Source of the DNA: Microbacterium sp. SA39
Lineage (GTDB): Bacteria > Actinomycetota > Actinomycetes > Actinomycetales > Microbacteriaceae
Direction: 5' to 3'
NCBI RefSeq assembly: GCF_000967865.1
Contig: NZ_JXRU01000034.1
Coordinates: 62,001-126,000 of the forward strand
Length of the DNA: 64,000 nt
The notes under the pieces are model-generated. The model worked only from the letters and a program-made list of their open reading frames with translations. It had not been told where the DNA came from and did no database searches. Below, in pieces: positions 1 to 64,000 of the stretch. A program made the translations under genes and the position numbers. Positions within the stretch are counted from its first letter, which is position 1; the number at the start of each line of letters is the position of its first letter.

Positions 1-620
1 AATCCGAGCACGCGGGCACGGCTGCCCGCGAAGAGCGCGGCGCGGTCGGCCGGCGACAGGTCGCGCGCGTCGAAGGCCCGCCCCGTGAGTTCGCGGGCCA
101 GGAGCCGGCCGGTGAGCATGACACCGGTGACCGGCCCCAGGAAGCCACCGATCACGGGGATGAGTCCGGCGAGCAGCACCACGACCGCGATCAGGATGCC
201 GAGCATCACCAGCCGCAGGCCCTCCGCCACCGTCGTCCAGAAGCCGCCTCCGTCGACCGGGGCGGGATCGCCGAGTTCGACCTCGACCGCGTGCCAGATG
301 CGCTGGTAGAACGGGTCGCCGATGGTCAGGGTCAGCGCGGTGAACACCGAGCTCGAGAGCGCGAGAGTCGCGACGACGATGACGAAGCCGACCGCCCCGC
401 GCACGAGATCCCGCCAGGGATCGAGCCAGCTCTCGGCGAACGGCGTGAGCCATGTGGTGATGCTGCCGAGGTTCCAGATCAGCGGTATCAGCACGGCGGC
501 GAGCACGACGAGGGTGATGAGGCCGGGGACGAGTCCGAGCGCCATCAGGCCGGGGCGGGTGCGCCAGAGACCGAATCCGCGCAGCAGCGTGCGGATGCCT
601 CCACCGAACTCCCGGATCAT
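1..620 (-). CDS. EI24 domain-containing membrane protein, partial
   Basis: The gene runs off the left edge, so the C-terminus is missing. Read on the minus strand from the ATG at 620, the frame stays open for about 206 codons, beginning MIREFGGGIRTLLRGFGLW. Several long hydrophobic stretches alternate with short charged loops (for example around residues 27-50, 75-100 and 130-165), as expected of the EI24/CysZ family of polytopic membrane proteins. In E. coli, CysZ is linked to sulfate uptake; actinobacterial members have no firmly known function, so transport is only an inference. It is divergent from the GntR regulator that starts at 728. Family assignment is by overall pattern and is fairly secure; the role is not. 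Confidence 0.75.
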   Translation of the reverse strand, partial: MIREFGGGIRTLLRGFGLWRTRPGLMALGLVPGLITLVVLAAVLIPLIWNLGSITTWLTPFAESWLDPWRDLVRGAVGFVIVVATLALSSSVFTALTLTIGDPFYQRIWHAVEVELGDPAPVDGGGFWTTVAEGLRLVMLGILIAVVVLLAGLIPVIGGFLGPVTGVMLTGRLLARELTGRAFDARDLSPADRAALFAGSRARVLG

Positions 621-727
621 GGACCCAGCCTACGTCGACGGCAGTGCACCGGTCGGACCAGCGCGGGTACGCTGACGGCGGCGCGCCCCCCATTTCCACC
701 GCGCGCGAGAAGGAGACGAGGCCTCGG

Positions 728-1465
728 ATGCATCGCTATCGTGAGATCGCCCGGGATCTGGGCATCCGGATCAATGATGGAGACTTCGATTCCACTGGGA
801 TGCTGCCCGCCGAGGAGCAGCTCTCGCGCACCTTCGAGGTCTCGCGAGGCACCGTGCGCAACGCGCTCGTGCTGCTCGCGCGTCAGGGTGCGATCGCTCC
901 TCGCCGCGGATCGGGCTGGCTCGTGCGCACGTCGGCGCAGAGCCAGCACTTCTCGGAGCTGCGATCGTTCGCGCAATGGGCGCGGAGTCGAGGCATGGAG
1001 CCCGGCGGCCGCGTGGTGTCCCAGCAGCGGCGCGACCCCTCGCCGGCCGAGCTCCGGGCGCTCCGCGGCGACGCTCGCGCCGACGAGGTGCTCGACGTCG
1101 TGCGGTTGCGGCTTCTCAACGGCCGCATCGTCATGCTCGAACGCACCGTCTACCCGCCGTGGATCGCGACGATGGTCGAGGCGCTGTCTGCCGAAGAGTC
1201 CTCTGTCGTCGGAGCCCTCGAGGCCCAGCACGGGGTGCGGATGGTGCATGGCGAGCACTCCATCGACGCGACTGCAGCCTCCAGCGAGGATGCGCGACTG
1301 CTCGACGTGCGGCGCTCGAGTCCGCTGCTGCGCGTGCGCCGGGTGAGCTATGCCGCCGACGGGCGGGCCATCGAGATGGGCGACGATCGCTACCTCGCCG
1401 ACACGATGTCGTTCACGGTGCAGGCCTCGCTGCAGGGCACCTCCCTGACCAGGCAGACCACCTGA
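728..1465 (+). CDS. GntR family transcriptional regulator, HutC/UTRA type
   Basis: 245 residues. An N-terminal winged helix-turn-helix (about residues 1-65, containing LPAEEQLSRTFEVSRGTVRNAL) is followed by a UTRA effector-binding domain (about 90-235), so this is a HutC-subfamily GntR repressor that probably binds a small metabolite. The ATG at 728 was chosen because it begins right at the HTH and has an AGAAGGAGA ribosome site about 10 nt upstream; an in-frame ATG at 644 would add 28 residues of low-complexity sequence. No sugar or amino acid uptake operon lies next to it, so the target is unclear. It is divergent from the EI24 gene and may control it. Confidence 0.85.
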   Translation: MHRYREIARDLGIRINDGDFDSTGMLPAEEQLSRTFEVSRGTVRNALVLLARQGAIAPRRGSGWLVRTSAQSQHFSELRSFAQWARSRGMEPGGRVVSQQRRDPSPAELRALRGDARADEVLDVVRLRLLNGRIVMLERTVYPPWIATMVEALSAEESSVVGALEAQHGVRMVHGEHSIDATAASSEDARLLDVRRSSPLLRVRRVSYAADGRAIEMGDDRYLADTMSFTVQASLQGTSLTRQTT

Positions 1466-1636
1466 TCCGGGGGCAGGCCCGAACGCCGCCGTTCTGGACT
1501 GCTGTGCGCACACGTCCACCCGGAACCAGACGGCGGGTTCCGTCGGAGACCGACCGTTCACCTGCCGTGCACCCGGGGTTGGCTGACCGCGTCGACGCTC
1601 GAGACATCAGCCCATTCGTCTCGGAAGGACGACCCC

Positions 1637-4018
1637 ATGCTTCCCATCCAATCCCAGACCCGCCGTCGGGGTGTCGCGCTCGCCGGCGTCGCGCTCTCCG
1701 CCGCGCTTCTCGCCACCCCGATCGCTGCCAGCGCGCAGGTCGCGGGCCCCTCATCCCACGAGGTCGTCGCCGCCGCGGCATCCGCCTTCGAGCTCCCCGA
1801 CGGCCCACTCGTCGCCGGAGCCACGGTGAGGATCGAGTACAGCACCGACCAGCCCCACCCCAAGAACTGGATCGGCTTCTACCGTGACGGCGAGGTGCCC
1901 GGGGCTGACGGAGCGTCCTCGGCATCCTGGCAGTACGCCCCCGCCGCTTCCGGGTCGGTCGAGCTGAACGTCCCCGGCGCTCCGGGCGACTACACCGTCT
2001 GGTACCTGGCCGAAGACGGCTACGAGCCCCTCGCCGAATCTCAGACCGTCACCGTCACGGCCGCCGCGGGCGAGCCGGTCCCCGGTGATCCGGATGCGGT
2101 CGTCGACATCGAGCCCGTGACCACCGGGATCGCCACCGACGGGATGCTGCTCCGTGAGGGCTTCGACAACGGGTTGCCCGCAGGATGGTCGGTCGAGTCC
2201 TCCGCCGACATGAACGGCGTCGGCGAGGCGGCCTACCGCGGCTGGGCGCCGACGACTCGCGCTGATTGGACCTCGGCCCTCGATGAGATGCGCGGTCGAT
2301 TCGCGCGTCCGCTCGCGGGACTCGTGGTCGCCGATGCCCAGCAGTTCGGACCGTACGCGTTCTCGTCGGTCCTCGAGAGCGCGCCGGTGGGCGTCGAGCA
2401 CCTGCGCTCTCTGGAGCTCTCGTTCGACAGCCATTACCGCGGCGCTGCGGACCAGTCGGGGGTCGTGCGTGCGAGCTTCGATGGCGGTGAGTGGGCGGAG
2501 GTGCTGCGGCTCGACTCGACGTCCGTGACCGACGGCTACGACCCCCTGCAGATGAACTACATGCAGGACCTCACGATCGACGTCCCGAAGGGCGCCGCCG
2601 AGGTGCGCTTCCAGTGGCAGCTCGACGCCCCGGCCGCAGGATCCCGCTATTGGGCGATCGACTCGGTCGCGGTGCGACAGGGCGTGGTCACGGATGCAGC
2701 CGGGTCCACTCAGCTCTGGGCGGTCTCCGACATCCAGGGCCACCCGCAGGACTTCGAGCACGGGCTGGCCGATCTGAACGAACTCGCCCCCGACCCGGCC
2801 GGACTGCTGATGGTGGGCGACCTGGTGAACGCCGGCACGTCGGCCGAATGGGACGAGATGTCTGCGGTGATGGAGAACACCGTCGACATCCGGCCCGAGA
2901 CCACCGTCGCCTCGCTCGGCAACCACGAGCGCTACGCGACCGGCGGGTTCGCCGCGAACTTCGCGCGCTTCCTGGCCTTCGCCGATCGTGACAAGGCGTA
3001 TGCCGAGTACGTGCTCGACGGACCGGGCGGGCAGGTGCCTGTCATCACGATCGGTCAGGAGATCAGCGGTCCGACCGACGTGGCGATGACCGAGGAGCAG
3101 GTGCGCTTCCTCGAGCAGCGGCTCGCGCACTGGACCGCACTCGGCTCGCAGGTGATCGTGAACACCCATTTCCCGCTGGGCGACACCGTCTCGGCGTCGT
3201 GGATCCCGGACTACCGCGAGAATCACCTGATGAACGACCGGCTGACCAGCATCCTCGGGAACTACCCGAACGCCGTGGTCTTCAGCGGGCACACGCACTA
3301 TCCGGCGACGCTCGGCGACTGGGCGGTCCAGCGCCGCACGGCGGACGGTCACCCGGACGGCTTCTGGGCGGTCAACACCGTCGCGATGCATGTGGGGTGG
3401 GACGCCGAGGGCGAGAACACCCAGGGCATCAGCGAGGTCACGACCGGCGATGTCAACAACGGCCTGATCGTGGAATCGTACGGCGACCGCCTCGTCGTGA
3501 AGGCGTACGACTTCTTCGCCGACGAGCAGATCCGCGAGGTGACCATCCGGAATCCGCTCGCACCCTACGCGGCGGATGTGGTGCCGGTCGCCGAGCGTCC
3601 GGCCGACTACACGGCGGTGGACGCCCAGCTGCAGCGCGTGCCCGCCGACCTCGAGCCGTTCACAGCGGCGAGCGTCGCTGCGCTGAATCGGGCGATCGCC
3701 GCGGTGCAGCGCGACCTCACCGTCGCTGATCAGGCCGATGTGGATGCCTTCGCCGCCGACCTTCGGACCGCGATCGACGGTCTGGTCCGAGTCGGCGACG
3801 GCGGTGACGGTGGTGACGGCGACGGCGATGACGGCGGCGGGCCGGGGTCGGGTCCAGGCTCGGGTTCCCCCGATGACGGCGCTGGCGGAAGTGCAGACGA
3901 GGGCGACCTCGCGTCGACCGGCTACGACCCCGGTGCGACGTGGATCGTCGCCCTGGGCCTGTTGGGACTCGGCGGTTCGGTGCTCGTCGCCCACCGCCTC
4001 GCGCGACGCCGTTCCTGA
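1637..4018 (+). CDS. Secreted, wall-anchored metallophosphoesterase
   Basis: 793 residues. A Sec signal peptide (about 1-35, ending ATPIAASA) precedes a beta-sandwich region with NWIGFYR, typical of the N-terminal domain of some phosphatases. A calcineurin-like phosphoesterase domain follows (about 355-640) with the metal-ligand blocks DIQGH, GDLVNAG, LGNHE, NTHFP and SGHTHY. A FIVAR-like helical segment (about 660-710), a Gly/Asp-rich spacer, and finally LASTG plus a transmembrane helix and RRR tail form a class E-type sortase signal. The product should therefore be a surface-anchored metal-dependent phosphohydrolase; the substrate (nucleotide, nucleic acid or phosphoester) cannot be told. 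AAGGACG before the ATG at 1637 supports the start. Confidence 0.88.
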   Translation: MLPIQSQTRRRGVALAGVALSAALLATPIAASAQVAGPSSHEVVAAAASAFELPDGPLVAGATVRIEYSTDQPHPKNWIGFYRDGEVPGADGASSASWQYAPAASGSVELNVPGAPGDYTVWYLAEDGYEPLAESQTVTVTAAAGEPVPGDPDAVVDIEPVTTGIATDGMLLREGFDNGLPAGWSVESSADMNGVGEAAYRGWAPTTRADWTSALDEMRGRFARPLAGLVVADAQQFGPYAFSSVLESAPVGVEHLRSLELSFDSHYRGAADQSGVVRASFDGGEWAEVLRLDSTSVTDGYDPLQMNYMQDLTIDVPKGAAEVRFQWQLDAPAAGSRYWAIDSVAVRQGVVTDAAGSTQLWAVSDIQGHPQDFEHGLADLNELAPDPAGLLMVGDLVNAGTSAEWDEMSAVMENTVDIRPETTVASLGNHERYATGGFAANFARFLAFADRDKAYAEYVLDGPGGQVPVITIGQEISGPTDVAMTEEQVRFLEQRLAHWTALGSQVIVNTHFPLGDTVSASWIPDYRENHLMNDRLTSILGNYPNAVVFSGHTHYPATLGDWAVQRRTADGHPDGFWAVNTVAMHVGWDAEGENTQGISEVTTGDVNNGLIVESYGDRLVVKAYDFFADEQIREVTIRNPLAPYAADVVPVAERPADYTAVDAQLQRVPADLEPFTAASVAALNRAIAAVQRDLTVADQADVDAFAADLRTAIDGLVRVGDGGDGGDGDGDDGGGPGSGPGSGSPDDGAGGSADEGDLASTGYDPGATWIVALGLLGLGGSVLVAHRLARRRS

Positions 4019-4036
4019 TCCTCCGAACGGCACCGT

Positions 4037-4069
4037 CGGCCCGCACTGGTCTACACCGGGTGCGGGCCG
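4037..4069. terminator. Hairpin between convergent genes
   Basis: A 10-bp perfect stem (4037-4046 with 4060-4069), extended by GGT/ACC after a small bulge around a CTAC loop, lies between the 3' ends of the phosphoesterase gene and the minus-strand toxin gene. Position and strength suggest a bidirectional terminator; there is no strong T tract, which is common in actinobacteria. Confidence 0.6.
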
Positions 4070-4104
4070 GCGGTGAACTCTCAGATCATGGCTCAGCGCA
4101 GGCG

Positions 4105-4371
4105 TCAGTAGTGGTAGCGGGCTTGCAGAACCGTGACGTGGTGATCAGTCGCGGTGTAGACGAGGCGATTGGTCTCGTCGATGCGCCGTGACCACGCTCC
4201 CGCGAGAACATGCTTCAATGGCTCGGGCTTTCCGATCCCCTCGAACGGATCGTCTCGGAGGACGTCCGCGATGAGCAGGTTGATGCGATTCAGGGTGCGT
4301 CGATCCTGCGTCTGCCAGTAGACGTAGTCCTCCCACCCTTCCGCGGTCCAGACCAGGAGTCGCGGGCTCAT
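4105..4371 (-). CDS. yoeB: YoeB/Txe family mRNA-interferase toxin
   Basis: 88 residues, close to E. coli YoeB in length and sequence, with the same blocks DPFEGIGKPEPLKH and a final RYHY. The catalytic residues of YoeB are conserved: Glu50 in GKPEPLKH, Arg69 in NRLVY, and the last two residues His87 and Tyr88. The enzyme binds the 50S/30S A site and cleaves mRNA during translation when freed from its antitoxin. Its ATG overlaps the antitoxin stop by four bases (ATGA), so the pair is translationally coupled with the antitoxin first. It appears intact and probably active. Confidence 0.95.
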   Translation of the reverse strand: MSPRLLVWTAEGWEDYVYWQTQDRRTLNRINLLIADVLRDDPFEGIGKPEPLKHVLAGAWSRRIDETNRLVYTATDHHVTVLQARYHY

Positions 4372-4616
4372 TCCTCGAGGAGGTCGTGCTCGGCGACGTC
4401 TCCGGCGCGGGCAGCGGCCAGCGCGGAGAGCAGGCGGTTCGCATTCGCGGGCGAACGGAGAAGGTGGGTCGTCTCGAGGAGAGAGTCGTACTCCGTCTTC
4501 GACATGAGGATCGCCGAGCCTCGGCGCGACGTGATCTCCACCTCCGCATGATCGAGGTTCACGCGCTCTATCAGACCGAAGAGGTCACGCCTCGCCTCGC
4601 TGGTGGTGATGGCCAT
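4368..4616 (-). CDS. yefM: YefM/Phd family antitoxin
   Basis: 82 residues from the ATG at 4616, beginning MAITTSEARRDLFGLIERVN, the usual opening of Phd/YefM dimers that bind DNA through the N-terminal fold and the toxin through a flexible C-terminus. AAGGAG lies 6 nt upstream of this ATG. An in-frame ATG at 4649 would place the operator inside the coding sequence and has no ribosome site, so the shorter start is preferred. First gene of a two-gene operon with the YoeB toxin. Confidence 0.93.
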   Translation of the reverse strand: MAITTSEARRDLFGLIERVNLDHAEVEITSRRGSAILMSKTEYDSLLETTHLLRSPANANRLLSALAAARAGDVAEHDLLEE

Positions 4617-4628
4617 CTCAACTCCTTC

Positions 4629-4648
4629 TTGTACCAAATATGGTACCA
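4629..4648. promoter_or_regulatory. Probable YefM-YoeB operator
   Basis: Directly upstream of the antitoxin ribosome site is the inverted repeat GTACCA-AATA-TGGTAC (4631-4646), inside TTGTACCAAATATGGTACCA. YefM-type antitoxins are known to bind palindromes with a central GTAC, so this is the expected autoregulatory site. Assignment rests on position and symmetry. Confidence 0.65.
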
Positions 4649-4658
4649 CTCGTTGACC

Positions 4659-7600
4659 TCAGACGGCCTTGCGCAGGGTGTAGCCGCGCGGTGTCTGCAC
4701 GAATCCCGCCTCCTGCAGGGCACGCGCCAGCTCGGTGCCGTAGACGCCCTCGCCGTCGATCTTCTCGACGGTCAGGGTGTCGAGACGTCGGGCGCGGGCG
4801 GTCGCTGCGAGGTCGGACGTCGCGGCGCGCAGGACATCGGCGTCGTCGGTGAACGACAGCACCGTGCGGCCGCCGCGTTCGAGGTACAGCACGAGCGAGC
4901 CGTCGACGAGGACCACGAGGCCGCCGGCCTTGCGCCCCGGGCGGTGCGAGATCTCGTCGCGTTTCGGCCACCCGAGAGCGGCTCCATAGGGATTGGCGGG
5001 GTCGGTCGCCGCGAGCGTCACGGCGTTCCGCGGGGGAGGATCGGCGAGCCCCGCGTAGGTGCGCAGCCGGTCGACCGTGGCGGATGCCGCGAACTGCGCC
5101 GCTCCGAGCTGTTCGATGACGTAGCCGCGTCGGCAGTGTCCCGCTTCTTCGAAGCCGGCGAGCACGCGGTACGCCTGAGCGAATCCGCCGGGCACGCCCT
5201 CGGATTGCACGGCCCCGCGCGTGACGACGCCATAGCGGTCGAGCAGCAGCCCGGCGGTGACGGTCGCCCGGCGCGCGGCATCCGTCTCGATCGACGGCAG
5301 CAACGACCAGCGCCCGCCGATGGACGTTGGCCGCGGCGCGGTGCGGGTGAGTGACATGCCGCGGTAGGTGCGCGCGCGGGGGGCTCGCCGGGTCACCTTG
5401 TGCGCCTGCGAGCCGCCGGCGAGAAGCGAGCGGATGGGCGCGAAGGTGTCGTTCGTGACATGCCCCGACCAGGTCAGAGCCCAGAGCGCCTCGAGCACGG
5501 ACTGCTCGTTCTCAGCCGACGCCATCTCTTTCAACTGACTCGCGAAGTACGCGCCGCCCACCTGCAGCGCGGTCAGCACGCGCGCCTCGAGAGAATCGGA
5601 AGCGATCTCGGTGTCGGGCTCGGGAAGCGTGAACGGCGCGAGATCGGCGGGATGCAGCGACACCCACCCGTCGCGACCGGGAAGCGTGCCGTGGCCCGAC
5701 CAGATCACCTCGCCGGCCGTCGTCAGCTCGTCGAGCATGGTGGGGGAGTAGTCGCGCACCCGCGACGGGAGGACCAACGACTCCCACGCGCTCGCCGGAA
5801 TCGGCACGCCGGCGAACTGCTCGATCACGGTGAGCACCCCGTCGAGACCTTCCAGCGGCCGGCCGAGATGCTGCCAGTCGGGCAGGAAGCGGGCGAAGGC
5901 CTCGGGCGAGACGGGCTCGACCGAACCGCGGATCGCGGCGAGCGAGCGCATGCGCAGGCGTCGGAGTACCTCGGTGTCGCACCACTCGATGTTCTCCTGA
6001 TGCCCGGAGCCCGACCCTGATCCGGTCCCTGAGCCCGGCGAAGGGTCGGGCAGGAAGTACCCGCTGGTGAGTCGGCCGGCATGCTCGAGCCTCTGGAGGG
6101 TGTGCCGGGCGACGGCCGTGCCGATGCCGAAACGCGTGGCGACGGCATCCGTCGTGAACGGCCCGTGGGTGCGAGCGTGTCGGGCGACGAGATCGCCGAG
6201 CGGGTCGGCGATCGGCTCGAGGAAGGCGACGGGGATGCCGGTCGGGAGGGCCGCTCCCAGCGCATCGCGCAGACGGCCGGCGTCTTCGATCACGGCGACG
6301 CGGCTCACTCCGCCGATGGTCACGGGAATCGCTCGGCGGGCCGTGATCAGGTCGTCGAGAAGGGCGGCTGCCGAAGTCTCGACGGTCTCCGGATCGAGCC
6401 GCGCCGCGACCTCGTCGGCGTCGAGCGGGCCGAGCATGCGCAGCAGGTCGGCGACACCCTCGAGACCCCGGGCACGTCGTTCCGGGTCGAGGCGCTGTGC
6501 CTCGCGCTCGAACTGCGCGATGACCTCGGGATCGAGGAGCTCGCGCAGCTCGACCGTGCCGAGCAGTTCGCCGAGGAGCGCCGGGTCGACCGACAGCGCC
6601 GCGGCCCGTCGCTCTGCCAGCGGAGAGTCGCCCTCGTACATGAACGCGCCGACGTAGCCGAACAGCAGGTCGCGCGCGTAGGGCGAGGGCTGGCCGGGCT
6701 GCGTCTCGACGAGGCGGATGCGCCGGTCGGCGATCGAGGTCGCGAGCCTGCGCAGCGACGGGAGGTCATAGACGTCCTGCAGCACCTCGCGCAGGGTCTC
6801 CAGGATCACCGGGAAGGTCGGATGCCGGCGGGCGACCTCGAGCAGCTGCGCCGAGCGCTGACGCTGCTGCCAGAGCGGGCTGCGTCGGTTCGGGTTCGTG
6901 CGCGGCATGAGCAGCGCGCGCGCCGCGCACTCGCGGAAGCGGGAGGCGAACAGCGCGGAGCCGCCGACCTCCTGCGTGACGAGCACCTCCAGCTCGTCGG
7001 GATCGAACACGAAGAGCTCGGCACCGGGCGGTTCGGCCTCGGCATCCGGGATGCGGACGATGATGCCGTCGTCGCTGGCGACAGCCGAGCCCTCGACGCC
7101 GAGGCGCTCCCGCATGCGGGCATTGATCGCCAGCGCCCAGGGCGCGTGCACCTTCATGCCGTACGGCGAGTGCAGGATGACGCGCCAGTCGCCCACCTCG
7201 TCGCGGCCGCGCTCGACCGTGAGCGTGCGGTCGGTCGGGAGAGTGCCGGTCGCCGCGCGCTGCTCGGTGAGGTGGGCCATCAGGTTCATGCGCGCCTGCT
7301 CGTCGAGACCGGCTTCGATGAGACGCTGGGCGGCCTTCTCGGGAGTGGCCGCAGCGACCTCGCGGGAGAACTTCCCGAGCGCCTCGCCGAGCTCGAACGG
7401 TCGTCCGATGCCGTCGCCGTGCCAGAACGGCACCTTGCCCGGCTGGCCGTATGCGGGGATCACGTTGACGCGGTCGTGGGTGATCTCGGCGATGCGCCAG
7501 CTCGTGGTGCCCAGAGTGAAGACGTCGCCGACGCGGGATTCGTAGACCATCTCCTCGTCGAGCTCGCCGACGCGACGACCCGCCCCCTCGCCCGCGACGA

Positions 7601-9296
7601 ACACGCCGAAGAGTCCGCGGTCGGGGATCGTGCCACCGCTGGTCACAGCGATGCGTTGCGCCCCGGGACGCCCGGTGAGCGTGCCGGCATCGCGGTCCCA
7701 CACGAGGCGCGGGCGGAGCTCGGCGAATTCATCGGAGGGATAGCGACCGGCGAGCAGGTCGAGCGTCGCCTCGTACGCGGAGCGCGGCAGCGACTGGAAG
7801 GGCGCCGAGCGCCGCACGGTCTCGAACCACTCCTCGACGCTGATGGCGCCGAGTGCGCTCGCCGCCACGGTCTGCTGGGCGAGGATGTCGAGTGGATTGC
7901 GCGGCACCTGGATCGCCTCGATCCTGCCCGCCAGCATCCGTTCGGTGACGATCGCCGTGTGCAGCACATCGCCGCGGTGCTTGGGGAACAGCGCGGCGCG
8001 ACTGATCTCGCCGACCTGGTGGCCGGCACGGCCCACACGCTGCAGACCGGATGCCGCGGACGGCGGAGCCTCGACCTGGATCACCAGGTCGACCGCGCCC
8101 ATGTCGATGCCGAGCTCGAGACTGCTGGTCGCGACGACGCAGCGCAGCACGCCCGACTTCAGCTCTTCCTCGACCTGTGCGCGCTGCTCTTTCGACACCG
8201 ACCCGTGGTGCGCCTTGGCGAGGACGGGCTCGGCGCCGGCTGTCGCGCCGGCCTGCGCCATCATGGCGGCGGGGACGGTCGCGGCGGGGAGCGCGGCCCC
8301 GATGCGCTCCGAGTAGATCTCGTTGAGACGCCCGGTGAGACGTTCGGCGAGGCGGCGGGAGTTGGAGAACACGATGGTCGAGTTGTTCTGCAGGATGCGG
8401 TCGACGATCGCCTCCTCCACGTGCGGCCAGACGGAACCCGTGACCTCGGTGTACTCGGCGTCGGTCGGGTCGTCCGTGGGAGTCGGAACGCCGGGCGGCG
8501 GCGGGGGATTGGTCATGTCGTCCATCGGCACGACCACGGCGAGCTCGAAGGTCTTCGATGCGCGTGGGGCGACGATCTCGACGGGAGCCGAGCCGCCGAG
8601 GAAGCGGGCGACCTCGTCGATCGGACGGACCGTCGCGGAGAGGCCGATGCGCTGCGCCGCAGTCTCGTTGCCGTGCGTTGCGCGGAGGGCGTCGAGCCGT
8701 TCGAGGCTCACGGCGAGATGCGCGCCCCGCTTGGTCGCCGCGACCGCATGCACCTCGTCGATGATGACCGTGTGCACGTCGCGCAGGGTCTCGCCCGCGC
8801 GGCTGGTGAGCATCAGGTACAGCGACTCGGGAGTCGTGATCAGGATGTCGGGCGGATCGGAGACCAGCTTGCGACGATCGCTCGATGTGGTGTCGCCCGA
8901 ACGCACCCCCACCGTGACCGATGGCGCCGGCAGGCCCAGTCGTCGTGCCGACTGCCCGATGCCGATCAGTGGGGAGCGGAGGTTGCGTTCGACGTCGACG
9001 CCGAGCGCCTTGAGCGGAGAGATGTAGAGGATGCGCGTGCGCGAGGCATCATTCTTGAGCTTCTCCGACTTCGACGGCTTGTCGTCGACGGCGGCGAGAC
9101 GCTCGCGGAAGACGCTGTCGATCGCCCAGAGGAAGGCGGACAGCGTCTTGCCCGATCCGGTCGGAGCGACGACGAGCGCATGCTTGCCCGCCGAGATCGC
9201 ATCCCAGGCTCCGGCCTGCGCGGGCGTGGGCGCAGGAAACGCACCCCGGAACCAGTCCTGCGTGGCCGGAGTGAAGCGCTCGAGCACATCCCCCAT
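4659..9296 (-). CDS. lhr: Lhr-type ATP-dependent helicase
   Basis: 1545 residues, the full length of bacterial Lhr. The N-terminal superfamily 2 core has Walker A APTGSGKT (44-51), the DEVH box in IIDEVHAV, the SAT motif in LSATVRP, and the helicase C motif with GRAGHQ. The Lhr-specific winged-helix and beta-barrel domains follow, then the long C-terminal Lhr-CTD. Lhr is an ATP-dependent 3'-5' translocase acting on single-stranded DNA and on RNA:DNA hybrids, linked to DNA repair. The reading frame stops just before the antitoxin promoter region. A palindromic repeat at 6024-6047 encodes part of a PGSGTGSGSGSG linker inside the protein. A GATGAT box six bases before the ATG suggests a leaderless transcript. 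Confidence 0.95.
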   Translation of the reverse strand: MGDVLERFTPATQDWFRGAFPAPTPAQAGAWDAISAGKHALVVAPTGSGKTLSAFLWAIDSVFRERLAAVDDKPSKSEKLKNDASRTRILYISPLKALGVDVERNLRSPLIGIGQSARRLGLPAPSVTVGVRSGDTTSSDRRKLVSDPPDILITTPESLYLMLTSRAGETLRDVHTVIIDEVHAVAATKRGAHLAVSLERLDALRATHGNETAAQRIGLSATVRPIDEVARFLGGSAPVEIVAPRASKTFELAVVVPMDDMTNPPPPPGVPTPTDDPTDAEYTEVTGSVWPHVEEAIVDRILQNNSTIVFSNSRRLAERLTGRLNEIYSERIGAALPAATVPAAMMAQAGATAGAEPVLAKAHHGSVSKEQRAQVEEELKSGVLRCVVATSSLELGIDMGAVDLVIQVEAPPSAASGLQRVGRAGHQVGEISRAALFPKHRGDVLHTAIVTERMLAGRIEAIQVPRNPLDILAQQTVAASALGAISVEEWFETVRRSAPFQSLPRSAYEATLDLLAGRYPSDEFAELRPRLVWDRDAGTLTGRPGAQRIAVTSGGTIPDRGLFGVFVAGEGAGRRVGELDEEMVYESRVGDVFTLGTTSWRIAEITHDRVNVIPAYGQPGKVPFWHGDGIGRPFELGEALGKFSREVAAATPEKAAQRLIEAGLDEQARMNLMAHLTEQRAATGTLPTDRTLTVERGRDEVGDWRVILHSPYGMKVHAPWALAINARMRERLGVEGSAVASDDGIIVRIPDAEAEPPGAELFVFDPDELEVLVTQEVGGSALFASRFRECAARALLMPRTNPNRRSPLWQQRQRSAQLLEVARRHPTFPVILETLREVLQDVYDLPSLRRLATSIADRRIRLVETQPGQPSPYARDLLFGYVGAFMYEGDSPLAERRAAALSVDPALLGELLGTVELRELLDPEVIAQFEREAQRLDPERRARGLEGVADLLRMLGPLDADEVAARLDPETVETSAAALLDDLITARRAIPVTIGGVSRVAVIEDAGRLRDALGAALPTGIPVAFLEPIADPLGDLVARHARTHGPFTTDAVATRFGIGTAVARHTLQRLEHAGRLTSGYFLPDPSPGSGTGSGSGSGHQENIEWCDTEVLRRLRMRSLAAIRGSVEPVSPEAFARFLPDWQHLGRPLEGLDGVLTVIEQFAGVPIPASAWESLVLPSRVRDYSPTMLDELTTAGEVIWSGHGTLPGRDGWVSLHPADLAPFTLPEPDTEIASDSLEARVLTALQVGGAYFASQLKEMASAENEQSVLEALWALTWSGHVTNDTFAPIRSLLAGGSQAHKVTRRAPRARTYRGMSLTRTAPRPTSIGGRWSLLPSIETDAARRATVTAGLLLDRYGVVTRGAVQSEGVPGGFAQAYRVLAGFEEAGHCRRGYVIEQLGAAQFAASATVDRLRTYAGLADPPPRNAVTLAATDPANPYGAALGWPKRDEISHRPGRKAGGLVVLVDGSLVLYLERGGRTVLSFTDDADVLRAATSDLAATARARRLDTLTVEKIDGEGVYGTELARALQEAGFVQTPRGYTLRKAV
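6024..6047. repeat. Interspersed palindromic repeat, copy A (inside lhr)
   Basis: Variant CCTGAGCCCGGCGAAGGG of the short repeat seen also at 11244, 18796 and 19913. Here it lies inside lhr and is read in frame as a Pro/Gly/Ser linker, so the insertion was tolerated at a domain boundary. Confidence 0.6.
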
Positions 9297-9437
9297 CCGT
9301 CCATCATCCCTGAGGCCACCGACATCGGCGTGGGGATTGACGGCGCGACGACGGATGTCGGTGGCGTGCGAGGAGTTCTTCTCGAAGGGTCAGCCCTGCC
9401 TGCGCTCCCACCCTCGGCAAACGCCACGGCTCCGCCG

Positions 9438-11126
9438 TCAAACTTCCCGCAGTGCGCCGCCGGCCTCGATCTCGAGTGTGAGGTCGAGGTCGAGCCGCGC
9501 GAGGAACGCGTCGTCGTGGCTCACGACGAGCACGGTCCCGCGATAGGCGCGCAGCGCCTCGACGAGCTGATCGACCGTGTCGAGGTCGAGGTTGTTCGTC
9601 GGCTCGTCCAGCACCACCAGATGCGGCGGCGGATCGGAGAGCAGCAGCTTCGCCAGAGCGACGCGGAACCTCTCACCGCCGGAGAGCGCCGACACCGGGC
9701 GCTCAGCCGTCGCTCCGCGGATGAGGAACCGGGCCAGCCGGTTGCGCAGCTCCTTCTCGGGCACCTGCGGGGCGGCATCCGCGATGTTCTCGAACACCGA
9801 CCGGTGCTCGTCGAGCCCGTCCACACGCTGCGGCAGGTAGCCGATCCGGTCCGTGAGGGCCTCGGCCTGCAGTGACGGCCGTTCGGTATTCAGCAAGAAC
9901 TCGTAGAGTTCGGCCGAAATCGCCGGATCCGCGGAGTCCGGGCGCATTCTTGCTGAATTGTGCACAGCCACCTCGGCAGCACTGCTCACGAGTCGCTCCA
10001 GCAGCGTCGTCTTGCCGGCCCCGTTCCGGCCGATCAGCGCGACGCGCTCGGGGCCCTGGATCACCCAGGCCCGCTCCTCGTCGGCCAGCACGGCGATACG
10101 ACGCGAGCGGGACACCTGCGGATCAGGCAGTTCGATCTTCATCGACGCGTCCGAGCGCACGCGACGCCCGGCCTCGTCGAGGCTGGCGCGGGCAGCATCC
10201 TCCTTCGCGCCGACTTCGGTGCGGAGCTTGCCCGCCGACACTTCCGCCGCCATCTTGCGGCCGTGCGCGACGATCTTCGGTACCCGTTTCTCAATCTCAG
10301 CCTTCTTCGCGGTGCGCGTGCGATGCGCGAGCTTCACCTCGGCCTCGATGCGCTGGCGCTTCTCCTTGCGGAGTGCTTGGGCCGCGGTGACCTCGGCCCG
10401 CCTCGCGGCATCCTGCTCGGCATCCAGCCAGGCGCGCCACTCGGAGTACGGGCCCCCGAAGACGCTCAGCGTCTGGGCGTACAGCTCCGCCGTGTCATCC
10501 ATCAGCTCGAGCAGCGACAGGTCGTGGCTGACGGCGATCAGCGTGCCCTTCCAGGCGCGCACCATCGCCGCGAGTGCGGCACGTGCGTCACGGTCGAGGT
10601 TGTTGGTCGGCTCGTCGAGGAGCGTGATCGGCGCGCGCCGAAGACGGATGCCGGCGATCGCGACCAGCACCGCCTCGCCGCCGGACAGCTCGCCGATCCG
10701 GCGATCGAGGAACTCCGGTGCGAGGCCCGCTTCCGCGAGGGAGGCCTCGGCGCGCGCCTCGATGTCCCAGTCGTCGCCGACCGCGTCGAACTGCGCCGGG
10801 TCGACATCACCGGCGCCGATCGCGCGCACCGCGTCGAGCGCCTCGGACACGCCGAGCAGGTCGGACACGCGGCGGTCGACGTCGAGCGTCAGCTGCTGCG
10901 GGAGGTAGGCCACCTCGCCGGATGCCGTGACGACGCCCGACGTCGGCTCGAGGTCTCCGGCGATCAGGCGCAACAGCGTCGACTTGCCGGCGCCGTTGCG
11001 GCCGACGAGACCGGTGCGGCCGGAGCCGAACGCTCCGGAGAGGCCGTCGAGGGCGACGGAGCCGTCCGGCCAGGCGAAAGTCAGTCGGTCGAGGGTGGCC
11101 GACGGGTGAAGGGTGGGCTGTGACAT
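9438..11126 (-). CDS. ABC-F family ATPase
   Basis: 562 residues from the ATG at 11126, which has GGAG seven bases upstream; the alternative start at 11162 adds 12 residues. Two ABC modules are joined by a charged helical linker: Walker A GRNGAGKST with signature LSGGEAV in the first, and GRNGAGKTT with LSGGERFRVA in the second. No transmembrane segments are present, so it is an ABC-F protein acting on ribosomes (translation factor or antibiotic-resistance type), not a transporter. Which ABC-F subgroup it belongs to, and whether it protects against an antibiotic, cannot be decided from sequence alone. It lies in the same direction as lhr, with about 140 bases between them. Confidence 0.88.
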   Translation of the reverse strand: MSQPTLHPSATLDRLTFAWPDGSVALDGLSGAFGSGRTGLVGRNGAGKSTLLRLIAGDLEPTSGVVTASGEVAYLPQQLTLDVDRRVSDLLGVSEALDAVRAIGAGDVDPAQFDAVGDDWDIEARAEASLAEAGLAPEFLDRRIGELSGGEAVLVAIAGIRLRRAPITLLDEPTNNLDRDARAALAAMVRAWKGTLIAVSHDLSLLELMDDTAELYAQTLSVFGGPYSEWRAWLDAEQDAARRAEVTAAQALRKEKRQRIEAEVKLAHRTRTAKKAEIEKRVPKIVAHGRKMAAEVSAGKLRTEVGAKEDAARASLDEAGRRVRSDASMKIELPDPQVSRSRRIAVLADEERAWVIQGPERVALIGRNGAGKTTLLERLVSSAAEVAVHNSARMRPDSADPAISAELYEFLLNTERPSLQAEALTDRIGYLPQRVDGLDEHRSVFENIADAAPQVPEKELRNRLARFLIRGATAERPVSALSGGERFRVALAKLLLSDPPPHLVVLDEPTNNLDLDTVDQLVEALRAYRGTVLVVSHDDAFLARLDLDLTLEIEAGGALREV

Positions 11127-11464
11127 GGGTGTCTCCTGTCGAGTGCGAGGGTGCACTGACACCGGAACCTCGGTCGCGAGCCGCGAAGGGTCGGAGCGGA
11201 GGCGGAATGTCCAAGAAAGGCGGGAGGATCCCCGAAGGGGATGGGTCCCTGAGCCTGTCGAAGGGTCGTCGGGTCAGCGCGCGGAAAGAGAAGCGCGGAG
11301 GCGACGGATCAGATCAAAGGACTTCCAGACACGGCGGACAGGACACAGAGACGATACCCGGGCGTGTCGCGAGTGCGCAACCCCGGGCGTGTCGAGGTCA
11401 GGGCTGGTGGGCAGTTCACCGGACGGTCTTCTCGATGTCACCGGTCGACGCTACGGTGGGCCGC
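11127..11464. other. Gene-free interval between ABC-F gene and secreted phosphohydrolase
   Basis: No convincing gene. It contains one copy of the interspersed repeat (11244-11267), a short ATCCCC-GAA-GGGGAT hairpin just before it, and, at the right end, the -10 box TACGGT (11453-11458) six bases before the next gene. The left end should carry the promoter of the minus-strand ABC-F gene; I see no clear consensus there. Confidence 0.5.
11244..11267. repeat. Interspersed palindromic repeat, copy B
   Basis: Contains CCTGAGCCTGTCGAAGGG flanked by GGT and TC. Intergenic copy. Same core as the copies at 18796 and 19913. Confidence 0.7.
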
Positions 11465-12730
11465 ATGAAGACGACCCATCGCCGCGTCGCCGCCGCAGGC
11501 CTCGCCGCCGCGCTGCTGGCGACCGCCCTGACGGCGGTCGCCACCACTCCCGCATTCGCGGCCGAGCCGCGACCGACGAAGACGGAGGCGGCCGACGTGC
11601 GATTCGCCACTTTCAACGCCTCTCTCAACCGCAACACCGCGGGTGCGCTCGTCGCAGATCTGTCGGCACCCGGCAACGACCAGGCGGATGCCGTCGCCGA
11701 GATCATCCAGCGCGCTGCACCTGATGTCCTCCTCATCAACGAATTCGACTACGACGCGGAGGGCGCGGCGCTGCAGCTGTTCCACGACAACTACCTGGCG
11801 GTGCCGCACGGCGACGCAGACCCGGTCGAGTACCCGTACCGGTACACCGCCGCGGTCAACACCGGAGTCCCGAGCGGGTTCGACCTCAACAACGACGGCA
11901 CGGTCGGCGGCGGAGATGACGCCTGGGGATTCGGGCTGTTCCCGGGGCAGTACGGCATGGCCGTCTACTCGAAGTACCCGATCGATGAAGAGGCGGTCCG
12001 TACCTTCCAGAACTTCCGCTGGGCGGACATGCCGGGAGCACTCCTCCCCGACGACCCGGCCACGGCTGCCCCGGGCGACTTCTACTCCGAGGACGAGCTC
12101 GCCCGGTTCCCGTTGTCGAGCAAGTCGCACTGGGACGTGCCGATCCGGGTGTCGAAGAACAAGACCGTGCACTTCCTCGTCTCCCACCCGACTCCGCCGA
12201 CGTTCGACGGAGCAGAAGACCGCAACGGCACCCGCAATCACGACGAGATCCGCTTCTGGGCCGACTACATCTCGGGCGGGCGCACGGCCGACTACATCGT
12301 CGACGACGCGGGGAATCCCGGCGGACTCGGCGGAGGGTCGCTGTTCGTCATCGCGGGAGATCAGAACGCCGATCCGAACGACGGAGACTCCACGGGTGGG
12401 GCGATCGACCAGTTGCTCGGGCATCCGCGGGTGAACACGAAGTCGGTGCCGGCGAGCGGCGGCGGTGCAGAGGCGTCTGCCTTGCAGGGCGGAGTGAACC
12501 TCTCGCATCTCGGCGATGCCGCTCAGGACACCGCCGACTTCTCCGAGCCTCCCGGCAACCTGCGCGTCGACTACGTGCTGCCGAGCCGACAGATCAAGGT
12601 GATCGACTCGGGTGTGTTCTGGCCGACGTCCGAGGACCCACTGTCGTCGCTGACCGGCACGTACCCGTTCCCGTCGAGCGACCACCGGCTCGTCTGGGTG
12701 GATGCCGATGTTCCCGGAGCGAAGCGCTGA
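11465..12730 (+). CDS. Secreted endonuclease/exonuclease/phosphatase family protein
   Basis: 421 residues with a Sec signal peptide (about 1-35, ending TTPAFAAEP). The mature part opens with VRFATFNASLNRNT and INEFDYD (Asn and Glu metal-site blocks of the EEP fold) and closes with SSDHRLVWVD (the SDH block), so it is an Mg-dependent phosphodiesterase or nuclease fold exported from the cell. Substrate is unknown. The ATG at 11465 begins the signal peptide and lies six bases after TACGGT, so the mRNA is probably leaderless; no ribosome site is seen. An upstream in-frame extension back to 11120 is repeat-derived and rejected. Confidence 0.85.
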   Translation: MKTTHRRVAAAGLAAALLATALTAVATTPAFAAEPRPTKTEAADVRFATFNASLNRNTAGALVADLSAPGNDQADAVAEIIQRAAPDVLLINEFDYDAEGAALQLFHDNYLAVPHGDADPVEYPYRYTAAVNTGVPSGFDLNNDGTVGGGDDAWGFGLFPGQYGMAVYSKYPIDEEAVRTFQNFRWADMPGALLPDDPATAAPGDFYSEDELARFPLSSKSHWDVPIRVSKNKTVHFLVSHPTPPTFDGAEDRNGTRNHDEIRFWADYISGGRTADYIVDDAGNPGGLGGGSLFVIAGDQNADPNDGDSTGGAIDQLLGHPRVNTKSVPASGGGAEASALQGGVNLSHLGDAAQDTADFSEPPGNLRVDYVLPSRQIKVIDSGVFWPTSEDPLSSLTGTYPFPSSDHRLVWVDADVPGAKR

Positions 12731-12735
12731 CGCTG

Positions 12736-13392
12736 TCAGGCTGAGAGCGCTCCGTCCCGCCACTTGGTGAGGAAGACATGCACGTCGGCGAGCTCCTCCT
12801 CGGAGATGCTGTGCGTCAGCCCCGTGTACACGCGTCCGGAGAGCTCGGAGTGATCGGGCAGCCACTGCGCGGTGTGGTCGACGAGCGCGGGAGGGATGAC
12901 GTCGTCGTTCGTGCCTCGCCCCCAGAAGACGGCGGGGCGGAGTTCGCGGAGCTCGTCGTCGCGGGGCAGTTCGCCCGGTGACACGTAGCCGCTCAGCGCG
13001 GCCACGGCGCCGAAGCGCTCGGGGTCCAGGCGCAGGGCCTGCAGGGCGACGGCCGCGCCCTGGGAGAACCCGAGCAGCGCCACCGACGGCGCGTCTTCTG
13101 CGGCGGCGGCGAGCCAGTGCAGGAAGGCCGACGCGGCTGCGGTCACCGCGTCGGGACTGCGCCCATCGAGCCCATCGATCGCGTACCACGAGCGGCCCGG
13201 CATCGGCCACGGCGGAGCCAGCGGAGCGGCGACGGATGCCACCGCGATGCCCTCCGGAAGGTAGGGGACGAGGCCGAACAGGTCGTGCTCGTCGGCGCCG
13301 TAGCCGTGCAGCAGCACGAGCAGCGGCATCCGTCCTCTGTCTGTCGACGACCATCTGGTCGCCGTCTCGTCGATGATCAGGTTCTCGCTCAC
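12736..13392 (-). CDS. Phospholipase/carboxylesterase-like alpha/beta hydrolase
   Basis: 218 residues from a GTG at 13392 (VSENLIIDETATRW). It shows the oxyanion block LVLLHGYGADEHD, nucleophile elbow GFSQGAAV, the late GRGTNDDVIPP with the acid, and GLTHSISEEE with the catalytic His, matching the YpfH/carboxylesterase branch. Likely a cytoplasmic esterase of unknown substrate. The GTG lies six bases after CAGGAT, a leaderless-type arrangement; longer in-frame starts run into the divergent gene's promoter. It converges with the secreted phosphohydrolase gene, separated by only 5 bases. Confidence 0.85.
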   Translation of the reverse strand: MSENLIIDETATRWSSTDRGRMPLLVLLHGYGADEHDLFGLVPYLPEGIAVASVAAPLAPPWPMPGRSWYAIDGLDGRSPDAVTAAASAFLHWLAAAAEDAPSVALLGFSQGAAVALQALRLDPERFGAVAALSGYVSPGELPRDDELRELRPAVFWGRGTNDDVIPPALVDHTAQWLPDHSELSGRVYTGLTHSISEEELADVHVFLTKWRDGALSA

Positions 13393-13463
13393 ACCGATAT
13401 CCTGCCAGCGGCATCCGACGCGCCCCACCCCGTAAGGTCGGGCGCGGCTGGTAGAAAGGACAC

Positions 13464-14069
13464 ATGTCCGTCCGTACACCTGATCCCGAGCCGGAGCCCG
13501 AAGACGACGGTCTCGGCGCTTTCCGCGATACGAATCCGTCGGCACCCGGATCCAACCCCGGGTGGCTGAGCGACATCGAGCTCGAAGAGGCTCGGCGTCA
13601 CCTCCCGATGCTGTACGTCGAGGCGATACCGGTGCGCACCGACGGCTCGGGGCAGGTGACCGAGATCGGCATCCTGCTGCGCTCGACGCCGATGGGCGAG
13701 ATGACCCGCACGATCGTGTCGGGGCGCGTGCGCTTCGGCGAGACCATCCGCGACGCGCTGTTCCGCCACGTCGAGAACGACCTTGGCCCGATGGCCTTCC
13801 CCCTGCTGCCGCCGCAGCCGCTGCCGTTCACGGTGGCGGAGTACTTCCCGATGCCGGGCGTGAGCGCGTACCACGACGACCGTCAGCACGCGGTGTCACT
13901 CGCTTTCGTGGTCCCGGTCACGGGCACGTGCGAGCCGCGACAGGATGCGCTCGAAGTGACCTGGTTCCCGCCGGAGGCCGCGGCGTCCGACGCGGTCGCG
14001 GCCGAGATGGAGGGCGGGCGCGGCACGCTCATCCGCCTGGCTCTCGCGAACCTCGGGCTGCTGCGGTAG
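13464..14069 (+). CDS. NUDIX-like protein (DUF4916 type)
   Basis: 201 residues with a Pro/Glu-rich start (residues 1-30) and one compact domain after GWLSDIELEEARRHLPMLY. The block GRVRFGETIRDALFRHVENDLG corresponds to a Nudix-like helix, but the canonical GX5EX7REUXEEXGU box is not complete, so catalysis is uncertain. DUF4916 proteins are common in actinobacteria and are grouped with NUDIX hydrolases. AAAGGA precedes the ATG. Divergent from the esterase gene. Confidence 0.75.
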   Translation: MSVRTPDPEPEPEDDGLGAFRDTNPSAPGSNPGWLSDIELEEARRHLPMLYVEAIPVRTDGSGQVTEIGILLRSTPMGEMTRTIVSGRVRFGETIRDALFRHVENDLGPMAFPLLPPQPLPFTVAEYFPMPGVSAYHDDRQHAVSLAFVVPVTGTCEPRQDALEVTWFPPEAAASDAVAAEMEGGRGTLIRLALANLGLLR

Positions 14070-14086
14070 CTCCTACGCGCTGACCG

Positions 14087-15154
14087 TCAGGCGCGGGTGA
14101 GGCGCGAGAGCTCTGCGACGAAGGCGTCGACGTCGGACTCCTCCGTGTCGAAGCTGCACATCCAGCGGACCTCGTTGCGTACGGCATCCCAGTCGTAGAA
14201 GCGGAACGACTCGCGGAGACTGTCGGCGACGCCGTCGGGCAGCGTCGCGAACACGCCGTTCGACTGGGTTGGCTGGGTGAAGGAGACACCGCGGATCGAG
14301 CCGTCGACGATGCCCGCTTCGACCTCCGAGCGCAACCGGGCGGCCATCGCGTTCGCATGCCGCGCGTTGCGCAGCCACAGGTCTCCTTCGAGCAGCGCGA
14401 TCAGCTGCGCCGAGACGAAGCGCATCTTCGAGGAGAGCTGCATGTTGAACTTGCGTGAGTAGGCCAGGCCTTCGGATGCCGCGGGATTGAGCACCACGAT
14501 GGCCTCGCCGAGCATGGCGCCGTTCTTCGTGCCGCCGAAGCTGAGCACGTCGACGCCGGCATCCCGGGTGAAGGCGCGCAACGGCAGATCGAGGGCGGCG
14601 GCGGCATTCGACAGTCGGGCACCGTCGAGGTGCAGCTTCATGCCGCGCTCGTGGGCGTGGTCAGCGATGGTGCGGATCTCGTCGGCCGAATAGAGGGTGC
14701 CGAGCTCGGTGGACTGCGTGATCGAGACGACCAGCGGCTGGGCGCGGTGCTCGTCGCCCCAGCCCCACGCCTCGCGGTCGATGAGCTCGGGGGTGAGCTT
14801 GCCGTCATCGGTGGGGACGGTGAGGAGCTTGAACCCGCCGATCTTCTCGGGCGCACCGCCCTCGTCGACGTTGATGTGCGCGGATGAGGCCGCGATCACC
14901 GCACCCCAGCGCGGCAGCATCGACTGGAGGCCGGTGACATTCGCTCCGGTGCCGTTGAACACGGGGAACGCCTGCACACCCTCGCCGAAGTGGGCCTGGA
15001 AGACCTCCTGCAGACGCACCGTGTAGGCGTCCTCGCCGTAGGCCACCTGGTGCCCGCCGTTCGCCGCGGCGATCGCCGCGAGGACCTCGGGATGGATGCC
15101 GGAGTAGTTGTCACTGGCGAATCCCCGGATCGCGGGGTCATGCGTAAGGCTCAC
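14087..15154 (-). CDS. Low-specificity L-threonine aldolase family enzyme
   Basis: 355 residues, PLP-dependent fold type I. SDNYSGIHPEVL at the N-terminus, AYGEDAYT, and the cofactor lysine Lys210 in FGGTKNGAMLGE are characteristic of threonine aldolases/beta-eliminating lyases, which cleave threonine or allo-threonine to glycine and acetaldehyde. The GTG at 15154 lies six bases after the box TAGGCT (15161-15166), a leaderless-type start. It stands alone, divergent from the MFS gene. Substrate preference (threonine versus another beta-hydroxy amino acid) cannot be told. Confidence 0.88.
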   Translation of the reverse strand: MSLTHDPAIRGFASDNYSGIHPEVLAAIAAANGGHQVAYGEDAYTVRLQEVFQAHFGEGVQAFPVFNGTGANVTGLQSMLPRWGAVIAASSAHINVDEGGAPEKIGGFKLLTVPTDDGKLTPELIDREAWGWGDEHRAQPLVVSITQSTELGTLYSADEIRTIADHAHERGMKLHLDGARLSNAAAALDLPLRAFTRDAGVDVLSFGGTKNGAMLGEAIVVLNPAASEGLAYSRKFNMQLSSKMRFVSAQLIALLEGDLWLRNARHANAMAARLRSEVEAGIVDGSIRGVSFTQPTQSNGVFATLPDGVADSLRESFRFYDWDAVRNEVRWMCSFDTEESDVDAFVAELSRLTRA

Positions 15155-15242
15155 CGCACAAGCCTATGTCCCGGCGGGCCGCGCAGGCTCTCGGGACGAG
15201 CAGGGGTTACGGATGTCGGAGGGTCGCCCTACCCTCGTACGC

Positions 15243-16748
15243 ATGGAGCGCACCGCAGCGAAGACCGCCTTCGCCAACGTCCTCGTCAACACGCTCATCG
15301 CGAACGTGACGACGAGCTTCCTGTGGTTCGCCCTCACCTTCTGGGTCTACATCGAGACGCAGTCGGTGCTCGCGACGGGGATCATCGGCGGCGCGTACAT
15401 GCTCTTCATCGCGTTCTTCGCGATGCTGTTCGGCACGATCGTCGACCGGCATCGCAAACACAGGGTCATGCTGCTCTCCAGTGTCGTCTCCGCCGCGGCG
15501 TTCCTGATCGCCGGTGCGCTCTACGTCTGGCAGGGCGAAGCGTCGCTGCTCGATCTGGGCGGCCCGTGGTTCTGGCTGTTCTCGGCCTTCATCCTGTTCG
15601 GCGGGGTGATCGAGCAGCTGCGCAACATCGCGCTGTCGACCACGGTGACGCTGCTGGTGCCCGAAGAGAAGCGGGTGAACGCCAACGGCCTCGTCGGCAC
15701 GGTCCAGGGGCTCGCGTTCCTCGTGACGAGCGTGTTCTCGGGCCTGTCGATCGGTTTCCTCGGAATGGGGTGGACGCTCGCGATCGCGATCACCGCGATG
15801 GCCGTCACGTTCGCGCATCTGCTCTTCATCCGCATTCCCGAGAGCACGCCGAAGCCCGACCCGAACGGGGCGAGCGCTCTCGACTTCCGAGGCAGCGTGC
15901 AGGCGATCCGCCTCGCACCCGGGCTGTTCGCCCTGATCATCTTCTCGACCTTCAACAACCTCATCGGCGGCGTCTACATGGCGCTGATGGACCCCTATGG
16001 TCTCACCCTCTTCGACGCGCAGACCTGGGGTTTCGCGCTCGCGTTCGCCTCGACCGGATTCCTGATCGGCGGCGGTCTGGTCGCGAAGTTCGGCCTCGGT
16101 CCGAAGCCGATGCGCACCATGCTGCTCGTCGTGATCGCGATGGGTCTGCTCGGCTCCGTCTTCATGCTGCGCGAGTGGTGGCCGCTGTACGTGATCGGCA
16201 TGTGGATCTACATGGCGCTGGTGCCTCCGGTCGAGGCCGCCGAGCAGACCGTGATCCAGAAGGTCGTGCCCTTCGAGCGTCAGGGGCGCGTCTTCGGCGT
16301 GGCGGCCGCGATGGAGGCTGCTGCCGCTCCGATCACCGCGTTCCTGATCGCCCCGATCGCCGAGTTCCTGATCATCCCCTACATGGACAGCTCGGCGGGG
16401 CAGCAGCAGTGGGGCTGGCTGCTCGGCGAGGGCGAGGCTCGTGGCATCGCGCTCATCTGCCTGTTCGCCGGACTCGTCATGGTGGTTGCCGCGACTCTGG
16501 CCTTCTTCACGCGCTCGTACCGTCAGCTCACCGAGCTCTACGCGACGGCCCCCGACCCGGCGCCGCAGCAGAAAGACGGCGAGGCGGATGCCGAGGCGGC
16601 GCCGTCACACGATGCCGAGGCGGGACACGGACCGGCCGGCGGAGCCGACGGCGCCCGAGCGGAGCGCACCGACTCGGGGACCCGCGTGTTCGACGCCCCC
16701 GCGCCCATCCGCGGACTGCCGCCGGCGAAGCCCGACGACCGCGCGTGA
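15243..16748 (+). CDS. MFS transporter
   Basis: 501 residues with about 12 hydrophobic helices. The loop between helices 2 and 3 has GTIVDRHRKHRVM, the MFS signature, and the C-terminal 80 residues are hydrophilic and Asp/Glu/Ala/Pro-rich. It resembles MFS efflux proteins of the MFS_3/enterobactin-exporter type (membrane drug or siderophore efflux), but the substrate is unknown. The ATG at 15243 begins just before the first helix and follows TACCCT (15230-15235) by seven bases, so a leaderless mRNA is likely. Confidence 0.85.
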   Translation: MERTAAKTAFANVLVNTLIANVTTSFLWFALTFWVYIETQSVLATGIIGGAYMLFIAFFAMLFGTIVDRHRKHRVMLLSSVVSAAAFLIAGALYVWQGEASLLDLGGPWFWLFSAFILFGGVIEQLRNIALSTTVTLLVPEEKRVNANGLVGTVQGLAFLVTSVFSGLSIGFLGMGWTLAIAITAMAVTFAHLLFIRIPESTPKPDPNGASALDFRGSVQAIRLAPGLFALIIFSTFNNLIGGVYMALMDPYGLTLFDAQTWGFALAFASTGFLIGGGLVAKFGLGPKPMRTMLLVVIAMGLLGSVFMLREWWPLYVIGMWIYMALVPPVEAAEQTVIQKVVPFERQGRVFGVAAAMEAAAAPITAFLIAPIAEFLIIPYMDSSAGQQQWGWLLGEGEARGIALICLFAGLVMVVAATLAFFTRSYRQLTELYATAPDPAPQQKDGEADAEAAPSHDAEAGHGPAGGADGARAERTDSGTRVFDAPAPIRGLPPAKPDDRA

Positions 16749-16791
16749 CCGCGCGCCAACGCGCGTGACAGACGCAGGGTCAGAGCCCGCG

Positions 16792-17427
16792 TCAGAGGTC
16801 GATGATCCGGTCGTTGAGGTCGGCGGCATCCGCACCCCACAGCGTGAGAACTGCGGCGGCCAACGCGTCCGGCTCGAGAGCCTTTGCCCGGAAGACGACG
16901 GATGCCGCACGCAGCGGCTCCCCGGCATCCCGCGCGGCCTTCGCATACCCCTGGGCGACGGCTCGAGCCCAGGCCTCGCTCGCGGCCTTCACTGCGGCGT
17001 AGTTCGCTCCGCCGGCGAGGGGCCGCGCGACGGCCGTCGAGGATACGATCGCGAACCTTCCGGCATCCGCAGCGCGCAGCGCCCCGTCGAAGGCGCGGCT
17101 CGTCGCACGCACCGCGTCGAGAGCCGGCATCAGGGCCTGGAAGTCCTCATCGGACTGCCCCGCGAGCCCGCCGCCGCCGCGCCAGCCGCCCACGAGCGAC
17201 ACGACGCCGTCGACCGTGCCGAGCCGCTCCGCGAGAGCAGCCATGTCGCTCTGCGCCGCGGCGTCGGCGACGACGACCTCTGCTCCGGCATCCGCCAACG
17301 GTTGCAGGCGCTCCGACGAGCGTCCGGTCGCGATGACGCGGGCGCCGTCGGCGAGCAGCGCCCGCGCGACGGCGAGCCCCGACGCGCTCGTGGCGCCCGC
17401 GAGGACGATGGTGCGCTGCTCGCTCAT
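16792..17427 (-). CDS. Short-chain dehydrogenase/reductase
   Basis: 211 residues. The N-terminus IVLAGATSASGLAVARALL holds a variant glycine-rich NAD(P) motif, with ATGRSSERL after strand 2. The active site Tyr/Lys is represented by NYAAVKAASEAW. This is a small classical SDR; the substrate is unknown. It follows the DUF6421 gene by 12 bases in the same direction, so they form an operon. Confidence 0.82.
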   Translation of the reverse strand: MSEQRTIVLAGATSASGLAVARALLADGARVIATGRSSERLQPLADAGAEVVVADAAAQSDMAALAERLGTVDGVVSLVGGWRGGGGLAGQSDEDFQALMPALDAVRATSRAFDGALRAADAGRFAIVSSTAVARPLAGGANYAAVKAASEAWARAVAQGYAKAARDAGEPLRAASVVFRAKALEPDALAAAVLTLWGADAADLNDRIIDL

Positions 17428-17439
17428 CAGAGAGTCACG

Positions 17440-18888
17440 TCAGTCGTCGGTCCCGCGGATGCCGACGGTCGACTCGATGACCGGCTTCATCTTCTTGTCG
17501 AGCGCCTCGAAGAACATCGACAGCGGGAACTCGTCGTCCAGCACCGTGTCGGTGTAGCCCTTCGGTGCGCCGGAGAGGATCTCGTCCGACAGTCCCCGCG
17601 CCCAGTTCGACGCCGGGTGAGGCGTGAGCACGCTGCGAACCAGGTCGTAGGCCGCGAGCCAGTGCGCCGTCTTCGGGCGGTCGATCGAGCGCCAGTACAG
17701 CTCGTCGATCGCATCGCCCAGTGCGACGACGGCATCCGGCACGCCATCCCAGTCGAACGCCAGCTGTGTGTCGGTCCAGTGCAGCACGCCGCGCTGATGG
17801 AGCCAGGCGAACAGCAGCTGGCCGCCGAGGCCGTCGTAGTTGCGCACGCGCGAACCGGTGATCGCGAAGCGGAAGATGCGATCGAAGATCACGGCGTACT
17901 GCACGAGACCGGCCTGGTCGAGCGTCTCCCGCTCGATTGCCGAGAGCTCATCGGCCGGGCGTGCAGCCAGCGCGCGTTCGATCTTGACCGACTCGCGGAA
18001 CGCGGTCAGATCGCAGCGCAGCTCTTCCAGCGAGTAGAGGAAGAACGGCATCCGCTGCTTGATCATGAACGGGTCGAATGGCAGGTCGCCACGCATGTGC
18101 GTGCGGTCGTGGATGATGTCCCACATCACGAACGCCCGCTCGGTCAGTGCCTGGTCGTCGAGCATGGCGGCGGCGCGTTCCGGCAGGTCGAGCTTGGTGA
18201 TGGCGGATGCTGCGCGGGTCACGCGCCGGTACCGGGCGGCCTCGCGGTCCTGGAAGATCGCGCCCCAGGTGAACGACGGGATCTGGCGCATCGCGACGGT
18301 CTCGGGGAACAGCACGGCCGAGTTCGTGTCGTACCCGGGGGTGAAGTCGATCAGGCGCAGCGAGACGAACAGCTTGTTGCCGTAGTCGCCGGCCTCGAGC
18401 GCGGCGATGAACTCCGGCCAGATCGTCTCGACGATCAGCGCCTCGACGAGGCGGTCGCTCGAACCGTTCTGCGTGTACATCGGGAACACGACCAGGTGAC
18501 GGATGCCGTCGACACGGTGCTGCTGCGGCTGGAAGGCCACGAGCGAGTCGAGGAAGTCCGGCACCCCGAAGCCCTCGGCCGCCCAGCGGTCGAAGTCGAC
18601 GACGGACGCTGCGAGGTACTCGGCGTCGTGGGGGAACGCCGGGGCCAGGGCGCGGATGCCGCTGGTGATCGCGGCGACGAGTTCGCGGGCGGCCACGTGA
18701 TGTGCAGCATTCGGAATCGAGCCGTCCTTCACCTGGAGCTCGCGGATCGCGATCGCGGCATCCTTCAGCTGTGCCCAGGCCGCAGACTGCTCGGCGCCCT
18801 TCGACAGGCTCAGGGACCCATCCTCGACGACCTCGGGTTCGCCGACGATGGCCTGTGCAGCGGAGCTGTTGGCGGAAATGATGGACAT
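17440..18888 (-). CDS. DUF6421 family protein
   Basis: 482 residues, soluble, without recognised catalytic motifs. A GGAGG site lies just upstream of the ATG at 18888. Conserved-looking blocks include FDRWAAEGFGVPDFLDSL, WDIIHDRTHMRGDLPFDPFM and YDGLGGQLLFAWLHQ. The His/Asp-rich segment IIHDRTHMRGD could bind a metal, but that is a guess. The gene is divergent from an AsnC regulator with a palindrome between them and is followed by an SDR, so it is probably an AsnC-controlled amino-acid-related function. Residues GSLSLSKGA near position 24 are encoded by an interspersed repeat (18796-18818). Confidence 0.75.
   Translation of the reverse strand: MSIISANSSAAQAIVGEPEVVEDGSLSLSKGAEQSAAWAQLKDAAIAIRELQVKDGSIPNAAHHVAARELVAAITSGIRALAPAFPHDAEYLAASVVDFDRWAAEGFGVPDFLDSLVAFQPQQHRVDGIRHLVVFPMYTQNGSSDRLVEALIVETIWPEFIAALEAGDYGNKLFVSLRLIDFTPGYDTNSAVLFPETVAMRQIPSFTWGAIFQDREAARYRRVTRAASAITKLDLPERAAAMLDDQALTERAFVMWDIIHDRTHMRGDLPFDPFMIKQRMPFFLYSLEELRCDLTAFRESVKIERALAARPADELSAIERETLDQAGLVQYAVIFDRIFRFAITGSRVRNYDGLGGQLLFAWLHQRGVLHWTDTQLAFDWDGVPDAVVALGDAIDELYWRSIDRPKTAHWLAAYDLVRSVLTPHPASNWARGLSDEILSGAPKGYTDTVLDDEFPLSMFFEALDKKMKPVIESTVGIRGTDD
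18796..18818. repeat. Interspersed palindromic repeat, copy C (inside DUF6421 gene)
   Basis: Same core as copies B and D, on the opposite strand, and translated in frame as SLSLSKG close to the N-terminus of the DUF6421 protein. It probably occupies a disordered N-terminal tail. Confidence 0.65.
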
Positions 18889-18912
18889 CGGGACCTCCGA
18901 TCCTGAGGAATG

Positions 18913-18953
18913 CCGGAAACTTTCCGGTCATAACGGATTGCTGACGATAATCT
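18913..18953 (+). promoter_or_regulatory. Operator and promoter of the AsnC-type regulator
   Basis: The palindrome CCGGAAACTTTCCGG (18913-18927) sits between the divergent DUF6421 and AsnC genes. A -10 box TAATCT (18948-18953), overlapping GATAAT, ends seven bases before the regulator ATG, and the palindrome covers the expected -35 area. This fits autorepression and control of the divergent operon by the regulator. Confidence 0.55.
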
Positions 18954-18960
18954 TACATCC

Positions 18961-19419
18961 ATGGATGATTCTGTCGACCGCGCGATCGTCGCGAAGATCG
19001 CGCGCGACGGCCGCGCGACACTGTCCCAGCTGTCCGAGGCGATCGGCCTCTCGGTCTCTGCCGTGCAGTCGCGTCTCCGCCGCCTCGAGACCCGCGGAGT
19101 GATCGCCGGCTACCGGGCGATCCTCAACCCCGAGCTCGTCGGCACGCCGCTGTCGGCGTTCATCGAGATCACGCCCCTCGACCCTGCTCAGCCCGACAAC
19201 GCCCCGGAACTGCTCGAGCATCTCGATGCCATCGAGGCCTGCCACTCGATCGCCGGCGACGCCAGTTACATGCTGTTCGTGCGCGTTGCCTCACCTCGCG
19301 CGCTCGAGGAGCTCGTCCGCGATGTGCGCACGGCCGCGAACGTCAGCACGCGCACGACCGTGGTGCTCCAGACCTACTACGAGCACCGGCCGATCATCCC
19401 ACTCGCGACCGAGGCGTAG
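18961..19419 (+). CDS. Lrp/AsnC family transcriptional regulator
   Basis: 152 residues: an N-terminal HTH (about 5-55, with ATLSQLSEAIGLSVSAVQSRLRRLE) and a C-terminal RAM/ligand-binding domain (about 65-145), the standard AsnC size. Members respond to amino acids and form octamers. It is divergent from the DUF6421-SDR operon across a 72-bp region with a clear palindrome, making that operon its likely target. Start fixed by the box TAATCT seven bases before the ATG. Confidence 0.9.
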   Translation: MDDSVDRAIVAKIARDGRATLSQLSEAIGLSVSAVQSRLRRLETRGVIAGYRAILNPELVGTPLSAFIEITPLDPAQPDNAPELLEHLDAIEACHSIAGDASYMLFVRVASPRALEELVRDVRTAANVSTRTTVVLQTYYEHRPIIPLATEA

Positions 19420-19431
19420 TCGCCGGCCTGC

Positions 19432-19509
19432 AACTTCTGCGGCCAATCCCAACTTCGGCGGCCTTTTCCAGCGCACGAGGCCGCAGAACTTCGGGATGGC
19501 CGCACAACT
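19432..19509. repeat. Imperfect inverted repeat downstream of asnC-type gene
   Basis: Arms 19432-19462 and 19479-19509 share AACTTCTGCGGCC and GCGGCCATCCC-like blocks in opposite orientation around a TTTTCCAGC loop, giving a large stem-loop. Related AACTTC(T/G)GCGGCC units recur within it. It follows the AsnC gene and may stop transcription, but its modular look also resembles a mobile palindromic repeat. Confidence 0.5.
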
Positions 19510-19589
19510 CGGGCCCGGTGAGCCGCCGAACCCGCCTCACCCACCATCATCCAGACGTTCCTCGACGAGGACTGAGCACCAGGAGCACC

Positions 19590-19880
19590 ATGTCCTTCCA
19601 GGCATACCTCGACAAGGTCGAGACCCAGACCGGCCTCACTCCGCGGCAGTTCATCGCGCTCGCCAAGGAGCAGGGCTTCGACGAGACCACGAAGTCCACC
19701 GTCGTCCTCAACTGGCTCAAGGAGAACTACAGCCTCGGGCACGGCCACGCGCAGGCGATGGTGCACGTCATCCTCAAGGGCCCGAAGATCAGCGATAGGC
19801 ACGTCGGCACGGGCGGATCCCACGGCGACGCCTCCGACACCCTCTGGCTCGACGGCAAGGACACCAACCCGAATCCGTGA
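19590..19880 (+). CDS. DUF4287 domain protein
   Basis: 96 residues, soluble. SFQAYLDKVETQTGLTPRQF and the later WLKENYSLGHGHAQAMVHV are typical of DUF4287, a small helical domain often seen alone or next to DUF5655 in actinobacteria. Function unknown. AGGAG lies before the ATG at 19590; a longer in-frame start at 19518 falls in the repeat region and is rejected. Confidence 0.82.
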   Translation: MSFQAYLDKVETQTGLTPRQFIALAKEQGFDETTKSTVVLNWLKENYSLGHGHAQAMVHVILKGPKISDRHVGTGGSHGDASDTLWLDGKDTNPNP

Positions 19881-19912
19881 CGCATCGACGAGCTCAGCGA
19901 CCCATCGAGTGC

Positions 19913-19934
19913 GTTCCTGAGCCTGTCGAAGGGC
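19913..19934. repeat. Interspersed palindromic repeat, copy D
   Basis: CCTGAGCCTGTCGAAGGG between the DUF4287 gene and menA. It lies about 30 bases upstream of the menA start and just before its -10 box. Confidence 0.7.
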
Positions 19935-19965
19935 CCGCATCGACGCGGCCAGTAGGATTCCCAGC

Positions 19966-20961
19966 GTGGCAGCATCCTCACAGCGCAAGAAGAAGAGCAC
20001 GAGCACGAAGCGCACCCCGGCGCGCACCAGCGGCAACCCGGCGAAGCGCATCGGCGATCCGGCGAAGCGTGCGGTCGTCGAAGCGGGGCCCGTCACCGTA
20101 TCCGACTGGATCGGCGCCGCGCGCCTGCGCACCCTGCCGCTCGCGATCGCACCCGTCGTCATCGGCACCGGAGCCGCGCGCAGCACCGGGCCCGAATTCC
20201 ACTGGGTGATCGCACTCGCCTGCCTCGCGGTCGCCGTGCTGCTGCAGATCGGCGTGAACTTCACGAACGACTACAGCGACGGCATCCGCGGCACCGATGC
20301 GCACCGTGTCGGTCCTGCGCGCCTCACGGCCTCCGGCCGCGTGAAGCCGCGCACCGTGCTCATCATCGGCCTGATCTTCTTCGCCCTCGCCGCCGCCGTC
20401 GGCATCGCGATCGTCGTGCGCACCGAGCAGTGGTGGATGCTCGCCGTCGGAGCCGCATGCATCGTCGCGGCCTGGTTCTACACCGGCGGCAAGCGCCCCT
20501 ACGGATACTTCGGTCTCGGCGAGGTTTTCGTGTTCGTCTTCTTCGGCCTGGTCGCCACCCTCGGGACGACGTGGGTGCAGGTCTTCGAGCTGCCGCAGCA
20601 GGCGTGGCTGGGAGCGATCGCCGCCGGTCTGTTCGCCTGCGCCGTGCTGCTGGCCAACAACCTCCGCGACATCGACCAGGACCGCGAGGTGGGCAAGCGC
20701 ACACTGACCGTGCTGATCGGCCGTCGCGCGACCCAGGTGCTGTTCACGCTCTTCGTGCTCGCGCCCTTCGGGATCGCGATCTTCCTCGCCCTGCTGTTCC
20801 CGATCGCCTGGATCGCGCTGCTGGCACTGCTCGCGGGGCTCCCCGCCATCCTGATCGTGTGGACCTACCGGCAGCCGAAAGAGCTGGTCATCGCCCTCGC
20901 GCTCACCTCGCTCACGGCGCTGCTGTACGCGGGTGCGCTCTTCTGGGCCTTCGTCGGCTGA
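19966..20961 (+). CDS. menA: 1,4-dihydroxy-2-naphthoate polyprenyltransferase
   Basis: 331 residues: a basic Lys/Arg/Thr-rich N-terminal tail (1-45) followed by about eight transmembrane helices of the UbiA superfamily. The two Asp-rich sites are NDYSDGIRGTD and NNLRDIDQDREVGKRTL, which bind the prenyl diphosphate through Mg. It joins the polyprenyl chain to DHNA to make demethylmenaquinone in the membrane. It stands apart from the other men genes at 43-49 kb. GTG start seven bases after TAGGAT (19953-19958), so probably leaderless. Confidence 0.93.
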   Translation: MAASSQRKKKSTSTKRTPARTSGNPAKRIGDPAKRAVVEAGPVTVSDWIGAARLRTLPLAIAPVVIGTGAARSTGPEFHWVIALACLAVAVLLQIGVNFTNDYSDGIRGTDAHRVGPARLTASGRVKPRTVLIIGLIFFALAAAVGIAIVVRTEQWWMLAVGAACIVAAWFYTGGKRPYGYFGLGEVFVFVFFGLVATLGTTWVQVFELPQQAWLGAIAAGLFACAVLLANNLRDIDQDREVGKRTLTVLIGRRATQVLFTLFVLAPFGIAIFLALLFPIAWIALLALLAGLPAILIVWTYRQPKELVIALALTSLTALLYAGALFWAFVG

Positions 20962-21016
20962 GGTCGGCATGTGCGCCGGTGAACGGGCTCACCTCACGAA
21001 GCAGCCAGATCGAGCG

Positions 21017-21301
21017 TCAGACTCGCGGGTCACCGTCGATCGCGTCGTCTTCGGCTTCGGCATCCGCCTGGCTCGAAGAGGTGCGGCCCGCGCGGCGCTC
21101 AGCCAGGCGCGTGGACGCGTCGGTCAGCGGCGCGCGCAGGAACAGCAGCGAGATGCTGAAGCCGATGAGCGCGGCGAAGATCGCGGCCAGCCACCAGAAC
21201 TCGCGGAAGATCGGGAAGAAGAACCACAGGATCGCGAGCGGCAGGAGGAACGCCAGCAGCCGCAGCACGGTGTAGACGAGGAAAGGCGCAGGCTTCTTCA
21301 C
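21017..21301 (-). CDS. DUF4229 domain membrane protein
   Basis: 94 residues with two transmembrane helices (about 10-30 and 36-55) and an acidic, disordered C-terminus. The sequence FLVYTVLRLLAFLLPLA and the RAPLTDASTRLAERRAGR tail match DUF4229, which is restricted to actinobacteria and usually lies near menA, as here (convergent). Function unknown. GTG start six bases after TAGACT (21308-21313). Confidence 0.85.
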   Translation of the reverse strand: MKKPAPFLVYTVLRLLAFLLPLAILWFFFPIFREFWWLAAIFAALIGFSISLLFLRAPLTDASTRLAERRAGRTSSSQADAEAEDDAIDGDPRV

Positions 21302-21323
21302 CCGGACAGTCTACGTTCGCCGG

Positions 21324-22271
21324 CTATGAGCTCTCCGACTCTCCGACCGACCGGCCCGACCCCCAGCCGTCGATGCCGAGGCGGCTGAACGGGATGCCCC
21401 GCACCACCCGTTTCCACGGGTGCTCCCCGAGCGACCACAGGAGCTTCTCGTCGAGGTCGAGCGCGAGGTCCTCGCATCCGACCGGCAGCGAGACCGGGTC
21501 ACGTTCCAGCGCATCGCGCCGGCCGCGCCAGAGGATGCCGGGACGCATCCGATCCGACTGCGAGACGAAGTGCTTGTCGCCCCACCGGACCGCGCCCTGC
21601 ATCGAGCGGATGCCGGGGGAGAAGTGCGCCTCCACCCCTTCGAAGCGCGCATCGTCGCCGTCGGGGATCGCGAACTCTCCGATCCGCCCCTTGTCGTCGG
21701 TGCGGTATTCGCCGATGAGGACCCGGCGCAGCGGCTCGCCGTTCTCGTCGAACACCCGCCCGAGGTAGGAGCAGCGGAGATCCACCGGGTGCACCTTCGT
21801 GCGCACCGCGACCATCGCGGTCGCCCGCCAGCCGCGCCCGCGTGAGCCGGCGAGACGGCGGGCCTCGGAGCCGCGCACGCGGCGGATGTCGGCGAGGTCG
21901 AACTCCCAGATGCCGCGTCCGGTCGCCGCGACGAACAGGCGGTCGTCGAACCAGGCGAGTCCGCCGGCGTGGATCGGAGCGGGCGCGAGCTCGCCGTCAT
22001 CGCCCTCCACGGCGAGCAGCACGTCGAGGTGTCGCGAGCGCTCCAGGTCAACGAAGGCGACGCGCGACGCGAGGTGCTTCCTGTTGCGGTCCTGCCGGAA
22101 CCAGCTCACGGCCAGGGTGCGGTGCCCCCGCCAGAGGCCGAGGTCGATCCCCTGCGGGTACCAGCGCTGCGTCCACGAGCGGGCGCTGAGCCAGCGCAGA
22201 TCCACGGTGTCGCGGCGCTTCTGGCGCACGGGGCGCCAGATCGATCCGAAAGGCCAGAGCATGCTGACCAT
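21324..22271 (-). CDS. Unrecognised protein, possible beta-propeller
   Basis: About 315 residues from the ATG at 22271; an ATG at 22262 or GTG/ATG codons up to 22349 are also possible, since no clear ribosome site distinguishes them. There is no signal peptide or membrane helix in this version. Short strands rich in Trp, Arg and Asp recur (GGLAWFDDRLFVAATGRG, DLRCSYLGRVFDENGEP, EDLALDLDEKLLWSLGEHP), which suggests a WD/propeller-like fold. Similar uncharacterised proteins exist in streptomycetes, to my recollection. No function is proposed. It is divergent from the ABC transporter at 22369. Confidence 0.65.
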   Translation of the reverse strand: MVSMLWPFGSIWRPVRQKRRDTVDLRWLSARSWTQRWYPQGIDLGLWRGHRTLAVSWFRQDRNRKHLASRVAFVDLERSRHLDVLLAVEGDDGELAPAPIHAGGLAWFDDRLFVAATGRGIWEFDLADIRRVRGSEARRLAGSRGRGWRATAMVAVRTKVHPVDLRCSYLGRVFDENGEPLRRVLIGEYRTDDKGRIGEFAIPDGDDARFEGVEAHFSPGIRSMQGAVRWGDKHFVSQSDRMRPGILWRGRRDALERDPVSLPVGCEDLALDLDEKLLWSLGEHPWKRVVRGIPFSRLGIDGWGSGRSVGESESS

Positions 22272-22368
22272 CGTCGCCGATCGGATCGCGCGATGCGAAC
22301 CGGCGCCGAAGACTTTCACTCTCACTCGTATATTGCTATGCCGCAGCACTGCTGTTTACCTGACGTGC

Positions 22369-24159
22369 ATGACCTCACACCCGCCGACATCGCGCGAAGT
22401 CTCGGTGACGAGGTTCTTCGCACTGATGAAGCCGGCGGCAGGGACCATCGCCGCAGCCACACTGCTGAGTGTGATCGCGGCCGCCGTCTCGCTCGTACAG
22501 CCGCTGGTCGTACGTGACGCCTTCGACCGCTTCGAACGGAGCGAGAGCCTCGGCGGGCTCGTTCCGGTGATCGTGGTCCTGTTCGTCTTGGAGGCCGCCC
22601 TCGGGGCACTCCTGACGTATCTTCTCGGTCGCAGTGGCGAGCGCATCGTCTTCGCTCTGCGGCGCACCATGGTCGGGCGTCTTCTGCGCTGGCCCGTCGC
22701 GAGCCACGAGCGCTTTGAAGTCGGCGACCTGATCTCGCGCGTGAACGCCGACACGGGTGCCATCCGCGGCGCCATCGCGACCAGCCTGAGCGAGTTCGTC
22801 TCGGGGATCGTCGTCTTCGTCGGTGCGGTCGTGCTGATGCTGTTCATCAGCCCACTCCTGCTCCTGGTCACGCTTGCCTGCCTCGCCGGTGCGGTCGTCA
22901 TCCTCCTCCTGGTCGCCACCGGAATCATGCTCGCGACCATGCAGTCGCAGACTGCTCTCGGCCGCCTCAGCGCCGGGCTGGAGAGCATTCTGCGAGGCGT
23001 CCGCACGGTGAAGTTGAACAACGCCGAACCCCGGGAAGCACAACGGCTCGGTGAGAGCCTTGATCAGACTCTGTCGGCCGGTGTCCGCCTGGCGAAACTC
23101 GAAGCGATGCTCTCGCCCGCGACGACGGTCGCCGTACAGGTCGCATTGATAGTCGTGCTGTGGATTGGAGGCGCTCGAGTTGCGACCGGCGAGCTCTCGC
23201 TTGGCGACCTGATCGCCTTCTTGCTGTACCTCCTCTATCTCGTCTTTCCGATGGCATCGATGTTCTCGTCGTTCACCAGCTTCCAAGCCGCGCGCGCAGC
23301 GCTCGCCCGCGTCGATGAGGTTCTGGACATCGAAACGGAGGCGATCGACGTCGAATTGGATGCCCCCCTGCCGACCCCTCGGGTCGTACCCCCGCTCGAG
23401 CGAAGCCCGGACCGTGATGGTCTCGGCGTCGAGGTCGTGCTGCGGGGCGTGAGCTTCTCCTATCCCCGGCGGCGCACCGTACGTGTTCTCGATGGCTTGG
23501 ATCTTCACGTCCCGCGTGGCTCGTGCGTCGCATTGGTCGGGCAGTCGGGTGGAGGCAAGTCGACGATCCTTACGCTCCTGGCACGCCTGTACGACGTCGA
23601 TTCCGGGGAGATCACCATCGGTGGGACTGACATCTCGCAGCTGCCGCTCCCGCAGCTACGTGGTCTCATCGGTTTCGTCGAGCAGGATTCACCCGTCATG
23701 AGCGGATCGATCGAGGACAACCTGCGTTACGGGGCGCCGAACGCCACTGACGTCGACATGCGGGATGCGCTGGAGAAGACGAACCTGTCGGATTTTGTAC
23801 GCGACCTGCCCGACGGCCTGGAAACCCAGATCGGCACCGGCGGCGTTCTGGTCTCCGGCGGTCTGCGGCAGCGCATCGCGATCGCTCGGGCGCTGCTCCG
23901 CAAGACCCCGCTGCTGCTCCTCGATGAGATCACGGCCAATATGGATGGCGAGAACGAAGGTCACCTGAATACAACGTTGGAGCGGCTGCGTGGAGATCAC
24001 ACGGTGATCATGGCGGCGCATCGTCTGTCGACGATGCGTCGTGCCGACGAGATCCACGTCGTGGCACGGGGAGAGGTCCTGGCGTCAGGGCGGCATGAGG
24101 ACCTGCTCAAGGAGTCGCTCGAGTACCGCTTGCTGGCGACGTCTCAGATCTTCGATTGA
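22369..24159 (+). CDS. ABC transporter, fused permease and ATPase (exporter half)
   Basis: 596 residues: six transmembrane helices (about 20-310) then a nucleotide-binding domain (about 355-590) with Walker A GQSGGGKST, signature VSGGLRQR (a variant of LSGGQ), Walker B LLLLDEITANMD and a switch His in AAHRLS. It should work as a homodimeric exporter of the MsbA/multidrug type. The next genes make a surface glycan, so glycan or lipid-linked precursor export is possible, but drug export is equally so. Third codon positions are visibly less GC-rich than in the neighbours and the upstream region is A/T-rich, hinting at acquisition. ATG at 22369 assumed; a GTG shortly after is possible. Confidence 0.85.
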   Translation: MTSHPPTSREVSVTRFFALMKPAAGTIAAATLLSVIAAAVSLVQPLVVRDAFDRFERSESLGGLVPVIVVLFVLEAALGALLTYLLGRSGERIVFALRRTMVGRLLRWPVASHERFEVGDLISRVNADTGAIRGAIATSLSEFVSGIVVFVGAVVLMLFISPLLLLVTLACLAGAVVILLLVATGIMLATMQSQTALGRLSAGLESILRGVRTVKLNNAEPREAQRLGESLDQTLSAGVRLAKLEAMLSPATTVAVQVALIVVLWIGGARVATGELSLGDLIAFLLYLLYLVFPMASMFSSFTSFQAARAALARVDEVLDIETEAIDVELDAPLPTPRVVPPLERSPDRDGLGVEVVLRGVSFSYPRRRTVRVLDGLDLHVPRGSCVALVGQSGGGKSTILTLLARLYDVDSGEITIGGTDISQLPLPQLRGLIGFVEQDSPVMSGSIEDNLRYGAPNATDVDMRDALEKTNLSDFVRDLPDGLETQIGTGGVLVSGGLRQRIAIARALLRKTPLLLLDEITANMDGENEGHLNTTLERLRGDHTVIMAAHRLSTMRRADEIHVVARGEVLASGRHEDLLKESLEYRLLATSQIFD

Positions 24160-24258
24160 CGAGCGCGACGCCCGAGACACCGCGCGTTCACCTCCGCGTC
24201 CCCGACAGGCAAGAAACGCCTGAGACCATGCGGCTCACCGCCGACCACCGGGAGATCT

Positions 24259-25239
24259 GTGCGCACGCCCCTCGTCACCGTCATCCTGCCCGCCAAAGAC
24301 GCCGGCGCGTACATCGGGACGACACTCGAGACGCTGACCCGTCAGTTCGACGACCCGGCCGCGCTCAAGCTCGTCGCGATCGACGACGGCTCGCGCGACG
24401 ACACGGGAACGCTCATGCAGCGGTACGCGGAGCGCTTCGGCAGCGCCGAGGTGATCCGCAATCCGAAGCCGCGCGGCCTGGCCAGCGCCCGCAACCAGGG
24501 CCTCGCGCATGTCGAGGGCGACGCGTTCTGCTTCCTCGACGGCGACGACTGGATGCAGCCGCGGCGGCTCGAGGTGCTGACCTCGCGACTCGCAGCCCTC
24601 GGCTGCGACTTCCTGCGCACCGACCACGTCACGGTGACCGAGGGGCGCCGTGCGATCGTCCGCGCCCCGCACCCGTGGCGTGAGCAGGCCACATCGCCGC
24701 GCCAGGCCATCCTCCCCGAGGACGAGCGGACGATGGTGGACTATCCCTTCGCCTGGGCAGGGATCTTCCATCGCCGGATCATCGATCGCGGCCTGGCCGC
24801 GTTCCCTCCCGGGCTGTTCACGGCTGAGGACCGGCCGTGGATCTGGAAGCTGCACCTGCAGGCCGAATCGTTCGCGGTCGTCGACGCTCCCGCTCTGCTC
24901 TACCGCCGCGGAGTCGCGACCTCGCTGACGCAGGCGCGGGACCGCCGCCAGCTCGACTTCGTGACCGCGATGGATCAGGTGCTCGACATCGTCGAACACG
25001 ATCACGAGGCCGAACGCTTCCGTGCCAAGGCGGTGTGGACGGCTCTGGCCCTGAGCTCCCGCCACCTCGTGCGTGCTCGCCGCATGCGGCCGGCCCTCCG
25101 CGCCGAGATGCGCGCCGGCATCCGTGACATGCTCGGCCGACTGCCCGCCCCCGAGGTGCGCGATGCGCTCGCGAGATTCGAGGGGTCGCGCCGCCGCGTT
25201 CTCGCGCGCATCCTGCGTCAGGCGGGGTGGGCGGCATGA
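24259..25239 (+). CDS. Family 2 glycosyltransferase
   Basis: 326 residues. The GT-A fold of family GT2 occupies about residues 1-210 with VTVILPAKDAG, the nucleotide-sugar Asp block AIDDGSRDDT and the metal site FLDGDDWM. The C-terminal part is Arg-rich and helical. GTG start with GGGAG just upstream. First gene of a five-gene nonulosonic-acid glycan cluster; its stop overlaps the next start (ATGA at 25236). It probably adds a sugar to the growing cell-surface polymer or to its linker. Confidence 0.88.
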   Translation: MRTPLVTVILPAKDAGAYIGTTLETLTRQFDDPAALKLVAIDDGSRDDTGTLMQRYAERFGSAEVIRNPKPRGLASARNQGLAHVEGDAFCFLDGDDWMQPRRLEVLTSRLAALGCDFLRTDHVTVTEGRRAIVRAPHPWREQATSPRQAILPEDERTMVDYPFAWAGIFHRRIIDRGLAAFPPGLFTAEDRPWIWKLHLQAESFAVVDAPALLYRRGVATSLTQARDRRQLDFVTAMDQVLDIVEHDHEAERFRAKAVWTALALSSRHLVRARRMRPALRAEMRAGIRDMLGRLPAPEVRDALARFEGSRRRVLARILRQAGWAA

Positions 25240-26594
25240 CCCAGCTCTTCGCGCTGCACAGCGCCTACGGTCTTGCGACCGCCGCCGCCGCGATCGACGC
25301 GGGGCTCCTCGGCGACCCGTCGGTGAAGAGCGCGGATCGCGTCCTCGTGCCGTTCACCTCCTCGCGGGTCCCTGAGACCACGGTCGGGATCGCCGCGGAT
25401 CCGGCTCTGCGCTCGCTGCGGCAGCGTTTCGATCGCGTGGAGGAACTCGAGGCGGTCCTCGGCCCGCTGCATCCGAGTTCCTGGGAGCCGGCCATCGGCG
25501 ATCTCCCGGTCCTCGAACGGCTGCTGACCCGGGCCTGGGGTCTTGATCCACACGATCTCGAGCTGTTCGTGCAGAGTCCGCAGGTGGCCCCCGCCCGCAC
25601 GCTGATGTCGCTGTTCCCGCATGCGCGCATCACGATCATCGGCGACGGGTTGATGACCTACTCGCCGATGCGGGTGCGGCTGCCGTACACGGTCGCCGCC
25701 CGCATCGAGCGGGTCGTGCACGCCGACGTCGTCCCCGGGGTGCGTCCGCTCGTCGGATCGCCGCGTGCCGAGGTCGTCCCCGTGCCGCCGGAGAGCTTCC
25801 GGGCGGTGCTCTTCGAGACGGATGCCGTCAAGAACGATGCCGCGCTCGATTCGGATCTTCCGACCGTGCTGGTTCTCGGGCAGTACCTCTCGGCGCTGGG
25901 TCTCATGACTCCCGCGGCGGAGATCGCCCTCCAGCGAGACATGATCGACCGAGCCGCCCGCTGGTCGCCACGGCGCATCGTCTTCAAGCCGCATCCGGCG
26001 GCCCCGCCGCTGCTGACCGACGCGGTGCGCGCGCGTGCCGAAGGGCACGGCATCGAGTTCGTCGAGTACCGCGGCGCGCTCGCCGCGGAGCTGCTCGCGG
26101 AAAGGCTCGACGCGGTGGCGGTCGTCGCGGGGTTCTCCACCGCCCTGCCGACTGTCCGCGCGCTCTTCGGCCGCAAGATCGGGGCGGCGGGCACCGAGGC
26201 CGTGCTCCGCGCGCTGTCCCCGTTCGAGAACAGCAACCGCATCCCGGCGACGATCGTCGACGCCCTCACCCGTGAGGACTCGCCGTACGCTGATCCGGAA
26301 CGACTGCAGCTGCTGGTCGACGCCGTCGGCTACGCGATGCAGCCGAAGATCGCGGGGCATCTGCGCGGGCGGGCCGAGGCTCTCCTGCACGGCCTCGATC
26401 CGGTCGAGCGCGATCGGTACTTCGCGCCGGAGCGGTTGTCTGCGCTGCGTCTGCCCGGCGCCCCGGAGGAGCGGATGCTGCATCGCGTGCTGCGCCCGGC
26501 CGGAGGGATCGGCAGGGTCGAGGAGTGGCGACTCACGGTCATCGGCGCCCAGCGGCGCGTGCGACGTGCGTGGCGAGTGATTCGAGGGAGATGA
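25236..26594 (+). CDS. Polysialyltransferase-family glycosyltransferase
   Basis: 452 residues, GT-B fold. The C-terminal half shows the two blocks used by bacterial sialyl/polysialyltransferases: the HP motif in IVFKPHPAAPPLL and the S motif in VVAGFSTALPT, with the nucleotide-side block ITIIGDGLMTY. Bacterial polysialyltransferases transfer sialic acid from CMP-sialate to a growing chain at the membrane's inner face. The gene lies directly before the CMP-sialate synthetase and overlaps the upstream GT2 stop (ATGA). The exact linkage and acceptor cannot be inferred. Confidence 0.85.
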   Translation: MTQLFALHSAYGLATAAAAIDAGLLGDPSVKSADRVLVPFTSSRVPETTVGIAADPALRSLRQRFDRVEELEAVLGPLHPSSWEPAIGDLPVLERLLTRAWGLDPHDLELFVQSPQVAPARTLMSLFPHARITIIGDGLMTYSPMRVRLPYTVAARIERVVHADVVPGVRPLVGSPRAEVVPVPPESFRAVLFETDAVKNDAALDSDLPTVLVLGQYLSALGLMTPAAEIALQRDMIDRAARWSPRRIVFKPHPAAPPLLTDAVRARAEGHGIEFVEYRGALAAELLAERLDAVAVVAGFSTALPTVRALFGRKIGAAGTEAVLRALSPFENSNRIPATIVDALTREDSPYADPERLQLLVDAVGYAMQPKIAGHLRGRAEALLHGLDPVERDRYFAPERLSALRLPGAPEERMLHRVLRPAGGIGRVEEWRLTVIGAQRRVRRAWRVIRGR

Positions 26595-26596
26595 CG

Positions 26597-27793
26597 ATGG
26601 CGGACAGCACGATCGCGAACAGCTCAGTGCCCGGACACGACGCAGAGCTACGGACGGTGGCGATCATCCCCGCGCGCGGCGGATCGAAGCAGGTGCCGCG
26701 CAAGAACGTGCAGCGAGTCGGCGGTATCCCGCTGATCGAGCGCGCGGTGCGGGCTGCGCTGGCCGCCGAGGGCGTGGATCTGGTCGTCGTGTCGACAGAC
26801 GACGCCGAGATCGCGGCGGTGAGCCGGGCCGCGGGCGCGCAGGTGGTCCGCCGGCCGGCAGAGATCTCCGGCGACACCGCGACCTCGGAGAGCGCGATCC
26901 TGCATGCCCTCGACGAGCTCGAGGCGCAGGGCGAGCAGGTCGACATCGTGGCCTTCCTGCAGGCGACGTCCCCGTTCATCCCGAGCGACGCCCTGTCGGC
27001 GGCGGTCGACGACGTCCGTGCCGATCGCGCCGACAGCGTCTTCTCGGCCTTCGAGACCTACGGATTCCTCTGGCGCCGTGACGACGCCGGTGCTGCTGTC
27101 GCGATCAACCACGATGCGGCGCATCGCCCTCGGCGACAGGATCGTGAGCCGCACCACCTCGAGACGGGCGCGTTCTATGTGTTCCGCGCCGACGGCTTCC
27201 GCGAGCATCGCCACCGGTTCTTCGGTCGCATCCGTCTGGCCGAGGTTCCCGAGTGGACCGCGATCGAGATCGACGACGAGCAGCAGCTCCGCATCGCCCG
27301 TACCCTGGCCGTGCTCCACGAGGCGCCGGAGTCGATCCCGGTCCGTGCCGTCGTCACCGACTTCGACGGCGTGCACACCGACGACACCGCGATCGTCGAC
27401 GCCGATGGAGGCGAGCGCGTGCGCGTCAGCCGTGAAGACGGCATGGGGGTGGCCCTGCTCCGGCGATCCGGCATCCCGATGCTGATCCTCTCCACCGAGG
27501 TCAATGCGGTGGTCCGGGCCCGCGCCGAGAAGCTCCGGGTCCCGGTGCTGCACGGCATCGACGACAAGGCGGCAGCACTCACGGACTGGGCAAGGGAGAA
27601 CGGAGTGGGCCTCGCTGACATCGCGTATCTCGGCAACGACGTCAACGACCTCGCCGCGATGCGCCTCGTGGGCTGGCCGATCGCCGTCGCGAACGCGCAT
27701 CCGCTGGTCCTCGAGGAGGCGCGTGTCGTCCTTCGTCGTCGTGGCGGGGAAGGCGCCGTCCGCGAACTCGTCGAACGGGTGTTGTCGAGCTGA
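26597..27793 (+). CDS. neuA: Acylneuraminate cytidylyltransferase fused to HAD phosphatase
   Basis: 398 residues in two domains. Residues 20-245 are a CMP-nonulosonate synthetase (AIIPARGGSKQVPRKN, then RPRRQDREPHHLETGAF). Residues 250-395 are a KdsC-like HAD phosphatase with all four motifs intact: D255-F-D257-G, ST at 299-300, Lys324, and GND at 346-348 with Asp351. It should both dephosphorylate a nonulosonate-9-phosphate and activate the product with CTP. Animal CMP-sialate synthetases have the same order but their HAD part is thought inactive as a phosphatase. Start at 26597 has GGGAG six bases upstream; the ATG at 26591 sits on the ribosome site itself. Confidence 0.92.
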   Translation: MADSTIANSSVPGHDAELRTVAIIPARGGSKQVPRKNVQRVGGIPLIERAVRAALAAEGVDLVVVSTDDAEIAAVSRAAGAQVVRRPAEISGDTATSESAILHALDELEAQGEQVDIVAFLQATSPFIPSDALSAAVDDVRADRADSVFSAFETYGFLWRRDDAGAAVAINHDAAHRPRRQDREPHHLETGAFYVFRADGFREHRHRFFGRIRLAEVPEWTAIEIDDEQQLRIARTLAVLHEAPESIPVRAVVTDFDGVHTDDTAIVDADGGERVRVSREDGMGVALLRRSGIPMLILSTEVNAVVRARAEKLRVPVLHGIDDKAAALTDWARENGVGLADIAYLGNDVNDLAAMRLVGWPIAVANAHPLVLEEARVVLRRRGGEGAVRELVERVLSS

Positions 27794-27888
27794 CCGCCGC
27801 CGGTAACCCTCCGGACGCACGGTGTTCACCCCCGGCGCGTACCCAGGAGGGAAGGGCCTCTCGAGGCCGTTCGACGACCGGAGGAATC

Positions 27889-28761
27889 ATGACTGTCAGC
27901 ATCGGCTCGCGGGTGATCGGCGGAGGCCGTCCCGCCTACGTCATCGCAGAGATCGGCCTGAACCACAACGGCGACGTCGACATCGCGAAGCGCCTGATCG
28001 ACGTCGCTGCCCGCGCCGGCGCCGACGCGGTGAAGTTCCAGAAGCGCACCCCGGAGATCTCCACGCCCGAGCACATGCGCGACGTCCCGCGTGAGACGCC
28101 GTGGGGCACCATGACCTACCTCGACTACCGTCGCCGCGTCGAGTTCGGCCGCGACGAGTACGTCGAGATCGGCGACCACGCCACGATGCTGGGTCTCGAC
28201 TGGTTCGCCTCGCCGTGGGATGTTCCGAGCGTCGGGTTCCTCGAGGAGCTCAACGTCGTCGCGCACAAGGTCGCCTCGGCGAGCCTCACCGACACCGAAC
28301 TGCTCGTCGCCCTGCGCGAGACCGGCAAGCCCGTCATCCTCTCGACCGGGATGTCGACGATCGAGCAGATCGATCGCGCGCTCGACACGCTCGGCACCGA
28401 CCGCGTGGTGCTGATGCACGCCACTTCGACGTACCCGCTGGAGCCGGAAGAGGCGAACCTCCGGGTGATCTCGACGCTCCGGGACCGCTACGCCGGTGTG
28501 CCGGTGGGCTACTCCGGCCACGAGCGCGGACTGCAGATCTCGCTCGCCGCGGTGGCCCTCGGGGCGGTCGCCGTGGAGCGCCACATCACGCTCGACCGCA
28601 CGATGTGGGGCTCCGACCACGCCGCCTCCCTGGAGCCGGCCGGTCTCGAGCACCTCGTTCGCGACATCCGCGTGATCGAGAAGGCGCTCGGCGACGGCGT
28701 CAAGCGGGTGTTCGACAGCGAGCGCGCGCCGATGGCGAAGCTCCGCCGCATCCCCGCATGA
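27889..28761 (+). CDS. neuB: Nonulosonate (sialic-acid type) synthase without SAF domain
   Basis: 290 residues forming the TIM-barrel part of NeuB/NANS: EIGLNHNG with Glu21, KFQK with Lys49, KVASA with Lys127, HATSTYP with His177, GYSGHERG with His211, and HITLDRTMWGSDH with His232 and Asp243. These catalyse condensation of PEP with a mannose-type sugar. The barrel blocks from HATSTYP to SLEP look more like animal NANS (which uses 6-phospho sugars) than NeuB of Neisseria. The C-terminal SAF/antifreeze-like domain (about 60-70 residues), which completes the partner's active site in the usual dimer, is absent: the protein ends at AKLRRIPA. GGAGG precedes the ATG. Confidence 0.92.
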   Translation: MTVSIGSRVIGGGRPAYVIAEIGLNHNGDVDIAKRLIDVAARAGADAVKFQKRTPEISTPEHMRDVPRETPWGTMTYLDYRRRVEFGRDEYVEIGDHATMLGLDWFASPWDVPSVGFLEELNVVAHKVASASLTDTELLVALRETGKPVILSTGMSTIEQIDRALDTLGTDRVVLMHATSTYPLEPEEANLRVISTLRDRYAGVPVGYSGHERGLQISLAAVALGAVAVERHITLDRTMWGSDHAASLEPAGLEHLVRDIRVIEKALGDGVKRVFDSERAPMAKLRRIPA

Positions 28762-30146
28762 CGGATGCCGCGGGCATCCGCGTCGTCGCGATCGCGGATG
28801 CCGATTCCTTCGTGAAGTGGTCGGCCGCGCTCCTCGGCGCGGTCCCGGGACTCCGGCCTCACCTCCTCCTGGTGCGCACGCCACTGACCGCGAGTGTCGC
28901 GCAGCAGCGCACGGCGGTCGCGGGCACGGGCCTGCAGCCGGAGGACATCACCCGGGTGAGCTTCGCCGAGACGGCGGGGTGGCTCGAGGGGCAGCGCCCC
29001 GACGTGGTGCTGCTCGCGGGTCGCGGGCCGTTCGTCCGGCTGATGGGACGCGTCATCGACTCGCTGACGCACCGCCCGGTGACCGTCTCCGGCCTCCCCG
29101 GCATGGCGATCCCCGCGCAGCGCGGAGCGCTGGACTACCGCCGGCACACCGATCTGCTCGTGGTGCACTCCCACCGCGAGGAGCGCGCGTTCGCCGAGCT
29201 CGGCGAACACATCGGCGTCTCGATGTCGACCGCGCTCGCCACCCTGCCGTTCGCGAGGAGACGTCAGCGGATGCTGCGCCCGGCGCGGGTCAGCATCGAC
29301 GCGCTCGCGGCGGGTGGCGGTGGCGTCGCCGTGGCCGAGCGGCCGCAGCAGCCGACCGCCGTCCGACGACCGGCCACCGACGTCGTGTTCGCGGCGCAGG
29401 CCCTCGTACCGGTCGCGCACGAGCACCGAGCCGAGATCGCGGCGATGCTGGTACGTGCGGCGGAGGCCGACCCGAACCGCCGCGTCGTGGTGAAGCTGCG
29501 CTCTCGCCCGGGGGAGTCCGAGACGCATCTCGAACGAGACCCCTACACGGCGCTCCTCCCGAGCCGCCGGCCGCGTAACCTCAGCTACTCGTACGACTCG
29601 ATGGCGACGGCGCTGGAGAGCGCAGCCGGTCTCGTCACGGTGAGCTCCACCGCGGCGATCGAGGCGACGGCCCTCGGCGTCCCGGTCATCGCCCTCGACT
29701 CCTTCGGGGTGAGTAAGAGCCTCCTCAACACGGTGTTCGTGGGCAGCGGCCTGCTCGGCGGCCGGAACGAGGTCGTGGCCGGCCGGTTCCGGCATCCGCA
29801 CCCGGACTGGCTCCGCGACAACTACTTTCACGCCGAGTCCGAGTCGAACTGGTGGCAGCGCGTGCAGGAGCTCGTGGCGATGCGCCGGGCGGGCGCGCTG
29901 CCGGCTCGGCGAGTGCCGTCTGCACGGGCCGGGATGCTGCATGACGCGTGGCACCGGGCGAGCGTGCTCGGGCGAGAGGACCGCTCGCTCAGCGGAAACC
30001 TGGCTCTGACCGTCGGTGCTCCGGCGACGCGCGTGCTGTCCGCCGTGCGGCGACGCCGTGAATCTCCCGACGGCGGCACCTGGGCCGACGCGTCGAGCGA
30101 CTTCACGCTCGAGCCGAACCCGTTCCACGACTCGATCCGGCGCTGA
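28758..30146 (+). CDS. DUF6716 putative glycosyltransferase
   Basis: 462 residues. The C-terminal half resembles a GT-B nucleotide-sugar domain: VVVKLRSRPGESETH and LVTVSSTAAIEATALGVPVIALDSFG carry the KxR and S-type motifs seen in polysialyltransferase-like enzymes. Linker region 170-215 is Pro/Arg-rich. The ATG at 28758 overlaps the neuB stop (ATGA), so both are coupled. Likely a second transferase for the nonulosonate polymer; reaction unknown. Confidence 0.82.
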   Translation: MTDAAGIRVVAIADADSFVKWSAALLGAVPGLRPHLLLVRTPLTASVAQQRTAVAGTGLQPEDITRVSFAETAGWLEGQRPDVVLLAGRGPFVRLMGRVIDSLTHRPVTVSGLPGMAIPAQRGALDYRRHTDLLVVHSHREERAFAELGEHIGVSMSTALATLPFARRRQRMLRPARVSIDALAAGGGGVAVAERPQQPTAVRRPATDVVFAAQALVPVAHEHRAEIAAMLVRAAEADPNRRVVVKLRSRPGESETHLERDPYTALLPSRRPRNLSYSYDSMATALESAAGLVTVSSTAAIEATALGVPVIALDSFGVSKSLLNTVFVGSGLLGGRNEVVAGRFRHPHPDWLRDNYFHAESESNWWQRVQELVAMRRAGALPARRVPSARAGMLHDAWHRASVLGREDRSLSGNLALTVGAPATRVLSAVRRRRESPDGGTWADASSDFTLEPNPFHDSIRR

Positions 30147-30170
30147 GCCTTTAGCGGAGACGCGAGAGAC

Positions 30171-30215
30171 GCCAGGACACGCGGCGCGGAGGAATACCCC
30201 ACGGCGTGTCCTGGC
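30171..30215. terminator. Hairpin ending the nonulosonate cluster
   Basis: A perfect 12-bp stem (30171-30182 with 30204-30215, GCCAGGACACGC) encloses a 21-nt loop between the convergent DUF6716 gene and the ABC permease gene. CTCTT follows on the plus strand. Likely a bidirectional terminator. Confidence 0.65.
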
Positions 30216-30232
30216 CTCTTCTCACGGGCGAA

Positions 30233-31012
30233 TCAGTTGCTGCGTTTGATCGCCCGCACTCCGACCACGAGTCCGACGACCGCCACAGCCAGCGCAGAGA
30301 CCCAGCCCCAGAGCACGGTCGGATCGCCGAGGTCTCCGGAGAACAGCGCGCGTTCGGCCTGCACGACCCAGTTCACCGGGTTGACCGCCGCGACCGCGCG
30401 CATCCATTCCGGGGCGTCGTCCAGCGGCAGCAGCATCCCCGAGAGGATCAGCAGCGGGAAGATGAGCGCCTGCTGCACGCCCCAGAACAGCCACTCCCGG
30501 TCCTTCGTCGCGAGCGCCAGCGAGTATGACAGCGATCCGAGGCCCACGCCGAACACGGCGAGCAGCGCGAGACCGATCAGCAGCCCGGGGATGTCGGCGG
30601 CGAAGCCGAACGGCCAGGCGATCAGCACGATCACGAGCGCCTGCACGACGATCGGCGTGATCTCCTTGAGCGCGCGGCCGACGAGCAGCGACGAACGGGC
30701 GAGCGGGGCGACAAGCGTGCGCTCGTGCGAACCGGTCATCATCTCGTACTGCAGGTTCGAGCCCGTCGCGCCGGTGCCGAAGAGCACGATCATGACGAGC
30801 ACGCCCGGCACGAACCAGGCGAGTGTCTCGCCCGCCGGCTCACCCGAGTCTCCGATCAGCAGGGGAGCGAACAGCCCGAGGAAGACCAGGGGCTGCAGCA
30901 GGCTGAAGATCAGCGTGAACGGGTCGCGCAGCACCGGCTTGAGCTCGCGGGTCAGCACGTTCCTGGTCTCGCGCGCGAGGTTCGGGCGCACGAGCGTGTC
31001 GATGGCGGTCAT
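30233..31012 (-). CDS. ABC-2 type permease (DrrB-like)
   Basis: 259 residues with six transmembrane helices, opening NVLTRELKPVLRDPFTLIF and containing the ABC-2 permease block NPVNWVVQAERALF. Pairs with the ATPase gene just upstream (start overlaps its stop by four bases), giving a DrrAB-type exporter. The substrate is likely a hydrophobic drug or natural product. Confidence 0.9.
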   Translation of the reverse strand: MTAIDTLVRPNLARETRNVLTRELKPVLRDPFTLIFSLLQPLVFLGLFAPLLIGDSGEPAGETLAWFVPGVLVMIVLFGTGATGSNLQYEMMTGSHERTLVAPLARSSLLVGRALKEITPIVVQALVIVLIAWPFGFAADIPGLLIGLALLAVFGVGLGSLSYSLALATKDREWLFWGVQQALIFPLLILSGMLLPLDDAPEWMRAVAAVNPVNWVVQAERALFSGDLGDPTVLWGWVSALAVAVVGLVVGVRAIKRSN

Positions 31013-32082
31013 GAGAGGACTCCTGTCCTGCGGTTATCGGATGTCTCGTGGTTCTCGGATGCGGAAGCGGCGGTCGCCGCATCGACTGCGGATGCTTCGG
31101 CTTCGGCATCCGTCCCCTCGCCGGCTTCCCGCAGGGTGCGTCCCGTCAACGCGAGGAACACGTCGTCGAGGGTGGGCGGCACACCGGTCGCCCGGGTGAC
31201 GGAGATCCCCGCCGCGTCGAGCTCGCGCACGACGATCGGCAGCAGCCGGTCGCCGTCCGGCACGGCGAGCGAGATGGCATCGCCGTCGAGCGTGACCTCG
31301 GCCGTGCTGAGGCGGGCGACCACCGGACGGGCGGATGCTGCGGCAGCGGCATCCGCGAATCCGAAGGTGAGCACGTCGCCGGCGAGCGTCGCCTTCAGGG
31401 CGGTCGCGCTGTCATCGGCGATGATGCGCCCCTTGTCCATGACCATGACCCGCTCGGCGTAGCGGTCGGCCTCTTCGAGATAGTGCGTGGTGAGGAACAC
31501 CGTCGTGCCGTGCTGCGTGCGCAGGTCGAGGATGTGCTCCCAGAGATTCGCCCGGCTCTGCGGGTCGAGACCGGTGGAGGGCTCGTCGAGGAAGATCAGC
31601 GGCGGCGCGTGCATCAGCCCGAGGGCGATGTCGAGTCGGCGCTTCTGTCCGCCGCTGAGCTGCTGCACGCTCCGCGTCGCGAAGGACGACAGATCGAGCG
31701 ACACGATGAGCTCGTCCGCCCGCCGCGCGCTGTCACGCTTCGACATCCCGTAGAACGAGCCCTGGCTGAGCAGCTCGTCGCGCACGCGCTGCGAGAAGCT
31801 GCCGCTGGTGAGTTGTCCGACGTAGCCGATGCGGGCGCGCACGCCCGCGGCATCCGTCCTGATGTCGTGGCCGACCACGCGGGCCGTGCCGGCCGTGGGT
31901 GGGATGAGGGTGGTGAGCACGCGGAGACTGGTGGACTTGCCGGCTCCGTTCGGACCGAGGAACGCGACGAGCTCGCCGCGCACCGCGGTGAAGGAGAGGT
32001 CGGTGACAGCTTCGACCTTCTTCTTCTTGACGGTGAAGACCTTGGTGAGGCCTTCGGTTTCGATGATGGTTTCGTTCGACAT
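31009..32082 (-). CDS. ABC transporter ATPase (DrrA-like)
   Basis: 357 residues from the ATG at 32082. Walker A GPNGAGKST, signature LSGGQKRRLDIA, Walker B LIFLDEPSTGLD and the H-loop TTHYLEEAD are intact, followed by the DrrA-type C-terminal extension. Energises the permease in the same operon. The ATG at 32082 has CGGAG nearby and a TATCGT box six bases upstream. Upstream in-frame extension runs through the operator and the divergent regulator's start, and is rejected. Confidence 0.92.
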   Translation of the reverse strand: MSNETIIETEGLTKVFTVKKKKVEAVTDLSFTAVRGELVAFLGPNGAGKSTSLRVLTTLIPPTAGTARVVGHDIRTDAAGVRARIGYVGQLTSGSFSQRVRDELLSQGSFYGMSKRDSARRADELIVSLDLSSFATRSVQQLSGGQKRRLDIALGLMHAPPLIFLDEPSTGLDPQSRANLWEHILDLRTQHGTTVFLTTHYLEEADRYAERVMVMDKGRIIADDSATALKATLAGDVLTFGFADAAAAASARPVVARLSTAEVTLDGDAISLAVPDGDRLLPIVVRELDAAGISVTRATGVPPTLDDVFLALTGRTLREAGEGTDAEAEASAVDAATAASASENHETSDNRRTGVLS

Positions 32083-32104
32083 GCTCCGACGATAAGAGGC
32101 AACC

Positions 32105-32121
32105 CGGACAGATTCTGTCCG
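32105..32121. promoter_or_regulatory. Palindromic operator between exporter and WYL regulator
   Basis: CGGACAGATTCTGTCCG is a 17-bp near-perfect palindrome (7-bp arms, ATT centre) in the 61-bp divergent region. The -10-like box CAATCT (32132-32137) of the regulator gene lies just right of it. The regulator at 32144 is the obvious ligand. Whether it represses or activates is unknown. Confidence 0.6.
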
Positions 32122-32143
32122 CATCATCTGACAATCTGGAGAC

Positions 32144-33130
32144 ATGTCCGACACCACCACCCGCGCTCTTGCCCTGCTCAACCTGCTGCAGACGCATCGA
32201 CACTGGCCGGGCACCGAACTGGCCACGCGCCTCGGTATCACCGAGCGCACGGTGCGCCGCGACGTCGATCGCCTCCGCGAACTCGGCTATCGGGTCGAAT
32301 CGACTCCCGGTGCCGCCGGCGGCTATCGGCTCGAAGCAGGGAGCGCGGTACCGCCGCTGCTGCTCACCGACGACGAAGCGGTGACGATGGCGATCGGGCT
32401 GCGGGTCGCGGCGACGCAGCAGCTCGTCGGCGGGCCCGAGGTCACGCTCACCGCACTCGCGAAGCTCGAACAGGTGCTGCCGCAGGCGCTGCGTCGTCGC
32501 GTGAACGCGCTCGCCGCATCCGTGCAGGCGCCGCGTATCGGAGAAGGTCCGGTCGTCTCGCCCGTGGTGCTCGGCGAGATCGCCCTCGCGACCCGCGACA
32601 CCGAGCGGCTGCGCCTGCGGTACGTGGATGCCACGGGGGAGGAGAGCATCCGCCGCATCGAGCCGCACGCGCTCGCGCCGTCGGGGCGCAAGTGGTTCCT
32701 GCTCTGCTGGGACCTCGACCGCGACGACTGGCGCACCTTCCGTGTCGACCGCATCGACGCGGTCGAGCACACGCGGGTGCTCTTCACCCGGCGCGAGATC
32801 ACCGAGGCCGAGATCGAGGAGCGCGTGCTCGTCGCATCGTCGTGGTCGCCGCAGAAGCTCGAAGGAGACGCGGTCATGGAGCTGTCGCTCGCCGAGATGC
32901 AGGAGTACTTCGGTCACTGGGCGCAGGGTGCGACGGCCGAGGATGCGACGCACACCCGCTGGCCGATCGGCGGCTCGGACTGGCGGGAGGCGATGTATGC
33001 GTACCTCTGGATCCCCGAGGGCGTCGAGTACTCGATGACCTTCCCCGAGCCGGCGCGCGCGGAACTCCGCGAGGCGGTGGAGCGGATGCTCAGGGCGCTG
33101 GATCGCCCGGAACCGGCTCCGCGGGGGTGA
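32144..33130 (+). CDS. WYL-domain transcriptional regulator (HTH_11)
   Basis: 328 residues: an N-terminal winged HTH (2-60, TELATRLGITERTVRRDVDRLRELGY), then the WYL domain (about 140-225, with FLLCWDLDRDDWRTFRVDRI) and a C-terminal WCX segment. YafY/DeoR-like regulators of this type sense ligands or nucleic acids. It is divergent from the DrrAB exporter across a palindrome, so exporter control is likely. The stop at 33128 overlaps the 3' end of the convergent membrane protein gene by 41 bases. Confidence 0.9.
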   Translation: MSDTTTRALALLNLLQTHRHWPGTELATRLGITERTVRRDVDRLRELGYRVESTPGAAGGYRLEAGSAVPPLLLTDDEAVTMAIGLRVAATQQLVGGPEVTLTALAKLEQVLPQALRRRVNALAASVQAPRIGEGPVVSPVVLGEIALATRDTERLRLRYVDATGEESIRRIEPHALAPSGRKWFLLCWDLDRDDWRTFRVDRIDAVEHTRVLFTRREITEAEIEERVLVASSWSPQKLEGDAVMELSLAEMQEYFGHWAQGATAEDATHTRWPIGGSDWREAMYAYLWIPEGVEYSMTFPEPARAELREAVERMLRALDRPEPAPRG

Positions 33131-34052
33131 GGTCGACGGCCAGCCCCGGCGGATCCTCGTTCTTCCAGCGCTGGAAGGTCTGCACCCACCAGAACCAGGC
33201 GAACAGGCAGAGCGCGATCACCTCGCCGATGAGCACGACGGGGAATCCGCGCAGCTGGTCGCGCAGGACGAACGCCGCGACGAGCAGCAGCAGGTCCGCG
33301 ATCATCAGCCGCGTGACCCAGCGGTAGACGGTCTTCTGTCGCTCCGATGGCGGAGTCTCGCCCTCGTCAAGCGGCTCTCGCGACATCAGAACGGGGACGG
33401 CGGCGAACGTGCCGAAGAAGAGAAGCGTCACGAGGAAGTGGATGCTCGAGGGGAAGGGCCAGAAGTTGAACGGGAAGTCAGCGTTCAGGGCCGGGACGAA
33501 GGCCAGCACCGCGATCACGACCGCTGTCACGACGGCGATCGCCGAGACGAGGCCAGCACCGGGCACCCGAATCCTCATCGTGCGCCGGATCACCGCCATC
33601 GCCACGACGACCGTCAGGACGACGACCAGGTAGGCGACGACCCCGGCGCGTACATCCCCCAGATACGGCGCGGGGATGCACTCGGTCTCACCGGGGCAGG
33701 AGAGTGCGTCGACGGGGCGATCGGCGTCGATGCCCGTGGGGATGAGCGCGATCAGCGGCGCGAAGATCGCCGAGATGTCGAGCAGCACGGTCGCGCGGTT
33801 GCGTCCGGAGAGGGCGAGGAGCGCGAGAGATGCCGCGATGAGCGTGCCGACGAACACGCTCCGGGCGGATGTGTAGAAGTAGTGGCTCAGCGAGGGGAGC
33901 GGGTCCCAGCCGAGTGCGAACGGCTCCCACGACACGACCACGGTCTCGATCGCCACGCTCACCAGCAGCGCGAAGACGACGAACACCAGCGACAGTCGAA
34001 GGTAGCGATGCGTCTTCTGCCCGGTGGTCGCGGTGTCGACGGCAAGGAACAT
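33090..34052 (-). CDS. Polytopic membrane protein, unrecognised
   Basis: 320 residues with about eight hydrophobic helices and an acidic C-terminus. One extracellular loop contains a Cys pair (SCPGETECIPAPY). No known transporter motif is seen. The ATG at 34052 lies seven bases after TACCGT (34060-34065), indicating a leaderless mRNA. The 3' end overlaps that of the WYL regulator gene in the opposite direction. Confidence 0.75.
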   Translation of the reverse strand: MFLAVDTATTGQKTHRYLRLSLVFVVFALLVSVAIETVVVSWEPFALGWDPLPSLSHYFYTSARSVFVGTLIAASLALLALSGRNRATVLLDISAIFAPLIALIPTGIDADRPVDALSCPGETECIPAPYLGDVRAGVVAYLVVVLTVVVAMAVIRRTMRIRVPGAGLVSAIAVVTAVVIAVLAFVPALNADFPFNFWPFPSSIHFLVTLLFFGTFAAVPVLMSREPLDEGETPPSERQKTVYRWVTRLMIADLLLLVAAFVLRDQLRGFPVVLIGEVIALCLFAWFWWVQTFQRWKNEDPPGLAVDLTPAEPVPGDPAP

Positions 34053-34151
34053 GCCCGAGACGGTACACCGATATTCCGGATGACATCCGCCGACGCGGCG
34101 CGACCGGGAACGTCATCGTCCGACTCATCGGGTTATCTCAGGCAACGATCC

Positions 34152-34180
34152 TGGTCATTCAGGTCACGGCCGGGTAACGT
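34152..34180 (+). promoter_or_regulatory. Promoter of the tRNA-like gene
   Basis: TGGTCA (34152-34157, four of six matches to TTGACA), a 17-bp spacer, and TAACGT (34175-34180), ending nine bases before the first paired base of the tRNA-like fold. Spacing is ideal for a housekeeping promoter. Confidence 0.5.
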
Positions 34181-34189
34181 CATCCCCAT

Positions 34190-34265
34190 CGCGGCGATCC
34201 GGGCGGTCCCGGGCCTCAGCTCATATCTGACGGCGTTGCGGGTTCGACTCCCGCCGTCGCGTCCA
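34190..34265 (+). tRNA. tRNA-Met (CAU)-like gene with atypical D arm
   Basis: 76 bases fold as a cloverleaf. The acceptor stem pairs 34190-34196 with 34255-34261 (one G-U), followed by discriminator T and an encoded CCA. The T arm is perfect (GCGGG, TTCGACT, CCCGC at 34238-34254). The anticodon loop CTCATAT at 34220-34226 gives anticodon CAU, on a 4-bp stem. The D arm (34199-34212) is a GC stem with a loop of only 4-6 bases, shorter than normal. The tidy acceptor, T arm and promoter argue for a real gene; the D arm leaves doubt. Confidence 0.55.
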
Positions 34266-34282
34266 CTCGTGCCACACGAAGA

Positions 34283-34313
34283 GCCGCGACCCCGTGCGAC
34301 ACGGGACCGCGGC
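34283..34313. terminator. Hairpin after tRNA-like gene
   Basis: A stem pairing 34283-34296 with 34300-34313 (GCCGCG outer, CCCGTG inner, one mismatch region) around a CGA loop. It lies 18 bases after the tRNA-like gene and just beyond the 3' end of the opposing Ig-like protein gene; it could end both transcripts. CCCTTCC follows on the plus strand. Confidence 0.6.
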
Positions 34314-34334
34314 CCTTCCGGTTCACGCAGATCG

Positions 34335-35723
34335 TCAGTTCAGCGTGAACGTCGTCGTCTGCGTGTTGCCCGCGACGTCGTAGACGACCAGCGTGTTGGT
34401 GCCGGTCACCGTGCCGAACGTGCCCGGCTTGACGAAGTTGACGTCGGACCAGGCGTTGTTCGTGAGGTCCTTGACCTTGCCGTTGATCGTGACCTTGTCG
34501 ATCTTCCCGGCATCCGACAGCTTGAAGCTCACGAGGTCGTAGGCGCCGTCCGCGCCGACCGTGAACTTCTCGCCCGTCTTCACGGTCGCCTTCGGCGCGG
34601 TCGCGTCGATCGTGAAGGCGAACGACTTCGTCTGCGAGATCTTGCCCGTGACATCCTGCGAGTTGTACTTGACGGTGTACTCGCCATCGGCCAGAACGAC
34701 CGTCGCCGTGTGCGATGCGCTCGTACCGGTGACCGCGGTCTGCGTGCTCTTGACGAGCGTGCCGCCCTGGTAGATGTTGGCGACGATGCGCTTCAGCCCC
34801 GTGTCATCGGTTGCATCCACCTGCACGTTCAGCGCCGAGAACGGACCGGCGGTCGTGGGGGAGACGAGAGTGGCGGTGGGCTTGTGCACGTCCGGAATCG
34901 GCTCGAGGGTGATCGTGAAGGCGGGGTTCCAGAAGTAGTTCCACACTTCGGTCGAAGAGAACCAGTAGGCGCCGTCGCGCTCGGTCACGGAGAAGGCGCT
35001 GTTGTCGCCCGCGGTGACGTCGGCGACCCGGAAGCCAGCGGGAGGCGTGACCCGCACCCCGAGCTCGCCGGGGAGGTGACGGATGTACCCCGAGGGCTGG
35101 AACGCCTCGTAGGTGCCGGGCTGGAAGTCGTACTCCGTCGCCGGGTACCAGTCGTCGCCCGAGCCGAGCTCGACGGTCGCGAGTCCGGAGGCGGGCGACC
35201 CATCGACGTTCACGACGTTCGCGACGAGGCGCAGCGCCGACATGCCGATCAGGCGCTCCTCGCCGTCCGCGTCGATCTCGATGTCGAGCACGCCCTGCGG
35301 ACCGAAGTACTCGGCCGTCGCGAGGCGGGTGATCTCGGTCGCGTCCGTCACGCCGGTGGCGTCGAACAGCACCTCGCCGGGAGGGTTGTTCGGGTAGCCC
35401 AGGTAGAGCTTCGCCGGACCCACCGGGATGTCGGTGAAGCGGTAGAGACCATCGGCATCCGCGCTCAGGTAGTGCCGGGTGCCGTCGACGTCGATCAGCT
35501 GCGCCGCGTGCGAGGTGTTGAGGCGGTCGACGTCGCCGCTCGCGGCCGTCTTGCTCGTGTCGTACAGGCCGTCGGCATAGCGGTCGTCGAACCGCGTGAC
35601 CGTGAGCGAGCCGGTCGTGGCATCCGAGGCATTCGTGTCTTCGGCGAGCGCGGGCAGTGGCGCCGCGATCATGGCGGTGGCGAGGCCTGCGGCCGCCCAC
35701 CCCGTCATCCTGCTGATTCTCAT
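34335..35723 (-). CDS. Secreted protein with Ig-like C-terminal domains
   Basis: About 462 residues. A signal peptide (1-28, ending PLPALAED) is followed by a Thr/Asp-rich beta-structured region resembling SdrD B-like/carboxypeptidase repeats (TVTRFDDRYADGLYD, GLYRFTDIPVGP), then two Ig-like modules (about 280-460: KPTATLVSPTTAGPFSALNVQV and KFTVGADGAYDLVSFKLSD). No anchor is present, so it may be released or wall-associated. The ATG at 35723 is preferred because GGGG lies six bases upstream; an ATG at 35729 adds only MH. Adhesin or structural role is guessed, not shown. Confidence 0.82.
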   Translation of the reverse strand: MRISRMTGWAAAGLATAMIAAPLPALAEDTNASDATTGSLTVTRFDDRYADGLYDTSKTAASGDVDRLNTSHAAQLIDVDGTRHYLSADADGLYRFTDIPVGPAKLYLGYPNNPPGEVLFDATGVTDATEITRLATAEYFGPQGVLDIEIDADGEERLIGMSALRLVANVVNVDGSPASGLATVELGSGDDWYPATEYDFQPGTYEAFQPSGYIRHLPGELGVRVTPPAGFRVADVTAGDNSAFSVTERDGAYWFSSTEVWNYFWNPAFTITLEPIPDVHKPTATLVSPTTAGPFSALNVQVDATDDTGLKRIVANIYQGGTLVKSTQTAVTGTSASHTATVVLADGEYTVKYNSQDVTGKISQTKSFAFTIDATAPKATVKTGEKFTVGADGAYDLVSFKLSDAGKIDKVTINGKVKDLTNNAWSDVNFVKPGTFGTVTGTNTLVVYDVAGNTQTTTFTLN

Positions 35724-35882
35724 GTGCATCCCCAGTGTCGAGCATGGTGTTCAGCCGGACGGTCGCCGGCTCATTCCTGAACCTAGGCGGGCAGTATTCC
35801 GGTCTCCAGCGACTTCCCCCTTGTTCACCGAGCCTTCAGATCCGGCGCCCTCGCGTTCACCTGGCGTCCACGGGCGCCCAGG

Positions 35883-36713
35883 TCACCGCGCGTCGAGCCG
35901 TGCCCAGAACGCCACGATCTCGGCCGCCAGCTCCGCCGGACGCTCCACCGGCAGCAGCGTCCGAGCCCCCGCGATGACCCGGGTCTGTGCATCCGGGATC
36001 AGCGCAGCCGCCGCTTCCATCACCTCGGGCGACCATTCGCCGCGGTCGTCCCCGGCCACCAACAGCGTGGGAGCCTGGATCCGCGGCAACCGGTGCGTGG
36101 CGTCCGCTCGGTTGACGATGAACGACGTCACGGTCGCGGCGACGCTCCGCCGTGGCACCCGGGTGAGCGCGGTGTCGATCACGTCGGTCATCGCCCGGTC
36201 CTTCGCATGCGCAGGAATCAGCTGCGCATCGTGGATCACGTGCCGCAGGTGCGCGATCGGACCGAAGTGCGCGAGCACCTGGTTGGCGATGATGAGCTTG
36301 ATCCGGAACACGGGATCGATCGGCTCCACGGGTGAGCTGATCGCGATCAACGAGCGGATGCTGCGCGGGAAGAGCGCGGACACGGCCATCCCCACATGGC
36401 CTCCCCAGGCCGTGCCCACCCAGTCGACGCGCCCGTCGCCCCCCAGCTGCTCGATGATCTCCGCCCCCACCTCCGCGCATTCCTCGATCGAGCTCACCCG
36501 CGTCAGGTGCGCGCTCGCGCCGTAGCCCGGCCCGTCGAGGATGACGAGCGTGCGGTGGGCGGCGAGTTCGCGGACGACGGATCCCCAGGAGTTGCCATCC
36601 ACGAACATGCCGTGCCACAGCAGGGCGTACGGTCCCCGGCCCACGATCGTCGCGGCGATCTCGCCGAGGGAGGTGCGGAATCGGGTCTGAGGCGGTGCAT
36701 CGGTGTGTTCCAT
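35883..36713 (-). CDS. Alpha/beta hydrolase fold protein lacking catalytic Ser and His
   Basis: 276 residues. The fold is clear: LLWHGMFVDGNSW (oxyanion), LVILDGPGYGAS, nucleophile elbow, and LLVAGDDRGEWSPEVM with the acid strand. The elbow reads GTAWGG, with Ala102 where the nucleophile Ser should be, and the site of the catalytic His reads ARTLLPVERP, without His. The product is therefore probably a binding protein or a non-hydrolytic enzyme. The ATG at 36713 follows CAGTCT by six bases. It is divergent from the SARP-type regulator with a TTGCA/TGCAA inverted repeat between them. Confidence 0.82.
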   Translation of the reverse strand: MEHTDAPPQTRFRTSLGEIAATIVGRGPYALLWHGMFVDGNSWGSVVRELAAHRTLVILDGPGYGASAHLTRVSSIEECAEVGAEIIEQLGGDGRVDWVGTAWGGHVGMAVSALFPRSIRSLIAISSPVEPIDPVFRIKLIIANQVLAHFGPIAHLRHVIHDAQLIPAHAKDRAMTDVIDTALTRVPRRSVAATVTSFIVNRADATHRLPRIQAPTLLVAGDDRGEWSPEVMEAAAALIPDAQTRVIAGARTLLPVERPAELAAEIVAFWARLDAR

Positions 36714-36761
36714 GTGTCCAGACTGGCGGCGTCCGATCCAGGTCGACGTTGTCTTCTTCCC

Positions 36762-36778
36762 TTGCAACGATCGTGCAA
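36762..36778. promoter_or_regulatory. Inverted repeat between hydrolase-fold gene and SARP-type regulator
   Basis: TTGCA and TGCAA arms with ACGATCG between them (36762-36778), ten bases before the regulator ATG. A symmetric site so close to the start suggests autoregulation, probably by the regulator itself or by another repressor. Confidence 0.45.
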
Positions 36779-36787
36779 TGATGCAGC

Positions 36788-39445
36788 ATGGCCCCCGTGC
36801 ATCTGCAGCTGCTCGACGACGTCGCCGTCACGGCGGACGGGGTACGCACCGCCCTCGGCGGACCTCGACAGCGTGCCCTCGTCGCGCGGCTCGCGCTCGA
36901 TCGTGGACGGACGATTCCCCTCGACCGCCTGATCGACGATCTGTGGGACGGCGGCGCGCCGGAGATCCGGACGACGTTGCGGGCATACATGTCGCGGCTG
37001 CGGGCGACCGCGCTCGGCCCCTGGCTGAGCGGAGGCCGCTCGGGCTACCGCCTCGCCGACGGCCCTGGTCTCTCGGTGGACCTCTGGTCGCTGGAGGATG
37101 CCGTCGCCCGCGGCGCCGCCGATGACGACGTCGCCGTGCCGCACGTGCTCGCGAACTGGCACGACGCACCGCTGGGAGGCATCGGCGCGCCTCCGTTCGT
37201 CGCGGATGCGCGAGTACGCATCACCCGCGCCGTGCATACCGCTCGCTTGCAGGCCGCTCGAGCCGCGCTCGAGGCAGGACGCATCGACAGCGCTCTGCTG
37301 CTGCTGCATCCGCTGCGTGCGGCTCACCCCGACGATGAAGATCTGCTGGCTCTCGTGCGGGTGGCCGAGACGCGGGCCGCCGTCGGTGACCGGGCATTCC
37401 ACAGCCTCGCGGTGCGCGATGCGAGCGGGGAGGGGGCTACCGCCGTCCGCCCTGCGGCTGCACCGAGCCACCGGATGCCGGCGTCGCCGATGACCCGCCG
37501 GACCGGCATCCCTGGACCGATCGCCGGGATCGTGGGCCGCAGCGAAGAGCGCGCGGCGATCACCGCGGCGCTCGACGTGTCCCGTCTCGTCACCCTCACC
37601 GGGCCCGCCGGCGTCGGCAAGACAAGGCTGGCCGTCGACTGGCTCGGGACCAGTGCCGTCGCGGGCGAGGAGCACATCTGGTTCGTCGGGCTCAGCGCCG
37701 CGGCCGGTGGCGAGGTGGGGGAGAGGATCGCATCCGTCGTGGGTGCACCGGCTGCCTCCGCTCCGGGTATCGCGGCGCACCTCGCGGACCGCCGTGGCAT
37801 CCTCGTGCTCGATGGAGCCGACGCCGCGCTCGCGGAGGTGGGCGCGATCGCGACCGCCGTGCTGTCGAACGCCCGCGGACTCGCGGTGCTGTGCACCGCC
37901 CGTCGCACACTCGGCGTGCCGGGAGAGAGCGTTCTCCGCATCGATCCGCTGCCGCTCGCGGATGCGCGGGCACTCCTCGCGGCGAGGCTCCCGGGCGATC
38001 CGCTGGAGCCCGATGCGACGGATCGGCTCATCGAGCAGCTCGGCAGGCTGCCGCTCGCCATCGAGCTCGCGGCCGCGCGCGCAGCGGTCATGCCCCTGGA
38101 CGAGGTCGCCGGCTCGATGCTCCGCGACCTCCATCGGCCCGCGGAGGCGGAGTCTCCGCTGGCCGCGGCCCTCCGGTCGTCTCTGGAGATGCTCGCCCCC
38201 GACCAGCGCGACACCCTGCGCGCGGTGGCGGGCTTCACGGGTCCGTTCACGCGGGACGCCGTTGCGGCCGTCTGCGGCGAGCGGGACCGAGACAGCGATC
38301 TCGATCACCTCGTCGCCTCCTCTCTGCTCGCCGCGGAAGACAGCGCTGCCGGTCCAGCCTTCCGCGTCTCGGAGCTCATCCGCCGAGCGGCCCTGCGCGG
38401 CGCGACTCCCGATAGGGAGTGGTCGCGACGGCATCGTGAATGGTTCGCGGCACAGTCGACTCGGGCGTCGGTCGAGCTGACGGCGCAGGGCTCGGCCGCG
38501 CGCATCGCTCGGGTCCGCTCCGAATGGCCCGACCTCGTCGCGGCGTTCGACTCCGCCGTGCGCGCGGAGGACCGGGCGACGGCGGTGGCGATCGCCGGCG
38601 GGCTCCTCTGGTTCGCCGTCCGATCGGGGCGTCAGCAGGAGCTCCTCGCCCTGACGCGCAGGTCGAGCGAGATTCCCGGAAGAGCGGATGCCGCCGCCGA
38701 GGCGCAGCTCTGCCTCGCGAGAGGTTTCCTCGCCTATCAACTCGGCAGCATGCCGGAGGCCGCCGCCTGGATCTCTTCCGCACGCGAGCCCGCGGAGCGG
38801 TCCGACGATCCGGGGCTCCGCGGGCTCAGTCGGGCGTTCGCGGCGTATCTGCTCACGCTCGCTCCGCGGGCGGCGGCAGACCCCGGCAGGGAGCTGGCCG
38901 CGGCGCTGAGCGACCTCGATCGGATGCCGGATGCCGCCGCCGCGATGGTCATGCTGATCGGAGGGCAGGTGCACCGAGGGTCGCGCCACACGAAGGAGGC
39001 GATCGCCCTGCTCGACCGCGCAGAGACGCTCGCCTCGCGCTGCGGACACGACTGGGTCGCGCTCATGGCACCGGTCGTGGCGGCGAAGGTCCACCTCGAT
39101 CTGCGACAGGGGGCGCCGGCGATCGCGGCGCTCGTGCCCGTCGTGCGGCGCAGCGCGGACGAGGGTGATCCGGTGTCGCTGCTGATCGCCGCCTCCGTCG
39201 CCGCCGGTGCGGCTGCGGCTCTCGGAGACGACACGACGGGCGCGCGCATCATCGGCGCGGTCGATGCGATCGGACGTCGCTACGGGTTCGACCCGCGGGC
39301 GAACGAACCCGCCGACTTCGAGCTCTACCTGCACCGCGTCCGCGAGGGACTCACCCCGGCGGAGTGGCGCAGCGCCTATGCGCACAGTCTCCAGTGCGAG
39401 GTCGAGGAGCTCGTGGATCTCACCTGCTCGCTCAGCCCGCGCTGA
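36788..39445 (+). CDS. AfsR/SARP-type regulator with ATPase domain
   Basis: 885 residues. An OmpR-like winged helix (about 5-95, GGPRQRALVARLALDRGRTIPLDRLIDDLW) is followed by a BTAD-type helical region (about 100-210), an STAND/NB-ARC ATPase with Walker A TGPAGVGKT and Walker B GILVLDGAD, and C-terminal helical repeats (about 570-870). Such proteins control secondary metabolism or adjacent genes after binding a nucleotide and an inducer. The adjacent divergent hydrolase-fold protein is a likely partner or target. Start at 36788 is tight to the intergenic palindrome. Confidence 0.85.
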   Translation: MAPVHLQLLDDVAVTADGVRTALGGPRQRALVARLALDRGRTIPLDRLIDDLWDGGAPEIRTTLRAYMSRLRATALGPWLSGGRSGYRLADGPGLSVDLWSLEDAVARGAADDDVAVPHVLANWHDAPLGGIGAPPFVADARVRITRAVHTARLQAARAALEAGRIDSALLLLHPLRAAHPDDEDLLALVRVAETRAAVGDRAFHSLAVRDASGEGATAVRPAAAPSHRMPASPMTRRTGIPGPIAGIVGRSEERAAITAALDVSRLVTLTGPAGVGKTRLAVDWLGTSAVAGEEHIWFVGLSAAAGGEVGERIASVVGAPAASAPGIAAHLADRRGILVLDGADAALAEVGAIATAVLSNARGLAVLCTARRTLGVPGESVLRIDPLPLADARALLAARLPGDPLEPDATDRLIEQLGRLPLAIELAAARAAVMPLDEVAGSMLRDLHRPAEAESPLAAALRSSLEMLAPDQRDTLRAVAGFTGPFTRDAVAAVCGERDRDSDLDHLVASSLLAAEDSAAGPAFRVSELIRRAALRGATPDREWSRRHREWFAAQSTRASVELTAQGSAARIARVRSEWPDLVAAFDSAVRAEDRATAVAIAGGLLWFAVRSGRQQELLALTRRSSEIPGRADAAAEAQLCLARGFLAYQLGSMPEAAAWISSAREPAERSDDPGLRGLSRAFAAYLLTLAPRAAADPGRELAAALSDLDRMPDAAAAMVMLIGGQVHRGSRHTKEAIALLDRAETLASRCGHDWVALMAPVVAAKVHLDLRQGAPAIAALVPVVRRSADEGDPVSLLIAASVAAGAAAALGDDTTGARIIGAVDAIGRRYGFDPRANEPADFELYLHRVREGLTPAEWRSAYAHSLQCEVEELVDLTCSLSPR

Positions 39446-39512
39446 CGCAGGGGGAGTGCCCGAACGTGCCGTGCGACTGGCCCGCCGCCCGCCCGCGGAG
39501 GATGATGGAGGC

Positions 39513-39953
39513 ATGGCCGCCCCTCCCCGCCCCGGACTCCGGGTCACTGCGGGCGTGACGATCCCCGAGTCCGAGCTGTCCTGGCGGTTCTCCCGATCGT
39601 CCGGCCCCGGCGGCCAGGGCGTGAACACCGCGGACTCCCGCGTCGAGCTCAGCTGGGATGCCGCGCGATCCGCTGTGCTGTCACCCGTGCAGCGCGAACG
39701 GGTGCTCGAGCGGCTCAGCGCCCGTCTGGTCGACGGTGTCCTGACGATCGCGGCATCCGAGCAGCGCGCGCAGCTGCGCAATCGCGAGGCGGCGCGTGCC
39801 CGGCTCGCCGCTCTGGTCGCCGATGCCCTGCGCCCACCAGCACCGACGCGGCGACCGACGAAGCCCAGCCGCGGCTCGAAGGAGCGTCGGCTGAAGGCGA
39901 AGCAGCGCCGCACCGACGTCAAACAGCTGCGGCAGCGGCCCCGCGACACCTGA
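39513..39953 (+). CDS. arfB: ArfB-type alternative peptidyl-tRNA hydrolase
   Basis: 146 residues with the catalytic loop SGPGGQGVNT (GGQ) near residue 35 and a basic C-terminal tail (SRGSKERRLKAKQRRTDVKQLRQ) that reaches the empty mRNA channel. ArfB releases peptides from ribosomes stalled at mRNA ends. Starts with GGAGG and a GATGAT box upstream of the ATG. Confidence 0.92.
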   Translation: MAAPPRPGLRVTAGVTIPESELSWRFSRSSGPGGQGVNTADSRVELSWDAARSAVLSPVQRERVLERLSARLVDGVLTIAASEQRAQLRNREAARARLAALVADALRPPAPTRRPTKPSRGSKERRLKAKQRRTDVKQLRQRPRDT

Positions 39954-39969
39954 CCCCGGCCTGGCGCCG

Positions 39970-42048
39970 TCAGTCCTTCTCGTTACCGCGCACCAGCTCC
40001 AGCCCTGCACCGGCGAACTGTCGGATCTTCGCGTCCGGCAGGAACGCCCGTGTGAGCGCTCCGCCGATACGGGTGAGGTCGCTCTCGTCGCGGAACAGCA
40101 GATACATGGTCTCGTAGCGCGGGTGGAACTTCTGCTTGAACCGGTGCAGCGACCCGAAGCCGTAGACCGGCTCGAGCGCCTCGGCGAGCTTGTCGCTCAG
40201 GGCCGCGATCATGCCGGCATCCGGCGGATAGTCGTGTGCGAGCGGAGCGCCCGAGAGCGACATGATCTCGGCCCCCTCCTCGGAGAAAAGCTTGGCAGAT
40301 GACCCGATGAGGAATTCCATGACCGGGCCGAACCCGCCATCCCGGCGGCGCATGAGGTCGAGCGTCCAGCCGCGCACGATTCCGCCCTCGCCGTAGACCG
40401 GCAGCCAGGAGAGGAATCCGTCGACGTCGCCGTTCGGGGCGAGCGCCAGCGCGAGACGGACCTCGGGGTCCTCCGCCTCGTCGAGCGTGCCGAGGGTGAA
40501 GCGCATCTCGGGCACATCCTTCTCGCCGACCCACGCCTCAGAGATGGCACGCAGCTGCTGCTGCACACCCCACGACTCGGCCTTGAGCTGCGTCATGCGG
40601 AACGTCATCTCCTCGCGGCCCGCCCTGTTGAGCGAGGAGCGCACCGAGTTCCAGCGCTTGCCGGTGAACTCGAGACCCGTGAGGTCGACGATCGTGTCAT
40701 CCGCGACGACGATGCTCCGCCAGGTCGAGGGCACGGCAGCGAGCGTCGCGGCATCCGCGCTGAAGAAACACGGCACGAGCCCCGCCTGCTCCGCAGCGCC
40801 GATGAATCCCCTCACGGCATCCGCTCGCTCCTCCGCCGGACCGATCGGATCCGCGAGTGCCAGGGCGACCCCGTTGCGCCGCTGGTACGCGACCACTCCT
40901 CCGGGCACCCGGGCGTAGCTGTTGCCCTCCCAGGTCGACATCCACGACAGCGTCCCGCCGCCGTGAGTGCGCAGCTCCCTCTTGACGTCGTCGATGCTCG
41001 GAGCAGGCTGGATGCCGAGGGTCGATTTCCGCTTCGCCCGGAAGGCTCGACGCACCCACACCAGGTACACGAGCATGATCACCCACAGGAACCCGTTCGC
41101 GAGGGCGAGCTCGGTCTCGCCGTCCCAGCGGAAATCGAGCTGGGCCTGGCTGAACACCGTGATGAGCGTGAGCACGAGTGCGGCGAGAAGAACGTTGAAG
41201 ATGCCGAGGAGGAGCGCGAGCACCCACGCGAAGCGACGCCCGCGGCGCAGACCGTTCACGAGGACGAGGATCACGACGAGGTCGATCGCCAGGTCGATGA
41301 ACCCACCCGAGACGGGCTCGGTCGGTCCGAACGGCCCGTCGGTCGCGACGAGGGTCGTGATGATCTCGACGGCGCCGAGCACGAGGATCGCGACCACCGC
41401 GATGAGCCGCTGTTCGCGCACGGTCGTGTGCCGCACGCGCAGCGACCGGTCGACGACCAGGATCAGCAGCACGGCGAGCAGATGCTCGAGGTCGGCCACC
41501 TTGCCCCAGAACAGCATCGAGATGAACACGAAGCCGAGCAGGATCAGCCACCCGCGCACGCGCCAGGGCGGCCGGAAGAGTCCGACGGCTGCGGCGATGC
41601 ACGCCATCGTGCCTCCGGATGCGCCGACGTCGAGTGCCTGCGCCTGCGTCGCAGCCCACGCCCAGGGGAACTGCGAGAGCACGAGCAGCACCAGCGCGGT
41701 GGCGAGGATCGCGAAGAGCTGACCGACCCAGTAGTAGGCGAGGGCGACCCTCGATCCGCGCCGGAACTCCAGGTATCCCATGCCCCAGAAGCTGGAGATC
41801 GTGAAGATGTACACCCACGGCTCGTTCACGAAGAACGTGCCGGTCAGCGGGGTCCACCACTTGCCGTCGGCGAGGTTCGGGAGCCCGTAGGCCACGGTCC
41901 GGAACAGCGCGGTGTCCTCGAACGGCACCCAGAGGCCCTGCCACACCACCCCCACGATCAGGATCAACAGCACCATCGTCAGGGTGGCCGGCATCCGGCG
42001 CACGACGGAGAGCACGGGGTTCGGCGTACGCGGGGGAGCCTCGCTCAT
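39970..42048 (-). CDS. Rhomboid-like membrane domain fused to DUF2156 (MprF-type) domain
   Basis: 692 residues from the ATG at 42048. The N-terminal part (about 20-210) has the topology of a rhomboid, with Ser144 in GASGG and His189 in DLEHLL, the possible catalytic Ser/His pair. Several further helices follow, then the cytosolic DUF2156 domain (about 370-680), related to the C-terminal aminoacyl-transferase domain of MprF, which adds lysine or alanine to phosphatidylglycerol. The ATG follows TACGCT (42055-42060) by six bases. Possible membrane-lipid modification with a protease-like part; neither activity is proven. Confidence 0.8.
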   Translation of the reverse strand: MSEAPPRTPNPVLSVVRRMPATLTMVLLILIVGVVWQGLWVPFEDTALFRTVAYGLPNLADGKWWTPLTGTFFVNEPWVYIFTISSFWGMGYLEFRRGSRVALAYYWVGQLFAILATALVLLVLSQFPWAWAATQAQALDVGASGGTMACIAAAVGLFRPPWRVRGWLILLGFVFISMLFWGKVADLEHLLAVLLILVVDRSLRVRHTTVREQRLIAVVAILVLGAVEIITTLVATDGPFGPTEPVSGGFIDLAIDLVVILVLVNGLRRGRRFAWVLALLLGIFNVLLAALVLTLITVFSQAQLDFRWDGETELALANGFLWVIMLVYLVWVRRAFRAKRKSTLGIQPAPSIDDVKRELRTHGGGTLSWMSTWEGNSYARVPGGVVAYQRRNGVALALADPIGPAEERADAVRGFIGAAEQAGLVPCFFSADAATLAAVPSTWRSIVVADDTIVDLTGLEFTGKRWNSVRSSLNRAGREEMTFRMTQLKAESWGVQQQLRAISEAWVGEKDVPEMRFTLGTLDEAEDPEVRLALALAPNGDVDGFLSWLPVYGEGGIVRGWTLDLMRRRDGGFGPVMEFLIGSSAKLFSEEGAEIMSLSGAPLAHDYPPDAGMIAALSDKLAEALEPVYGFGSLHRFKQKFHPRYETMYLLFRDESDLTRIGGALTRAFLPDAKIRQFAGAGLELVRGNEKD

Positions 42049-42052
42049 GCGC

Positions 42053-42805
42053 TCAGCGTAGCGAGGGCGGCGCGCTCCCGGGGGTCGTGCGCCGGGGAAC
42101 GTAGTGCTTCCATGCCGAACGGAACCCCACACCGCCGAAGGTCATGAAGCCGGCGGCGTAGACCAGGCCGGCAGCGATGCCGATTCCCACCGCCCATCCG
42201 AACTCTCCGCCGCCGGCGACGATCGCCGAGCCGACGAGCAGCCCGGCGACACACGCGTTGACCACGATCAGCAGCATCACCGAGCTGCCCAGCAGGATGC
42301 TGACGCTCCGCCGTCGCAGGAACGAGTAGGTCAGTTTCATGCCCGCCTGATCGTCGTAGGTCGAGGCGAGGAACACGTCCTCGACGCTCGGATCGAGGTC
42401 GACGTACGCGCCGCGGAGCCGGTTCATCGCGACGACGTACATCATGTCCTCCTCCGACACATTCATCACCCGGAACTGCGTCATGAACCCGATCAGCCAG
42501 AGGAAGGCGAGGATTGCCAGCGACGCGCCTCCGAACCAGCCGGCGAAACCCGATGCCTGACCGAGGAGCCCGATGGTCACGAGTCCGGCCGAGACCAGAG
42601 TGAGGAAGATCGTGATGCGGGTCAGAACCTCGCTCTGCGCGGTGCTGCGTGCTGCGAGCAGTCCCCAGTGCTCGGTCGCCAGGATCTGCGCGCGCCGACC
42701 GAGCGCCGCATCCGACTCCCTCGTCGGGACGACGCTCTCCTCCGCGGATGCCGAAATCCGCTCGCCTTCCGGCGGGGGGTCCTCCGGCGCTGAGCGCGCG
42801 CTCAT
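42053..42805 (-). CDS. Membrane protein, unrecognised
   Basis: 250 residues: a hydrophilic Pro/Glu-rich N-terminus (1-45), two transmembrane helices near residues 68-118, a cytoplasmic loop, then two more (about 180-230) and a basic tail. No catalytic motif is recognised. Start chosen at the ATG 42805, which follows GATGAT by six bases; a TTG-started version from 42865 is less likely. It precedes the rhomboid/DUF2156 gene by four bases in the same direction, so they are likely co-transcribed. Confidence 0.75.
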   Translation of the reverse strand: MSARSAPEDPPPEGERISASAEESVVPTRESDAALGRRAQILATEHWGLLAARSTAQSEVLTRITIFLTLVSAGLVTIGLLGQASGFAGWFGGASLAILAFLWLIGFMTQFRVMNVSEEDMMYVVAMNRLRGAYVDLDPSVEDVFLASTYDDQAGMKLTYSFLRRRSVSILLGSSVMLLIVVNACVAGLLVGSAIVAGGGEFGWAVGIGIAAGLVYAAGFMTFGGVGFRSAWKHYVPRRTTPGSAPPSLR

Positions 42806-42858
42806 ACCGACATCATCCACCCGAATCCGCGTGCCCGCCACGCGCCTACACTGGAGGG

Positions 42859-43209
42859 GTGGCAAGACTACTGATCGTCGGCGGTTTCCTGGCCGCCGTG
42901 TTCTGGGTGTTCAGCATCGTCGACTGCGCTGTGCAGCCGGCGACGCGGCACCGTGGTGTGCCCAAGGCCGCCTGGATCGCGATCGTCGCACTCATCCCCG
43001 TCATCGGCGGCATCCTCTGGTTCACGATCGGCCGCCGCCGGGCGAAGGACCAGAACGTCCCTCGTGTCGTCGCTCCCGACGACGACCCCGCGTTCCTGCA
43101 GAGCATCAGCAAGACCGAGCAGGATGCCCGCATCAAGCGGCTCGAAGAGGAGCTCGCGCGCCTGGACGAGGAGACCGACGAGCCTCCTGCCGCGGACCCC
43201 CGCCCGTGA
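42859..43209 (+). CDS. PLDc_N-type small membrane protein
   Basis: 116 residues: two transmembrane helices (about 5-25 and 39-58) of the PLDc_N (phospholipase D N-terminal) family, ending GILWFTIGRRRAK, then a charged, coiled-coil-like C-terminus (DARIKRLEEELARLDEE). No PLD catalytic domain is attached. GTG start six bases after TACACT (42847-42852), with GGAGG in between. Its stop overlaps the menD start, so the two are coupled. Confidence 0.82.
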   Translation: MARLLIVGGFLAAVFWVFSIVDCAVQPATRHRGVPKAAWIAIVALIPVIGGILWFTIGRRRAKDQNVPRVVAPDDDPAFLQSISKTEQDARIKRLEEELARLDEETDEPPAADPRP

Positions 43210-44873
43210 CCTCATCGCCGGCCACGGATGCCGCGGCATCCCTGATCGCCGAGCTCGTCGCACACGGCGTGCGCGACATCGTGCTCTCGCCCGGCTCCCG
43301 CTCGCAGGCGCTCGCGCTCGCCGCGGTGCACGCCGCGAGTGACGGGGCGCTGCGGGTGCATGTGCGCATCGACGAGCGCGTCGCAGGTTTCACCGCTCTC
43401 GGCATCGCACGCGAGTCGGGCGTTCCCGCCGCGGTTGTCTGCACCTCTGGCACGGCCGTCGCGAATCTGCTGCCCGCGACGATGGAGGCTTTCCACTCCG
43501 GAGTCCCGCTGCTGCTCCTCACCGCCGACCGTCCGCCCGAGCTGCGCGGCGTCGGAGCAAACCAGGCGACCCTCCAGGAGAGGTTCTTCGACCGCTGGGT
43601 GCGGGAGCAGATCGACGCGCCCGTCCCCGGCGAGGGGGAGTGGACCGGTCTGGCCGCGCGCGCGGTCGGCGCCGCCATGGGAACGACGGATGCCGCAGCC
43701 GGGCTCCCGGGCGTCGCAGGCCCCGTCCATCTCAACCTGCCGTCACGCGAGCCGCTCTCAGGGCGGTCGCCCGGCATCGCGATCGTTCCCGGCGATGCGC
43801 CGGGTCCGGCGGCCGTCGAGCCGCACGTGCTCGAGCGCGGACCTCGCACCGTGGTCGTCGCGGGTGCGGATGCCGGACCTCTCGCGGAGGAGATCGCGCA
43901 CGAGGGCGGCTGGCCGCTGATCGCGGAGATCGTCAGCGGCGCACGCTTCGGGCGCCAGATCGTGCACGGCTACCGCGCTCTCCTCCGTCGGGACGAACTC
44001 GGCGGTCGCATCGAGCGGGTCGTCGTGCTCGGGCACCCCACACTGAGCCGCGAGGTCGCCGGCCTCCTCTCGCGCGACGGCGTCGAGGTGATCGCGGTCC
44101 GCCACGGTGGCGAGGAGCTGAACCTCAACGGGCGCACTCGTGCGGTCGGCGCCGTGTCCGTCGAGGCGGGCCCGAGCGACCGGGAGTGGCTGGGTGCCTG
44201 GCTCGCGGCCTCCGCCACCGAGGTCGTCGACCTCACCGAGCGCGCGCCCGACCCCGAGGCGCTCGCCTCGACCGACTTCTCGGCCCGGCGCGAAGCGGTC
44301 AAGGCCGAACTCGATGCCGTGCGCCGCCCGCTCGACCGAGAACTCCTCGTCGACGCGGTGTGGCGGGCGACCTGGCCGCACGATCGGCTGGTGTTCGGAT
44401 CGTCTCGCCTGGTGCGCGTCGCCGATGCGGTGCTCGGCGGCAAGAAGGTGCCGGTGCACGCCAACCGCGGCCTGGCCGGCATCGACGGCACCATCGGCAC
44501 CGCGATGGGCGTCGCGATCGCCAGTCAGGCCGGCGGCGCCCCCGGCATCACCCGACTGCTGCTCGGCGATCTCGCGTTCCTCCATGACGTCGGTGCGATG
44601 CTGCTGCCACCCGACGAGACGGAGCCCCGCGTGCAGATCATCGTCGGCAACGACGGCGGCGGCACGATCTTCGACGCGCTCGAGGTGGCGGCATCCGCGC
44701 CTCCGGCCGATCTCGACCGCGCCTTCTACACGCCGCACACCGTGATTCTCGAGCATCTCGCCCTGGCCTACGGCTGGGAGTATCTGAAGGTCACGACCCG
44801 CGCCGGTCTCGACCAAGCGCTCACCTCGCCCCGAGGCGGACGTCAGATCATCGAGGTCCCGCTGGCGCGATGA
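43206..44873 (+). CDS. menD: SEPHCHC synthase (menaquinone biosynthesis)
   Basis: 555 residues. ThDP-dependent enzyme that joins isochorismate and 2-oxoglutarate to form SEPHCHC. Contains VLSPGSRSQALALA, RVHVRIDERVAGFTALGIA, CTSGTAVANLLPATMEA and the ThDP-Mg site GDLAFLHDVGAM with GNDGGG. GTG start overlapping the PLDc_N stop by GTGA. Other menaquinone genes lie within 5 kb downstream. Confidence 0.96.
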   Translation: MTSSPATDAAASLIAELVAHGVRDIVLSPGSRSQALALAAVHAASDGALRVHVRIDERVAGFTALGIARESGVPAAVVCTSGTAVANLLPATMEAFHSGVPLLLLTADRPPELRGVGANQATLQERFFDRWVREQIDAPVPGEGEWTGLAARAVGAAMGTTDAAAGLPGVAGPVHLNLPSREPLSGRSPGIAIVPGDAPGPAAVEPHVLERGPRTVVVAGADAGPLAEEIAHEGGWPLIAEIVSGARFGRQIVHGYRALLRRDELGGRIERVVVLGHPTLSREVAGLLSRDGVEVIAVRHGGEELNLNGRTRAVGAVSVEAGPSDREWLGAWLAASATEVVDLTERAPDPEALASTDFSARREAVKAELDAVRRPLDRELLVDAVWRATWPHDRLVFGSSRLVRVADAVLGGKKVPVHANRGLAGIDGTIGTAMGVAIASQAGGAPGITRLLLGDLAFLHDVGAMLLPPDETEPRVQIIVGNDGGGTIFDALEVAASAPPADLDRAFYTPHTVILEHLALAYGWEYLKVTTRAGLDQALTSPRGGRQIIEVPLAR

Positions 44874-44889
44874 CTGGCAGTATGTGCGT

Positions 44890-45732
44890 ATGAACGCGCA
44901 CAGCTGGACCACGACGCTGCGGGTCTCCGACGGTTTCCGCCTCGCCGACGTCGACCCGGAGAGCAAGCCCGGCTACGACAAGGGCAAGGCGCGCGGCACC
45001 GAGGATCTGGCCGCCGGACTCGAGAAGCTGAACGAGCTGCAGGAGCGGCTGTTCGCCGAGAGCCGCGTCGGCGTCACGAAGGACTCCGTGCTCCTCGTGC
45101 TCCAGGCGATGGACTCCGCGGGCAAGGGAGGGATCGTGCGGCACGTGGTCGGCGGCGTCGATCCGCAGGGCGTTCTGCTCACGGCCTTCAAGGCTCCGAC
45201 GGACGAGGAGCGCGAGCACGACTTCCTGTGGCGCATCGAGAGGCGCCTGCCGGAGCCCGGATTCATCGGGGTCTTCGATCGTTCCCACTACGAGGACGTC
45301 CTGATCGGACGCGTGCGCGAACTCGCGGACCCCTCCGAGATCGAGCGCCGCTACGAGGCGATCAACGCGTTCGAGGCGAAGGTGGCGGCATCCGGCACGC
45401 GGATCGTGAAGGTCATGCTCCACATCTCGCCCGACGAGCAGAAGTCCCGCCTCATGGAGCGCCTCGAGCGCCCGGACAAGCACTGGAAGTACAACCCGGG
45501 CGATGTGGACGAGCGGATGCGGTGGCCCGAGTACATGGAGGCCTATCAGACCGTCTTCGAGCGCACCTCGACCGAGGTCGCGCCGTGGTACGTCGTGCCG
45601 GCGAACTCGAAGTGGTTCGCGCGGCTGGCCGTGCAGGAGCTGCTGCTCGCCGCGCTCGAGGACATCGATCCGCAGTGGCCCGCCGCAGACTTCGACATCG
45701 AGGCCGAGAAGAAGCGCCTCGCCGCGAGCTGA
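44890..45732 (+). CDS. ppk2: PPK2-family polyphosphate kinase
   Basis: 280 residues. Walker A-like LQAMDSAGKGGIVRHV, then GVFDRSHYEDVLIGRV and HISPDEQKSRLMERL are typical of PPK2 enzymes that use polyphosphate to phosphorylate nucleotides. One PPK2 domain is present. The ATG at 44890 follows CAGTAT by six bases; a GTG at 44884 would add two residues. It converges with menF across a long palindromic repeat. Confidence 0.93.
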   Translation: MNAHSWTTTLRVSDGFRLADVDPESKPGYDKGKARGTEDLAAGLEKLNELQERLFAESRVGVTKDSVLLVLQAMDSAGKGGIVRHVVGGVDPQGVLLTAFKAPTDEEREHDFLWRIERRLPEPGFIGVFDRSHYEDVLIGRVRELADPSEIERRYEAINAFEAKVAASGTRIVKVMLHISPDEQKSRLMERLERPDKHWKYNPGDVDERMRWPEYMEAYQTVFERTSTEVAPWYVVPANSKWFARLAVQELLLAALEDIDPQWPAADFDIEAEKKRLAAS

Positions 45733-45743
45733 CCGCGTTCCCG

Positions 45744-45813
45744 GCGTTTCGACTCGCTTCGCTCGCTCGACGACCGGTCGTTGAGCGAGGAGCGCAGCGA
45801 CGAGACGAAACGC
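45744..45813. repeat. 70-bp palindromic repeat between convergent ppk2 and menF
   Basis: The outer arms GCGTTTCG and CGAAACGC (45744-45751 and 45806-45813) and the centre ACGACCGGTCGT are perfect. In between, CTCGCTTCGCTCGCTC pairs imperfectly with GAGCGAGGAGCGCAGCGACGAG. The element fills the whole gap between the two stops and looks like a dispersed REP-type palindrome acting as terminator. Confidence 0.7.
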
Positions 45814-45814
45814 G

Positions 45815-47068
45815 TCAGGCCAGCGCGTCGACCAGCGGGCGGAACTTCACCCGGGTCTCCAGCAACTCCGACTCCGGGTCGGACCCCGCGACGATGCCGG
45901 CACCCGCGTACGCCGTGACGCGGATGTCGTCGTCCGCGGCAGTGAACTGCGCGCAACGCAGCGCGATCGCCCATTCGCCGTTGCCCGCGCCATCGACCCA
46001 GCCGACGGGACCGGCGTAGCGCCCACGATCGAACGGCTCGAGATCACGGATCGCCTCGATGGCGGCCCGCGTCGGCGTGCCGGCCACCGCGGCGGTGGGA
46101 TGCAGCACCCGCACGAGATCGAGCGCGGTCTCTCCGTCGTCCAGCTCGCCCTCGACGTCGGTCGCGAGGTGGAAGAGGTTCGGCAGCTTCAGCAGGAAGG
46201 GCTGCTCGCTGGCGGCCAGTGCGCGCGTGTGCGGGCGAAGCGAGGCGAGCACGCTCTGCACGGCGTACTGGTGCTCGTCGAGGTCCTTCGTGCTGGAGGC
46301 GAGATGGGCGGATGCCGCGGTGTCGGCATCCGCGTCTGCCCCTCGCCCGATCGTGCCCGCGAGCACCCGTGCCGTGACCGTGCCGTTCCGGACGGTGACG
46401 AGCGTCTCGGGGCTCGCGCCGATCAACCCGTCGACCGCGAATGCCCAGGTGTCGGGGTAGCCGGTCGAGAGCGCGCGGACGAGTCGGCGCAGGTCGGAAC
46501 CGGCGGGGATGCTGCCGGTGAGGTCTCTGGCGAGCACGACCTTGCTCAGCTCGCCGTCGGCGATGCGGGTCAATGCGGCGCGCACCGAGTCCTGGTAGCC
46601 CTGCGGGCTCTGCGCCCCCGGCCCGACGGTGCCCGCCCAGTGCGGTCCGTAGGGCTGCGTCTCGAGCGCGCCGCCGATCTCGGCATGCACCGCGATGCGG
46701 ATGCGCGTGCGCCAGAATCGGTCGCCGTGCCGGCCGATCACCTGCGTCGGCACGATCAGCACACTGTCGGCGGTCGACCGCTCGTCGAAGGTGAAGGCGC
46801 CGAACGCGATGAGCCCGGTCCCGGGGAGCCCGACCGCGTCATCGATCTCGGCCTCTGCGGCCATGCCGCGCCAGAAGGTGGCGAGGGCGGCGCTCCGCGA
46901 TTCGTCGGACGTCGCAGGAGGACGGATCTCCGTCAGGGGCTCGCCGACCGAGACGACTCCGTCGCCGCGGCGCAGCCAGGCGAGCGGGCGAGCAGGATCG
47001 GCGTAGGCCAGGAGATCCTCGACCGGGTCGATCTCGCGGGTCTCCACGACCAGGTGTGTGGTGTGCAC
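45815..47068 (-). CDS. menF: Isochorismate synthase
   Basis: 417 residues of the chorismate-binding fold. Includes KVVLARD and the chorismate site GASPETLVTV, plus HPTAAVAGTPTRAAI near the C-terminus. It converts chorismate to isochorismate. Only menaquinone genes are nearby, so this is MenF rather than a siderophore-pathway EntC. GTG start six bases after TAGGCT (47075-47080), opposite to the DUF402 gene. Confidence 0.93.
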   Translation of the reverse strand: MHTTHLVVETREIDPVEDLLAYADPARPLAWLRRGDGVVSVGEPLTEIRPPATSDESRSAALATFWRGMAAEAEIDDAVGLPGTGLIAFGAFTFDERSTADSVLIVPTQVIGRHGDRFWRTRIRIAVHAEIGGALETQPYGPHWAGTVGPGAQSPQGYQDSVRAALTRIADGELSKVVLARDLTGSIPAGSDLRRLVRALSTGYPDTWAFAVDGLIGASPETLVTVRNGTVTARVLAGTIGRGADADADTAASAHLASSTKDLDEHQYAVQSVLASLRPHTRALAASEQPFLLKLPNLFHLATDVEGELDDGETALDLVRVLHPTAAVAGTPTRAAIEAIRDLEPFDRGRYAGPVGWVDGAGNGEWAIALRCAQFTAADDDIRVTAYAGAGIVAGSDPESELLETRVKFRPLVDALA

Positions 47069-47124
47069 GTGTCCAGCCTATGCCGCGCGGAGAGGGAGGA
47101 ATCCCGTCGTCGTAGGGTGGGCGC

Positions 47125-47497
47125 ATGAGCGATGCACGTCCCGCGATCGGCGCCGAGATGATCTTCCAGTGGCGCAAATGGGACGGCTCGACCCACTGGC
47201 GCCACGAGTGCGTCTACCTCGGTGCCGACGAGTGGGGGGACTGGATCGGGCAGTCGGTGGGGTGGCGCAGTGCGCGTCGCCGGGGAGCGCGGCACGTGGG
47301 TGGACGACCGCGACGAATGGGCCGAGCACAGCGTGCGGTACGGATACCCCGCCGAGATCATGACGCGCCTCGAAGCGCTCGCGCTCGACCTCGAGGAGCG
47401 TGTCCGCGCGCAGGCCGCGCCGTTCGATGATGCCACGCCGGGTCTCTGGCTCGACCGCCTCGACACACTGCACCTCGCGCCTAGACTGAACCCGTGA
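47125..47497 (+). pseudogene. Frameshifted small protein, DUF402-like
   Basis: The first reading frame gives MSDARPAIGAEMIFQWRKWD through GADEWGDWIGQSVGW; the sequel VRVAGERGTWVDDRDEWAEHSVRYGYP lies in the next frame and ends at 47497, overlapping the menG start (GTGA). Removing one G from the run at 47259-47262 joins them into one protein of about 123 residues with a DUF402-like pattern. Either a recent inactivating mutation or a sequencing error in a G run. Promoter TAGGGT (47113-47118) lies six bases before the ATG. Confidence 0.7.
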
Positions 47498-48213
47498 CCT
47501 CGAACGAGAAGAACCGCGCCGATCTCGGCAAGGACCCGTCCCGCGTCAGCGGCATGTTCGACCAGGTCGCCGCGGGCTACGACCGCACGAACACGGCGAT
47601 GACCTTCGGCAACGATGCGCTCTGGCGCGCCGCCACCACCCGGACCGTCGCGCCGAAGCCGGGGGAGCGCATCCTCGACCTCGGAGCGGGCACCGCGTCG
47701 TCTTCGGCATCCCTCGCGCGGAGCGGCGCCGAGGTGGTCGCCGCCGACTTCTCGCCGGGCATGCTGGCCGAGGGACAGCGTCGGCACGGCGCGATGCGCA
47801 ACCTCTCGTTCGTCCAGGCCGACGCCACCGACCTTCCCTTCGCGGATGCCGAGTTCGACGCGGTCACGATGTCGTACGCCCTCCGCAACGTGAGCGATCC
47901 GAAGAGGGCGCTCCGCGAGCTCTACCGGGTGACCAAGCCCGGCGGACGGCTCGTGATCAACGAGTTCTCCACGCCTCCGGCCAAGCTGTTCCGAGGTGCC
48001 TACCGGTTCTACAACGACCAGGTGCTGCCGCGGGTCGCCCGTGTGGCCGGCACCAACGCCGACGCCTACGACTACCTCAACGAGTCGATCCGCGAATGGC
48101 CGAACCAGAAGAAGCTCTCCGCCTGGATCCGCGAGGCCGGCTGGACCGACGTCGCCTACCGCAACCTCTCCTTCGGCATCGTGGCCCTGCACAGAGCGCG
48201 CAAGCCCGCGTGA
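47494..48213 (+). CDS. menG: Demethylmenaquinone methyltransferase
   Basis: 239 residues of the UbiE/MenG family: MFDQVAAGYDRTNTAMTFG, SAM-binding ILDLGAGTAS, and MSYALRNVSDP with GGRLVINEFSTP. It methylates demethylmenaquinone to menaquinone. GTG start six bases after TAGACT (47482-47487); the start overlaps the stop of the preceding frameshifted gene. Confidence 0.95.
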   Translation: MTSNEKNRADLGKDPSRVSGMFDQVAAGYDRTNTAMTFGNDALWRAATTRTVAPKPGERILDLGAGTASSSASLARSGAEVVAADFSPGMLAEGQRRHGAMRNLSFVQADATDLPFADAEFDAVTMSYALRNVSDPKRALRELYRVTKPGGRLVINEFSTPPAKLFRGAYRFYNDQVLPRVARVAGTNADAYDYLNESIREWPNQKKLSAWIREAGWTDVAYRNLSFGIVALHRARKPA

Positions 48214-48260
48214 CCGTCACGGGCGCAATCCGCCGCACGCGACGAAGGTAGGCTGGGACC

Positions 48261-49322
48261 GTGACTTCGAGCCCCATCGCCCCGGGTTCGCGACTGGCGA
48301 GCCGTCTCGGCTTCAGCGATCGCGTCTTCATCGGCCCCGCCGCCCGACGTGTCGCCCGCGCCATCGAAGACGGGCTGGAGCGCGTCGAGACCGGACTCGC
48401 CGAAGACGTCCGCGTGGCCGACCCGCTGGCCGATGCGGCCAGCCGCTACCTCTACGAGGCCGGTGGCAAGCGCATCCGCCCCGTGCTGACGCTGCTCGCC
48501 GCCCAGCTCGGCGACGGCAACACCGAGGAGGTCATCGACGTCGCCAAGGCGCTCGAGATCACACACCTCGGCTCGCTCTACCATGACGACGTCATGGACG
48601 GCGCCGATCGTCGGCGCGGCGTCCCGGCAGCGCACGCGGTCTGGGGCAACAGCATCGCGATCCTCACCGGCGACATCCTGTTCTCCCGGGCCAGCCAGCT
48701 CATGTCGCGGCTGGGGGAGCGAGCCATCCGCCTGCAGGCCGACACCTTCGAGCGTCTCGTCCTCGGGCAGATGCACGAGACCATCGGCGCTCAGCCCGAC
48801 GACGATCCGATCGCGTTCTACATCCAGGTGCTCGCCGACAAGACCGGCTCCCTGATCGCCGCCGCGACGCAGGGCGGCGTGATCTTCTCGAATGCTCCGA
48901 GCGAGTACGAAGAGCCCATGCGCGCCTACGGCGAGAAGATCGGAGTGGCGTTCCAGCTGCTCGATGACGTGATCGACCTCTCCGCGAAGCCGGAGGACAC
49001 CGGGAAGGTGCCGGGGACCGATCTGCGTGCGGGCGTCCCCACGATGCCGTACCTGCTGCTGAAGGCCGAGGCCGACGAGGCATCCGTCGCGCTCGCCGCA
49101 CGCATCGACGAGGGAGTGGCGCGGATCGCCGACGGTGCGGACCCTGCGATCCTCGACCGGCCGCTCGACGAATTGCGCGACCATGCCGTGACCCAGAAGA
49201 CCCTCGAACTCGCCCAGACCTGGACGCAGGATGCGATCGACGCGCTCGCACCACTCCCGCGTGGCACGGTGCGCGAGTCGTTGACCCGATTCGCTGAGAC
49301 CCTCGCCGATCGCTCGAGCTGA
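48261..49322 (+). CDS. Polyprenyl diphosphate synthase for menaquinone side chain
   Basis: 353 residues of the trans-polyprenyl synthase fold. GGKRIRP, the first Asp-rich site YHDDVMDGADRRRG and the second QLLDDVIDLS are present. It makes the long isoprenoid chain (probably hepta- to decaprenyl) used by MenA; the length cannot be told. GTG start six bases after TAGGCT (48249-48254). Lies right after menG. Confidence 0.92.
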   Translation: MTSSPIAPGSRLASRLGFSDRVFIGPAARRVARAIEDGLERVETGLAEDVRVADPLADAASRYLYEAGGKRIRPVLTLLAAQLGDGNTEEVIDVAKALEITHLGSLYHDDVMDGADRRRGVPAAHAVWGNSIAILTGDILFSRASQLMSRLGERAIRLQADTFERLVLGQMHETIGAQPDDDPIAFYIQVLADKTGSLIAAATQGGVIFSNAPSEYEEPMRAYGEKIGVAFQLLDDVIDLSAKPEDTGKVPGTDLRAGVPTMPYLLLKAEADEASVALAARIDEGVARIADGADPAILDRPLDELRDHAVTQKTLELAQTWTQDAIDALAPLPRGTVRESLTRFAETLADRSS

Positions 49323-49382
49323 ACCGTTCCTCCGACCCGTCGGGTCGGCGGACGGATGCGACGGCACACGAAAGGACCTCCC

Positions 49383-50756
49383 ATGACCAAGCTCAGACTG
49401 GCCATCGTCGGTGCAGGCCCCGCGGGCATCTACGCCGCTGACATCCTGCTGAAGGCCGAGCGCAAGTTCGACGTCTCCATCGATCTGTTCGAACAGCTCC
49501 CCGCGCCCTACGGCCTCGTCCGCTACGGGGTCGCCCCCGACCACCCGCGCATCAAGGGCATCATCGGCGCCCTCCGCGACGTGCTGGACCGTGGCGACAT
49601 CCGCCTGTTCGGCAACGTCCGGTTCGGCGAGGACATCACTCTCGACGATCTCAAGCACCACTACAACGCCGTGATCTTCGCGACCGGTGCCATCCGCGAC
49701 ACATCCATGGACATCCCGGGCGTCGACGCCGTCGCCTCGTACGGCGCCGCCGACTACGTGAGCTGGTTCGACGGCCACCCCGACGTGCCGCGGGAGTGGC
49801 CGCTGGATGCCGAGTCCGTCGCCGTGATCGGCAACGGCAACGTCGCACTCGACGTCGCGCGCATGCTGGCCAAGCACGCCGAGGATCTGCTCGTCACCGA
49901 GGTGCCGGAGAACGTCTACGAGGGCCTCAAGGCCAGCGCGGTCACCGATGTGCACGTCTTCGGTCGGCGCGGACCGGCGCAGGTGAAGTTCACCCCGCTC
50001 GAACTCCGCGAACTCGGCGAACTGCGCGATGTCGACATGGTCGTGTACGACGAGGACTTCGACTACGACGACGCCTCGAAGGAGGCCGTCGCCAGCAACA
50101 AGCAGGTCATGGTCATCGACCGCGTCCTGCAGTCGTGGCGCAAGCGCGACTCGGTGAACAACGCCGGAGGCTCCGCGTCACGGCGGCTGCACCTGCATTT
50201 CTGGGCGCGCCCGGTCGAGGTCCGTGAAGACGAGAACGGCCGCGTCGCCGCGCTCGTCTACGAGCGCACCCAGCCCGACGGCGAGGGTGGCGCCGTCGGC
50301 ACCGGCGAGATGCGCGAGGTGCCGATCCAGGCCCTCTACCGGGCGATCGGGTACTTCGGTTCGCCGCTGCCCGGCGTCCCCTTCGACAAGAAGCACGGCG
50401 TGATCCCCAACCGCGAAGGTCAGGTGCTCGCGAAGGACTCCAACCAGCGGGTCCCCGGCATCTACGCGACCGGGTGGATCAAGCGCGGTCCCGTGGGACT
50501 GATCGGACACACGAAGTCCGACGCGATGGAGACCGTGCGGCACATCATCAACGACCAGGGGTCGTGGTGGCAGCCGGTGGACCCGTCGGAGGAATCGATC
50601 GTCGCACTTCTCCGCGAGCGCGGAGTGCAGTGGACCGACGTCGAGGGCTGGCACCGCCTCGACGAGCACGAGATCGGCCTGGGCGCGCCGCACGAGCGTG
50701 CCCGCGTGAAGGTCGTGCCCCGTGACGAGATGGTGCGGGTCTCGCGCGGCGAATAG
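49383..50756 (+). CDS. fprA: FprA-like ferredoxin/flavodoxin-NADP reductase
   Basis: 457 residues of the adrenodoxin-reductase/FprA family. AIVGAGPAGIYAADIL binds FAD, PAPYGLVRYGVAPDHPRIK is the family block, VIGNGNVALDVARML binds NADP, and GPVGLIGHTKSDAMETV closes the FAD site. It passes electrons between NADPH and ferredoxins. AAAGGA precedes the ATG. Stands after the menaquinone genes but transcribed separately. Confidence 0.93.
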   Translation: MTKLRLAIVGAGPAGIYAADILLKAERKFDVSIDLFEQLPAPYGLVRYGVAPDHPRIKGIIGALRDVLDRGDIRLFGNVRFGEDITLDDLKHHYNAVIFATGAIRDTSMDIPGVDAVASYGAADYVSWFDGHPDVPREWPLDAESVAVIGNGNVALDVARMLAKHAEDLLVTEVPENVYEGLKASAVTDVHVFGRRGPAQVKFTPLELRELGELRDVDMVVYDEDFDYDDASKEAVASNKQVMVIDRVLQSWRKRDSVNNAGGSASRRLHLHFWARPVEVREDENGRVAALVYERTQPDGEGGAVGTGEMREVPIQALYRAIGYFGSPLPGVPFDKKHGVIPNREGQVLAKDSNQRVPGIYATGWIKRGPVGLIGHTKSDAMETVRHIINDQGSWWQPVDPSEESIVALLRERGVQWTDVEGWHRLDEHEIGLGAPHERARVKVVPRDEMVRVSRGE

Positions 50757-50820
50757 CTCCGTCACCGGATCGTTGCGAGCCGCTCCGCGCGCGACGGAAG
50801 CCGCCTCCTAGGCTGGTCGC

Positions 50821-51858
50821 ATGCGACGGCGATCCTCCCTCATCCTCTGCGCGGTGGCGCTTCTTCTCGTGTCGGGCTGTGCGCCGACGCCGGAACCGGA
50901 GCCTCCCGCCTCGGCCACTCCGACGCCTTCCGCGACGCCGACGCCGACCGCGGAGCCGATCGTCGAGCCGACGCCTGCCTTCGACGTGACCTGCGAGGAT
51001 GTCGGCGCGGAGATGTCGGCCCTCGTCGGTGCGTCGGAGGGCGCCGTGGAGCAGAATCTGTCCCGCGTCTCGATGCCGAACTGGTACCCCGGCCCCGCTC
51101 TCCACGCCTTCCCGCGCTCCGGGGGCATCGCCTGCTCCACCGGAGATGACGAGCGCAGCTGGGAGGTCACGATCGTCCCCGGCGCTCAGACCGTCACAGA
51201 CGGAGCGGCGACCCGCGGCGGTTGGTGGGGCGAGGAGTCCCGCTGCGAGGACAGCGGGATGTGCTTCGTCCAGGTGATCGACGGCGATGTGCTGGTCTCC
51301 GGCCTCGTGGTGGACCCCGAGCTGGGGGGCGACGATGCGCCGCGCATCGATGAGGGACTCCGCCGGCTCGCGGCATCCGCGACCGCGACGCTCAGAGAGG
51401 TCGAGATCGCTCCGAGTGAGATCGTCGGCGTGGAGTGCGCGCAGTTCCTCACGGCCGTCGAGCTCGGCGAAGACCTCGGCTCCGAGGTCTTCCTCATCGA
51501 CTCCTTCGGCGGTTGGGGCATCCCATCGGAGGTCTATCAGGTCGTCAACGGGGCGCGTATCTGCCACTACGCCTCCAGCGAGAGCGAGTACGAGTCGCAG
51601 GGATACCTGACGATCACCTCGCTTCCGGGCGGCGCCTGGGCGTTCGCCCGGATCGAGGAGGGCGCGGCCGTCGACATCGAGGGGGCGGATGCCGCGCTCA
51701 CCGGCCTCGATGAGTTCGAGCGACCGGTGATCGACCTTCGCATCGGCGCGGACTGGGTCCGCCTCACGACGTACGAGGGCTCCGGCATCTCGGATCTGGC
51801 TCCCGTCGCGGAGCAGATCGTGCAGAACTTCACCGCTGGGCGTCCTGCGCCTCAGTGA
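50821..51858 (+). CDS. Putative lipoprotein, unrecognised
   Basis: 345 residues. The signal ends in the lipobox LVSGC, so Cys20 should be lipidated. A Pro/Thr/Glu-rich spacer (21-50) precedes a globular region with several Cys (CEDVGAE, IACSTGDD, RCEDSGMCFV, ECAQFL, ICHYAS). No motif of a known family. ATG six bases after TAGGCT (50809-50814), so likely leaderless. Confidence 0.85.
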   Translation: MRRRSSLILCAVALLLVSGCAPTPEPEPPASATPTPSATPTPTAEPIVEPTPAFDVTCEDVGAEMSALVGASEGAVEQNLSRVSMPNWYPGPALHAFPRSGGIACSTGDDERSWEVTIVPGAQTVTDGAATRGGWWGEESRCEDSGMCFVQVIDGDVLVSGLVVDPELGGDDAPRIDEGLRRLAASATATLREVEIAPSEIVGVECAQFLTAVELGEDLGSEVFLIDSFGGWGIPSEVYQVVNGARICHYASSESEYESQGYLTITSLPGGAWAFARIEEGAAVDIEGADAALTGLDEFERPVIDLRIGADWVRLTTYEGSGISDLAPVAEQIVQNFTAGRPAPQ

Positions 51859-51895
51859 CCTCCTCGACTAGCCTGACGGGCAGGGGGGAGCGTGC

Positions 51896-52900
51896 ATGGC
51901 CGACTGGATCGCAGACGTCCTCGGCGACGAGTTCGAGCAATTGACCCTCGAACTCGCGCCCGACGAACAGGGAGCCGTCGTCGCGACTCTGGTGAGGGCA
52001 CTGCCCGTCGAGGAGAGCTGGTGGGATCGCGCACGCGGGCACCGGCTTCCGCTCGTCGGCGTCGACGTGCTCTACGTGCACGGCTGGTCCGACTACTTCT
52101 TCCAGAAGCGGCTGGCCCGGTTCTGGACGTCCAGAGGCGCGCGGTTCTTCGCGCTGGACCTGCGCAAATACGGTCGGAGCCTTCGCGAGTGGCAGACACC
52201 TGGCTACGTGGCGGACCTCGCGACCTATGACGAGGACATCGCCGCCGCGCTCTCCGTCATGGGCCATGCCGAGGACGGCTCCGATGATCGTCGGCTCGTG
52301 CTGCTCGGGCACTCCACGGGTGGCTTGACGCTGAGCCTCTGGGCCTCACGGCATCCGACGACCGCGGATGCCGTGGTCCTGAACAGTCCCTGGCTGGAGT
52401 TCCAGATCGCCCCGGTGCGGGCGGCTCTCGCGCCGGTCGTCGAGTTGCAGGCTCGGATTCGTCCCCTCGAAGTCGCCCCGCAGATCGATCTCGGCTTCTA
52501 CACGCGGGCGCAGCACGAGGTCGCCGACCCCGACGACCCGATGGAGGTCAACGCGCTCTGGCGCCCCGCGCAGACGATGGCCGTGTACGCCGGCTGGCTG
52601 CACGCGATCCTCTCCGGACACCGGACCGTCGCATCAGGGCTGTCGATCCCCGTGCCGGTCTGCGTGCTGCTCTCCGCGCGGTCCGTGCCGCCGACGCGCT
52701 GGTCGGAGGAGCTGACAGCAGCGGACTCTGTGCTCGTGGTCGACGACATCGCCCGCGCCGCACTGCGGCTCGGGCCATCGGTGACGGTGGAGCGCATCGA
52801 CGGGGCCCTGCACGACGTCTTCCTGTCGCGCCATGATGCCAGGGAAGACGCCTACCGGCGCCTGGACCGCTGGGTCACCGGCTGGCGCGCGACGCACTGA
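51896..52900 (+). CDS. Alpha/beta hydrolase (serine hydrolase, lysophospholipase-like)
   Basis: 334 residues with VLYVHGWSDYFF (oxyanion), nucleophile elbow LGHSTGG, and the late GALHDVFLSRHDARE with the catalytic His. This serine hydrolase has its active-site triad, unlike the protein at 35883. It resembles monoacylglycerol/lysophospholipase-type hydrolases; substrate unknown. GGGGGAG lies before the ATG at 51896. Confidence 0.85.
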   Translation: MADWIADVLGDEFEQLTLELAPDEQGAVVATLVRALPVEESWWDRARGHRLPLVGVDVLYVHGWSDYFFQKRLARFWTSRGARFFALDLRKYGRSLREWQTPGYVADLATYDEDIAAALSVMGHAEDGSDDRRLVLLGHSTGGLTLSLWASRHPTTADAVVLNSPWLEFQIAPVRAALAPVVELQARIRPLEVAPQIDLGFYTRAQHEVADPDDPMEVNALWRPAQTMAVYAGWLHAILSGHRTVASGLSIPVPVCVLLSARSVPPTRWSEELTAADSVLVVDDIARAALRLGPSVTVERIDGALHDVFLSRHDAREDAYRRLDRWVTGWRATH

Positions 52901-52906
52901 GCCCGA

Positions 52907-53539
52907 TCACACGTAGTGCATCTCGCGCGTGAGTCGCTCCGCCGCGTCGCCGTCCCCGCGGAGCACGGCGTCGTGGAAGTCGACGTAGACCTGCAGCATC
53001 CGCTCACGGTCCTCGTTCGGGACGGTCCAGTGGCGGAGATTGCGAAGAAGCGCGACACTCGTCTCCTCGATGACCACGCAGTGCTGCGGGTTGTCGCTGC
53101 GCTCACCGAGGTAAGCGAACACCGCCCAGCGACTGTCGATGGTCCGCACGCTGTCGTCGAGAGTGTCGTACATCGACTCGACGAGCCCGGCGACGTGTCG
53201 GCGCTGCGAGCTGCTGAGTCGGGGCACGGCCAGCCGAGCGGCGACTCCCGCCTGATAGCCGGCGAATGCGAGCGATTGAGCGACGGTGTCCCTCGATACC
53301 TCGGTGACCTCGGTGTAGCGACTGGGATACATGACCACCAGTCCCAGACGCTCGAGCCGTTGCAGTGCTTCGCGCACCGGCGTGCGCGAGACGTGGAGCC
53401 GGTCGGCGATGTCCAGGTCGCGGATTCGCTGCCCCGGCGCCAGTGTCCCGTCGATGATCTGCCAGCCGATGTACTGGAACACCTCCTCGGCCAGCAGCTG
53501 CTTGCTCTCGCTCGTATTCTTCGATCCCATGCTCTCCAT
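52907..53539 (-). CDS. GntR family regulator, FCD type
   Basis: 210 residues: an N-terminal winged HTH (about 15-80, with DIADRLHVSRTPVREALQRLERLGL) and a helical FCD ligand-binding domain to the end. Such regulators bind organic acids or sugar acids, often through a metal site. The neighbouring alpha/beta hydrolase converges with it by seven bases; no divergent target gene is seen. The ATG at 53530 is an alternative. Confidence 0.88.
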   Translation of the reverse strand: MESMGSKNTSESKQLLAEEVFQYIGWQIIDGTLAPGQRIRDLDIADRLHVSRTPVREALQRLERLGLVVMYPSRYTEVTEVSRDTVAQSLAFAGYQAGVAARLAVPRLSSSQRRHVAGLVESMYDTLDDSVRTIDSRWAVFAYLGERSDNPQHCVVIEETSVALLRNLRHWTVPNEDRERMLQVYVDFHDAVLRGDGDAAERLTREMHYV

Positions 53540-53976
53540 GGATACTGCCCCCCGGTTGCCATCCTTCTCCCGGCGCTGCGATTCACCCGTCGGGGCTCGT
53601 CATCACAGATCGCGCAGGATGTCAACACACTACGCGCAAACGACGGGACGCGCTGACACGACGCCTGTGGCGCTCGGAAGATTGGAAAGAGTCTCGTTAC
53701 GGCCGACGGGTGCGAAGCGCCCGCCGACCGTAGACGACGCGATCACGCGGCACTGGTGCGAACCCCGTCCCCACGGGGGAGGCTCACAGTCCTTCGTGCG
53801 CGGAGCCGTCGAACGGCAGAGCGCAAGCGGCGTGGGCGTCGTCGGCCGCATCGGATGCGACCTCTCACAGTCTTGGGCATCCCAACCGGAATATCGGAAT
53901 GCGATCCGGAGATGACGAAACGATTCGCACGGCGGGCCAGAGCCGCCGTCGCGAAACGGGCGGGCGAGTCGGAGCT
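53540..53976. other. Gene-free interval, 437 bases
   Basis: I see no convincing gene. A perfect TTGACA lies on the minus strand at 53625-53620 and may be part of the promoter of the GntR/FCD gene, though a matching -10 at ideal spacing is not clear. A small hairpin CCCCGT-CCCC-ACGGGG lies at 53763-53778. The right part should hold the 3' end region of yajQ. Compact, GC-typical sequence with no repeats noted. Confidence 0.4.
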
Positions 53977-54465
53977 CTACCGGTAGTTGATGAACTGCAG
54001 ATCGACGTCGAGGTCGGAGCCCTTGAGCAAGGTGATCACGGCCTGGAGGTCGTCGCGACTCTTCGACTGCACGCGAAGCTCGTCGCCCTGGATCTGGCTC
54101 TTGACGCCCTTCGGGCCCTCGTCGCGAATGATCTTGCCGATCTTCTTAGCGTTCTCCGAGGAGATGCCGTCCTTGAGAGTGGAGACGATGCGGAACTCCT
54201 TGCCGCTGGCGAACGGCTCGCCGGATTCGAGGCTCTTGAGGGAGATCCCGCGCTTGATGAGCTTGGTCTGGAACACGTCGAGCACGGCCTTCGCTCGCTC
54301 CTCGGTGCCGGCGATGATGAGGATCTGCTCGCCGCTCCACGCGATGGACGCGCCGGCGCCCTTGAAGTCGTAGCGCTGCTCGATCTCCTTGCGGGCCTGG
54401 TTGAGAGCGTTCTCGGCCTCCTGGTGATCCACTTTCGAGACGATGTCAAAGGAACTGTCAGCCAT
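53977..54465 (-). CDS. yajQ: YajQ family nucleotide-binding protein
   Basis: 162 residues, the usual YajQ length. [19 protein letters not shown], the Asp/Lys-rich SVLKG-type block and [22 protein letters not shown] match the family, reported to bind cyclic di-GMP and nucleic acids. No other c-di-GMP gene is in the window. Confidence 0.95.
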
Positions 54466-54538
54466 GAAGGGAGTCTATCGACTGTGCTGCTCGGCGTTGC
54501 GGCGGTCGTGCCGGCCTCCGCGGTCGTACCGTGGAGGC

Positions 54539-54691
54539 ATGGCACGGGTCGGCGGACGCAACCTCGCTATGAGCTGGGTGGCCGGCGTGATCTGCGCGGG
54601 CATCATCGCCGCCCTGCTGTGGCTCTCGCTGCCGATTCTTCCGGTCCTGGCCGAATTCGCCGGCGATGCCCTCCGCAGCTCATTGCCCTGA
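54539..54691 (+). CDS. Small single-pass membrane protein
   Basis: 50 residues with one transmembrane helix (about 13-37, WVAGVICAGIIAALLWLSLP). The ATG at 54539 follows the box TACCGT (54527-54532) by six bases, with GGAGG between, so both leaderless and leadered initiation fit. Function unknown; too short for a family call. Confidence 0.65.
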   Translation: MARVGGRNLAMSWVAGVICAGIIAALLWLSLPILPVLAEFAGDALRSSLP

Positions 54692-54808
54692 AGCCTGTGC
54701 CTCGCGCCCCGTGAGCTGCCGAATGGCGACACGTCGGCACGCCTCCAGGGGCGGCTGCGCGGGCGGCGGTAACCTCGCAGAGCACACATCCGATGAGAGG
54801 CGCACCGC

Positions 54809-55873
54809 ATGAGCGATCCTGAGGTTCACAAGACCGACAAGCCGGCGAACGTCGACGACGTGGTCGGCAGCGCCAACGCCAGTCTCGACGACGCGGCGGC
54901 CGCCGGCGCCGATGTCCCCGGAGCGCCGGTCCAGGGGTCGGAGAACACGACCCCTGAGAGCAAGCCCGTCGATCCCGACCTCGCCGCCTTCGAAGAGGCG
55001 GAACGCGACCACCCCGGCCTGTTCTCGTCACCCGCGGCAACCCAGACGACGCCCGCGTCTGAGCGCACGTACGGACGTGACGATGCTGATGCGACTCCCG
55101 CGTTCGTCGCCCCGGTCCCGCGCGACGACACAGCCACGTCCTCCTACGACCGCACGGATTCGTCGGACCGCGCGGACTCGTTCGACCGCACCGGCTCATA
55201 TGACCGCGAGGAGCGGGTCGCGGATGCCGCATACGCTCCGCACGCCGACCAGGTCGAGACGCGCATCGTCCCGTCCGAACCTCTGGTCGCCTCTGCCGCT
55301 CAGGCTCCGCAGCCGATCTTCGTGCAGGCACCCGAACCGCCGCGGGACCGTGGCAACCGCGGTACCGCGGGTGCCATCGGTCTGCTGGCGACCGTCGTCT
55401 TCGCCCTCCTCTACCTGGCCGCCACGATCGGCATCCGCGCGGCAGCCGGCGAGGTCACGGGGGAGAACATCGGAGATGCTCTCGTCGCACCGCTGCTCAC
55501 CTGGGGCTTCTGGACGCCGGTCGTGGTCTTCTTCCTGGGCTTCTGGCTGCTCGGCGCCGTGATCAACCGCGGCCGCTGGGGGCTGTGGGTGGTCTTCGGC
55601 ATCCTCGTCGGGCTCTTCGCCTACACCGGCCACATCCTGGGCCAGCTGTTCGAAGCCCCGTTCTGGATGCTCACCGCCTCCGAAGGTCTCGAGTTGGCCG
55701 GGTCGCAGCTCTTCCAGCCGCTCGCCATCGCCGCCTTCGTCTTCGGGCGCGAGCTGACGATCTGGTTCGGCGCGTGGGTCGCACGCAGCGGGGCCAGGAA
55801 GACCGAGCTCAACGCCGAGGCGCAGCGCGAGTACGAGCGCACCCTCGAAGCCGGTCCCACGCTCGCGAGGTAA
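54809..55873 (+). CDS. Membrane protein with long acidic disordered N-terminus
   Basis: 354 residues. The N-terminal 180 residues are acidic and disordered, with imperfect repeats YDRTDSSDRADSFDRTGSYD (near 110-135), rich in Asp, Ser and Arg. Four transmembrane helices follow (about 185-310), ending in a charged tail. No known family recognised. AGAGGCG precedes the ATG. Followed by another membrane protein gene overlapping its stop. Confidence 0.78.
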   Translation: MSDPEVHKTDKPANVDDVVGSANASLDDAAAAGADVPGAPVQGSENTTPESKPVDPDLAAFEEAERDHPGLFSSPAATQTTPASERTYGRDDADATPAFVAPVPRDDTATSSYDRTDSSDRADSFDRTGSYDREERVADAAYAPHADQVETRIVPSEPLVASAAQAPQPIFVQAPEPPRDRGNRGTAGAIGLLATVVFALLYLAATIGIRAAAGEVTGENIGDALVAPLLTWGFWTPVVVFFLGFWLLGAVINRGRWGLWVVFGILVGLFAYTGHILGQLFEAPFWMLTASEGLELAGSQLFQPLAIAAFVFGRELTIWFGAWVARSGARKTELNAEAQREYERTLEAGPTLAR

Positions 55874-56373
55874 TCACGAACGCCACGACGCCGAACCCCC
55901 GCGAGCCCGAGCCCGCGGGGGTTTCGGCCGTCCTGGCGCTGGTCTTCGCGACCGTGGGATTCTTCGCACTCGCCGTGTTCGGGCTGGGCGCGGTGAGTCT
56001 GCTCACGGATGCCGAAATCATCGCGGTACCGGGTCTCGGTCCGGTGCCCGGCATCATCGGAATGATCTCCGCGGTCGTGGGCTTCGCGCTCATGCTGCTG
56101 TCGGCGCTTCGCCGACAGCAGCCGTCGTTCTTCGCGACCATCTCTATCTCCCTCGTCGCAGGGCTCGCCCACCTCACGGGAGTCTGGGTCGCCGTCCTCT
56201 CCGGCTCCGGCAGTATCGTCATCGCCACGGCGGTGGCCGGGGATCTCGTGCGCGGAGGTGCCAGCGCCGTTCTGCTGCTCGCGGCCGCGATCGCGGCATG
56301 GGGAGGGATCGCACTCCGTCGTACGCGCGCGGCAAGACCGCGATGGCGCTGGGAGTCGGAAGACGACGAGTGA
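55873..56373 (+). CDS. Small membrane protein with non-canonical start
   Basis: About 166 residues with four to five hydrophobic segments (AVLALVFATVGFFALAVFGLG, IIGMISAVVGFALMLL and others) and a basic tail. The frame overlaps the preceding stop by one base (TAATC at 55871-55875) and has no ATG, GTG or TTG near its natural beginning; the first plausible codon is ATC at 55873, with GAGG three bases upstream. A GTG inside the first helix would cut the protein. Start therefore uncertain; translation may be coupled to the preceding gene. Confidence 0.65.
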   Translation: MTNATTPNPREPEPAGVSAVLALVFATVGFFALAVFGLGAVSLLTDAEIIAVPGLGPVPGIIGMISAVVGFALMLLSALRRQQPSFFATISISLVAGLAHLTGVWVAVLSGSGSIVIATAVAGDLVRGGASAVLLLAAAIAAWGGIALRRTRAARPRWRWESEDDE

Positions 56374-56433
56374 CGCCCCGCCGAGGCGCGGGAAATCGCG
56401 ACCGCCAGGCGCGACGCGCCGTACGCTGGTGGA

Positions 56434-57081
56434 GTGGAGCGCTCGTTGGAGACGCAGGTGGACCAGGCCGTCGAGGCCTGGCTGCGCTGGGTGCCGCGCT
56501 GGGAGCCGGCGACTCATCGCGGTCGCGTCGCGCCGTGCCGTCGGTGCCTCGGGTCGCCCATCCTGTCGGCGGCAGGGATCGGAGCCAACACGCCCCACGG
56601 TGTGCAGCACGGCCTCTCCACCCGGATGAAGACCATCGTCGACCATGCGGTGGCCTACTACACGGCACGCAATCTGCCGATGCTGCAGCGCGAGCTCGAC
56701 GACCAGGCCGCCAGGAACCGTGCTCGCAGCTATCGGCCGACGGAAGACCTCGACCCCGAGTTCGACGGCCTGCCGCTCGATCCGGAACCGGTGCCGGGAG
56801 CCCCGTTCCTCTTCACGATCGCGGGGCTCGCCGATGACGCTGCCGATCAGCTCCCGCCGCTCCCGCCGCTGACGGAGGAGGCGAAGATCGCGCTGCGCCA
56901 GGAGGTCGCTCTCGCCGACGAGTACGCCAATATGGTGGGACGAGAGATCTGCGGCATCCTCCTGCGGCACCGTCTGCACATCCAGGCGGCGATCTCTCAG
57001 CACGTCGAGCCGCAGATCGAGGCCCTGCTCGCCGAGCTGACCCAGTCTCTGGACTCGCCTTTCGATCCGGATGCCGCGTAG
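56434..57081 (+). CDS. Unrecognised cytoplasmic protein
   Basis: 215 residues, soluble, without known motif. A CRRC pair occurs near residue 35 (APCRRCLGSPILS). Acid-rich C-terminus. GTG start six bases after TACGCT (56422-56427), so likely leaderless. Directly precedes the str operon promoter. Confidence 0.75.
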   Translation: MERSLETQVDQAVEAWLRWVPRWEPATHRGRVAPCRRCLGSPILSAAGIGANTPHGVQHGLSTRMKTIVDHAVAYYTARNLPMLQRELDDQAARNRARSYRPTEDLDPEFDGLPLDPEPVPGAPFLFTIAGLADDAADQLPPLPPLTEEAKIALRQEVALADEYANMVGREICGILLRHRLHIQAAISQHVEPQIEALLAELTQSLDSPFDPDAA

Positions 57082-57099
57082 GCGCAGCCGCCCGCTCAT

Positions 57100-57128
57100 T
57101 TGACCGCCAGGTTACGCGGCATTACACT
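57100..57128 (+). promoter_or_regulatory. Main promoter of the str operon
   Basis: TTGACC (57100-57105), 17-bp spacer, TACACT (57123-57128): near-consensus housekeeping sigma elements. Transcription should begin near 57135, giving a leader of about 160 bases before rpsL. Confidence 0.75.
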
Positions 57129-57141
57129 TGATCAGGTGTGT

Positions 57142-57157
57142 GCACGTCTTGACGTGC
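57142..57157 (+). promoter_or_regulatory. Leader hairpin of the str operon
   Basis: GCACGT-CTTG-ACGTGC forms a 6-bp stem with a 4-base loop right after the expected start of the str mRNA. Possible stability or regulatory element. Confidence 0.45.
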
Positions 57158-57295
57158 GCGCTGGGCGTCGGCACCTTGCCGGTCCGCCTCCACGGCATAC
57201 CCACCACACCACAAAGCCCGCCGATTCCGGCGTGCCGGTGGGGCATGATGTGAAATCCATCACGCTGTCACCGTGCAGCACTATGAGGAGAGAAC

Positions 57296-57664
57296 GTGCC
57301 AACCATTCAGCAGTTGGTTCGCAAGGGTCGCTCGCCGAAGGTCACCAAGACCAAGACGCCTGCCCTGAAGTCGAACCCGCAGCAGGCCGGGGTCTGCACC
57401 CGCGTCTACACCACCACCCCGAAGAAGCCGAACTCGGCGATGCGCAAGGTCGCTCGTGTGAAGCTGCGCAACGGCGCCGAGGTCACCGCGTACATCCCCG
57501 GCGAGGGTCACAACCTCCAGGAGCACTCCCTGGTGCTCGTCCGTGGCGGTCGTGTGAAGGACCTCCCCGGTGTGCGTTACAAGATCGTCCGCGGCGCCCT
57601 GGACACCCAGGCCGTCAAGAACCGTAAGCAGGCTCGTTCCCGCTACGGCGCGAAGAAGGGTTGA
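57296..57664 (+). CDS. rpsL: 30S ribosomal protein S12
   Basis: 122 residues. [19 protein letters not shown] carries the conserved lysine region involved in decoding and in streptomycin action; the wild-type Lys residues are present. GTG start with GAGGAG 5-10 bases upstream. First gene of the str operon rpsL-rpsG-fusA-tuf. Confidence 0.99.
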
Positions 57665-57669
57665 GTTAA

Positions 57670-58143
57670 ATGCCTCGTAAGGGTCCAGCCCCCAAGCGCC
57701 CCGTCGTCAACGACCCGGTATACGGCGCTCCGATCGTCACCTCGCTGGTGAACAAGATCCTCGTCGACGGCAAGAAGTCGATCGCCGAGTCGATCGTCTA
57801 CGGCGCCCTCCGCGGCGTCGAGGCGAAGAACGGCGGCCAGGACGCCGTCGCCACCCTCAAGAAGGCGCTCGACAACGTGCGCCCCACCCTCGAGGTCCGC
57901 AGCCGCCGCGTCGGTGGCTCGACCTACCAGGTTCCGATCGAGGTCAAGCCGCACCGTGCGAACACCCTCGCGCTGCGCTGGCTCGTGAGCTACGCCAAGG
58001 GTCGTCGTGAGAAGACGATGACCGAGCGTCTGCAGAACGAGATCCTGGACGCGTCGAACGGCCTGGGTGCCGCGGTCAAGCGCCGTGAAGACACTCACAA
58101 GATGGCCGAGTCGAACCGCGCGTTCGCTCACTACCGCTGGTAA
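57670..58143 (+). CDS. rpsG: 30S ribosomal protein S7
   Basis: 157 residues; [18 protein letters not shown] and [21 protein letters not shown] are diagnostic. It nucleates the 30S head and contacts tRNA at the E site. Follows rpsL by five bases. Confidence 0.99.
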
Positions 58144-58150
58144 ACACTTC

Positions 58151-58181
58151 GCCCGCTCCCGGCTGCACGCCGGGAGCGGGC
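58151..58181 (+). terminator. Perfect hairpin between rpsG and fusA
   Basis: A perfect 13-bp stem (GCCCGCTCCCGGC at 58151-58163 with 58169-58181) around TGCAC, no T tract after it. It lies inside the str operon, so it is more likely a processing or attenuation point than a full stop. Confidence 0.6.
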
Positions 58182-58227
58182 ACCCCCTCCGCGCAGTACC
58201 CCTGCACGAAAAGATAAGGACACTCCT

Positions 58228-60345
58228 GTGGCACAAGACGTGCTCACCGACCTGAGCAAGGTCCGCAACATCGGCATCATGGCGCACATCGATGCCGGCA
58301 AGACGACGACGACAGAGCGCATCCTGTTCTACACGGGCGTCAACCACAAGCTCGGCGAGACGCACGATGGCGCCTCGACCACCGACTGGATGGAACAGGA
58401 GAAGGAGCGCGGCATCACGATCACGTCTGCCGCCGTGACCTGCTACTGGGACAAGAACCAGATCAACATCATCGACACCCCCGGTCACGTGGACTTCACG
58501 GTCGAGGTGGAGCGCTCGCTCCGCGTCCTCGACGGTGCCGTCGCCGTCTTCGACGGCAAGGAGGGCGTCGAGCCCCAGTCCGAGACCGTGTGGCGTCAGG
58601 CCGACAAGTACAACGTCCCGCGCATCTGCTTCGTCAACAAGATGGACAAGCTCGGTGCCGACTTCTACTTCACGGTCGACACGATCATCAACCGCCTCGG
58701 TGCGAAGCCGCTGGTCATCCAGCTGCCCATCGGCGCGGAGAACGACTTCATCGGCGTCGTCGACCTGGTCGAGATGCGCGCGCTGGTCTGGGCGGGTGAC
58801 TCCAAGGGTGACGTCACCATGGGAGCCTCGTACGAGATCCAGGAGATCCCGGCTGACCTCAAGGAGAAGGCGGACGAGTACCGTCAGCAGCTCCTCGAGA
58901 CCGTCGCCGAGACCGATGACGCGCTGCTCGAGAAGTTCTTCGGTGGCGAGGAGCTCACGGTCGCCGAGATCAAGGGCGCGATCCGCAAGCTCACCGTCGC
59001 CTCCGAGATCTACCCGGTCCTCTGCGGCTCCGCGTTCAAGAACCGCGGCGTCCAGCCGATGCTCGACGCGGTCGTCGACTACCTGCCGAACCCGCTCGAC
59101 GTGGGATCGATCCAGGCGCACGACCCCAAGGACTACGACACGATCATCGAGCGTCACCCCGACGCCAAGGACCCGTTCGCGGCCCTGGCGTTCAAGGTCG
59201 CCGTGCACCCGTTCTTCGGTCGCCTCACCTACGTCCGCGTGTACTCGGGTCACCTCGACTCCGGTTCCGCGGTCATCAACTCGACCAAGGGCAAGAAGGA
59301 GCGCATCGGGAAGATCTTCCAGATGCACGCCAACAAGGAGATCCCGGTTCCCTCGGTCACCGCCGGCAACATCTACGCTGTCATCGGTCTGAAGGACACC
59401 ACCACCGGTGACACCCTGACCGACCCGGCGCACCCGGTCGTCCTCGAGTCGATGACGTTCCCTGAGCCCGTCATCGAGGTCGCCATCGAGCCGAAGACCA
59501 AGGCCGACCAGGAGAAGCTGGGTGTCGCCATCCAGAAGCTCGCTGAAGAGGACCCGACCTTCCGCACGGAGCTCAACCCCGAGACCGGTCAGACGACCAT
59601 CAAGGGCATGGGCGAACTGCACCTCGACATCCTCGTCGATCGCATGAAGCGCGAGTTCAACGTCGAGGCGAACGTCGGAAAGCCCCAGGTGGCCTACCGC
59701 GAGACGATCCGCAAGACCGTCGAGAAGCACGACTACACCCACAAGAAGCAGACGGGTGGATCGGGCCAGTTCGCCAAGATCCAGTTCAACATCGAGCCGC
59801 TCGATCTGGACGACGAGAAGACCTACGAGTTCGTGAACGCCGTCACCGGTGGTCGCATCCCTCGTGAGTACATCGGCTCGATCGATGCCGGTTTCCAGGA
59901 CTCCATGAACGTCGGAGTCCTCGCGGGCTACCCGATCGTCGGCGTCAAGGCGACCATCGTCGATGGTGCTGCGCACGACGTCGACTCCTCGGAGATGGCG
60001 TTCAAGATCGCCGGATCGATGGGTATGAAGGAGGCTCTCCGTCGGGCGAGCCCCGTGCTCCTCGAGCCGCTGATGGCCGTCGAGGTGCGCACGCCCGAGG
60101 AGTACATGGGCGACGTCATCGGCGACCTGAACTCGCGTCGCGGTCAGATCCAGTCGATGGAGGATGCCGCCGGCGTCAAGGTCGTCCGTGCGCACGTCCC
60201 GCTGTCCGAGATGTTCGGCTACATCGGTGACCTGCGCTCGAAGACCTCGGGTCGCGCGGTCTACTCGATGGAGTTCAACAGCTACGCTGAGGTTCCCCGC
60301 AACGTGGCCGACGAGATCGTCCAGAAGCACCAGGGCGGCGAGTAA
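58228..60345 (+). CDS. fusA: Elongation factor G
   Basis: 705 residues with GTPase motif [22 protein letters not shown] and NKMDKLGAD, and all five EF-G domains. It drives translocation and, with RRF, ribosome recycling. GTG start with AAGGA upstream. No obvious fusidic-acid-resistance change was looked for in detail. Confidence 0.99.
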
Positions 60346-60353
60346 CGACCTTT

Positions 60354-60383
60354 CTGGGAGCCGGGTTCCGACCCGGCTCCCAG
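60354..60383 (+). terminator. Hairpin between fusA and tuf
   Basis: CTGGGAGCCGGGT (60354-60366) pairs perfectly with 60371-60383 around TCCG: 13 bp. It ends the fusA transcript fully or partly; the following sequence is A/T-rich and holds a candidate tuf promoter. Confidence 0.65.
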
Positions 60384-60413
60384 GACTCCTACAACTTCAC
60401 ATTCCCTCTCTAC

Positions 60414-60419
60414 TAAACT
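60414..60419 (+). promoter_or_regulatory. Candidate tuf promoter (-10 box)
   Basis: TAAACT at 60414-60419 in an A/T-rich stretch between the fusA hairpin and tuf. A clear -35 is not seen. It would give tuf an independent transcript with a leader of about 70 bases. Confidence 0.45.
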
Positions 60420-60494
60420 GAGATTCACACCCGTAGAGAACCGGTCGCAAACCAGTGCCCGGCACCCTCTACATGACGTCCTGAGGAGGACCCA

Positions 60495-61685
<1,191 letters not shown>

Positions 61686-61704
61686 GCATCTGCTTCCTCG
61701 CACA

Positions 61705-61733
61705 GGGGTCGGGCCTTCGGGTCCGGCCCCTTT
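61705..61733 (+). terminator. Terminator after tuf
   Basis: 11-bp stem (61705-61715 with 61720-61730, two G-U pairs) with a TTCG tetraloop, followed by TTT. Ends the str operon. Confidence 0.85.
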
Positions 61734-61836
61734 GTCGTCGCCGCGCGACGCGAGGGTTCCGTTTGCCGGAAGAGGCATGCACAATGATGTTGTCGATCCT
61801 CACCGGGTCGACAGCTCACACCTGAGAAGGGGAACC

Positions 61837-62049
61837 ATGGCCATCGATGACGCCGTCAACAAGGGCAGAGACCTGTACGAGCAGAACAAGGACAAGATCG
61901 CCGAGGCCGTCAAGAGCGAGCAGGCGGAGGACATCAGCGACAGAGTTCTCGACGGTGTCGCGGACTTCGCCAAGAAGATCGCGCCCGGCGCAGCCGACAA
62001 GATCGACGAGATCCGCGAGAGCGCCGACAAGTCCGTCGGCAACGAGTAG
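61837..62049 (+). CDS. Small helical protein, antitoxin-like
   Basis: 70 residues predicted to be almost entirely helical and highly charged (DAVNKGRDLYEQNKDKIAEAVKSEQAEDISDRVLDGVADFAKKIAPG). Resembles MT0933-type antitoxin-like proteins of mycobacteria, but no toxin gene is next to it. AAGGGGA lies before the ATG. A membrane or protein-binding amphipathic role is equally possible. Confidence 0.6.
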   Translation: MAIDDAVNKGRDLYEQNKDKIAEAVKSEQAEDISDRVLDGVADFAKKIAPGAADKIDEIRESADKSVGNE

Positions 62050-62065
62050 CGCTCGCTCCCGTTGT

Positions 62066-62100
62066 GAAACGGCGTTCCACCTCGCGTGGAACGCCGTTTC
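62066..62100 (+). terminator. Perfect 15-bp hairpin
   Basis: GAAACGGCGTTCCAC (62066-62080) pairs with 62086-62100 around CTCGC. Ends the small-protein transcript; followed by CGTGTTT. Confidence 0.8.
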
Positions 62101-62157
62101 CGTGTTTCCGACCAGTATTCCGGGCTCTGCGGACTCGCGAAGGAGCTCGGGAACACG

Positions 62158-62163
62158 TATGAT
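62158..62163 (+). promoter_or_regulatory. -10 box of candidate non-coding RNA
   Basis: TATGAT, seven bases before the first base (62170) of the first hairpin. No good -35 is seen. Confidence 0.45.
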
Positions 62164-62169
62164 ATTCGA

Positions 62170-62450
62170 GACCGCCTGGGGATCTTGCGGTCGGGGCAGC
62201 CGAAGGGGTTCGGCTCCCGAAATTCGCGGTTTCCGCGAACAATCTGGGGATAAACGATTTTGGGGATCATCGTACGACGCGCGCACTCTGTGCGCCTGAG
62301 CGTCTCCCTGCCTGCGCGGCGGGTCTTCCGTCGCGCCCTCGATCGAGGATCCCGGCGTCCCTTCACGCCGGTATCCTCGCGTTCGGTGTGCCCCCTCGCA
62401 CTGAACGTCCTCCCCAAGCGGGGCGAGGCATGGGGATGCCTCGCCCCGCT
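62170..62450 (+). ncRNA. Candidate structured non-coding RNA
   Basis: No coding frame fits, but the 281 bases fold into a row of perfect or near-perfect hairpins: 62170-62192 (GACCGC stem), 62198-62215 (7 bp, GGGG loop), 62223-62239 (7 bp), 62254-62273, 62281-62295 (6 bp), 62344-62379 (7+7 bp) and a final 15-bp stem at 62417-62450, also with a GGGG loop. TGGGGAT occurs four times, mostly in loops. A -10 box lies upstream. It does not look like RNase P RNA, tmRNA, 6S or SRP RNA as I know them. It could also be a leader of the S10 operon. Confidence 0.45.
62417..62450 (+). terminator. Terminator-like 15-bp hairpin of the candidate RNA
   Basis: AGCGGGGCGAGGCAT (62417-62431) pairs perfectly with 62436-62450; GGGG loop; CTCCTCT follows. 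Confidence 0.65.
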
Positions 62451-62518
62451 CTCCTCTGCGATCTGACCCGGATCGGGCTCGTTTCGAGTCCGGCCGGCAC
62501 GGCGCGACACGCCCGGGT

Positions 62519-62548
62519 TTGCAGAAGTGAAATCAGCCGTGGCAGAAT
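62519..62548 (+). promoter_or_regulatory. Promoter of the S10 operon
   Basis: TTGCAG (62519-62524), 18-bp spacer, CAGAAT (62543-62548). A start near 62555 would give a leader of about 325 bases before rpsJ. Confidence 0.55.
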
Positions 62549-62554
62549 AGACAG

Positions 62555-62878
62555 GTTCGATATTCCGTCGCCGCTGTGCGTGCGATGGATCACTGCCAGG
62601 GCAGTGCATAGACGGTGCCTCCTCCGGGATGGTGCAGGGTTCTAGGCCGCGGGTAGCAGAGCAATCCCCGACACCTTCTTCCGAGGAGGTTCGCCGTGCG
62701 CGGCGGAGGTCGGCATCCGCATGTCGGAAGACACGCGGCTGACACAAGAACAGTGGTGCAGCAGATCGACTCGCGAGAGCCGTTCGAGTGCCGAGGCGCG
62801 AACAGCGCCGACGTGCGTCCAATGCCCCAGGGTCACCCGGCCCAGGACGGTAAGACGCTTAAAGAGAGAGAGCAGACA
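62555..62878 (+). other. S10 operon leader
   Basis: Untranslated region before rpsJ. Contains the hairpin CACTGC-CAGG-GCAGTG (62591-62606) and a GAGAGAG ribosome site before the ATG. A GTG at 62696, in frame with rpsJ and preceded by GGAGG, would add 61 residues; it is ignored because S10 is 102 residues in relatives. Might be a short leader peptide or regulatory site. Confidence 0.5.
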
Positions 62879-63187
62879 ATGGCGGGACAGAAGATCCGCA
62901 TTCGCCTGAAGTCGTATGACCACGAGGTCATCGACACGTCCGCACGCAAGATCGTGGACACCGTGACCCGTGCGGGCGCGACCGTCGTCGGTCCCGTGCC
63001 CCTTCCGACCGAGAAGAACGTCGTGTGCGTCATCCGGTCGCCGCACAAGTACAAGGACAGCCGCGAGCACTTCGAGATGCGCACCCACAAGCGTCTGATC
63101 GACATCGTCGACCCGACGCCCAAGGCTGTCGACTCGCTGATGCGTCTCGACCTCCCGGCCGATGTCAACATCGAGATCAAGCTCTGA
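62879..63187 (+). CDS. rpsJ: 30S ribosomal protein S10
   Basis: 102 residues. [24 protein letters not shown] and [22 protein letters not shown] are diagnostic for S10. The ATG at 62879 has GAGAGAGA upstream. First gene of the S10 operon, then rplC and rplD. Also part of NusB-S10 antitermination in many bacteria. Confidence 0.99.
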
Positions 63188-63195
63188 GGTCCGGC

Positions 63196-63855
63196 ATGGT
63201 TGACATCAACTCCAAGGTTTCCAAGGGCATGCTGGGCACGAAGCTCGGCATGACCCAGGTCTGGAACGAGAGCGGCAAGCTCGTTCCCGTCACCGTCATC
63301 GAACTCGCACCCAACGTGGTCACGCAGGTTCGCACGCCCGAGAAGGACGGCTACAACGCCGTCCAGATCGCGTACGGCCAGATCGACCCGCGCAAGGTGA
63401 ACAAGCCCCTCACGGCTCACTTCGAAGCGGCCGGCGTCACGCCGCGCCGTCACGTCACCGAGATCCGCACCGCGGATGCCGCCGAGTACACGCTCGGTCA
63501 GGAACTCACGGTCGACGGCACGTTCGAAGCCGGCCAGCTCGTCGACGTCGTCGGCACGAGCAAGGGCAAGGGCACCGCGGGTGTCATGAAGCGCCACAAC
63601 TTCAAGGGCGTCTCGGCATCCCACGGTTCGCACCGCAACCACCGCAAGCCCGGCTCCATCGGCGCATCGTCGACTCCGAGCCGCGTCTTCAAGGGCATGC
63701 GCATGGCCGGCCGTATGGGTGGCGAGCGCGTGACCGTCCTCAACCTCACGGTGCACGCCATCGACATCGAGAAGGGTCTGCTGCTCGTCAAGGGCGCGGT
63801 CCCCGGTGCTCGTGGCCGCATCGTCTACGTCCGCAACGCAGTGAAGGGTGCCTGA
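63196..63855 (+). CDS. rplC: 50S ribosomal protein L3
   Basis: 219 residues with [23 protein letters not shown] and the loop [27 protein letters not shown], which reaches the peptidyl-transferase centre. GAGG precedes the ATG, which starts eight bases after the rpsJ stop. Confidence 0.99.
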
Positions 63856-63857
63856 TC

Positions 63858-64000
63858 ATGGCTGACTCCACTCTCGCGCTCGACGTCCTCAAGGCAGACG
63901 GCAAGAAGGCAAGCTCCATCGAGCTTCCCGCCGCGCTGTTCGACGTCAAGACGAACATCCCGCTCATCCACCAGGTCGTCGTCGCGCAGCTCGCGGCAGC
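63858..64000 (+). CDS. rplD: 50S ribosomal protein L4, partial
   Basis: The first 47 codons only, cut by the right edge of the window. [20 protein letters not shown] and [20 protein letters not shown] match L4. Starts two bases after the rplC stop. Confidence 0.97.

Follow-up and report, generated by a model that had tools for sequence, protein, structure and literature searches.

Kdn-containing polymers are reported in the literature from Streptomyces walls, and one study describes the Streptomyces coelicolor genes SCO4873-4882 as PhoP-controlled teichulosonic-acid genes (PMC13011467). In published gene tables, SCO4877 is hypothetical, SCO4878 a glycosyltransferase (GT2), SCO4879 conserved hypothetical, SCO4880 a transferase and SCO4881 a polysaccharide biosynthesis protein. 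SCO4880 is a 'sialic acid synthase' in PMC8269224 and a 'transferase' in another paper, which leaves unsettled which part bears which SCO number. Loci putatively assigned as Streptomyces-like share five gene families with a cluster in the 64-kb window analysed here (the whole stretch of DNA, 64,000 nucleotides), which comes from a Microbacterium-like host genome. By comparison with Streptomyces-like genomes and Nonomuraea, the predicted products make up the five-gene set of the S. coelicolor-type Kdn teichulosonic-acid cluster. The sequence-only reading had guessed at a wall polymer; these shared families, in an order fitting the tables for SCO4877-4881, lend support to that guess, with the polymer itself putative. 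PhoP control is reported for the S. coelicolor region, and PHO-like repeats occur here. The window's genes form one collinear run, whereas the Streptomyces-type region has divergent halves and different neighbours.

Three other systems share parts of this set. The Kdn pathway of Bacteroides thetaiotaomicron comprises the BT1714 synthase, a Kdn-9-phosphate phosphatase and a CMP-Kdn synthetase, and the same three steps are predicted here. Compared with that pathway as described, the phosphatase is fused to NeuA in the window, and transferases and Pho-like repeats are added. Vertebrate CMAS carries a C-terminal HAD domain, which is inactive. The canonical neuABC pathway to Neu5Ac shares the NeuA and NeuB families; the window's cluster differs from it in having neither NeuC nor a SAF-bearing NeuB and in the added phosphatase.

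The cluster is probably the form that the teichulosonic-acid core of actinobacteria takes in Microbacterium, making Kdn under Pho control, with the sugar, transfers, polymer, attachment and regulation predicted from the genes. In the proposed scheme, a short NeuB would condense mannose-6-phosphate and PEP to Kdn-9-phosphate, the HAD half of a NeuA fusion would release Kdn, and the NeuA half would activate it to CMP-Kdn. A polysialyltransferase-like (PST-like) enzyme, a DUF6716 protein and a GT2 enzyme may then use a carrier to assemble a wall polymer that contains Kdn but no phosphate. Under phosphate starvation, the cluster would be turned on through the PHO-box-like repeats that precede GT2 and NeuB, and the Kdn polymer would replace phosphate-rich teichoic acid. 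Genes of the TagF type (PF04464) and LCP genes, both present in the host genome, fit this scheme.

ORF calling on the window places all five genes on the + strand, each with a Pfam match, in the tight packing that had been described from the sequence. The three ATGA junctions described there are likewise found, at 25236, 26591 and 28758, and NeuA and NeuB are separated by 95 bases. Mechanical ORFs open upstream of the assigned starts of NeuA (26525) and DUF6716 (28101). Codon-position G+C favours + strand coding for GT2, PST-like, NeuA and NeuB; the crude greedy filter behind this result does not list the ORF of DUF6716, which overlaps NeuB at its mechanical start. Two neighbouring transport units were considered and set aside. 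The ABC exporter at 22231-24159 was rejected as a cluster part, having no copy between the same neighbours in close flank-sharing relatives. The ABC-2 genes at 30233-32250 were rejected as a polymer exporter and are probably unlinked to the cluster; they do not lie beside it where Microbacterium species carry it elsewhere.

NeuB (27889..28761, 290 aa, PF03102, 4.5e-79) is a predicted Kdn-9-phosphate synthase of the short class, and its length is conserved among relatives. Pfam finds no SAF domain in the window's NeuB; among 21 NeuB proteins scanned, the domain was found in nine, the number of long-class members there. In meningococcal NeuB, Arg314 of the SAF domain contacts ManNAc and the R314A variant is inactive (PMC6795526). 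Searches of the host genome found no NeuC; the sole Epimerase_2 protein, on another contig, is of the wecB type (TIGR00236, 245 bits against a cut-off of 210.15; TIGR03568, 70.9 bits against 235.9). The claim that the cluster has no neuC epimerase thus holds genome-wide as searched, and the neuC-type pathway elsewhere that the sequence-only reading had named as a refutation was not found. That reading had left two options, Kdn from mannose-6-phosphate or a ManNAc-phosphate product supplied from elsewhere. The SAF-less NeuB, the fused 9-phosphate phosphatase and the failure of the genome searches to find a source of ManNAc or ManNAc-6-phosphate favour the former, and the sugar is likely Kdn made from mannose-6-phosphate.

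NeuA (26591..27793, 400 aa) is a predicted bifunctional protein. Its CMP-nonulosonate synthetase half spans residues ~15-240 (CTP_transf_3, 1.5e-23), and a KdsC/Kdn-9-phosphate-phosphatase-type HAD half spans residues ~246-400 (NF058599, 5.3e-31; 107.9 bits, under the curated cut-off of 180). The earlier naming of this gene as NeuA stands, but its C-terminal phosphatase-type domain had been overlooked. The HAD half matches NF058599 and PDB 3e81, presumably the Bacteroides enzyme, and the two halves have vertebrate-type matches in the PDB (1qwj, 3ewi), which we take to be parts of one protein. Unlike in vertebrate CMAS, the HAD catalytic motifs (DFDG, ILSTE, DDK, GNDVND, GGEGAVRE) are intact in the window protein, which points to a KdsC-type HAD phosphatase with predicted activity. 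A fused 9-phosphate phosphatase is needed if the NeuB substrate is a 6-phosphate sugar. The HAD half is missing (e.g. L009, L028) or degenerate (L022, L026, L138) in some short-NeuB relatives; thus, a phosphatase fusion is dispensable in some cases.

The same phosphatase would suit ManNAc-6-phosphate as much as mannose-6-phosphate, so the sugar might instead be Neu5Ac or another N-acyl nonulosonic acid, made by a mammal-like NeuB from ManNAc-6-phosphate supplied outside the cluster. Human synthase accepts both substrates (PMC7845648). NanE, a conceivable hidden source of ManNAc-6-phosphate, is carried by 10 of the 69 short-NeuB genomes in the Microbacteriaceae sample. It is also carried by 25 of the 180 others, and NanE was therefore rejected as a hidden ManNAc-6-phosphate source. 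NanE has no match in the host genome, where the only epimerase is the wecB-type protein, and NeuB lacks the SAF domain. Further, the same gene set occurs in Streptomyces-like genomes, and Kdn polymers are reported from Streptomyces walls. An N-acyl sugar is accordingly quite improbable.

The PST-like enzyme (25236..26594, with an alternative GTG start at 25227) belongs to the PF07388 polysialyltransferase family by its profile score (A-2_8-polyST, 2.2e-14; 54.2 bits, above the gathering score of 23.3) and its GT-B fold. Its structure model (pLDDT 92.5) best matches a bacterial polysialyltransferase (5wc6/5wcn; Z 17.9, rmsd 4.7, 311-313 residues aligned), and the next rows of the structural search drop to Z 13.3; a sequence search of the PDB gave weak, unrelated matches only. 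Among 56 sequences, D140 is nearly invariant, H256 and P257 are invariant and G141 is conserved. We take these to be polysialyltransferase motif residues, and transfer from a CMP-nonulosonate is predicted. Polysialyltransferase-like enzymes are typical of capsules, and a Pfam scan of the cluster found no polymerase, flippase, wall ligase or primer enzyme. Instead of a teichulosonic acid linked to the wall, the product might therefore be a capsule, a secreted polysaccharide or the glycan of a glycoprotein. Against this, the five families also occur in the Streptomyces-type wall-polymer region and in Nonomuraea, and LCP genes are present elsewhere in the host genome; such a product is unlikely. 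The GT2 enzyme (24259..25239, 326 aa) matches PF00535 (Glycos_transf_2, 2.6e-26).

DUF6716 (28758..30146, 462 aa, PF20471, 1.3e-122) is a predicted GT-B glycosyltransferase with a structure model of pLDDT 87.4. We know of no tested function for this family, and its sequence finds weak, unrelated matches in the PDB. The model is nearest to UDP-GlcNAc 2-epimerases (Z 19.9, rmsd 3.6, 300 aligned; NeuC itself Z 17.5), as would fit a divergent epimerase, a hidden NeuC supplying ManNAc in place of a glycosyltransferase. However, the first row named as a glycosyltransferase follows at Z 17.6, a gap of ~2, and the GT-B fold is common to both kinds of enzyme and does not give the function. HHalign finds no relation between DUF6716 and the host's own wecB protein (Prob 0.05). 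In a hand alignment of the two, the acidic residues of the wecB GD, MEAG and PEE motifs, which we take to be catalytic, appear to be replaced by R89, G112 and non-acidic residues. The Pfam entry names the family a putative glycosyltransferase, and ManNAc from such an epimerase would make the 9-phosphatase needless. A hidden epimerase is thus highly improbable, and DUF6716 becomes a candidate Kdn-handling transferase.

All five genes are found in 62 of 70 loci recruited by DUF6716 from genome contigs. Five of the remaining eight lie near a contig end (L044, L049, L074, L075, L101), and three are without GT2 and PST matches (L092, L094, L100). This grouping goes beyond chance and bears out the synteny that had been proposed as a check. 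Genomes nearly always have DUF6716 and short NeuB either together or not at all: both are present in 67, neither in 179 and one alone in 3. GT2 and PST matches are absent beside NeuB in all of 19 further loci of the family (L154-L172), including two from the same genus. In nine Streptomyces-like genomes, GT2, PST, DUF6716, the NeuA half and short NeuB occur together at 10/10 loci, and the HAD half at eight; the two that lack it, L132 and L148, belong to a single genome. Nonomuraea gerenzanensis has all parts. A literature search, with most subscription journals outside its coverage, turned up no title on a comparable cluster in Microbacteriaceae.

A broader reading is more tentative, and we hold it somewhat less readily than its opposite. 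The SAF-less NeuB, HAD-fused NeuA and DUF6716 would make up a dedicated module for a Kdn wall polymer, regulated by the Pho system and sparing phosphate, that is widespread among Microbacteriaceae and also shared by other Actinomycetota. DUF6716 would be a new family of CMP-Kdn-dependent glycosyltransferases, and the fused phosphatase would have decayed repeatedly, in parallel to vertebrate CMAS. The main reading, for its part, predicts that roughly one in four of the Microbacteriaceae genomes sampled (69/249) should make Kdn, probably under phosphate shortage, and a SAF-less NeuB beside a KdsC-type phosphatase could serve as a simple genomic marker separating Kdn from Neu5Ac makers. In Bacillus, the wall polymer is linked to phosphate nutrition. 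The main reading would extend such a tie to a further bacterial family, as described for Streptomyces (PMC13011467).

The PHO-box-like repeat upstream of GT2 (24175..24203, + strand) has 7-mer units at 24175, 24186 (GTTCACC) and 24197, 11 nt apart; it passes the fixed repeat rule, and its phase is conserved in relatives. A PHO-box-like sequence in the NeuA-NeuB gap (27802..27830, + strand) has units at 27802 (GGTAACC), 27813 (GGACGCA, weak) and 27824 (GTTCACC), also 11 nt apart with the phase kept in relatives, although the window's own site fails the fixed rule. Across Microbacterium loci, which are related so that the counts are not independent, the rule is satisfied upstream of GT2 in 59/62 and upstream of NeuB in 27/65. 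Where GT2 and PST are not adjacent, it is satisfied upstream of NeuA in 6/18 loci, those six from four other genera. Controls gave ~2% in random windows, 0/65, 0/62 and 0/19 inside the cluster, and 4/235 upstream of eight flanking genes. One of only three exact repeats in the host genome stands before a pstS-like gene. The conserved repeats and this exact one together predict phosphate-starvation control of the cluster, putatively through PhoP. The repeats at GT2 and NeuB are a new element of the present analysis. The sequence-only reading made no mention of PHO-like repeats. GTTCACC is over-represented in the window (22 against 5.7 expected) and was therefore rejected as a PHO mark on its own; the repeat evidence consists of the 11-nt phase, its conservation and its position. 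Among Streptomyces-like loci, the fixed rule is satisfied in just 1/9 for each of two genes, and GTTCAC copies stand 22 apart in five of the ten listed.

The sequence-only reading placed a five-gene nonulosonic-acid cluster lacking neuC at 24259-30146, and open reading frames and Pfam matches confirm all five plus-strand genes there: GT2, a polysialyltransferase-like gene (PST, PF07388), NeuA, NeuB, and DUF6716. ATGA overlaps occur, as described, at three junctions (GT2/PST, PST/NeuA, and NeuB/DUF6716), and 95 bases separate NeuA from NeuB. That reading overlooked a HAD domain fused to NeuA. The 400-residue protein carries, C-terminal to its cytidylyltransferase, a domain of the KdsC/Kdn-9-phosphate-phosphatase type, which matches 3mmz best in the PDB (5.9e-48) and also 3e81 (1.4e-24). 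The HAD motifs DFDG, ILSTE, DDK, and GNDVND and the GGEGAVRE tail are all present. Among loci read around matches in relatives' genomes (L003-L101), 88 of 94 NeuA frames have at least 360 residues, a length that alone does not prove a HAD domain: in L031, a NeuA frame without this domain continues straight into NeuB, a possible NeuA-NeuB fusion. Strict patterns for motifs I, IV, and III match 85, 83, and 66 of the 88 long frames, the last count being low at least partly because the pattern is too tight. The domain is missing from some relatives' NeuA (e.g., L009 and L028) and is degenerate, with catalytic residues lost, in L022, L026, and L138. These decayed or lost phosphatase domains resemble that of vertebrate CMAS, whose HAD domain is inactive.

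NeuB is also distinctive. The protein has 290 residues, and in a comparison of 101 loci, two of them copies of the window's own, its length is 289-300 in 98 of the other 99; a contig end truncates the one exception. Pfam SAF is matched in nine of 21 members of a NeuB alignment (12 short and nine long), a count not itemized by member; a SAF-like tail is confined to the nine long NeuBs. According to an excerpt on meningococcal NeuB, Arg314 from the SAF domain contacts ManNAc (PMC6795526), and an algal Kdn-9-phosphate synthetase specific for mannose-6-phosphate is on record in an extract of PMC6200933. NeuB matches in 249 family genomes form two groups by identity, one at 69% or more (69 genomes, the host included, two with fragments) and one at 32-47% (30 genomes, six of which also have a first-group NeuB). 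A NeuB of similar length (61% identity) also occurs on a Methylomagnum plasmid, where a separate HAD-IIIA gene comes after it, an unfused version of the NeuB/phosphatase pairing. Three long-class NeuBs (L125, L146, and L147) reach 630-641 residues, and an AP_endonuc_2 TIM barrel is matched by Pfam in three set members, presumably the same ones.

The claimed absence of neuC holds, as far as searched, across the host genome (39 contigs totalling 3.86 Mb, with a listed completeness of 100). Its sole Epimerase_2 protein clears the cut-off for wecB and falls far short of the one for NeuC, and a whole-genome search found no NanE match. This makes mannose-6-phosphate the likely substrate condensed with PEP. 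Across the family, NanE shows no link to short NeuB (10 of 69 genomes with short NeuB vs. 25 of 180 without; Fisher p = 1).

Structure models bear on the transferases. The PST-like model (pLDDT 92.5) lies nearest a bacterial polysialyltransferase (Z 17.9, rmsd 4.7, 311-313 residues aligned; next entries 13.3), and 56 sequences share G141, H256, and P257 without exception and D140 almost without exception. The DUF6716 model (pLDDT 87.4) has a GT-B fold nearest UDP-GlcNAc 2-epimerases (Z 19.9). Its reading as a predicted glycosyltransferase follows from a hand alignment against the host's own wecB protein, which places R89, G112, and other non-acidic residues opposite the epimerase acids.

Synteny among relatives bears out the grouping, with all five genes in 62 of 70 named loci. 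Host DUF6716 is 89-90% identical to copies in Microbacterium sp. TPD7012, K24, and EST19A, Microbacterium records being the nearest. Twenty further family loci were read (L153-L172). The first, from the same genus, has all five genes. In the other 19 (two from the same genus by a kinship measure, the rest from other genera), NeuB adjoins DUF6716, no GT2 or PST match lies within the stretch read, and L155 has no NeuA cytidylyltransferase match. DUF6716 and short NeuB occur together in 67 genomes, NeuB alone in two, DUF6716 alone in one, and neither in 179. Two DUF6716 copies lie near the same NeuA-NeuB genes in L138 and L139. One genome (G164) has two short NeuBs, one adjoining DUF6716 without a cytidylyltransferase match (L145 and L155 are the two loci), the other near an opposite-strand NeuA-HAD gene without DUF6716.

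NeuB matches of some kind turn up in 57 of the 396 genomes sampled from the phylum. Ten loci from nine large genomes (6-10 Mb) of one genus, which we assign to Streptomyces, all contain PST, GT2, DUF6716, the NeuA half, and short NeuB. The HAD half is present in eight and absent from L132 and L148, two places in one genome; at least two genomes of this genus, among those listed, have no NeuB match. PST and GT2 lie on one strand and DUF6716, NeuA, and NeuB on the other, an order that fits those tabulated in portions of PMC2267785 (S. coelicolor SCO4877-4881) and PMC8269224 (SCO4877-4879). An extract of the latter names SCO4880 'sialic acid synthase' where NeuA is expected, so which SCO numbers belong to the last parts is tentative. 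Excerpts describe SCO4873-4882 as PhoP-controlled teichulosonic-acid genes (PMC13011467) and the polymer as galactose and Kdn without phosphate (PMC11481543, PMC7831098). In Nonomuraea gerenzanensis, NeuA-HAD, NeuB, GT2, and PST stand in line, with DUF6716 adjoining on the other strand.

GTTCACC-type units in 11-nt phase lie upstream of GT2 and NeuB. Extracts give GTTCACC as the conserved S. coelicolor PHO-box motif (PMC4415409) and two or more such repeats as the canonical box (PMC7244524). With GTTCAY as anchor in a redundancy-reduced locus set, the best offsets besides 0 are -11, +11, and +22 upstream of GT2 (52/54 anchored) and -22 and -11 upstream of NeuB (35/38). A fixed rule, calling for a pair of 7-mers spaced 11 apart with 11/14 or more matches to GTTCACC and 6/7 or more in one of the two, is satisfied upstream of GT2 in 59 of 62 Microbacterium-type loci and upstream of NeuB in 27 of 65; the window's GT2 site passes and its NeuB site fails. 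Among 18 loci where no GT2/PST adjoins, six (L156, L160, L161, L164, L167, and L171; four genera, one supplying three) also satisfy it upstream of NeuA. In Streptomyces-like loci it holds in only one of nine for each of two genes. Background is about 2% in random windows and 4/235 upstream of eight flanking genes, with none at three control positions inside the cluster; binomial values for the repeat counts are too strong because the loci are related. Exact GTTCAYN5GTTCAY occurs three times in the host genome and never reversed. One copy precedes a pstS-like gene (194 bits, below the curated cut-off of 205), about 90-105 bases ahead of its probable GTG start. Conservation, phase, and position, combined with this pstS site, make Pho control of the cluster likely.

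The cluster belongs to an already known type. New are the NeuA-phosphatase/short-NeuB signature as a proposed Kdn marker, the near-perfect pairing of DUF6716 with short NeuB, and, for Microbacteriaceae, the prediction of control by phosphate. The host genome also has TagF-type and LCP genes, so the cell may be able to switch between phosphate-rich wall polymers and phosphate-free ones.

Of the two other exact GTTCAYN5GTTCAY copies, whose neighbouring genes were named by eye, one (L151:1501-1517) immediately precedes a nucleotidyltransferase-like gene and one (L152:1501-1517) is located inside an SGNH-hydrolase-like gene or directly ahead of it. Two GTTCACC copies 32 bases apart (35823-35861) are intergenic, upstream of a minus-strand gene (34335-35729) without a Pfam match at E 1e-4. 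An MsbA-like ABC exporter (22231-24159) separates the flank genes from the cluster and is absent here in close relatives sharing the flanks. A polyphosphate kinase 2 (PPK2) gene lies at 44884-45732.
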